NCBI RefSeq assembly: GCF_019083995.1
Contig: NZ_JAHRCU010000031.1
Coordinates: 1-35,265, forward strand
Length of the DNA: 35,265 nucleotides
Direction: 5' to 3'
DNA from: Roseococcus sp. SDR
GTDB lineage: Bacteria; Pseudomonadota; Alphaproteobacteria; Acetobacterales; Acetobacteraceae
A program made the position numbers and the translations under genes. The notes beneath the pieces are model-generated. The model was given only the letters and a program-made list of their open reading frames with translations, was not told the origin of the DNA and did not search any database. Below are positions 1 through 35,265 of the stretch, piece by piece. Within the stretch, counting starts at the first letter, position 1. Every line of letters starts with the position of its first letter.

Positions 1-2
1 TC

Positions 3-107
3 GGACGGCTGAAGGACTGGCGCCGCATCCACACCCGATACGACAAGCTCGCCGCCAACTTCGCATCAGCCGTCGCCATCGCCGCCATCCTCCTCGGATG
101 GACATGA
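3..107 (+). CDS. IS5-family transposase, C-terminal fragment
   Basis: An open frame enters from the left edge and gives 34 residues ending in TGA. It contains LKDWRRIHTRYDKLAANF and a small hydrophobic tail ending LLGWT. This resembles the C-terminus of IS5-family (IS427/IS1031-like) DDE transposases, where R-x-x-T-R-Y-D-K-L follows the catalytic domain. The catalytic residues lie outside the window, so it cannot be said whether the copy is intact. The right end of the element should fall just downstream, somewhere in 108-130. I could not fix the terminal inverted repeat without the left end. The palindromic module at 116-257 begins only 9 bases after the stop. Confidence 0.72.
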   Translation, partial: GRLKDWRRIHTRYDKLAANFASAVAIAAILLGWT

Positions 108-119
108 ATGAGTCTGGAG

Positions 120-174
120 CCTAGAGCAGGTTCCGATCAGCTTGAATCAAGCTGATCGGAAGGTCGTGCTCTAG
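120..174. repeat. Palindromic repeat A with CTAGAGCA ends
   Basis: CTAGAGCA (121-128) is matched by TGCTCTAG (167-174). Inside lies a perfect 13-base inverted repeat, CCGATCAGCTTGA (133-145) and TCAAGCTGATCGG (147-159), around a single A. It looks like the short dispersed palindromes common between genes in alphaproteobacteria. It contains no reading frame and its function is unknown. Confidence 0.8.
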
Positions 175-185
175 AAACGTAACTG

Positions 186-252
186 CTAGAGCAGCTTATG
201 TCCGATCGAGTTGAACCGATTAGCGGTTCAACTCGATCGGACGCTGCTCTAG
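186..252. repeat. Palindromic repeat B with CTAGAGCAGC ends
   Basis: CTAGAGCAGC (186-195) pairs with GCTGCTCTAG (243-252). The inner arms are a perfect 19-base inverted repeat, GTCCGATCGAGTTGAACCG (200-218) and its complement (224-242), around ATTAG. It is a sequence relative of repeat A, with the same CCGATC..TTGAA theme, placed 11 bases downstream. Its right edge is 35 bases before the start of the Bug gene, so the hairpin would sit in that gene's leader or promoter region. Confidence 0.82.
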
Positions 253-287
253 GCTCCCAGGCAAAGACGTCCAGGGAGGAACATCAC

Positions 288-1268
288 ATGCAACGCCGCA
301 ACCTGCTGGCGCTCGCCGCCGCCGCGCCCCTCGCAGGGCCCGCTGCCGCCCAAGGGACATGGCAGCCCGACCGGCCGATCCGCATCATCGTGCCCTTCCC
401 GGCGGGCGGCGCCACGGATGTCTGGGCACGCCTCGTCGCCGAGCCGATGAGCGAGATGTTGCGCGTGCCCGTGCTGATCGAGAACCGCTCCGGCGCGGCC
501 GGCATGATCGGCGCCGATGCGGTGGCGAAGGCCCCGCCCGATGGCTACACGCTCCTCTTCACCATCACGCCGCTCGTGCAGTCGCCCATCGTGCTGGGCA
601 ATGCGCCGTATGATGCGGTGCGCGACTTCACGCCGATCGGCCAGATGGGCACGACGACGCTGATCTTCATGATCCGGTCCGAATTCCCGCCGCGCAACCT
701 GCAGGAGTTCATCACGTTTGCGCGGGCGGAGGCGCGTGCGGGCCGGGGGCTGAACCTCGGTTCCTGGGCGGCGGGATCGAGCGCGCATGTCTTCGCGCTG
801 GCGATGAACAACAAGCTCGACCTCGGCATGACGCATGTGGCCTATCGGGGTGAGGCGCCGATGGTGGTCGCCTATCTCTCGCGCGAGGTGGATGCCGGCA
901 TCAACAGCCTGACGAGCACGCGCGAGCATATCGCCAGCGGCCGGCTGCGCCCGCTGGCCGCACTGGGCGATACGCGCGCGGCCAGCATGAACGAGGTGCC
1001 GACCTTCATCGAGCAGGGCGTGGATGTGGGGCGCGGCTGGTCCGGCTTCGCGGGGCTGCTGGGGCCGGCCAACATGCCCGCCCCCGTGCATGCGCGCCTG
1101 GTGCAGGTGTTCCGCGACACGATGCATCGCGAGAATATCCGCCAGCGCCTGCTGGCCATGGACACCGACCCCGCCTGGCTCGGCCCCGAGGATTTCGGCG
1201 CGGCCATCATTCGCGTGCGCGACATCTGGACCGAGCTCACGCGGGGGATGGACCTGCAGTTGCGGTGA
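288..1268 (+). CDS. Bug-type tripartite tricarboxylate transporter substrate-binding protein
   Basis: A 326-residue periplasmic solute receptor of the Bug/TctC family, which binds carboxylates or related small acids. An N-terminal MQRRNLLALAAAA..GPAAAQ is a signal peptide with a twin-arginine-like pair. It is followed by the family hallmarks PIRIIVPFPAGGATDVWAR, ENRSGAAGMIGAD and AKAPPDGYTLLF, then THVAYRGEAPMVV in the second lobe. The start at 288 is preferred because GGGAGGAA sits at a normal distance upstream. The in-frame ATG at 198 lies inside a palindromic repeat and would place 30 non-signal residues ahead of the signal peptide. No TctA/TctB membrane subunit is nearby, so it is an orphan receptor, as is common in bacteria with many Bug genes. 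The ligand cannot be read from sequence. Confidence 0.9.
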   Translation: MQRRNLLALAAAAPLAGPAAAQGTWQPDRPIRIIVPFPAGGATDVWARLVAEPMSEMLRVPVLIENRSGAAGMIGADAVAKAPPDGYTLLFTITPLVQSPIVLGNAPYDAVRDFTPIGQMGTTTLIFMIRSEFPPRNLQEFITFARAEARAGRGLNLGSWAAGSSAHVFALAMNNKLDLGMTHVAYRGEAPMVVAYLSREVDAGINSLTSTREHIASGRLRPLAALGDTRAASMNEVPTFIEQGVDVGRGWSGFAGLLGPANMPAPVHARLVQVFRDTMHRENIRQRLLAMDTDPAWLGPEDFGAAIIRVRDIWTELTRGMDLQLR

Positions 1269-1300
1269 CGGCGGCGCGCCCTCATCCTTGGCGGAAGGGC

Positions 1301-2080
1301 CTATTCCGGCGTGGCGGCGGATCCTGCGAGCAGGCCGCCATCCACCTGGAGCTCGGCGCCCGTGATGTAGGCGGCTTCATCGGAGGCCAGCATCGCCGCG
1401 ACGGCCGCCACCTCCTCCGGCAGCCCGAAGCGCCGGAGCGGGGTGTCTGCCACCAGCGCGGCCATCCGCGCGTCGCGGTCGGGACCGTCGCCCAGCATCG
1501 GTTCCCACATCGGGGTCAGGATCGCCCCCGGATGGATCGAGTTGCAGCGGATCTTCCACCCCTGCTGCGCGCAGTAGAGCGCCACCGTCTTGGTGTGGTT
1601 GCGGATGGCAGCCTTGGAGGAGGCATAGGCGGCCGCGGCCGGAATGCCGACCATGCCGGAGCGTGAGGAGATATTGATGATGGAGCCGTATCCGCCGGCC
1701 TTCATCGCCCCGATCGCATAGCGGCAGCCCAGGAACGTCCCATCCAGGTTCACGCGGTGGACCGCCCGCCAGTCCTCCAGGCATGCATGCTCCGGATCAT
1801 GGCGCACCGCGCCGCCCTCGAAGCCGGTGACGCCCGCATTGTTGACCAGGACGTCCAGCCGGGGGACCTGGCCGGCCAGGCGCAGCCAATCGGCCTCCGC
1901 GCTGACGTCCAGGCGGATGAAGCGCGCGCCGATTTCCGCGGCCAGGGACGAGCCGCCGGCCTCGTCGCGATCGGTGACGATGACCTCGGCGCCTTCGGCA
2001 GCGAAGCGGCGGGCGATGGCGCTGCCGATTCCCCGCGCGGCACCCGTGACGACGCAGATCTTTCCGGTCAGTCGCCGCAA
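1301..2080 (-). CDS. SDR family oxidoreductase, probably NAD-dependent
   Basis: A 259-residue classical short-chain dehydrogenase/reductase. It has the nucleotide motif TGAARGIG near residue 12, NNAG at about 80, and the catalytic set Ser139-Tyr152-Lys156 (ISSRSG, YASSK). Asp37 at the end of the second strand (VTDRD) favours NAD over NADP by family rules. The C-terminus ends in the usual [11 protein letters not shown]. The start is inferred as TTG at 2080, 16 bases after the methyltransferase stop, because no ATG or GTG gives a normal N-terminus. Upstream in-frame codons overlap the methyltransferase gene. It is the last gene of the transporter-aminotransferase-methyltransferase-SDR unit. The substrate is unknown, probably a hydroxyl or keto compound of that pathway. 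Confidence 0.85.
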
Positions 2081-2096
2081 ATCCGTACCCGCTCTT

Positions 2097-3065
2097 CTAT
2101 CGCAGTTTCTCGAAGGTGAAGGTGTTCGAGAGCGCGGCCCCCGGGCGGCCGACCAGGAAGCTGTCCTCGCGCAGGTCACGCAGGACGAGCCCTTGCCAAT
2201 CCGCCAGTTCCAGGATGGCCCGCTGCGGGACGGCATGCATCTCCATCTCGGCTCCCGGCGTGCCGGCGAGATAGGAGGCGACATCGAACCGGTAGCCCTG
2301 CAGCCAGACCGGCAGCTGGAAGATGGCGACGCCGCCCGTCTCCAGCGCGCGGAAGGCATGGCGCAGGATGTTCATCGTGACCGGCGGCGGGCAGTGCTGC
2401 AGGACGATGCGCGAATACCAGAGGTCGCAGCTTTCCACCGGCATCAGGCGGTCCGGCATCACCTGCGTGAGGGTGACATGGCCGAGGCCCGCCGCACGGA
2501 AGGTCTCGCGCGCGAGATGCAGATGCGAGGGCGAGATGTCGAGCCCCGTCACCTGCGGGAAGCGGCGCGCCAGTTGCAGCGTGACCCGGCCGACGCCGCA
2601 GCCGTAATCCACGCAATGGCGGAACTGGCCGGGGCTCCGGCCGATGCGCCCCAGCGTCGCGTCCACCACCTGCGCGTCCCAGGCGCCGGCGGCGTAGAAG
2701 GCCTCCAGGTTGTTCGCGATGTTATGCGGCAGGAACCGCTCCTCGGTCAGCACCGACCAATGCGGCGCCGCCTCGCCCGCGCGGGTCCAGTAGCCGCCCA
2801 CCTTCTCCGCCATCAGCGCGAGGGTCGCGGCATCGGCCTCGGTCTCGACCAGGTTCAGGCCGGCGTCGAGCGGTGGCAGCGCGTGCAGGTTGGAGCCGTG
2901 CCGCAGGCCGAATTCCGCGCAATTCGCCAGCGCCTTGCCGAAGGCTTCGGGCTCCGGCCAGGCGGCCATCGCATTGGCGATCACCTCCTCGCTCTCCGGA
3001 TCGCGGCCGAGCAGCATCCGGTAGCCCAGGATGACCTCTTCGCGCGTCAGCGGCCTATCCGACAA
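2097..3065 (-). CDS. Class I SAM-dependent methyltransferase with DUF4214-like N-terminus
   Basis: 322 residues. Residues about 1-55 ([20 protein letters not shown], then an EFG end) resemble the short DUF4214-type module with its LGRDP core. That module is often fused to sugar-modifying or surface-polysaccharide enzymes. Residues about 120-320 are a class I methyltransferase: motif [10 protein letters not shown] (152-160), Asp176 in GLDIS for the SAM ribose, and a motif IV-like [14 protein letters not shown]. The start is TTG at 3065 with GGAGG a few bases upstream. It overlaps the aminotransferase stop by 11 bases, so translation is probably coupled. The acceptor is unknown. The fusion hints at a glycan or small-metabolite target, but this is inference. 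Confidence 0.82.
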
Positions 3066-4389
3066 GGGCGGCCTCCACGGCAGCGGAGAAGCGATCGAGG
3101 ATCATGCCCATCTCCGCCTCGGTCACGTTGTAGGGAGGGGCGAGAATGACGTGGTCGCCGCGCAGACCGTCAATCGTGCCGCCCATGGGATAGCAGCCGA
3201 GGCCGCGCGCATATGCCTCGCGCTTCACACGCTCGTTGATCTTGAGCTTGGGGTCGAAGACGGCCTTGCTGCCCCGGTCCTGCACCAGCTCGATCGCCCA
3301 GAAGAGGCCGCGGCCGCGGATGTCGCCCACATGGCGGTGGTTGCCCAAGCGCTCGGTCAGGCCCTGTTCCAGCAGCGCGCCCATCGCGTTGACGTTGGCG
3401 AGCAGATTCTCTTCCTCGATCACCTCCTGCACGGCCAGCGCCGCGGCGCAGGCCATGGGGTGCGCCTGGTAGGTGTGGCCGTGCATGAAGCCGCCCGAGC
3501 CGTCGCGGATGGCCGCGATCACGCGCTCCTGCACCAGGATCCCGCCGATGGGCTGGTAACCGCCGCCCAGGCCCTTCGCGATGACCTGGATATCGGGGGC
3601 GACACCCTCCTGCTCCCAGGCGTGCATGGTGCCGACGCGGCCCATGCCGCTCATCACCTCGTCCAGGATGAGCAGCGCGCCGTGGCGGTCGCAGATCTCG
3701 CGAACCTTCTGGAAATAGCCGGGCAGCGCCGTGACGCAGCCGAGCGTGGCGCCCACCACCGTCTCGGCGCAGAAGGCGATGACGTTCTGCGGCCCGAGGC
3801 GCTGGAACTCCGCCTCCAGCTCATCGCCCAGGCGCTGCACGTAGTCGGCGTCGCTCTCGTCATCGCGGCGGTCGCGGTAGGCGTAGCAGGGCGAGACGTG
3901 GCTGAAGGCCTGGCTCAGGATGGGCGCATAGGGTGCCCTGCGCATGGCGTTGCCGCCGGCGGCGAGCGCGCCCAGCGTATTGCCGTGATAGCTCTGGCGG
4001 CGGGCGATGTAGCGCGTGCGCTGCGTCTCGCCCTTCTCCACGAAATACTGGCGCGCCATCTTGAGCGCGGCCTCCATCCCCTCGCTGCCGGAGGAGACGA
4101 AATAGGCATGCGTCAGGCCACCCGGCGCGTGGCCGACGAGCTTGTCCGCGAGCCGCTCGGCGCTCTCGCAGGAGAAGAGCGCCGTGTGGGCGTAGGTGAG
4201 CTTCGACAGCTGCGCCTGCATCGCTGCCAGCACATGCGGATGGCCATGGCCGAGGCAGGCGACGGCCGCACCGCCGGAGCCGTCGATCACCGCGTGGCCG
4301 GTGGATTCCGTGAGCCAGATCCCCTGGCCGGAAACGGCGACGGGAGGGGCGACCTTGAGGTTGCGGTGGACGAGGTGCGAGGTGCTCAT
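3055..4389 (-). CDS. Class III PLP-dependent aminotransferase
   Basis: A 444-residue fold-type I aminotransferase of class III (the omega-amino acid, ornithine and GABA group). SSGSEGMEAALKMAR binds cofactor phosphate, LILDEVMSGMGR holds the cofactor aspartate Asp243, and AKGLGGGYQP carries the Schiff-base lysine Lys272. The length is normal. The start is ATG at 4389, 20 bases after the nucleoside transporter stop. The stop lies inside the start of the methyltransferase gene. Substrates in this class vary (beta-alanine, taurine, putrescine, diaminopelargonate), and sequence alone does not settle which is used. The neighbours suggest a catabolic or salvage role for an imported amino compound. 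Confidence 0.92.
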   Translation of the reverse strand: MSTSHLVHRNLKVAPPVAVSGQGIWLTESTGHAVIDGSGGAAVACLGHGHPHVLAAMQAQLSKLTYAHTALFSCESAERLADKLVGHAPGGLTHAYFVSSGSEGMEAALKMARQYFVEKGETQRTRYIARRQSYHGNTLGALAAGGNAMRRAPYAPILSQAFSHVSPCYAYRDRRDDESDADYVQRLGDELEAEFQRLGPQNVIAFCAETVVGATLGCVTALPGYFQKVREICDRHGALLILDEVMSGMGRVGTMHAWEQEGVAPDIQVIAKGLGGGYQPIGGILVQERVIAAIRDGSGGFMHGHTYQAHPMACAAALAVQEVIEEENLLANVNAMGALLEQGLTERLGNHRHVGDIRGRGLFWAIELVQDRGSKAVFDPKLKINERVKREAYARGLGCYPMGGTIDGLRGDHVILAPPYNVTEAEMGMILDRFSAAVEAALVG

Positions 4390-4409
4390 GCCGCAAGCCT
4401 AACCCGGGC

Positions 4410-5645
4410 TCAGGGCGGTGTCAGCACGCCGACGGCGGCACCCGCCATGCAGCAGGCCAGCGTGGCGGCGAGGAGCGAGGGCAGGCCGAGGGCGACGATA
4501 TCGGCCCGGCGCTCGGGGCACATGGCGCACATGCCGCCCAGCATGATCCCGAGCGAGCCGAAATTGGTGAAGCCGCAGAGCGCATAGGTGAGGATGAGGC
4601 GCGACCGGTCCGAGAGCGCCGCGGCACCCCCTCGTGCCATGTCCAGATAGGCGACGAACTCGTTCACCATGAGTTTCACGCCCAGGAACTGGGCGACCGT
4701 CGCAGCCTCGCCCGCCGGCACGCCCATGGCCCAGGCGAGCGGCCAGAAGAGCAGGCCCGCCACCTGCTGCAGCGTGATGCCCAGCAGCGGCTGCAGGATC
4801 TCATTGCCCAGCGCGACCAGTGCCACGAAGACGATCAGTGCCGCCATGATGCCGAGCAGGAGCTGCAGCCCGTCGCTCGTGCCCTGGACCAGGGCCTCCA
4901 TGGTGCTGGTGTAGAGGGGCGGCGCGTCGGCCTCGCCCTGTGTGACGGCGCTGCCTGGGATCATCAGCAGCGCCACCAGCACGGCGGCGGGCGCGCTGAT
5001 GAGGGAGGCGGTGAGCAGCTGCCCCGCCGCATCGGGCACGACGGAGGAGATGATGAGCGCATAGACGACGAGCATGTTGCCCGAGATGGTGGCCAGCCCC
5101 GCGACCATGACGACGAACAGCTCGGAGCGCGTGAGCTTCGCGAGCCAGGGGCGGATGAGCAGCGGCGCCTCCACCATGCCGACGAAGACATTGGCCGCGA
5201 CGGAGAAGCCGGCCGCGCCGCCCAGGCCAAACAGGCGCCGCAGCCCGCCCGCCAGGGCACTCACGACGAAGGGCAGCACGCGCCAATGGTAGAGCACGGC
5301 CGAAAGCGCGCCGACCAGCAGCACCAGCGGCAGCGCCTGGAAGAAGAGGATGAAGGAGGAACCGGGCGTGACCTCCGCGAAGGGCAGCGGCCCTCCGCCG
5401 AGATAGCCGAAGACCAGGGCCGTGCCGGCCTGGGTGGCGCGCGCCAGCGCATCCACCGCGCGGCCGATCAGCGCGAAGCCGGCGCGCAGCGGCGGCACAT
5501 GCAGCAGCAGCGCGGCGAGGCCGATCAGGCCCACCAGGCCACCCGCGACGACGCGCCAGGAGGCATCGCGGCGGAAGCCGCCCATGGCCCAGGCGAGCAC
5601 ACAAAGCAGAGCGAGGCCCAAGGCGGATTGGAGCTGGAGGGACAT
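4410..5645 (-). CDS. NupC/CNT family nucleoside transporter
   Basis: A 411-residue inner-membrane protein with about ten hydrophobic segments. It matches concentrative nucleoside transporters, which import nucleosides with protons or sodium. Diagnostic stretches include AANVFVGMVEAPLLIRP, LATISGNMLVVYA, KLMVNEFVAYLD and CGFTNFGSLGIMLGG in the usual order. The length agrees with E. coli NupC (about 400). A GGAGG lies upstream of ATG 5645. It is the first gene of a tight minus-strand unit with the aminotransferase 20 bases downstream. This suggests, without proving, that the imported compound feeds the enzymes encoded after it. Confidence 0.9.
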   Translation of the reverse strand: MSLQLQSALGLALLCVLAWAMGGFRRDASWRVVAGGLVGLIGLAALLLHVPPLRAGFALIGRAVDALARATQAGTALVFGYLGGGPLPFAEVTPGSSFILFFQALPLVLLVGALSAVLYHWRVLPFVVSALAGGLRRLFGLGGAAGFSVAANVFVGMVEAPLLIRPWLAKLTRSELFVVMVAGLATISGNMLVVYALIISSVVPDAAGQLLTASLISAPAAVLVALLMIPGSAVTQGEADAPPLYTSTMEALVQGTSDGLQLLLGIMAALIVFVALVALGNEILQPLLGITLQQVAGLLFWPLAWAMGVPAGEAATVAQFLGVKLMVNEFVAYLDMARGGAAALSDRSRLILTYALCGFTNFGSLGIMLGGMCAMCPERRADIVALGLPSLLAATLACCMAGAAVGVLTPP

Positions 5646-5648
5646 CAG

Positions 5649-5747
5649 GAATGGGCCTCCGGCGGCTGGGGGCCCATTCTTGGAGAGAGGCGGCCCCAGA
5701 CCCCTTTACGAATGGGGTCCGGGGCCTGAGGCCCCGGCCGCCGGAGG
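5649..5747. repeat. Nested GC-rich palindromes between rmuC and nupC-like gene
   Basis: This gap is almost entirely nested inverted repeats. The outer arms are CCTCCGGCGGC (5656-5666) and GCCGCCGGAGG (5737-5747). Inside are GAATGGGCC/GGCCCATTC (5649-5657 and 5671-5679), GACCCC/GGGGTC (5699-5704 and 5714-5719) and CCGGGGCC-TGA-GGCCCCGG (5719-5737). It may end rmuC transcription or be a dispersed element. There is no T-run to prove termination. Confidence 0.7.
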
Positions 5748-5750
5748 TCC

Positions 5751-7043
5751 TCATGTTTCTTCTTCATCCACCGCCCCTTCCTCGAGCCCCAGCACCACGC
5801 CCGACTGATCCCCGGGCAGTGCCTCGATCGTCTTGAGTTTCCTCTCGATCTGGCGTGTGCGGGTCTTGGCCTCCTCGATCGTCCTGGTCACGGTGCCGAC
5901 CTGCGTGCCGAGCTTCGTCAGCACCGACGCCATCTTGCCCATCTCGCCCTTGGTCGCCGAGAGCAATTCGCGCACGGATTCCGCGTTCTTCGACAGCGCC
6001 AGCGTGACATGGCCGAGCTGGATGGTGCGCAGCAGCGCCGGCAGCAGCGAGGGGCCGAGGATGAGAACGCGATGCGTGCGGCCGATATCGTCGATCAGGC
6101 CCGGGATGCGCGCGACTTCGGCATAGAGGCCCTCGGTGGGCAGGTACATCACCCCGAACTCCACGGTGCGCGGCGGGATGATGTATTTCTCCGCGATCTT
6201 CTTCGCCTCGCCGCGGATGCGGACTTCCAGCGCCTTGCGCGCCGTGGCTTCGGCGGCGGCATCGGCGGCTTCCCAGGCATCGAGCAGGCGGGCGTAGTCC
6301 TCCACCGGGAATTTCGCATCCACCGGCAGCAGCACGCGGGCGTCGCCGGCGGTGGGCATCACCACGGCGAATTCCACGACATCGGCGCTGTCCTCGCGCA
6401 GGCGGACATTCGCCTCGTAGCTGCCCTCGGGGAGGATGTCGTCCAGCAGGGCGCGCACCTGCGTCTCGCCCCAGCCGCCGCGCGTCTTCACATTGCCGAA
6501 GAGGCGCTTGATGTCGCCGATCTGGCCGGTGACGGCCTGGATCTCGCCCATCGCCTTCTGCACGGCGGTGAACTGGTCGATGACGCGGGCGAAGCTCTCA
6601 TTCATCTGCTTCTCGACCGCGCCGGCGAGCTGTTCGTTCACGCTCTTCTGGATCTCGGCGAGGCGCTTTTCATTGGTCTCGCGCATCTCGGTGAGCTTCT
6701 GGTCCAGCAGGTCGCGCGAGCGGCTGGCCTCGGTGGCGAGGCGATCCAGCAGGGATTTTTCGAGCGCGGCGAGGGCGGTGGTCTGGCGATGCAGGGCCTC
6801 GTTCAGGAGCTTGCCCTGCTCGATGGCGAAGCCCGAGACGGCGGCGCCCAGCGCCGCTTCGCTGGCGGCTAGCGCGGCCTTCACCTCGCCTGTCAGCGCG
6901 CCGAGGCGCTCGCCCTGGCGTTCCTGCGCGGCCTGGAGCAGGGGCAAAGCGGGGTCGCTGCCAGGCTTGCGTGCCAGCAGCACGCCCAGCACCGCGAGCA
7001 GCAGCACCACGACCAGACCGAGCAGTGCCGCTTCAACCGTCAC
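5751..7043 (-). CDS. rmuC: DNA recombination protein RmuC
   Basis: 430 residues. An N-terminal membrane anchor (LLGLVVVLLLAVLGVLLA) is followed by a long coiled-coil-like region (about 30-170). The RmuC nuclease-like domain follows: FGNVKTRGGWGETQVRALLDDILP, LLPVDAKFPVEDY, KKIAEKYIIPPRTVEFGVMYLPTEGLYAE and GPSLLPALLRTI are all family signatures. RmuC is linked to suppression of recombination at inverted repeats. The start is GTG at 7043 with GGGGGAT upstream. An acidic tail rich in Glu/Asp ends the protein. It stands alone between two palindrome-filled gaps. Confidence 0.95.
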   Translation of the reverse strand: MTVEAALLGLVVVLLLAVLGVLLARKPGSDPALPLLQAAQERQGERLGALTGEVKAALAASEAALGAAVSGFAIEQGKLLNEALHRQTTALAALEKSLLDRLATEASRSRDLLDQKLTEMRETNEKRLAEIQKSVNEQLAGAVEKQMNESFARVIDQFTAVQKAMGEIQAVTGQIGDIKRLFGNVKTRGGWGETQVRALLDDILPEGSYEANVRLREDSADVVEFAVVMPTAGDARVLLPVDAKFPVEDYARLLDAWEAADAAAEATARKALEVRIRGEAKKIAEKYIIPPRTVEFGVMYLPTEGLYAEVARIPGLIDDIGRTHRVLILGPSLLPALLRTIQLGHVTLALSKNAESVRELLSATKGEMGKMASVLTKLGTQVGTVTRTIEEAKTRTRQIERKLKTIEALPGDQSGVVLGLEEGAVDEEET

Positions 7044-7144
7044 GCCATCCCCCGCGCCGAATCGTGCGAATCATGCCGATTTCCCTGAATGCCGGCCAGC
7101 CCAAGCAAAGGCGGACTCGCACCAGCCCTTCCGCCCCCCGTGGC

Positions 7145-7169
7145 CCTCCGGTGGCTTTGCCACCGGAGG
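7145..7169. repeat. Perfect hairpin CCTCCGGTGGC-TTT-GCCACCGGAGG
   Basis: 11-base perfect arms (7145-7155 and 7159-7169) around TTT, in the 242-base gap upstream of rmuC and downstream of purH. The arm differs by one base from the outer arm CCTCCGGCGGC of the palindrome cluster at 5656-5747, so the two belong to one family. The rest of 7044-7144 shows no clear gene. Confidence 0.75.
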
Positions 7170-7200
7170 ATGAGCCCAGCGCCCAGGATCAGTGCCCATC

Positions 7201-7284
7201 CGGGGCCCCCACAAAAATGCCGCAGGCGTCTTTGTGGGGAGATCTCGGGGCCCCGCGAAGACGCCGAAGGCGGGTTCGTGGGGA
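7201..7284. repeat. Two tandem related hairpins downstream of purH
   Basis: Two diverged copies with a 45-base period, each opening with CGGGGCCCC (7201 and 7246). Copy 1 pairs CCCCACAAA (7207-7215) with TTTGTGGGG (7231-7239). Copy 2 pairs CCCCGCGAA (7251-7259) with TTCGTGGGG at 7275-7283 (one mismatch). The inner GCCGCAGGCG and GCCGAAGGCG match in position. They lie 2 bases past the purH stop and could end its transcript, though no T-run follows. Confidence 0.7.
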
Positions 7285-7285
7285 A

Positions 7286-8869
7286 CTAGTGTCGGAAGTG
7301 GCGCATCCCGGTGAAGACCATGGCGAGGCCGGCCGCATCGGCGGCGGCGATCACCTCGGCGTCGCGCATGGAGCCGCCGGGCTGGATCACGGCGGTGACA
7401 CCCGCCGCGGCGGCGGTCTCCAGGCCATCGGCGAAGGGGAAGAAGGCGTCCGACGCCACGACGCTGCCGCGGGCCAGCGGCTCGGGAAGGCCCGCGGCCT
7501 TGGCGGCGGCCTCGGATTTCCAGGCGGCGATGCGGCTGCTTTCCACGCGGTTCATCTGCCCCGCGCCGATGCCGACGGTGGCCAGGTTCTTCGCATAGAT
7601 GATGGCGTTGGACTTCACATGCTTGCAGACGCGGAAGGCGAAGAGCAGATCCGCCATCTCGGCCGCCGTGGGCGCGCGCTTGGTGACGACGCGCAGATCG
7701 GCCTCGGTCACGCGGCCGGCGTCGCGGGATTGCGCCAGGAAGCCGCCGGCGACGCTGCGGAAGGTCATGCCCGGCGCGGTCGGGTCGGGCATGCCGCCGG
7801 TCAGCAGCAAACGCAGGTTCTTCTTGCGGGCGAAGATGGCGCGGGCCGCTTCATCGGCGTCGGGCGCGATCACCACCTCGGTGAAGATGGCGGTGATCTT
7901 CTCGGCCGCCGCGGCGTCGAGTGTGCGGTTGGCGGCGACGATGCCGCCGAAGGCCGAGACCGGGTCACACAGCAGCGCGCGGTCCCAGGCGGTGGCGAGG
8001 TCCTCCGCGATGGCGATGCCGCAGGGGTTGGCGTGCTTCACGATCACGATGGCGGGCGGCTCGAACTCGGCGCAGGCCTCATAGGCCGCGTCCGTGTCGT
8101 TCAGGTTGTTGTAGGAAAGCTCCTTGCCCTGGATCTGCTTCGCGGTCGCGATGCCCGGGCGGTGGCTGCCATCGAGGTAGAAGCCCGCCTTCTGGTGCGG
8201 GTTCTCGCCATAGCGCAGCGTCTGCGCGAGTTGGCCCGCGAAGGCCAGGCGCGGCGGGAAGTCCTGGCCGAGCTGGCCCGCGAACCAGCTGGAGATGGCC
8301 GCGTCATAGGCGGCTGTGCGGGCATAGGCGGCGGCGGCCAGCTCGCGGCGGAGTTCGGCGCTGGTGCCGCCGGTCGCTTCGATCTCGGCGGTGATGCGGG
8401 CGAGATGTGCGGGCTCGGTGACGACGACGACATGCGCGTGGTTCTTGGCCGCGCTGCGGATCATGGCCGGGCCGCCGATGTCGATATTCTCGATGCAATC
8501 CTCGAAGGCCGCACCTTTCGCGACCGTCGCCTCGAAGGGGTAGAGGTTCACGGCGACGAGGTCGATCGGCGCGATGCTGTGTTCCTGCATCTGCGCCACA
8601 TGCGCCGCCTCGTCGCGGCGGCCCAGGATGCCGCCATGCACCTGCGGCACCAGGGTCTTCACACGGCCGTCGAGGATTTCCGGGAAGCCCGTATGCTCGC
8701 TGACATCCTTCACCGGGATGCCGGCGGCGCGGATCGCCTGGGCGGTGCCGCCGGTGGAGAGGATCTCGGCACCGCGATCGGCCAGGAAGCGGGCGAATTC
8801 CACGATCCCGGTCTTGTCGGAGACGGAGAGCAGGGCGCGGCGGATGGCCAAGGGGGCGGCTACACTCAT
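7286..8869 (-). CDS. purH: Bifunctional AICAR formyltransferase / IMP cyclohydrolase
   Basis: 527 residues, full length for PurH, which carries out the last two steps of purine synthesis (AICAR to FAICAR to IMP). The N-terminal cyclohydrolase domain starts [18 protein letters not shown] and includes [36 protein letters not shown]. The transformylase half has [27 protein letters not shown], the catalytic [13 protein letters not shown], and the end [22 protein letters not shown] 8869 is preferred. An in-frame GTG at 8875 would overlap the preceding stop. It directly follows a glycosyltransferase gene (stop 8872), so it is probably translated from the rpe-led transcript. Confidence 0.97.
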
Positions 8870-8871
8870 GG

Positions 8872-9981
8872 TCACAATCCCAACAGGTCGAGCGTGCGGC
8901 CCACCACCGCGCTCTCGGTGAATTTCTCGCGGGCACGGGCCAGGCCCGCTTCGCCCATGCTTTGCCGCAAGGGGGCATCCGCCGCCAGCCGCGCCAGCGC
9001 AGCCCCGAGTGGCGCCGCCTGCATGGGCGGGACCAGCAGGCCGTTCCGGCCATCCGTCACCAGCTCGCGGCAGCCGCGGATATCGGTGGTGACGATGGGC
9101 AGGCCGGTGAGCATCGCCTCGATGATGCTCATGGGCAGGCCCTCGAAATGGCTGGGCAGGGTGAAGATATCGGCGGCCTGGAGCAGGCGCGCCACGTCGT
9201 GGCGGTAACCCAGCATGCGCAGGCGCGGGCCGAGACTGGCGGCGGCGCGGGTGAAATGCGGCGTCAGGTCCTCGCCATGGTCGGAGGGCAGGCGCTCGCC
9301 CACCACCCAGAGATGGGCGTTCGGCACGGATTCCATGGCTTCAAGCAACTCAGGCCAACCCTTGTGGCGCACCAGGCGGGAGATGCCGATGATGACGCAG
9401 TCGGCTTCCGGCACGTCCATTTCGGCGCGCAGCGCCGCCCGGGCCTCGGCATCCGGGTGAAAGGTCGCGGGGTCGCGGCCATTGCCCGTCGCTGTGGCGC
9501 CGCGATGGATCCAGAGGCGACGGGCGTCCTCTGCCTCCTCCTCGCTGACGGTGAGGAAGGTGTCGGTCATTCGCCCGCCCACCCATTCGACGCCGAGCGA
9601 GAGGCCGCGCCGCCAGAGGGGGCCGGGCTGGTTGAAGAGGAAACCATGGCAGGTATAGGCGATGCGCGGCACCCGCTCGAGCTTCGCCGCCGCGCGCGCG
9701 AGGAAGCCCGAGATGGGCATATGCGCGTGAACGAGGTCAAATTTCTCCTCGCGCATGATGCGGCGCAATTCGCCGAGGGCGGGCAAATGCGCGCGGGGAT
9801 TGAGGCTGCGCTGCAGGGGCACGGGGATGATGCGGAACCCCTCGGCGCGGGCCACGTCCAGCAGGGGGCCCTCGGCCGCGATGCCCACCACCTCATGCCC
9901 GCGCGCGCGGGCGCCGCGCATCACCGGCAGCAGGAAGTGGCGCAGCGAGAAATCCACATTGGCGAGTTCGAGGATCTTCAC
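8872..9981 (-). CDS. Glycosyltransferase family 4 protein
   Basis: 369 residues from GTG 9981 ([33 protein letters not shown]). The GT-B fold is visible: an N-terminal Rossmann half with [15 protein letters not shown] and YTCHGFLF, then a C-terminal donor-binding half with [39 protein letters not shown] (the E-x7-E donor motif) and GRNGLLVPP. It probably adds a sugar to a lipid-linked or surface glycan at the cytoplasmic face of the membrane. A GTG at 9996 is an alternative start. It lies between the heparinase-like gene and purH, both close by, so it is likely co-transcribed. The acceptor is unknown. Confidence 0.88.
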
Positions 9982-10014
9982 GGGCGGGCCCCCCACAGCC
10001 CCAGGGGGGCGGCC

Positions 10015-11631
10015 CTAGTTCTCACCGCCCGGGACGACGCGGCTGATGGCCCATTGCACCGTCTCCGCCTCGCCATCCGAGGTGAGGACGATCTGGCTGG
10101 AGCGGCGCGGCTCGGCGGCGAGGTAGACGCTCTCCTCCAGCTCCACGCGGGCGCCGCGGGCGCGGAAGCGCCAGCCCTGGCCGCCGGAGAGGCGCATCAG
10201 GACGCCGCCCTCCTCCTCCTGCAGCACGGCCGTGACGGCGGGGTGGAGGTGGAAGCGGATGGCCCAGGCGGTGGCGGGGCCGGGGAAGGGCTCCAGCACA
10301 TCTTCGCCGCGCAGGTCGTCGCCGCTTTCGGAGAGGTAGAGGCGGCGGCGATGCACCACGCCATGGGTGCGGCGATAGCCATCATGGCTGATGTCGAGCC
10401 ATTGCGCGCCATTGGCCTCCTGGCGCTCGATCTCGACGCGCTCTGGCCGGCGGCCCAGGCCCTCCTCGCGGAGTTCGGCGCTGTTGGTATCGGCCAGCGT
10501 GAGGGTGGAATGGGCGGCGGTGCCGCGCAGCGCATCGCGCCAGGCGGCATCGGCGGCCGGCGCCGCGCCGCAATTCACGATCAGGCGGTCGCGGCCCACG
10601 GACATCTCGAAGGAGAGGGTGCCCGCGTGGGAGGCGCGGTCGGCGCCGCGCGGCAGGCCGGAGGCGGGGTCGGCCGGGCGGCCGGGGGGCGGGGCGCCGC
10701 AATCGGCGATGACCAGCGTGCGGCCGGCGGCCATGCGGTGGAAGCCCGTCTCCTCCAGCAGCATGGGTGCGCGGCCCTTGGCCAGCCCCTGGGCCAGGAC
10801 GACATCCACCAGGGCCGGAGCTTCCTCGCGCGTGCTGTTGAAGAGCGCGAGCGACATGTCGCCATGGCGGAAGAGGCGCAGCGCCTGGCCCGCGCGTTCC
10901 AGCGCGAGCGAGAGCTGCGGCGGCGAGGCGATGCCCACGCCGTTCAGGAGGTTGCGGATCTCGATGAGGTCCTGCAGGGCCAGCAGCTGCACCGCCGGGC
11001 TACGCTCCACATGGCCGCCATCGGGGTGGAATTGCCGCTCCAACTCCGGGCCCAGGAAGCGCAGCGCGCGCGTCATCCAGGCTTCTTCTTCCAGCGCCAC
11101 GGCAGCGGCGATGCTGCCCTTGAGGGCGACGAGGCCCCCGCGATGCGCGGCTTCCGCCGGCAGGCTGGCGGAGAGGGCGCGGCCATCAAGGGCGAGGCGC
11201 TGGAGCAATTGCTTGCGGAAGCCGTCCTCCGCGGTCGCCGCGAGGAAATCCCAGTGCCCGAGCCAGGCGGAGATGCGTGCGGCGGCGACTTCCGGCGCCT
11301 GGGCCATGGCCTCGGCGGCGCCGCGGGCCAGCCAATCCTCGGTCAGGTCGCGCGCCATGACGCGGGCGGCATCGGTGCCCAGCATGCGCAGGTCACGCAG
11401 CCAGGCGAAGCCGTGCGCGGCCTGGCGCCAGAGCACCGGGCCCGCGGCCGGCGTCCAGTCGTTCAGCAGGCGGACCGAGCCCAGCACCTCGAACTCGCCA
11501 CGCAGCAGGCGGGCGCCGCGCGCGGCATCGCCCGGCCAGAGGTCGCGGAAGGAGCGGGCGGGCGCGTCGGGCACGCGCATGGGCTTGAGGCGTGTGAAGA
11601 GGCCACGGACGTTGCGGAACACGTCGGCCAT
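10015..11631 (-). CDS. Heparinase II/III family protein
   Basis: 538 residues. The N-terminal part (ARSFRDLWPGDAARGARLLRGEF..DWL/AHGFAWLRDL) forms an alpha/alpha toroid-like region. The C-terminal part has the heparinase II/III beta-sandwich signatures RLIVNCGAAP, AAHSTLTLADTNSAE, SHDGYRRTHGVVHRRRLYLSESGDDLRGED and AIRFHLHP. ATG 11631 shares its A with the TGA of rpe (TGATG), which implies coupled translation. Members of this group in alphaproteobacteria often sit beside rpe and purH. The substrate is not established and may be an acidic surface polysaccharide. No clear export signal is seen at the start. Confidence 0.88.
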   Translation of the reverse strand: MADVFRNVRGLFTRLKPMRVPDAPARSFRDLWPGDAARGARLLRGEFEVLGSVRLLNDWTPAAGPVLWRQAAHGFAWLRDLRMLGTDAARVMARDLTEDWLARGAAEAMAQAPEVAAARISAWLGHWDFLAATAEDGFRKQLLQRLALDGRALSASLPAEAAHRGGLVALKGSIAAAVALEEEAWMTRALRFLGPELERQFHPDGGHVERSPAVQLLALQDLIEIRNLLNGVGIASPPQLSLALERAGQALRLFRHGDMSLALFNSTREEAPALVDVVLAQGLAKGRAPMLLEETGFHRMAAGRTLVIADCGAPPPGRPADPASGLPRGADRASHAGTLSFEMSVGRDRLIVNCGAAPAADAAWRDALRGTAAHSTLTLADTNSAELREEGLGRRPERVEIERQEANGAQWLDISHDGYRRTHGVVHRRRLYLSESGDDLRGEDVLEPFPGPATAWAIRFHLHPAVTAVLQEEEGGVLMRLSGGQGWRFRARGARVELEESVYLAAEPRRSSQIVLTSDGEAETVQWAISRVVPGGEN

Positions 11632-12287
11632 CAGGCGCCTCCCCGAAGCCCGGTGATGGCCTGGGCGTAATCCGGCGCGCCGAAGACGGCGGTGCCGGCG
11701 ACCAGCACATCGGCGCCGGCGGCGATGCAATCGGGCGCCGTCTTCAGCGTGACGCCACCATCCACCTGGAGCGCGATGTCGCGGCCGGATTCGGTGATCA
11801 TGCGGCGGAGTGCCGCGATCTTCGGCAATTGGCTCGCCAGGAAGGACTGGCCGCCAAAGCCCGGATTGACCGACATGACGAGGATGAGGTCCGTCAGGTC
11901 CAGCACATGGGCCAGGCACTCGATGGGCGTGGCGGGGTTCAGCACCACGCCGGCCTTCTTGCCCAGCGCGCGGATGGTCTGGAGGCTGCGGTGCAGATGC
12001 GGCCCGGCCTCGGGGTGCAGGCTGATGAGATCGGCTCCGGCTTCGGCGAAGGCGGCGAGATAGGGATCGGCCGGGGCGATCATCAGGTGGACGTCGAAGG
12101 GCATGGCGCTGTGCTTGCGCAGCGCCTTCACCAGCCCCGGGCCAAAGCTGATATTCGGCACGAAGTGGCCGTCCATGATGTCGAGGTGCAGCCAATCCGC
12201 CCCGGCGGCCTCGATGGCACGGACTTCCTCGCCCAGGCGGGCGAAGTCGGCGGCGAGCAGCGAGGGGGCGATGCGGATGGCGGACAT
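11631..12287 (-). CDS. rpe: Ribulose-phosphate 3-epimerase
   Basis: 218 residues forming a TIM barrel that interconverts ribulose 5-phosphate and xylulose 5-phosphate. Signatures in order are [36 protein letters not shown] (catalytic Asp and metal His), [40 protein letters not shown] and [11 protein letters not shown] (phosphate site). ATG 12287 starts the typical [11 protein letters not shown]. Upstream in-frame codons would add 18 residues lacking family similarity. It is the first gene of the rpe-heparinase-glycosyltransferase-purH unit and overlaps the next gene by one base. Confidence 0.97.
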
Positions 12288-12327
12288 GGGACCTGGAGAG
12301 GAAGACGCCTCTCCGGTTAGCCTATTC

Positions 12328-12359
12328 ATCCCCGCCTGCAAACCTTCGCCGGCGGGGAT
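12328..12359. terminator. Possible hairpin terminator between folE and rpe
   Basis: ATCCCCGCC (12328-12336) pairs perfectly with GGCGGGGAT (12351-12359) around 13 bases, just after the folE stop and 41 bases before the rpe start. A smaller hairpin GGAGAGG/CCTCTCC lies near 12296-12314. Neither is followed by a T-run, so the role is uncertain. It could instead be an mRNA leader structure of rpe. Confidence 0.4.
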
Positions 12360-12371
12360 TCGGGGCCAAAA

Positions 12372-13016
12372 TCAGCCCTCGAGAATGCCGCCGCGCGAGC
12401 CGGAGATGATCGAGAGGAATTCGCGGCGTGTCGCGTCATTGGTGCGGAACTCGCCCAGCATGCGCGAGGTGACCATGGAGACGCCCGGCTTGTGGATGCC
12501 GCGCGTGGTCATGCACTGGTGCGCGGCCTCGATGACGACGGCGACACCCTTGGGCTTGAGCACGCTTTCAATGGTGTTGGCGATCTGCGCCGTCAGCTTT
12601 TCCTGGATCTGCAGGCGCTTGGCATAGGTCTCGATGACACGGGCGAGCTTGGAGATGCCGACCACGCGGCCATTGGGCAGGTAGGCGATGTGCGCCTTGC
12701 CGATGATGGGAACCATGTGGTGCTCGCAATGGCTCTCCAGGCGGATGTCGCGCAGCACCACCATCTCGTCATAGCCGTCCGTCTCCTCGAAGGAGCGGGC
12801 GAGCATCTCGACGGGGTCATGGCCGTAGCCGGCGAAGAATTCCTCATAGGCGCGCGCGACGCGGGCGGGGGTGTCCACCAGGCCCTCACGGTCCGGATCG
12901 TCACCGGCCCAGAGCAGGAGGGTGCGCACCGCAGCCTCGGCCTCGGCGCGGCTCGGGCGTTCGATGGCGCTCTGCGTATCGTCGGTCCTGGCGCTGGCGG
13001 GCAACTGGATGTTCAT
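12372..13016 (-). CDS. folE: GTP cyclohydrolase I
   Basis: 214 residues. Converts GTP to dihydroneopterin triphosphate, the first step of folate synthesis. Visible motifs are [18 protein letters not shown], the zinc site [20 protein letters not shown] with Cys97 and His100, [23 protein letters not shown], and HQCMTTRG with the third ligand Cys168. These match the Cys-His-Cys zinc set of the zinc-dependent type IA enzyme. The start at ATG 13016 gives a normal length. ATG 13028 is also in frame. A 130-base gap separates it from the apaG stop, so it may have its own promoter, though I see no convincing -35/-10 pair there. Confidence 0.97.
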
Positions 13017-13146
13017 GGCTGCGATCATTCCTGGAGGTGCTGCATCAGCCCCGAGATGGGGCCGCGTCATGTCCTCGGACTCGCGAGATGGTGCGGTGGG
13101 GCGACTCCGCAAGACGCGGGTTCCCTCCATTTGGCGGCGCGGGCGT

Positions 13147-13548
13147 TCAGTGCACGCCGCCCTGCTGGTGCGGGCTGTCGAGCGAGAAGGCGGGGACGGC
13201 GGCGTCGAATTCCTCGCCGGTCTCGCTCACGATCATGTGGTAGGTGCCGCGCATGAAGCCGGATGGCGTGGGGAGCGGCGTGCCGGAGGTGTAGTCGAAG
13301 CTCTCGCCGGGTTCGAGGATGGGCTGCTCGCCCACCACGCCCTCGCCATGCACGCGCATCTCGCGGCCCAGCGCATCGGTGATGATCCAGCTCCGCTTGA
13401 GAAGCTGGACCGTGACGGAGCTGAGATTCTCGATCTGCACCTTGTAGGCCCAGACATAGCGCCCGGCTTCCGTGTCCGACTGGTCGGCCAGGAAGAAGGG
13501 GCGGATGGTGACGCGCACGCCGCGCGTGACGGTGGTGTAGGGCTTCAT
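13147..13548 (-). CDS. apaG: Co2+/Mg2+ efflux protein ApaG
   Basis: 133 residues, a single fibronectin-III-like domain. Family features are [74 protein letters not shown] and MRGTYHMI. The length matches ApaG (about 125-130). Despite the name, its biochemical role is not well settled. ATG 13548 overlaps the stop of the exporter gene by four bases (ATGA), so the two are coupled. apaG next to metZ is a recurring alphaproteobacterial arrangement. Confidence 0.95.
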
Positions 13549-14168
13549 GCGCGGCGCATCGCGGCGGTGGCGAGGCCGGCGCCGATCAGCATGCCGCCGC
13601 CGAGGCGATTGAAGCCGCGGCGGATGGCGGGGCGCTTCACCGCATCGGAGAGCGTGCCGGCCAGCAGCGCATAGCCTAGCGCGTTGAGCGCGCCGAGGCC
13701 CACGAAGGTCACGAGCACGAGCGCGGCCTGGGGCAGGAAGGCGCGCTCAGGGTTCAGGAATTGCGGGACGAAGGCCACGAAGAAGGCGATGCTCTTGGGG
13801 TTCAGCACCGTCACCAGGAAGGCGTCGCGGAAGGCGTGGCGGGCGGGGAGGGCCACGGCCTCACCCGATGTTTCACCCACTGGCGCGCGCCAGAGCTTCA
13901 CGCCGAGCCAGATGAGATAGGCCGCGCCCAGCCATTTCGCGACGGTGAAGGCCGCCGCACTCGCCGCCAGCAGGGCGCCCAGGCCGGCCAGCGAGGCGGT
14001 GAGCGCCACCGCATCGCCCAGCGCCACGCCGCCGACCGTGGGCAGCGCCGCGCGCCAGCCGCCGCCGAGCGAGCGGCCCAGGATGAAGACCACGACCGGC
14101 CCCGGGATCATCACCGCGATGAGCGAGGCGGCCGCGAAGGCAAGCCAGGTTTCGAGCGTCATGGCCAT
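13545..14168 (-). CDS. LysE/RhtB-family amino acid exporter
   Basis: A 207-residue membrane protein with about six hydrophobic segments. Typical LysE-superfamily landmarks are MIPGPVVVFILGRSLGGGWRAALPTVGGVALGDAV, WLGAAYLIWLGVKLWR, FRDAFLVTVLNPKSIAFFVAFVPQFLNP and LNRLGGGMLIGAGL-like C-terminal residues. This family exports basic or neutral amino acids and homoserine lactone-type compounds. It starts 27 bases after metZ and ends inside the apaG start. Its place in the methionine unit suggests an overflow route for homoserine, methionine or a related thio compound. That substrate is inferred only from context. Confidence 0.92.
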   Translation of the reverse strand: MAMTLETWLAFAAASLIAVMIPGPVVVFILGRSLGGGWRAALPTVGGVALGDAVALTASLAGLGALLAASAAAFTVAKWLGAAYLIWLGVKLWRAPVGETSGEAVALPARHAFRDAFLVTVLNPKSIAFFVAFVPQFLNPERAFLPQAALVLVTFVGLGALNALGYALLAGTLSDAVKRPAIRRGFNRLGGGMLIGAGLATAAMRRA

Positions 14169-14195
14169 ATCATGCCATGACGCCCATGCCCGGGG

Positions 14196-15401
14196 CTACT
14201 CCGCCGCGCGGAGGCCGGGCGCGCTGACCGCGTCCAGCGCCTCGGCCAGATCCTCGATCAGGTCGGCCACGTCTTCCAGACCCACCGAGAGGCGCACCGT
14301 GCCATCGGTGATGCCGAGCTTGGCGCGCTCCTCCGGCCCGATGCGCATATGCGTGGTGGTGGCCGGATGCGTGGCCAGCGACTTGGAATCGCCCAGGTTG
14401 TTGGAGATGTCCACGACCTGCAGCGCGTTCATGAAGCGGAAGCACGCTTCCTTTCCGCCCTTGATGTCGAACGTCACCAGCGTGCCGCCGGCCGACATCT
14501 GCCGGACCGCCAGCGCATGCTGCGGGTGGTCGGCGCGGAAGGGGTAGAGCACGCGGGCGATCTCGGCGCGCTCGGACAGGAAATCGGCGACCGCGGCGGC
14601 GTTGCGGCACATCTGGTCCACGCGCAGCTTCAGCGTCTCCAGGCCCTTGAGGATGACCCAGGCGTTGAAGGGGGACATGGCGGGGCCGGTGTTGCGGATG
14701 AAGGGCATCAGCACCTCCTCCACCCACTTCTTGCGGCCCAGCACGGCGCCGCCCAGCACGCGACCCTGGCCGTCCATGTGCTTGGTGCAGGAATAGACGA
14801 CGACGTCCGCACCCTGCTCCAGCGGCTTCTGCAGCAGCGGCGTGGCAAACACGTTGTCCACCACCACCAGCGCGCCCGCGGCATGCGCGAGCTTGCAGAC
14901 GGCCGGCACGTCCACCAGCTCAAGCATCGGGTTGGAGGGGCTTTCCAGCAGCACCATGGTGGCGGGCTTGCTCAGCGCCACCTTCCACTGCGCCATGTCC
15001 CCGCCATCCACGAACTCGGCCTCGATGCCGTAGCGCGGCAGCAGCGTGCTCACGATCCAGTGGCAGGAACCGAAGAGCGCGCGGGAGGCGACCAGGCGGT
15101 CGCCGGTCTTGAGGTGGGAGAGGAGCGCGGAATGCACCGCCGCCATGCCGGTCGCCATCAGGCGGCAGGCTTCGGCGCCCTCGATGGCGCAGAGGCGGTC
15201 CTCGAGCATGGTCGTCGTCGGGTTGGCGAAGCGGCTGTACTGGTAGTGCTCGATCTCGTTCTTGAAAGTGGCCTCGGCCTGCTCGGCATTGTCATAGACG
15301 AAGCCGGAGGTGAGGAACATCGCCTCGGCGGTCTCGCCATGGTTGGAGCGGTTGAGGCCGCCACGGACGAGTTGCGTGGCGGGACGAAGCTTGCGGGACA
15401 T
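14196..15401 (-). CDS. metZ: O-succinylhomoserine sulfhydrylase
   Basis: A 401-residue PLP enzyme of the Cys/Met metabolism family. It makes homocysteine from an activated homoserine and sulfide. Seen are TQLVRGGLNRSNHGETAEAMFLTSGFVYDNAEQAEA at the N-terminus, YSRFANPTTTMLEDRLCAIEG, the cofactor lysine Lys207 in YSCTKHMDGQGR, and MSPFNAWVILKGLETLKLR. The opening SGFVYDNAEQAEA pattern is typical of MetZ rather than MetB or MetC. ATG 15401 follows GATGAGGG by about nine bases. In-frame codons up to 15425 would add eight residues. The long leader carries a SAM-II-like riboswitch, which predicts repression when S-adenosylmethionine is high. Confidence 0.94.
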   Translation of the reverse strand: MSRKLRPATQLVRGGLNRSNHGETAEAMFLTSGFVYDNAEQAEATFKNEIEHYQYSRFANPTTTMLEDRLCAIEGAEACRLMATGMAAVHSALLSHLKTGDRLVASRALFGSCHWIVSTLLPRYGIEAEFVDGGDMAQWKVALSKPATMVLLESPSNPMLELVDVPAVCKLAHAAGALVVVDNVFATPLLQKPLEQGADVVVYSCTKHMDGQGRVLGGAVLGRKKWVEEVLMPFIRNTGPAMSPFNAWVILKGLETLKLRVDQMCRNAAAVADFLSERAEIARVLYPFRADHPQHALAVRQMSAGGTLVTFDIKGGKEACFRFMNALQVVDISNNLGDSKSLATHPATTTHMRIGPEERAKLGITDGTVRLSVGLEDVADLIEDLAEALDAVSAPGLRAAE

Positions 15402-15485
15402 GATGAACACCCTCATCCGAAACAATGAAGTCCGGCACCCTGGGCGGGGTGGGGATTGCGCCCGCGCATGACGGGGCGTTCCCTG

Positions 15486-15584
15486 GGCCGTTTAGCGCGC
15501 TTGTTTTCCGCCTCGATCAGGGAAACCTGAAGAAGACGACCCGGTTGGGACCTCGCCGCAAGCTGGCCGGACAAATCGCGAGGG
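15486..15584 (-). promoter_or_regulatory. Candidate SAM-II (SAM-alpha) riboswitch in metZ leader
   Basis: Read on the minus strand, CCTCGC (15583-15578) pairs with GCGAGG (15556-15551) to form P1. The enclosed loop carries GATTTG (15577-15572) and AGCTTGCG (15564-15557). Downstream CAAGCGCGCTAAA (15503-15491) can pair its CAAGC with GCTTG of the loop to make the pseudoknot and ends in the GCTAAA block. These are the hallmark pieces of SAM-II, in the right order. An extra hairpin TCAGG-TTTC-CCTGA (15530-15517) fills the long connector, as optional stems do in some members. The gene behind it, metZ, is a known target type. Confidence 0.75.
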
Positions 15585-15591
15585 CGTATAA

Positions 15592-15620
15592 GGCTTAGAC
15601 CCCGCCCCGAGGGCCGTCAA
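15592..15620 (-). promoter_or_regulatory. Candidate metZ promoter
   Basis: On the minus strand TTGACG (15620-15615) lies 17 bases before TAAGCC (15597-15592). Transcription would then start near 15585, just where the riboswitch begins. The -35 is a good match and the -10 is weak. A second AT-rich hexamer, TTATAC, lies at 15591-15586. The spacing to the aptamer is the main support. Confidence 0.45.
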
Positions 15621-15642
15621 TGATCCGACGTCATTGACGGCC
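15612..15642. repeat. 12-base inverted repeat at the metZ/hpt divergent promoter region
   Basis: GGCCGTCAATGA (15612-15623) and TCATTGACGGCC (15631-15642) are perfect complements around TCCGACG. The left arm covers the proposed metZ -35 box. Its size and symmetry fit an operator for a dimeric regulator, but could also form a hairpin in a transcript toward hpt. The regulator is not identified. Confidence 0.7.
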
Positions 15643-15671
15643 ATGGTTGCGCAATGCGAAGAGTCTCAGGA

Positions 15672-16001
15672 ATGAGCGCGCTCGATCCCGAAGTGGCCAA
15701 TCAACTGGCCGAAGACCTGCCGCCTGACGTGTTCCGCACGATCATCTCGACCTTCGAGGAAGATCTGACGCGGCTCGCGCAGGAACTGGCCGCGGCCGCG
15801 CAGGCCGGGGACCAGCAGGGCTATGAGCGCGCGGCGCACAGCCTGGCGGGTGCAGCGGCCGCGGTCGGCGCGGTGGGGCTGGAGCGTGAGGCGCGGATCG
15901 CCATGGATCATCGCCAGCCGGAGCCGCCGCACGTCATCCTGCCGCGCCTGCTGAACGAGGCGAAGGCCGCCCTGCAGGCGTTGCACGCGCTGATCCATTG
16001 A
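15672..16001 (+). CDS. Hpt-domain histidine phosphotransfer protein
   Basis: A 109-residue, almost all-helical single-domain protein. The phosphotransfer motif is RAAHSLAGAAAAVGAVGLE, with His56 as the likely phospho-site. The usual lysine of H-S-L-K-G is alanine here, while the following small-residue helix and glycine are kept. Such proteins carry phosphate from a hybrid sensor kinase to a response regulator. The start at 15672 (MSALDPEVANQL) is chosen over 15654, which adds six residues. It ends 13 bases before the sigma-54-type regulator gene, so the two are likely one operon and partners. No kinase gene is in the window. Confidence 0.82.
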   Translation: MSALDPEVANQLAEDLPPDVFRTIISTFEEDLTRLAQELAAAAQAGDQQGYERAAHSLAGAAAAVGAVGLEREARIAMDHRQPEPPHVILPRLLNEAKAALQALHALIH

Positions 16002-16014
16002 AGGGCGGGGCCTG

Positions 16015-17400
<1,386 letters not shown>

Positions 17401-17406
17401 CGCCGA

Positions 17407-17516
17407 GTCTGATCGTCCATGGCGGTACGCCAGGGACGTGAATCAGCCTCGCAGGATGCTGGTCTGATCGTCCCTGGCGGTACGCCTGGGGCGTGAATCA
17501 GCCTCGCAGCAAGCTG
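17407..17516. repeat. Two tandem 55-base hairpin repeats between convergent genes
   Basis: GTCTGATCGTCC opens each copy (17407 and 17462). The two 55-base units match at nearly every base. Each folds: CTGAT pairs with ATCAG, and CGTCC(A/C)TGGCG pairs across GTA with CGCC(A/T)GGG(A/G)CG. They fill the gap between the converging regulator gene and fabG and may end transcription from both sides. With only two copies it is not a CRISPR array. Confidence 0.85.
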
Positions 17517-17521
17517 CCGCG

Positions 17522-18259
17522 TCAGACCATCAGCATGCCGCCATTCACATGGATGGTGGTGCCGGTGACCCAGGCCGCCTCGTCGGACGCCAGATAGGCC
17601 ACGGCCGAGGCCACGTCCTTGGCACTTCCCATCTTGGCGAGCGGGATGCGGGAGAGCAGCGCGGTCTTCTGCGCCTCGTTCAGCTTGTCGGTCATCGGCG
17701 TGGCGATGAAGCCGGGTGCGACGACGTTGATGGTGACGCCGCGCGGGGCCACTTCCTGCGCCAGCGCCTTGCTCATGCCGATCAGGCCGGCCTTGGCGGC
17801 GGCGTAGTTCGCCTGGCCCGCATTGCCCGTCACACCCACGATGGAGGCGATGGAGATGATGCGGCCGGCGCGGCGCTTCATCATGCCGCGGAGTGCGGCG
17901 CGCGCCAGGCGGAAGGGGGCGTTCAGGTCCACCTCGAGGACGGCGTTCCAGTCCTCATCGCCCATGCGCAGCGCCAGCATGTCGCGCGTGAAGCCGGCAT
18001 TGTTCACCAGGATGTCGAGGCGGCCATGCGCGGCCTCGATGCCGTCCACCAGGGCGGCCGGCGCGGCGGCATCGTTCAGATCGGCCGGCATGACGCTGGC
18101 GCGCTCGCCAAGCTGGGCGGCGACGGCGTTGAGCTCGGCCTCGCGCCGGCCGGTGAGGACGACATGCGCGCCCTGGGCGTGCAGCGCCTCCGCGATGCCG
18201 ATGCCGATGCCCGAGCTGGCGCCGGTGACGAGCGCGATCTTGCCGGTGAGGTCAAACAT
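17522..18259 (-). CDS. fabG: 3-oxoacyl-[acyl-carrier-protein] reductase
   Basis: A 245-residue classical SDR that reduces 3-oxoacyl-ACP with NADPH in fatty-acid elongation. Motifs are TGASSGIG (13-20), Arg38-Arg39 after the second strand (LTGRRE, NADPH preference), NNAG (87-90), the catalytic Ser139, Tyr152 and Lys156 (SIASI..NYAAAK), and the ending VTGTTIHVNGGMLMV typical of FabG. It follows fabD with only a small acetyltransferase gene between. ATG 18259 lies within the 3' end of that gene. The acpP gene that often follows fabG is absent. Convergent hairpin repeats follow instead. Confidence 0.95.
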   Translation of the reverse strand: MFDLTGKIALVTGASSGIGIGIAEALHAQGAHVVLTGRREAELNAVAAQLGERASVMPADLNDAAAPAALVDGIEAAHGRLDILVNNAGFTRDMLALRMGDEDWNAVLEVDLNAPFRLARAALRGMMKRRAGRIISIASIVGVTGNAGQANYAAAKAGLIGMSKALAQEVAPRGVTINVVAPGFIATPMTDKLNEAQKTALLSRIPLAKMGSAKDVASAVAYLASDEAAWVTGTTIHVNGGMLMV

Positions 18260-18701
18260 GGGGTGATTCCTTCGTCTCGCGCGCGAAGCGCTTCATCATG
18301 AAATAGCGGCTGTGGCCGGGCGGGCTGTCGGGGAGGGTGCCGAAGAGGGTGTAGCCGCGCTTCTCGTAGAAGGGGCGGGCCTGCCAGCTCAGCGTGTCGA
18401 GATAGGCGCCGACGCAGCCGCGCGCCTCCGCCTCCGCCTCGATGCGGTCGAAGAGTTGCGTGCCGAGGCCGCCCCGGCGCAGATCCTCGGGCAGGAAGAC
18501 CATGAGCACATGCAGCCAGGCGGCGTAGCAATGTGCCTGGATGCCGCCGCAGGGCGCCTCCTCGCCGTCGCGGAAGACCATGAGGCGCAGGGGCTTGTAG
18601 CCGTGCTCGCCCACGAAGGGGCCGTTGAAGGTCTCGAAGCCCTTCGACAGCACCTCGGCCAGCGGCGTCTCATGCGCTTCGGAGAGGAGGATGCGCGTCA
18701 C
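18252..18701 (-). CDS. GNAT family N-acetyltransferase
   Basis: 149 residues from GTG 18701. The acetyl-CoA-binding motif A is VFLPEDLRRGGLGTQLFDRIEAEAEARGC, followed by the motif B region LDTLSWQARPFYEKRGYTLFGTLPD and the end SRYFMMKRF. The start shares four bases with the fabD stop (GTGA). The stop lies eight bases inside fabG, so it is held between them by two overlaps and must be translated with them. Its substrate is unknown. The place in a fatty-acid operon invites a guess of a protein or small-amine target linked to acyl metabolism, which is inference only. Confidence 0.9.
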   Translation of the reverse strand: MTRILLSEAHETPLAEVLSKGFETFNGPFVGEHGYKPLRLMVFRDGEEAPCGGIQAHCYAAWLHVLMVFLPEDLRRGGLGTQLFDRIEAEAEARGCVGAYLDTLSWQARPFYEKRGYTLFGTLPDSPPGHSRYFMMKRFARETKESPHV

Positions 18702-19639
18702 AGGCTCTTCAGGAAGGCTTCGATGTCGGCCGGGTTGTTGATGGCGAGCGCGGTGGCTTCCGGCGCGTTGCGCTTCATCAGGCCGGTGAGCACCTTGCCG
18801 GCGCCGACTTCCGCGAAGCGGGTGCAGCCGGCGGCGACCATGGCGGCCACGCATTCGCGCCAGCGCACCGTGCCGGTCACCTGCTGCACGAGCAGGGCGC
18901 GGATCACGTCCGGGTCGGAGACGGGGGCGGCGGTGACGTTGGCGACGACGGGGACGGCCGGGTGGGACATGGCGGCCTTGGCCAGCGCCTCCTCCATCAC
19001 GCGCGCCGCGGGGGCCATCATCGCGCAGTGGAAGGGGGCGGAGACGGGCAGGATCATGGCGCGCTTGATGCCGGCGGCCTTCGCGGCCTCGACGGCGCGC
19101 TCGACCGCCGCCTTGGCGCCGGAGACGACGACCTGGCCGCCGCCATTGTCATTGGCGACTTCAAGGACTTCCCCCTGGCCGGCCTCGGCGCAGATGGCGG
19201 CGGCCTGAGCGGCCTCGGCGCCGAGCAGCGCGGCCATGGCGCCCTCACCCGGGGGCACGGCGGCCTGCATGGAATCGCCGCGCAGGCGGAGCAGGCGGGC
19301 GGCCGTCGCGAGGTCGAAGGCACCGGCGGCGGTGAGCGCGCTGTATTCGCCGAGGCTGTGGCCGGCCACGAGCGAGACCTGGCGGGACATGTCGAAGCCG
19401 CCTTCCTTGGCCAGCACGCGGCTGACCGCGACGGAGACGGCCATCAGCGCGGGCTGGGCATTGGCGGTGAGGGTGAGTTCCTCGGCCGGACCTTCGAACA
19501 TGAGGCGCGAGAGCTTCTGGCCCAGCGCGTCATCCACCTCCTCGAAGGTCTCGCGGGCGATGGCGAAGGCGTCGGCGAGGTCGCGGCCCATGCCGGGGGC
19601 CTGGCTGCCCTGGCCGGGGAAGACGAAAGCGAGAGACAT
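18698..19639 (-). CDS. fabD: Malonyl CoA-acyl carrier protein transacylase
   Basis: 313 residues. Moves malonate from CoA to ACP. FVFPGQGSQAPGMG is at the N-terminus, and the nucleophile elbow GHSLGEYSAL has Ser95. SAPFHCAMM holds the catalytic His, and QVTGTVRWRECV and FAEVGAGKVLTGLMKR are typical of the C-terminal half. ATG 19639 gives MSLAFVFPGQ with GGAA upstream. Codons further upstream are unrelated to the family. A TTGACT at 19699-19694 could be a -35 box, but no good -10 is seen. It is first in the fabD-GNAT-fabG unit. Confidence 0.97.
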   Translation of the reverse strand: MSLAFVFPGQGSQAPGMGRDLADAFAIARETFEEVDDALGQKLSRLMFEGPAEELTLTANAQPALMAVSVAVSRVLAKEGGFDMSRQVSLVAGHSLGEYSALTAAGAFDLATAARLLRLRGDSMQAAVPPGEGAMAALLGAEAAQAAAICAEAGQGEVLEVANDNGGGQVVVSGAKAAVERAVEAAKAAGIKRAMILPVSAPFHCAMMAPAARVMEEALAKAAMSHPAVPVVANVTAAPVSDPDVIRALLVQQVTGTVRWRECVAAMVAAGCTRFAEVGAGKVLTGLMKRNAPEATALAINNPADIEAFLKSL

Positions 19640-19918
19640 GGCGGTTCCGTGTTGGACGTGTGACGGACGCCCCTTCGCGCCCAAGGGGGCGCGAGTCAAC
19701 CTGGGCGTAAGCGGGATGCAAGGGGAGGGGGCGGACCGGCCTCAACCGACCTCCCTCACGCACCCGGCCGCACAGCGCCCAGCGCCTGAGGGCGTCAACA
19801 AACCATTCCGGCCGCACAGCGGCCGGCGCCGCCCAACTGACCTCCTGGCCCATCGCACCTGTGGCGCGGCGAAGCCAAGCCGCCGGAGGCGGCGCCCGGC
19901 GCGTGAGGGCGGAAAAAA
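19640..19918. other. Gene-free gap with GC-rich hairpins upstream of fabD
   Basis: No credible gene. It should hold the fabD promoter near 19640-19700, including CGCGCCC..GGGGCGCG just upstream. A perfect hairpin CCGGCCGC-ACA-GCGGCCGG lies at 19808-19826, and GCCGCC-GGA-GGCGGC near 19879-19893. Two diverged copies of a GCGCsTGAGGGCG..AAACC block (near 19790 and 19900) suggest a small duplicated element. Confidence 0.55.
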
Positions 19919-19983
19919 CCCATCGTTCGCGCCGGGGCGGGCCTCCCTTACTCCGGGGTGAACCCCGAGGCGCGAACGATGGG
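19919..19983 (-). terminator. Intrinsic terminator overlapping the 3' end of the Bug gene
   Basis: On the minus strand GGG of CCCATCGTTCGCGCC (19983-19969) begins a perfect 15-base stem with GGCGCGAACGATGGG (19933-19919). TTTTTT follows at once at 19918-19913. The 35-base loop holds a second hairpin (CGGGGT/ACCCCG) and the TAA stop (19950-19948). The upstream arm is coding sequence for the last residues of the Bug protein. Confidence 0.88.
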
Positions 19984-20925
19984 CCCCCACTCGTCCCGCT
20001 CCTGGCGGATGCGGGCGGCGAAGGCGGCGGGGCTTTGCGAGGTGCCGACGTTGAAGTCCAGCCGCTCCAGCGCCGCGCGCATCTCGGGCGTGTTGCCCAC
20101 CTGGGTGATGGCGTTGAACAGGCCCTGGACGATGGGGGCGGGCGTGCCGGCGGGCAGCAGGGCGCCGAACCACTCATCCTTCGTCAGCGCCGTGAAGCCC
20201 AGCTCCTGGAAGGTCGGCACATCGGGGAAACGGGGGTTCCGCTGGGCCGAGGAGACGGCGAGCATGCGCAGCCCCACGCCGTTCTGCGGCGAGACATCGC
20301 CCAGCACGCCCATGAAGGCATTCAGACGCCCTGCGATCAGGTCCTGCACGGCGGGGACGGCACCGCGATAGGGCACATGCGTCATGCGGATGTTCAGCGC
20401 CTGGGCCAGCATCAGGCCCATGAAGTGGGGCGAGGCGCCGGCGGCGGGCGAGGCGAAGGGGATCTCGTTCGGCTGGCTGCGCGCCCAGGCGCCGAATTCG
20501 GCGAGCGTGCGGGCTGGGTGGCTCATCGGCACGCAGAAGGCGAAGGGGAAGGTGCAGACGGTGCTGACCGGGATGAAGTCGGTCAGCGCGTCATAGCGCA
20601 CGTCGCGCGTGAAGATATGCGGCTGCAGCGTCAGCATGGAGGCGGGCGTCTGCAGATAGGTGGTGCCGTCCTTGTCCGTGTCCTTCACGAATTCGACGGC
20701 GATGCGGCCGGCGGCCCCCACGCGGCCTTCCACGATCAGGTTGGGGGCGTAGATGCCGCGCAGCCGCTCGGCATAGAGGCGGGCCACGATGTCGGAGCTG
20801 CCGCCGGCCGGGAAGCCGATGACGATGCGGGCGTTGCGGGCGACCGTCTGGGCCGCGGCCGGCAGGGCCAGGGCGGGCGTGGCGAGGGCGGCGCCCAGCA
20901 GGGCGCGGCGGTGCAGCGAGGTCAT
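19948..20925 (-). CDS. Bug-type tripartite tricarboxylate transporter substrate-binding protein
   Basis: A 325-residue periplasmic receptor of the same family as the gene at 288 but clearly diverged. The signal sequence is MTSLHRRALLGAALATPALALPAAAQ with a twin-arginine-like pair. Family landmarks are ARIVIGFPAGGSSDIVARLYAERL, EGRVGAAGRIAVEFV, PASMLTLQPHIF, MTHVPYRGAVPAVQDLIAGRLN and RFPDVPTFQELGF. ATG 20925 follows GGAGAG. No transporter membrane subunits are near. The proposed terminator begins inside its last codons. The ligand is unknown. Confidence 0.92.
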   Translation of the reverse strand: MTSLHRRALLGAALATPALALPAAAQTVARNARIVIGFPAGGSSDIVARLYAERLRGIYAPNLIVEGRVGAAGRIAVEFVKDTDKDGTTYLQTPASMLTLQPHIFTRDVRYDALTDFIPVSTVCTFPFAFCVPMSHPARTLAEFGAWARSQPNEIPFASPAAGASPHFMGLMLAQALNIRMTHVPYRGAVPAVQDLIAGRLNAFMGVLGDVSPQNGVGLRMLAVSSAQRNPRFPDVPTFQELGFTALTKDEWFGALLPAGTPAPIVQGLFNAITQVGNTPEMRAALERLDFNVGTSQSPAAFAARIRQERDEWGPIVRASGFTPE

Positions 20926-20993
20926 GGGCGTCTCTCCAACGAATTTTTGTGGAGAAGCGTTTAGCCAATCCCCGCACCCGATGCGAGGGGTTC

Positions 20994-21269
20994 TCAGCCG
21001 GCCTCGGCCGGGGCGCGCAGGGTGAGCGCCAGGGCGTGCAGGCCGCCGGCGAATTCGGCGGCCAGCGCCGCATGCACCGCGCGGGAGCGGGCCACGCGGT
21101 TCATGCCGGTGAAGGCCTCGCTGACGAGGAGCACGCTGTAATGCGTCTCCCCGCCGGGGGCGGCGCCGGCATGACCGGCATGGCGGTGGCTGTCATCCAC
21201 CACCTCCAGGCGAAGGGGCGCGAAGCCCTGGGTGAGGGCGGCATGGATGCGGTCGGCGCGGGAGGACAT
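20994..21269 (-). CDS. BolA family protein
   Basis: 91 residues. The BolA fold is supported by RADRIHAALTQGFAPLRLEVVDDSHRHAGHAG, where the histidines are candidate Fe-S ligands used with monothiol glutaredoxins. THYSVLLVSEAFTGMNRVARSRAVHAALAAEF then matches the conserved F-x-G-x-x-x-V-x-R-x-R-x-V segment. ATG 21269 is preferred because the 27 in-frame codons before it do not look like the family. It is divergent from the DnaJ-domain gene with 74 bases between. That pairing is common in alphaproteobacteria, often with cobS/cobT following. Which BolA subtype it is cannot be told. Confidence 0.92.
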   Translation of the reverse strand: MSSRADRIHAALTQGFAPLRLEVVDDSHRHAGHAGAAPGGETHYSVLLVSEAFTGMNRVARSRAVHAALAAEFAGGLHALALTLRAPAEAG

Positions 21270-21343
21270 GGGGGCAGAATCCCAGACCGCGGCGCGCTTG
21301 CCAAGTTGTTGCCAATCCGGAGGGTCGCACCCATAACGGGCTG

Positions 21344-21925
21344 ATGGCACGCCGTGCGAGCTTCCAACCCCAGACCGACCCGAAGGCGCCCAAGCGGCCC
21401 TGCGCCTCGCCGGATTGCCCGGCGGCGGGCGAGTACCGCGCGCCCAAGGACCGGGCGCTCCGGGAATATCTGTGGTTCTGCCTGGAGCATGTGCGGCAGT
21501 ACAATGCCGGCTGGGATTTCTACCGCGGCATGGCGCCCTCCGACATCGAAAGCGCCATCAGAATGGACACGGTGGGCGGGCGGCCGACGTGGCCGCTTGG
21601 GCGGCTGGGCGGCGTGCGGCTCGACCCTGAGCGCATGGCGGACCCCTTGGGGATCCTGCGCGACGCGGCCCCGCGCGAGAAGCGCCGCGCGCCGCCGCGG
21701 GCCGAGGCGCCACCCGAGTTGCGCGCGGCCCTCGGCCTGCTGGAACTCGAATGGCCGCTCGACCCGGCCACGCTGAAATCGCGCTACAAGGAACTCGCCA
21801 AGCGCTACCACCCCGACGCCAATGGCGGGGATCGCAGCGCGGAGGAGCGGCTGAAGGACATCAACCGCGCCTATTCCCTGCTGCGCCAGAAGATCGGCCG
21901 GGCCGAGCCGGCCCATGCCAACTGA
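21344..21925 (+). CDS. J-domain protein
   Basis: 193 residues. The N-terminal part has [19 protein letters not shown] and [22 protein letters not shown], with cysteines spaced like a small metal-binding element. The C-terminal J domain (about 135-190) reads [42 protein letters not shown], with the essential HPD at 156-158. It should stimulate an Hsp70 such as DnaK. There is no Gly/Phe or zinc-finger repeat, so it is not DnaJ itself. It lies 98 bases ahead of cobS, and an RNA-type hairpin sits between them. A client among the chelatase subunits is possible but unproven. Confidence 0.9.
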
Positions 21926-21944
21926 CCATTCCCCGGGGGTGCCC

Positions 21945-21970
21945 GGGTAGCCCAATCGCATGGGCTGCCC
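21945..21970. terminator. Hairpin between J-domain gene and cobS
   Basis: GGGTAGCCCA (21945-21954) and TGGGCTGCCC (21961-21970) form a ten-pair stem in RNA with one G-U pair and loop ATCGCA. No T-run follows, so it is a weak terminator, attenuator or mRNA-processing hairpin. Confidence 0.4.
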
Positions 21971-22023
21971 TAACATCATCCGGACGTGTTTATGCCCACC
22001 CCATCCAACGAAGCGGAAGCGTG

Positions 22024-23025
22024 ATGACCAAGCTGGCCCAGAGCGGCGATGTGAGCCCCACCTCAGCCATCAATATGCCCGACACCACCGTCAACGCGCG
22101 CGACGTCTTCGGCGTGGACATCGACATGCAGGTGCCTGCCTATTCGGTCCGCACCGAGCATGTGCCCGAGCTCGACCCCTCCTACCGCTTCGACCGCGAG
22201 ACGACGCTCGCGATCCTGGCCGGCTTCGCGCACAACCGCCGCGTGATGATCCAGGGCTACCACGGCACCGGCAAGTCCACGCATATCGAGCAGGTGGCGG
22301 CGCGGCTGAACTGGCCCTGCATCCGCGTGAACCTGGACAGCCACATCAGCCGCATCGACCTGATCGGCAAGGACGCGATCGTCCTGAAGGATGGCAAGCA
22401 GATCACCGAATTCCGCGAGGGCATCCTGCCCTGGGCGCTGCAGCACCCCTGCGCGCTGGTTTTCGACGAGTATGACGCGGGCCGCCCGGACGTGATGTTC
22501 GTGATCCAGCGCGTGCTGGAAGTGGAAGGCAAGCTCACGCTGCTCGACCAGAACCGCGTGATCCGCCCGCACCCGATGTTCCGCCTCTTCGCCACGGCGA
22601 ACACGGTGGGCCTGGGCGACACGACCGGCCTCTATCACGGCACGCAGCAGATCAACCAGGGCCAGATGGACCGCTGGAACATCGTGGCGACGCTGAACTA
22701 CCTGCCGCATGCGCAGGAGACCGAGATCGTCATGGCGAAGCTCGGCTCGACCGACGCCAAGATGAAGAAGCAGGTGGAGGCGATGGTGGCGCTGGCCGAC
22801 CTGACGCGCGCCGGCTTCATCGCGGGCGATATCAGCACCGTCATGTCGCCGCGCACCGTCATCACCTGGGCGGACAACACGCGCATCTTCGGCGATGTGG
22901 GCTTCGCCTTCCGCCTGACCTTCCTGAACAAGTGCGACGAGGCCGAGCGCTCGACGGTGGCGGAATACTACCAGCGCTGCTTCAACGCCGAGATCGCGAC
23001 GGGGCTCTACAAGAAGGCGGGGTGA
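22024..23025 (+). CDS. cobS: Cobaltochelatase AAA+ subunit CobS
   Basis: 333 residues. The ATPase subunit of the aerobic cobaltochelatase, which inserts cobalt into hydrogenobyrinate a,c-diamide together with CobN and CobT. Walker A is GYHGTGKST (78-86) and Walker B ALVFDEYD (144-151). Sensor-like [33 protein letters not shown] follows, and [13 protein letters not shown] is characteristic of CobS. GGAAG precedes ATG 22024. A GTG sits three bases upstream in frame. It lies immediately before cobT with one spare base, so the two are made together as partners of one ring complex. CobN, the catalytic subunit, is not in this window. Confidence 0.95.
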
Positions 23026-23026
23026 T

Positions 23027-24892
23027 GTGACCAAGCAGGACCTCACCCGCCAGGAAGAGTTCAAGCGCGCGACGGCCGGCGTGGTCCGTGCCATCGCGCA
23101 GCAGACCGAAGTGCAGGTCGCCTTCCAGCCCGGCCCGGCCGGCGTCTCCGGCAAGCGCGCGCGCCTGCCGCTGCCCACGCGCTCGCTGCCGCCCAATGAG
23201 ATGGCGAAGCTGCGCGGCGCGGCCGATGCGGTGGCGCTGAAGCTGCGCCATCATGACGAGGCGACGCACGCCGCGCGCGCGCCCGCCCGCAAGGAGGCGC
23301 GCGAGGTCTTCGACGCGCTGGAGGATGTGCGCGTGCAGGCCGTGGGTTCGCGCCACATGGCGGGCGTCGCTGCCAATCTGCGCGCCCGGCTCTCGGAGGA
23401 ATGCGAGGCCGAGGGCTATGACCGGATGACGCGGAAGGACCAGCTTCCGCTGCATACCGCGCTGTCCCTCATGGCGCGTGAGCGCATCTCGGGCGAGCCC
23501 GCGCCGGCCGCCGCCACCCGCATCCTGGAGATGTGGCGCGGCAGCCTGGACGAGAAGGCGAGTGCCGCGATGGAGGAACTGGTTTCCTCCACCGAGGACC
23601 AGGAGGCCTTCGCCCGCGCCGCCCGCAAGCTGCTCACCGCGCTCGACCTCGCCGAGGCCGAGACGGAGAGCGAGGCCGACCAGGACGAGGAAGGCGACGA
23701 GGGCGGCGACCAGTCCACCCAGCAGGACCAGGCCAGCGCCGGCGAGGCGCAGAGCCAGGAGCAGGAATCCATGCAGGGCGCCGAGCCCGAGAGCATGGAG
23801 GGCGAGGCCGCCGACGAAGAGGCGCAGGACAGCGAGGAAGAGGGTGCGGCCGCCGAGGGCGACGAGAAGCCCGGTGGCCCGCAGGCCCGCAAGGAAGTCC
23901 CGCAGACCGATGACACCACGCGCTACCGCGCCTTCTCGACGCAGTTCGACGAGGTGGTGGAGGCCGATGACCTTTGCGATCCGGATGAGCTGACGCGGCT
24001 GCGCCAGCAGCTCGACCAGCAGCTCCAGCATCTGCAGGGCGTGGTCTCCAAGCTCGCGAACCGCTTGCAGCGGCGCCTCATGGCGCAGCAGCAGCGCGCC
24101 TGGGATTTCGACCTGGAGGAAGGCATCCTCGACGTGGCGCGTCTCGCGCGCGTCGTCGCCAACCCCACGCTCGCGCTCTCCTACAAGCATGAGCGCGAGG
24201 CGGATTTCCGCGACACCGTCGTCACGCTGCTCATCGACAATTCCGGCTCGATGCGCGGGCGGCCCATCACGGTGGCGGCGATGTGCGCCGACATCCTGGC
24301 CCGCACGCTGGAGCGCTGCGGCGTGAAGGTCGAGATCCTCGGCTTCACCACGCGCGCCTGGAAAGGCGGCCAAGCGCGGGAGCGCTGGGTGCAGGAGGGC
24401 AAGCCGCGCAATCCCGGCCGCCTGAACGATCTGCGCCACATCATCTACAAGGGCGCGGATGCGCCCTGGCGCCGTTCGCGCCGGGCCATCGGCCTCATGC
24501 TGCGCGAGGGGCTGCTGAAGGAGAACATCGACGGCGAGGCGTTGAGCTGGGCCTATAAGCGCATCCTCGCGCGCACCGAGCATCGCCGCATCCTGATGGT
24601 GATCAGCGATGGCGCGCCGGTGGATGACAGCACGCTCTCGGTGAACCCGGGCAATTACCTCGAGCGCCATCTGCGCGAGGTGATCAAGGACATCGAGACG
24701 CGCAACGCGGTGGAGCTCATCGCCATCGGCATCGGGCATGACGTCACGCGCTACTATCGCCGCGCGGTGACGATCGTGGATGCCGAGGAACTGGGCGGCA
24801 CCATGATGAAGAAGCTGACCGAGCTCTTCGACGAGGATGCCGCCGAGGCCTGGCATCGTGCCTCCGCCGAGCGTGCGCCGGCCATTCTTTGA
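23027..24892 (+). CDS. cobT: Cobaltochelatase subunit CobT
   Basis: 621 residues. An N-terminal helical part ([24 protein letters not shown]..) has the family feature [37 protein letters not shown] long acidic, low-complexity linker (about 205-290, rich in Glu, Asp and Gln) precedes a C-terminal von Willebrand A domain. Its metal-ion site is DNSGSMRG with Asp404, Ser406 and Ser408, and [15 protein letters not shown] follows. The CobS-CobT complex remodels CobN using ATP. It starts with GTG at 23027, two bases after the cobS stop. It is distinct from the phosphoribosyltransferase also called CobT. Confidence 0.95.
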
Positions 24893-24898
24893 CCGGCT

Positions 24899-24926
24899 TC
24901 GCGCGGGGCGAATGCGCCCCGCGCGA
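24899..24926. terminator. Strong hairpin after cobT
   Basis: TCGCGCGGGGCG (24899-24910) and CGCCCCGCGCGA (24915-24926) are perfect 12-base arms around AATG, six bases past the cobT stop. No T-run follows, so it may only reduce read-through into the next gene or protect the cobS-cobT mRNA end. Confidence 0.6.
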
Positions 24927-24939
24927 GACGTGATGCCCC

Positions 24940-25884
24940 ATGCCCATCTCTGACACCCTGCATCGCCGTGCGCTGTTGGCCGGCCTCGCGCTGCTGCCGG
25001 GCTGCGCGCGGGCGCAGGCGCCGGTGCTGGGCGCGCCGTCGCGGCCGTTTCTCGAACCGCTGGGCGCGCTGGCACTCGACACCACGCCCTGGGGTTTCGG
25101 CGGGCTATCCGCGCTGCATCTGTCGCCGGAGCTGATGCTGACGGCGGTGAGTGACACAGGCCGCTGGTGGCGCGCGCCGCTGTCGCTGCGCGAGGGCCGG
25201 CTGGCCGGCATCGGTGAGGCGCGGCACGGGCCGCTGCGCGATGCGGCGGGGCAGCCGCTGCGCCGTGGCGTGCAGGCGGATGCGGAAAGCCTCGCGCGGC
25301 TGCCCGATGGCGATTGGCTCGTCGGCTTCGAGCGGCGGCACCGCATCATCCGTTATCGTGATCTCACCGCCGGGCCGGGCACGCCGGTCGAGACGCCGCC
25401 AGGCCTGGAGGAATCGCCCGGCAATGGCGGGCTGGAGGCGCTGGCCGTGCTGGCGGATGGGCGGTTGCTGGCCTTGGGCGAGTCGCTGCCCGGTGGGGCG
25501 GGGGCGGAGAGCCGAGCTGCATGGTTCGGGACCTTGCACAGCACGCGGGTGATCTGGCGGCGGACGAGCTATCTGCCCGCGCCGGGGATGGACCCGACCG
25601 ATGCCGCCGGCCTGCCGGATGGCGGGGCCCTGGTGCTGGAGCGGCGCTTCTCCATCTTCGGTGGCTTCACGTGCCGGCTCGCGCATCTGCCGGCGGCGGC
25701 GCTGCGCGGGAACGAGCCCCTGCGCGGCGAGACCTGGCTCGACCTGCCGCCCGATGCGCCCGCCGAGAACTGGGAGGGGGTGGCGGTGGCGCGGCATGGC
25801 GGGCGCACGCTGGTCGCCCTCGTTTCGGACGACAACCAGAACCTGTTCCAGCAGACGCTGCTGCTGCTTTACGCGCTCCGCTGA
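24940..25884 (+). CDS. Secreted esterase-like/phytase-like beta-propeller protein
   Basis: 314 residues matching the esterase-like activity of phytase family. Matching stretches are WGFGGLSALHLSPELMLTAVSDTGRWWRAPL, QADAESLARLPDGDWLVGFERRHRI, NGGLEALAVLADGRLLALGES, MDPTDAAGLPDGGALVLERRF and ENWEGVAVARHGGRTLVALVSDDN, each with the acidic residues that repeat along the propeller. The N-terminus has HRRALLAGLALLPGCARAQA. This could be a twin-arginine signal or, with LPGC, a lipoprotein signal. The function is poorly known for this group. It follows cobT by 47 bases with a hairpin between. Its 3' end overlaps the convergent opgH-like gene by 16 bases. Confidence 0.85.
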   Translation: MPISDTLHRRALLAGLALLPGCARAQAPVLGAPSRPFLEPLGALALDTTPWGFGGLSALHLSPELMLTAVSDTGRWWRAPLSLREGRLAGIGEARHGPLRDAAGQPLRRGVQADAESLARLPDGDWLVGFERRHRIIRYRDLTAGPGTPVETPPGLEESPGNGGLEALAVLADGRLLALGESLPGGAGAESRAAWFGTLHSTRVIWRRTSYLPAPGMDPTDAAGLPDGGALVLERRFSIFGGFTCRLAHLPAAALRGNEPLRGETWLDLPPDAPAENWEGVAVARHGGRTLVALVSDDNQNLFQQTLLLLYALR

Positions 25885-27545
25885 AGCATGGCGTGCTGAT
25901 CGACTTCCTCGGGCGTCGCCGCCCAGCCGCGCGTGACCAGGAAGCGCGCGAATCCGGGTGAGGCGGTGATCACGCAGAAGGGGATGGCCAGCAGCAGCCC
26001 GCCCGCCCAGGGCAGCGCGAACCAGATGGCCCAGGGTGCGGTCAGCGCGAGGAAGAGGAAGGTCAGCACGCCCATCATCGTGTGGAAGCCGAGCAGCCGC
26101 GCCGCATCGCCCCAGCCCACATCGCGCGCCGTGCGGTTCTGCGCGGCCCAGCCCATGCGGGCGCCGAAGGGCAGCGCGGCCAGGAAGCGCGCCTTGTTCA
26201 CGCAGGAGATGGGCGAGAGGATGGTGGTGAACAGGATCTCCGCCAGCGCGCCTGCCGCGAAGGTCGCGCGGCCGCCATAGCGCGCCGCCTCGCGCCCCTG
26301 GAGCAGCACCTGGGCATAGCCCATCAGCTTCGGCGCGTGCTGCGTCACCCAGAAGAGCGCCATGAGCCCGGTCAGATGCCAGGCGCTGACCTCATCGAAG
26401 CGGCCCAGGGCGGCAAGGATCGCGGCCAGCGTGAAGGCCAGCACCCAGAGCGGCGCGCAGAGGAAGAGCAGGATCGCCTGGATCAACTGGAAGCGCGCCA
26501 TGGCGGAAAGTCCCGGGCGGCGCAGCAGCGGCAGGTATTGCATGTTGCCCGCGGCCCAGCGCAGGTCGCGGGCCATGAATTCCGGCAGGGCGGGCGGGTT
26601 GCCCTCCATGCTCCCGCGCTCCTCCGGCAGGCACCAGACCTCCCAGCCCGCGCCATGCAGGCGGATCGCCTCGACCTGGTCATGGCTGAGAATGGTGGAG
26701 CCGTCGGGCAGGGTGTCGAGCTTGCCGTGGGCGCGGAAGGGGGCGATGCGGATCAGCGCGTTGTGGCCCCAATAGGGCCCCTTCGGCCCCTGCCACCAGC
26801 CCTGGCCGGTGGCCCAGGCGCGCATGCCGGCGCGCATGCCGAACTGGAAGAGGCGCGGGAAGGGCGCGGCGACCGGGCGGCCGACGATGAGTTGCTGCAG
26901 GATGGCGATGCGGGGTGCCGCATCCAGGGCGAGCGCCAGCTTCATCACGGCCGCCGGCGTCATCTCCGAGTCGGCGTCGAGACAGAGCAGGTAGTCATAG
27001 GCCGCGCCCTCATTCTCCAGGAACTCCATCACGTTGCCGGCCTTGAAGCCGGTATTGGCGGCGCGGCGGCGCAGATGGATGCGCCCCGCATCCTGCGGGC
27101 GCCAGCCGGCGAGGGCGGCATCCTCGGCCGATCGGAAGGCGGGGTCCTGCGTGTCGGAGAGGAACCAGAGGTCGAAATGGCTGGCCGGCAGCCCGTCCAG
27201 CAGGGGGGCGAGCGCGGCCAGGATGGGCGCCATCTCCTCGTTGCGGAGGCAGAGCGCGATGGCGGTGCGGCCTTGCGGCGTGGGGCGCGTGAGGTCGAGG
27301 CCGCGGAGCGCGGGCACCACATGGGCCGGCGGGTCGCGGCTGAAGAGGAGGATGGCGCCGCCCAGCAGCGCATTCACGGTCGAAAGCGCGATCCAGGGCG
27401 TGAGCAGGGCGAGGCAGGCGAGGAACAGGGCCTCGGGAAGAAGAAGGGCCTCCACCAAGGGGGGGGTGGGGAAGGTGGAGGCCGTGAGCAAGGCGCCGGC
27501 AATCAGGGCGCCGAGCCCGAGTGTGGCAATCGGTCGGATGCGCAT
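25869..27545 (-). CDS. mdoH: Glucans biosynthesis glucosyltransferase MdoH/OpgH-like
   Basis: 558 residues. An inner-membrane family 2 glycosyltransferase for osmoregulated periplasmic glucan backbones. Transmembrane segments are near 10-80 and several after about 350. The catalytic cytosolic part has TAIALCLRNEEMAPILAALAPLLDGL, LSDTQDPAF, LLCLDADSEMTPAAVMKL, ILSHDQVEAIRLHGAGWEVWC and RDLRWAAGNMQYLPLL (the Q/R-x-x-R-W-like site), all typical of OpgH. It is shorter than the 700-850 residue enzymes of gammaproteobacteria, lacking long N- and C-terminal extensions. ATG 27545 is chosen; ATG 27578 is also in frame. The usual partner opgG is not adjacent, so product and partner remain to be shown. 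Confidence 0.88.
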   Translation of the reverse strand: MRIRPIATLGLGALIAGALLTASTFPTPPLVEALLLPEALFLACLALLTPWIALSTVNALLGGAILLFSRDPPAHVVPALRGLDLTRPTPQGRTAIALCLRNEEMAPILAALAPLLDGLPASHFDLWFLSDTQDPAFRSAEDAALAGWRPQDAGRIHLRRRAANTGFKAGNVMEFLENEGAAYDYLLCLDADSEMTPAAVMKLALALDAAPRIAILQQLIVGRPVAAPFPRLFQFGMRAGMRAWATGQGWWQGPKGPYWGHNALIRIAPFRAHGKLDTLPDGSTILSHDQVEAIRLHGAGWEVWCLPEERGSMEGNPPALPEFMARDLRWAAGNMQYLPLLRRPGLSAMARFQLIQAILLFLCAPLWVLAFTLAAILAALGRFDEVSAWHLTGLMALFWVTQHAPKLMGYAQVLLQGREAARYGGRATFAAGALAEILFTTILSPISCVNKARFLAALPFGARMGWAAQNRTARDVGWGDAARLLGFHTMMGVLTFLFLALTAPWAIWFALPWAGGLLLAIPFCVITASPGFARFLVTRGWAATPEEVDQHAMLQRSA

Positions 27546-27677
27546 GCCGGGACGCTTAGCGGATAATCCGCGCCACATCACGGCAGGTTTCAGCCTGGAA
27601 TTCGGCCGCTGCTGCCCGCACCCCCGGAAAGGAGGCTGGGCGGTGTGCCCCCGGGCCTGGCTTGGCCCGGCGACGGG

Positions 27678-27726
27678 ATAAAAGAGGCCTCCGCCGCGGG
27701 AAAAGGGGGGGTGTGCGGCGGAGGCC
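27678..27726 (-). terminator. Likely terminator of the 42-residue membrane protein gene
   Basis: GGCCTCCGCCGC (27686-27697) and GCGGCGGAGGCC (27715-27726) form a perfect 12-base stem with a 17-base loop. Read on the minus strand the stem is followed by TCTTTTAT (27685-27678). This points to the small gene at 27885-28013. The 339-base gap 27546-27884 otherwise holds a CCGGGCC/GGCCCGG hairpin (27651-27670), the palindrome at 27849-27864, and no credible gene. Confidence 0.7.
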
Positions 27727-27848
27727 AGGATCAAGGAACCCTGGGTGGGGCGCCTGATCCGAAAGCGGGTCGGTCGGGCGAGGCGGTCATGCGGCGTCGC
27801 GGGAGGAGGGGCCGCGGCGTCGCAGGACCGTGTGGCCGGCTCGCCCTG

Positions 27849-27864
27849 GACGGAGGCCTCCGTC
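27849..27864. repeat. 16-base perfect palindrome GACGGAGGCCTCCGTC
   Basis: Self-complementary without spacer, and extended by TCGCC/GGCGA on either side with small bulges (27841-27870). It lies 20 bases after the stop of the small membrane protein gene. It could be a processing hairpin or a protein site. Nothing shows which. Confidence 0.6.
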
Positions 27865-27884
27865 AGGCGAGGTGGCGAGACGGA

Positions 27885-28013
27885 TCAGGCGGAGATGATC
27901 TTCCAGGCGACGTGGCCCAGGACGCCGACCAGGGCGGCGGAGGCGGCGAGGAGGGAGAAGCGCAGCGCCAACAGAACGACCTCACCGCGATTAATCTCAG
28001 TACGGTCAGACAT
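27885..28013 (-). CDS. 42-residue single-pass membrane protein
   Basis: ATG 28013 to TGA 27885 encodes 42 residues: a short polar start (MSDRTEINRGE), one hydrophobic helix (VVLLALRFSLLAASAALVGVLGHVAW) and a basic end KIISA. The start is strongly supported by AAGGA eight bases upstream and an AT-rich leader with TATAAG at 28057-28052. The end is supported by a hairpin with a T-run about 160 bases beyond the stop. I do not recognise the family. A regulator or assembly partner of a membrane complex is one possibility. The gene is divergent from the cupin gene and shares its upstream region. Confidence 0.72.
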   Translation of the reverse strand: MSDRTEINRGEVVLLALRFSLLAASAALVGVLGHVAWKIISA

Positions 28014-28134
28014 TCTCAATTTCCTTACATTTGGAGGTTGCACCTGCCATTCTTATACACGACCCATTCACGAATGAAACCAGAAATTGTGGTTGATGTG
28101 CATTTTGTTTATTTAAAAGATTAGTTTACGGTTT
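28014..28134. promoter_or_regulatory. AT-rich divergent promoter island
   Basis: This stretch is far richer in A and T than anything else in the window, with runs such as TTTTGTTTATTTAAAAGATTAG near 28103-28124 and GTTTTTGAGACGTTTTT just after. On the minus strand TATAAG (28057-28052) is a fair -10 for the small gene. An inverted repeat CATTC-AC-GAATG lies at 28065-28076. A plus-strand promoter for the cupin gene is probably near 28100-28150, but no clear pair of boxes can be named. Confidence 0.55.
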
Positions 28135-28200
28135 TTGAGACGTTTTTACTCCGGCGCGACTCACGCTTATGCTCCCGCAGCCACCCCGCGGATCCGAAAC

Positions 28201-29250
28201 ATGTACGCTCAGCGCGATCAGGCAGATGCAGCCCTGCACCAACTTTATGCGGAGATGGCGCCCGCCCATCTCCATCCTCTCTGGGAGGTGCTGCACGGCC
28301 TCGTAACCCCCACGCCGCGTTCCGCCGCGACGCCGGTCCTGTGGCGCTATGCCGAGGCGCGCGATTTCCTCATGCGTGCGGGCGCCTTGATCAGCGCGGA
28401 GCAGGCCGAGCGACGTGTGCTGATCATGGAGAACCCGAGCCTGCCTGGCTCCTCCTGCGCCACGCCCGCGCTTTATGCCGGCCTGCAGCTCATCCTGCCG
28501 GGTGAAGTCGCGCCCTGTCACCGCCACACCCAATGCGCGCTGCGCTTCGTGATGGAGGGCGACGGCGCCTTCACCGCGCTGGATGGCGAGAAGGCGGTGA
28601 TGCGGCCCTTCGACCTCGTGCTCACGCCCAATTGGCAATGGCATGATCACGGCAATACGAGCGACGCGCCGATGATCTGGCTGGATGGCCTCGATATCCC
28701 GATGGTGCGCTTCTTCGAGACGAGCTTCGCCGAGCGCCTGCCGGAATCGGCGCATGCCGAGACGGCGCCGGCGGGCGACACGCTGGCGCGCTATGGCCGC
28801 AATCTGCGGCCCTTCGCAGGCACGCCGGCCGCGCGGCGGCCCGCGCAGCTGCCGCTGTTCCACTACCCCCATGCGGAATGGCAAGCGGCGTTGCGGGCCA
28901 TCGCCACCCATGACGCGCCCGATCCCCACCTGGCCCACGCGCTGGAATTCACCAATCCGGCCGATGGCGGGCCGATCATGCCCACCATCGCGGCGCATGT
29001 TCGACTGCTGCCGCAGGGCTTCACCACGCGGGCGCGCCAGGCGACGGATGGCACCATCTTCGTCGTCGTCTCGGGGCGTGGCACGGCGCGCATCGGTGGG
29101 CAGGATTTCGCATTGATGGAGCGGGATTGCTTCGTCGTGCCCTCCTGGCAGCCGCTGGAGCTGGAGGCGGCGAGCGAGCTGGTGCTCTTCGGCTATTCCG
29201 ACCGCGCGGCGCAGGAGAAACTTGGGCTTTGGCGCGAAGCCAGGGCATAA
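28201..29250 (+). CDS. Gentisate 1,2-dioxygenase-like bicupin
   Basis: 349 residues with two cupin domains. The N-terminal cupin has LQLILPGEVAPCHRHTQCALRFVMEGDGAFTALDGEK, with a His-x-His pair that would bind Fe(II). NWQWHDHGN follows and supplies the third ligand region. The C-terminal cupin (AHVRLLPQGFTTRARQATDGTIFVVVSGRGTARIGG) lacks clear metal histidines, as usual. Gentisate dioxygenase cleaves the ring of gentisate to maleylpyruvate. Related 1-hydroxy-2-naphthoate and salicylate dioxygenases share this layout. ATG 28201 starts MYAQRDQADAAL. Upstream in-frame codons lack similarity. No hydrolase or isomerase of the pathway is nearby, so the substrate is uncertain. Confidence 0.85.
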   Translation: MYAQRDQADAALHQLYAEMAPAHLHPLWEVLHGLVTPTPRSAATPVLWRYAEARDFLMRAGALISAEQAERRVLIMENPSLPGSSCATPALYAGLQLILPGEVAPCHRHTQCALRFVMEGDGAFTALDGEKAVMRPFDLVLTPNWQWHDHGNTSDAPMIWLDGLDIPMVRFFETSFAERLPESAHAETAPAGDTLARYGRNLRPFAGTPAARRPAQLPLFHYPHAEWQAALRAIATHDAPDPHLAHALEFTNPADGGPIMPTIAAHVRLLPQGFTTRARQATDGTIFVVVSGRGTARIGGQDFALMERDCFVVPSWQPLELEAASELVLFGYSDRAAQEKLGLWREARA

Positions 29251-29302
29251 GGGCGGCCTGTTTCCAGAGGAACGTCGCGCGGCCGTTGGGCCGCCTTTCG
29301 CC

Positions 29303-30436
29303 ATGCTTCGTCTCACGCGCCTCCGCCTCACGCGCTACCGCTCCTACGCCGCGGCGGAGCTGCGCTTCGACGCGCCCATGCTGGTCTTCACCGGTCCCAA
29401 TGGCGCGGGGAAGACGAACCTGCTGGAAGCGATCAGCCTGCTCGGTCCTGGGCGCGGCCTGCGCGGGGCGCGGATCGGCGAGGTGGGGATGCAGGGCGGC
29501 GGAAGCTGGAGCGTCTCGGGCCATTTCGACGATGGGCTGGGCGGCTTCGAGATCGGCACCGGCAGCCTGGAGGAGGGCAGCGCCGAGCGCCGCGCCTTCC
29601 GGCTGGATGGCGAGAAGATCCGCGCCCAGGCGGAACTGGCCGAGCGCGTCGCCGCCGTCTGGATCACGCCGCAGATGGATCGCCTCTTCCAGGAGAGTGC
29701 CGGCGGGCGCCGGCGCTTCCTGGACCGTCTGGCGATGGCGCTGGAGCCGCATCTGGCGCGGGAAGCGACCGCCTATGAGGCCGCGATGGCCGGCCGCAAC
29801 CGGCTGCTGCAGAAGGGCCGCGCGGAGCCCGCCTGGCTGGCCGCGCTGGAGGATGCGATGGCGCGGCACGGCATCGCCATCGCGGCCTCCCGCAGGGCGC
29901 TGGTGGCGCGGCTGAACGAGGCCCAGGGCGCCGTGGCGGAGAGCGCCTTCCCGGCCGCGATCCTGGCGCTGCAATGCCCGGCGGCGGCGCTGCTGGAGGA
30001 GATGCCGGCGCTGGCCGCCGAGGAGGCGCTGCGCGCGGCCTGGGCTTCTTCCCGCGCGCGGGATGCGGCGGCGGGGGCCACGCTGAGCGGGCCGCACCGG
30101 GCGGACCTGCTCTTCACCCATGCGGCCAAGGCCATGCCGGCCGGGCTCTGCTCGACGGGCGAGCAGAAGGCGCTGCTGATCTCGACCGTGCTGGCCCATG
30201 CCGGGCTGATCGCGGCCGCGCGCGGCTTCGCGCCGCTCCTGCTGCTGGACGAGGTGGCCGCCCACCTGGACGAGGCGCGGCGCGGGGCGCTGTTCGCGGC
30301 ACTCGCCGCGCTGCCCGCGCAATGCTTTCTGACGGGCACGGATAGGGAGGTGTTCGGCCCCCTTGCCGGGCGCGCCGGCCATTGGCGAATCGCCCCGGGG
30401 GAGGCCCATCCCGCGCCCCTGTCCCTGCCCGCATAA
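29303..30436 (+). CDS. recF: DNA replication and repair protein RecF
   Basis: A 377-residue SMC-like ATPase that helps load RecA at gaps with RecO and RecR. MLRLTRLRLTRYRSYAAAELRF is the typical start, followed by Walker A GPNGAGKTN (31-39), ITPQMDRLFQESAGGRRRFLDRLA, the signature-like TLSGPHRADLLF, LCSTGEQKALLISTVLAHA, and Walker B LLLLDEVAAHLDEARR. It begins 52 bases after the cupin stop and ends 45 bases before gyrB, probably as one transcript with it. dnaN, the common upstream neighbour, is not here. Confidence 0.96.
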   Translation: MLRLTRLRLTRYRSYAAAELRFDAPMLVFTGPNGAGKTNLLEAISLLGPGRGLRGARIGEVGMQGGGSWSVSGHFDDGLGGFEIGTGSLEEGSAERRAFRLDGEKIRAQAELAERVAAVWITPQMDRLFQESAGGRRRFLDRLAMALEPHLAREATAYEAAMAGRNRLLQKGRAEPAWLAALEDAMARHGIAIAASRRALVARLNEAQGAVAESAFPAAILALQCPAAALLEEMPALAAEEALRAAWASSRARDAAAGATLSGPHRADLLFTHAAKAMPAGLCSTGEQKALLISTVLAHAGLIAAARGFAPLLLLDEVAAHLDEARRGALFAALAALPAQCFLTGTDREVFGPLAGRAGHWRIAPGEAHPAPLSLPA

Positions 30437-30454
30437 ATCGGGCATAAACCGTAG

Positions 30455-32927
<2,473 letters not shown>

Positions 32928-32929
<2 letters not shown>

Positions 32930-32944
32930 TCGGCACCACCGATC
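32928..32944 (+). terminator. Small hairpin at the gyrB stop
   Basis: GATCGG (32928-32933) and CCGATC (32939-32944) form a six-pair stem around CACCA, starting within the gyrB stop codon. TTCCGGATTGGTTTT follows, so the T-run is displaced. It is a modest terminator candidate. The rest of the 110-base gap has no gene. Confidence 0.35.
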
Positions 32945-33039
32945 TTCCGGATTGGTTTTGTGGTATTTCGCCTATCAAGGGCCAGTGGCATGGTGTCTCT
33001 CGTGGGGGATGATCTCCACGGGAGACAGGAGAGCCGGCC

Positions 33040-33453
33040 ATGACCCGCTTCGCCAAGACCACCGCCCTCGCCGCCGCCGCTGCCGCGGTGATGAGCTTCG
33101 CCCAGCCCGCCGCGGCCCAGGGCCTGCCGACCTATTGCAACAACACGCTCTACACCAACTCGCTCTACGCCAATGTGCTCTCGGATGGGCGCACGGCGCA
33201 GGTGCAGTACCACGGCCAGTTCCAGAACCGCAGCAACCGCCCGATGACGGCCAATATGCTGGCCGTGAGCGAGATCGTGATCAACAACAACCGCTTCCCC
33301 GTGGTGCGTCACATCGCCACCTTCGACCTCAACAGCTATGAGCAGAAGGACGTTCAGTTCCTGACGATCCGCGTGAACAACCCGGCCGGCACCGGGGCGC
33401 CGAGCGCGGTGGATGTGGGCCGCGCGATCCGCTTCACCTGCACCGCACGCTGA
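33040..33453 (+). CDS. Secreted protein of unknown function
   Basis: 137 residues. The signal peptide is MTRFAKTTALAAAAAAVMSFAQPAAAQ, with a likely cut after AAA near residue 26. The mature part is about 110 residues and strand-rich (TAQVQYHGQFQNRSNRPMTANMLAVS, then FPVVRHIATFDLNSYEQKDVQFLTIRV). Two cysteines at 33 and 134 could close a disulfide linking both ends. AGGAGA lies just upstream of ATG 33040. I do not recognise the family. It is probably periplasmic or surface exposed. It is followed by a strong hairpin and the convergent sbcC. Confidence 0.82.
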   Translation: MTRFAKTTALAAAAAAVMSFAQPAAAQGLPTYCNNTLYTNSLYANVLSDGRTAQVQYHGQFQNRSNRPMTANMLAVSEIVINNNRFPVVRHIATFDLNSYEQKDVQFLTIRVNNPAGTGAPSAVDVGRAIRFTCTAR

Positions 33454-33477
33454 GCCCATGCGCTGGGGCACCGGATG

Positions 33478-33500
33478 GGGCGGCCGCGTCACGGCCGCCC
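33478..33500. terminator. Bidirectional hairpin between secreted protein gene and sbcC
   Basis: GGGCGGCCG (33478-33486) and CGGCCGCCC (33492-33500) are perfect nine-base arms around CGTCA. The place between two converging stops (33453 and 33519) suits a shared terminator. No T-run is present. Confidence 0.6.
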
Positions 33501-33518
33501 GATCCTCACGCGCGCGGT

Positions 33519-35265
33519 TCAACCCACAACGAAGCGCGCGCTGCTGCCCCGGAGGCCGGGCGTCACTTCCAGCCGCGCAGGGATGCGCGTCTTCAGCTCC
33601 GCGACATGGCTGATGATGCCGACGAGGCGTGAGCCGCCCTGCAGGCCGGCCAGCACCTCCATCGCCTTGTCCAGCGCCTCCTCGTCCAGGCTGCCGAAGC
33701 CTTCGTCGATCAGCAGCGTGTCCACCGGGCGCGCGCCGGCATGGGCCTGCACCGTCTCGGCGAGGCCGAGGGCGAGGGCCAGCGCGGCGCAGAAGCCCTC
33801 GCCGCCCGAGAGCGTGCCGGCGGGGCGGGACTGGCCGGTGTGTTCGTCGAAGACCTCGATGTCGAGGCCGACGGCGGCATTGGCGCGGGAGGGATCTTCG
33901 CGCCGAGCGAGGTGATAGCGGCCGGCCATCATGCGGTGCAGATGGGCGTTGGCGGCGCCCAGCGCCTCGTCCAGCAGGCTGGCCAGGACGAAGCCCTCGA
34001 AATCCAGGCGCCGCGCGTTCTGGCCCTTGGTCTGCCGGGCGAGATTGTCGAGCAGCGCGTGGCGCTCGCGCGCTGTGGCGAAGCTGGCATCGGCCTCCTG
34101 GATGCGCTGGAGGAGGCCGGCCGATTGCGCCGCGCGTTCGCGCGCTTCGCCTTCGAGCCCGGTGGCCATGCGTGCGGCCTGCTGCGCATTGCCTGCCGCG
34201 GTTTCCAGCGTGGTGAGATCCGGCGCCGCCAGCCCCTCGATGTCGCGCGCGCTGCGCGTGGCCGCAGCGCGGGCGAGTTCGAGGCGGAGGCGGAAATCCT
34301 CGATCCGCGCGGCCAGCGCCTCCATCGCGTCGGGCGCGAGGCGCGCCTCGGCATAGGCGTGGAGCGTGGAGAAGCCTGCCGCCTCGCAGGCGGCGAGCAT
34401 GCGCGCCTTGCCCGTCTCCAGCGCGGTCTGGGCGGCTTCGGCGCTGGCGGCGGCCGCCAGCGCGGCGGCCTGGGCGGCGTGCAGCGCGGCGCCGGCGGCG
34501 GCGTCCTCCTTGCGGTCGCGGTCCAGGGCGGTGGCGAGCGCGTTGAGCCTGGCCTGCGCGGTGGCGGCCTGGGTGGCGAGCGCCTTCTCGTCCCGCGCCT
34601 CGGGCGGGAGGGCTTCCAGCCGTGTCGCATGGGCGGCCAGGGCGGTGGTCGCGGCCTCCTGCGCCGTTGCGCGCGCGACCTCCTGCATGTTGAGCCTGCC
34701 CTCCGCGTCGCGGCGCGCCTCCTCCGCCTGCGCGAGGGCGGTGTCGAGCGCGGTCAGGCGCCGCGCCGCGGCCTCGGCGGCCTGGAAGGCGGCCTGCGTG
34801 GCGGCGAGGGCGCCTTCGGGCAGAGGATCGGTCAGGCGGCGGGCGAGGTCGTCCCGGCGGGCGGTCGCGGCCCGCACTTCGCCCTGGGCGCGGGCGAGCC
34901 TGGTGCTGGCGTCAAGATGGGCCCGGCGTGCCGCCTCCTCGTGCCGTGCCGCCGCGGCGCGATCCTCGCCCTGCCCTGCGGCGGGTGTCGCGGGGTGCGG
35001 GTGGTGCGTGCCGCCGCAGACGGCGCAGGGCTCGCCTTCCCGCAGGTGCAGCGCGAGTTCGGCGGCGGCGGCGGCCCAGGCGGCTTCGTCGGCGGCGGCG
35101 CGGCCGGCCTCGGCCTCATCCAGCGCGGCGCGGGCCCGCGCGGCCTCCGCCTCCGCTTGCGCGAGCGCGGCCTGCGCCGCGATGCAGGCTGCCTCCGCCT
35201 CCCGCAGCGCCGTCGCGTCCCTCGCCTGTTGCGCGGCCTGGGTCATGGCGGCGCGGCGCGGCTCG
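33519..35265 (-). CDS. sbcC: Exonuclease subunit SbcC, C-terminal part
   Basis: About 580 residues are visible. The frame stays open to the right edge of the window, so the N-terminal Walker A half is missing. A very Ala/Glu-rich coiled coil surrounds a zinc hook, GEPCAVCGGTHHPHP (Cys-x-x-Cys), which joins two SbcC coils. The C-terminal ATPase half has AGTLSGGEGFCAALALALGLAE (ABC signature) and the Walker B segment DTLLIDEGFGSLDEEALDKAM, then GIISHVAELKTRIPARLEV. SbcC with SbcD trims hairpins and DNA ends. That is notable in a genome so rich in palindromes. sbcD would normally be upstream, beyond the window. Confidence 0.93.
   Translation of the reverse strand, partial: EPRRAAMTQAAQQARDATALREAEAACIAAQAALAQAEAEAARARAALDEAEAGRAAADEAAWAAAAAELALHLREGEPCAVCGGTHHPHPATPAAGQGEDRAAAARHEEAARRAHLDASTRLARAQGEVRAATARRDDLARRLTDPLPEGALAATQAAFQAAEAAARRLTALDTALAQAEEARRDAEGRLNMQEVARATAQEAATTALAAHATRLEALPPEARDEKALATQAATAQARLNALATALDRDRKEDAAAGAALHAAQAAALAAAASAEAAQTALETGKARMLAACEAAGFSTLHAYAEARLAPDAMEALAARIEDFRLRLELARAAATRSARDIEGLAAPDLTTLETAAGNAQQAARMATGLEGEARERAAQSAGLLQRIQEADASFATARERHALLDNLARQTKGQNARRLDFEGFVLASLLDEALGAANAHLHRMMAGRYHLARREDPSRANAAVGLDIEVFDEHTGQSRPAGTLSGGEGFCAALALALGLAETVQAHAGARPVDTLLIDEGFGSLDEEALDKAMEVLAGLQGGSRLVGIISHVAELKTRIPARLEVTPGLRGSSARFVVG

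Follow-up and report, generated by a model that had tools for sequence, protein, structure and literature searches.

A SAM-II-type riboswitch with a lineage-specific module in loop L3 ahead of metZ in Roseococcus, and its possible relay to a distant ribosome-binding site

The leader of metZ in Roseococcus sp. SDR almost certainly contains a SAM-II aptamer. As read from its sequence, it runs along the minus strand from 15583 to 15486 of the window (the whole stretch of 35,265 nucleotides that was analysed), has metZ downstream and would bind SAM. Comparison with relatives supports the predicted aptamer, a module inserted into its loop L3, a promoter, a leader element complementary to loop L1 and a hairpin over the Shine-Dalgarno (SD) sequence; SAM binding, the direction of control and the relay from L1 to the element are what we infer. 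On balance, we favour a SAM-II riboswitch that has a normal pocket and a lineage-specific L3 module, and that would turn metZ off at high SAM via this L1 relay.

The target gene (14196..15401, minus strand) is indeed metZ, as the sequence-only reading of this DNA had assumed, since the encoded O-succinylhomoserine sulfhydrylase scores 567 bits against TIGR01325 (cut-off 510). From the end of the aptamer to the metZ ATG (15401) there are 84 nt, close to the 85 bases estimated earlier. Starting 27 nt after metZ, a reading frame at 13548-14168 shows similarity to homoserine/homoserine lactone efflux proteins (140.5 bits with NF007812, short of the cut-off of 209). Because this efflux-like gene adjoins metZ, an exporter linked to methionine precursors may likewise be under the control of the SAM-II leader.

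The aptamer and its family assignment

A permissive scan of positions 15400-15660 (261 nt) aligned 15583-15550 with model positions 10-43 of the Rfam family RF00521 (SAM_alpha) at 31.4 bits and E 1.3e-5. The 3' half, 15523-15472, gave a second, separate and weak match of 11.7 bits (E 3). The match is split and covers half of the aptamer because an insert separates P1 from the 3' half of the pseudoknot. The gathering score of RF00521 is 36 bits, and since 31.4 bits fall below it, a default Rfam scan of the window reported no match. In the whole 5.0 Mb genome the metZ leader is the sole RF00521 match at E ≤0.001 (E 6.1e-5). The covariance search that the sequence-only reading had proposed thus singles out the right locus, but with a score under the gathering threshold. 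The P1 stem and the P2 pseudoknot (GGCC/GGCC) are both present and the element lies upstream of a methionine/SAM biosynthesis gene, metZ; because it is the curated cut-off alone that the two matches do not reach, we file it as a SAM-II variant and not as a plain member of the family. Even with E values of up to 10 allowed, the genome has no match to the SAM-II long loop family RF01726, and membership in it was dropped. A covariance model that we built from 13 relatives (R1; window's genome excluded, the close relatives L106 and L117 among the 13) matches 15583-15486 over all 86 positions with 92.8 bits and E 1.1e-20. Together with the RF00521 match, this bears out the earlier proposal of a SAM-II-like riboswitch ahead of metZ. 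With a z of 0.61, folding the aptamer of the window by itself carries little information.

The sequence-only reading had listed P1, GATTTG, AGCTTGCG and CAAGCGCGCTAAA in SAM-II order, and all of them occur on the minus strand, at the coordinates given here. P1 pairs CCUCGC (15578..15583) with GCGAGG (15551..15556), both strands being defined by the RF00521 and R1 matches. Loop L1 (15557..15577), delimited by the RF00521 match and the sequence, with pocket positions taken from PMC3764141, contains GATTTG (15577-15572), UUU (15575-15573), the 5' strand GGCC of P2a (15568-15565), AGCTTGCG (15564-15557) and the 5' strand UUGC of P2b (15561-15558). On the 3' side lies CAAGCGCGCTAAA (15503-15491). 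The remainder of loop L3, AAAACAAGCGC (15497..15507), is a candidate A-minor strand, with AAA-N-A in 79 of the 80 distinct rows of the extended form described below. The 3' strands of P2b (GCUAAA) and P2a (GGCC, 15489-15486) together occupy 15486..15496 and are placed by RF00521, R1 and the sequence.

In SAM-II, the fully conserved pocket positions are U10-U12, U20, U21, G22, C23, G42, C43, U44 and A45-A47, and A36/A37 of L3 dock on P1 (PMC3764141). In the window, UUU, UUGC and GCUAAA follow one another in this order when mapped by sequence match, and L3 is A-rich. By the same mapping, the insert lies 5' of the A-run of L3, and hence the pocket could stay untouched. Because our parser required the pocket strings, finding them conserved among extended rows adds no independent support.

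The inserted module and its distribution

The extra connector hairpin of the sequence-only reading was half right: the lengthened connector is real, but it holds two hairpins, P3 and P4, and not one. P3 (15540..15549) pairs CCC with GGG, and P4 (15508..15539) has 7 bp and, in the window, an additional apical hairpin of 5 bp. Inserts could be parsed for 77 of the 80 distinct long-insert rows, and 72 of these 77 adopt the two-hairpin fold; the five others comprise three from another genus with an insert of its own and two single hairpins (L040, L052). On average the P4 helix has 6.26 pairs; shuffled inserts reach 4.06. For covariation we aligned 13 equally long sequences as A1, taken from 16 inserts of 31 nt (L134 and L144, which repeat the insert of L080, and L082, in which P4 is out of register, were left out). 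In A1, 95.6% of cells pair; shuffles reach 82.3% and slid partners no more than 50.2%. The covariation score of the whole structure is 0.411 versus 0.167 in shuffles and at most 0.142 with slid partners. P1 and P2 are paired to 100% and near invariant, with three of the four P2a pairs invariant, and therefore have no covariation support of their own. P3 is paired in 97.4% of cells and no P3 pair changed on both sides. Since P1/P2a hardly vary and P3 varies on one side only, the covariation in A1 comes from P4, where seven of eight pairs show compensatory changes on both sides, a number of pairs that does not exceed chance in A1 (6.2 in shuffles; 193/500). The P3-P4 module probably forms a side branch that stacks next to P1 and is dispensable for the pocket, because relatives have dropped the module and yet kept the core.

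RF00521 was searched for in 299 genomes of the family: 247 gave a match at E ≤0.01, and 204 scored above gathering. Fifty of the 299 were taken by eye, mostly for weak or partial RF00521 matches, and 80 further stretches were drawn from the stronger matches listed; neither sample is random. The 50-genome sample has the window-type L3 insert in 37 genomes (this genome included, and the single-hairpin L040 and L052), a compact form in five and a degenerate one in one. In five more, L3 holds an insert of another kind. All five (L034, L035, L036, L039, L051) belong to one genus and sit on their own branch of the MetZ tree, and their separate insert is unlike P3-P4 in sequence and shape. Two single cases in this sample place a hairpin-forming insert elsewhere, before GCTAAA in L059 (G097) and inside L1, 3' of GATTTG, in L033 (G050). 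The leader L076 (G132) has a degraded SAM-II core with GATCTG and without GCTAAA, and may be a riboswitch in decay.

Searching the named genome collection with a DNA pattern that describes the extended form gave 70 stretches, which are assigned to Roseomonas/Roseococcus-group genera or to 'Acetobacteraceae bacterium', two being labelled only 'Rhodospirillales bacterium'. We take these genera to belong together as one Roseomonas/Roseococcus group; several genera with the extended form are placed in the Roseomonadaceae by NCBI. Genomes of the window's genus have the same aptamer insert and leader as named Roseococcus records (L041 with L133, L042 with L112, L045 with L136, L046 with L125) and, in one case, as a Sabulicella record (L047 with L138). 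A class sample of 385 genomes yielded ten R1 matches at E ≤1e-4, of which only that in the window's genome has the extended length; the other nine span 55-57 nt. Within the collections and samples searched, the module was thus found in the Roseomonas/Roseococcus group only.

Of 230 loci, 224 could be parsed, the strings sought being absent from L032, L076, L172, L202, L205 and L208. The next gene downstream is metZ in 223 of the 224, and the remaining locus is cut by the end of its stretch. These 223 loci reduce to 189 distinct rows, 80 with the long insert (extended) and 109 compact. In a tree of 186 MetZ proteins (FastTree), all 72 rows labelled as carrying the module fall on a single branch that has a local support of 87 and comprises 81 rows, nine of them compact. 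The tree requires at least seven changes of the module, four of them forced by well-supported branches, versus 57.6 in shuffles. The module was probably gained once and lost several times, for instance in L055 and L058 within otherwise module-bearing genera.

Promoter, leader element and the control of metZ

The earlier reading also proposed a promoter just upstream of the aptamer, and here comparison lends support. On the minus strand, the -35 hexamer TTGACG (15615..15620) and the -10-like TAAGCC (15592..15597) are separated by 17 nt and end 8 nt 5' of P1. TTGAC occurs about 24-64 nt 5' of P1 in 76/80 extended rows, the window included, and in 91/108 compact rows, where shuffles give 1.06 and 2.32. 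Followed after 16-19 nt by TA or TTA, it is found in 74/80 extended (0.12 in shuffles) and 59/108 compact rows. A generic sigma-70 scan of the window found no promoter site. The -35 box is overlapped by an inverted repeat, GGCCGTCAATGA-7-TCATTGACGGCC (15612-15642, minus strand), and similar GTCAA..TTGAC pairs stand upstream in the close relatives L090, L106, L117 and L147. The repeat could represent divergent -35 boxes set back to back, or an operator located between metZ on one side and the HPt-like and response-regulator genes on the other.

Between aptamer and start codon (median 75 nt in extended rows), what is conserved is a short element close to metZ. In the window it reads GCCGGAC (15430..15436, minus strand), a seven-base complement of L1 GUCCGGC (15572-15566), and in general it is a GGCCGG-like motif, the complement of CCGGCC in L1, which is located some 35 nt ahead of the start codon and adjoins an SD-covering hairpin. 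We tested it in 156 rows with UC[CU]GG[CU]C in L1. Of these, 133 carry the pattern [GU]G[CU][CU]GG at a distance of 25-45 nt ahead of the start codon, with about 16 expected from shuffles (64/80 extended against 8.9, 69/76 compact against 7.5). In 17 of the other 23 rows the element stands at 46-67 nt, and six have none within the searched range; for some of the 23 the start codon was probably wrongly chosen. A perfect GGCCGG 24-50 nt before the start is present in 73/156 rows (7.85 in shuffles). Among 61 single departures from it, 24 are C-to-U changes that still pair with L1 as G-U, a share of 6% in shuffles, and transition bias could contribute to the observed 24/61; in another 23 the first G is a U and the end pair with L1 is lost. 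GCCGGAC is found in 67/80 extended leaders and GGCCGGAC, an eight-base match to GUCCGGCC, in 46/80, the window having the seven-base form. As a control, 20 of the 52 genomes without an RF00521 match were searched, 13 of which gave a MetZ-like match. Eight aptamer-free metZ leaders with proteins at 56-75% identity were compared, while eight loci at 34-41%, likely other sulfhydrylases, were excluded. In these eight orthologues the element is absent within 180 nt of the start (133/156 versus 0/8, Fisher p 7e-7).

Directly after the element, and sharing one base with it in the window, begins the hairpin CUUCAUU/GAUGAGG (15411..15430), which covers part of the SD sequence GAGGGUG (15414-15408). Across 133 rows its arms covary: pairing is stronger between arms of the same species than between swapped ones (-11.45 vs -9.39 kcal/mol, 0/5000 permutations). 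The 69 compact rows alone again give 0/5000; the 64 extended rows alone are not significant (358/5000). At least four SD pairs form in 59/64 extended and 67/69 compact rows, a count of little weight because shuffles already reach 73-74%. Leaders such as L002, L004 and L013, with AGCGGCC in L1, carry CAGGACTTCCACGGCC, in which CUUCCA matches the SD sequence TGGAGG; these are perhaps masked in a similar way, with the order of the parts reversed.

From these parts a scheme of control can be drawn. Transcription would start just upstream of P1. With SAM bound, L1 and the 3' GGCC would be locked in the P2 pseudoknot, leaving the GCCGGAC element free, and the hairpin that starts there would cover the SD sequence and keep metZ off. 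Without SAM, L1 GUCCGGC would pair with the element; the aptamer would be dismantled, the masking hairpin disturbed, and ribosomes could load to turn metZ on. SAM and the downstream element would thus compete for the same L1 nucleotides. The sequence-only reading had argued against control by directly hiding the ribosome site. Masking of this site is likely after all, because an L1-complementary element beside an SD hairpin is what is conserved downstream, but it would be distant and indirect. We consider translational repression at a distance likely, and put forward the relay from L1 to the element as a tentative proposal. Results that count against it are the 23 departures without the end pair, the arm test in extended rows, the single base shared by element and SD hairpin in the window, and the co-change and folding results given below.

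The same aptamer could instead act by premature transcription termination. This has been predicted, together with an sRNA of about 100 nt, for metZ of Sinorhizobium meliloti (PMC9373788), and the sequence-only reading named it as one possibility. The leaders examined here speak against it. Intrinsic-terminator-like sites are near background, at 2/80 extended (1.2 in shuffles) and 5/109 compact rows (2.4), and a scan for the U-run type found none in the window leader; a simple terminator scan of the window marked one weak site, inside the aptamer at P3. Intrinsic termination was dropped for these reasons, and we regard control by premature termination as unlikely. The downstream hairpin with CGCCC..GGGCG (15452..15483), which the earlier reading offered as a control element, fared no better as a conserved switch: over the 80 extended rows, the maximal helix length within 50 nt after the aptamer is 7.2, about the same as the 6.9 of shuffles. 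A further possible hairpin, CACCC/GGGUG (15436..15451), was noted from its letters.

The SD hairpin might also mask the ribosome site while SAM acts without L1, either because the element pairs with the 3' GGCC or because the leader refolds otherwise. GGCC is palindromic, so that L1, the 3' strand and the element are all mutually pairable, which favours such a route, and L1 and element co-change weakly among the 42 rows whose L1 has another sequence (172/5000). Nested folding models have no means of showing pseudoknots such as those considered here; in them, SD exposure did not track the pairing state of L1 and element: with the element blocked it rose by more than 0.2 in only 16/64 extended and 5/69 compact rows and fell in the window from 0.32 to 0.22, and free and bound leader models gave 0.318 vs 0.310 (extended), 0.334 vs 0.379 (compact) and 0.50 vs 0.54 (window). 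Against this stands the pairing found in free folds, where L1 and element share on average 3.09 pairs in extended and 2.50 in compact rows and the 3' tail and element only 0.12 and 0.10; when the window leader is folded without constraints, L1 takes up nearly the entire element region (7.95 pairs). Pairing of the 3' GGCC with the element was therefore dropped as the main alternative, and we hold control without L1 to be improbable. That the inserted hairpins mark a ligand variant or a dead remnant which no longer senses SAM might be suggested by the score below the RF00521 gathering threshold and by the relative L076, which has lost GCTAAA. The pocket strings are present in the window, however, R1 from relatives gives it 92.8 bits and metZ follows in 223/224 loci, which makes this reading very unlikely. 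With the L1 relay as the preferred route, L1 may double as an anti-anti-Shine-Dalgarno sequence via the GGYCGG element in Acetobacteraceae, and the Roseomonas group may have a pseudoknot whose module was gained and repeatedly lost; we propose this with some reserve.

Relation to known SAM-II systems and implications

SAM-II was described as a compact structure in which compensatory mutation backs P2, and many members have putative terminators (PMC1273637). Like the metA element behind RF00521 SAM_alpha in that account, the Roseococcus leader has P1, UUU in L1, UUGC, GCUAAA and the GGCC/GGCC pseudoknot, a promoter a few nucleotides before P1 and a methionine gene downstream. Unlike it, there are extra hairpins in L3, the score is below the gathering threshold, no terminator was found, and the SD region is far from the aptamer, with the ATG 84 nt off. 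RF01726, the SAM-II long loop family listed for Bacteroidetes and marine sequences (PMC2864571), shares the riboswitch class by name but is a different form; in its consensus, taken from a sub-threshold match, the P1 hairpin is interrupted, and a short A-rich stretch free of hairpins precedes GCUAAA. Another known case is that of S. meliloti, where metZ is a SAM-II target as well. There, termination is predicted for metZ, and the SD sequence of metA lies inside the riboswitch, with translation starting 74 nt from it (PMC9373788). Unlike these, the leader described here has a separate L1-complementary element and an SD hairpin, and no terminator was found. The extended form and its platform did not appear in the titles and abstract openings that searches of the open-licence literature returned, and an earlier description elsewhere is possible.

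SAM-II is otherwise known as a compact riboswitch. Hairpins that were seemingly added at one point of the pseudoknot and removed several times amount to a natural experiment on which of its parts are dispensable. The Rfam threshold leaves a metZ riboswitch unannotated in many members of one species group, and the leaders of this group offer a testable route by which SAM-II could control translation about 85 nt away.
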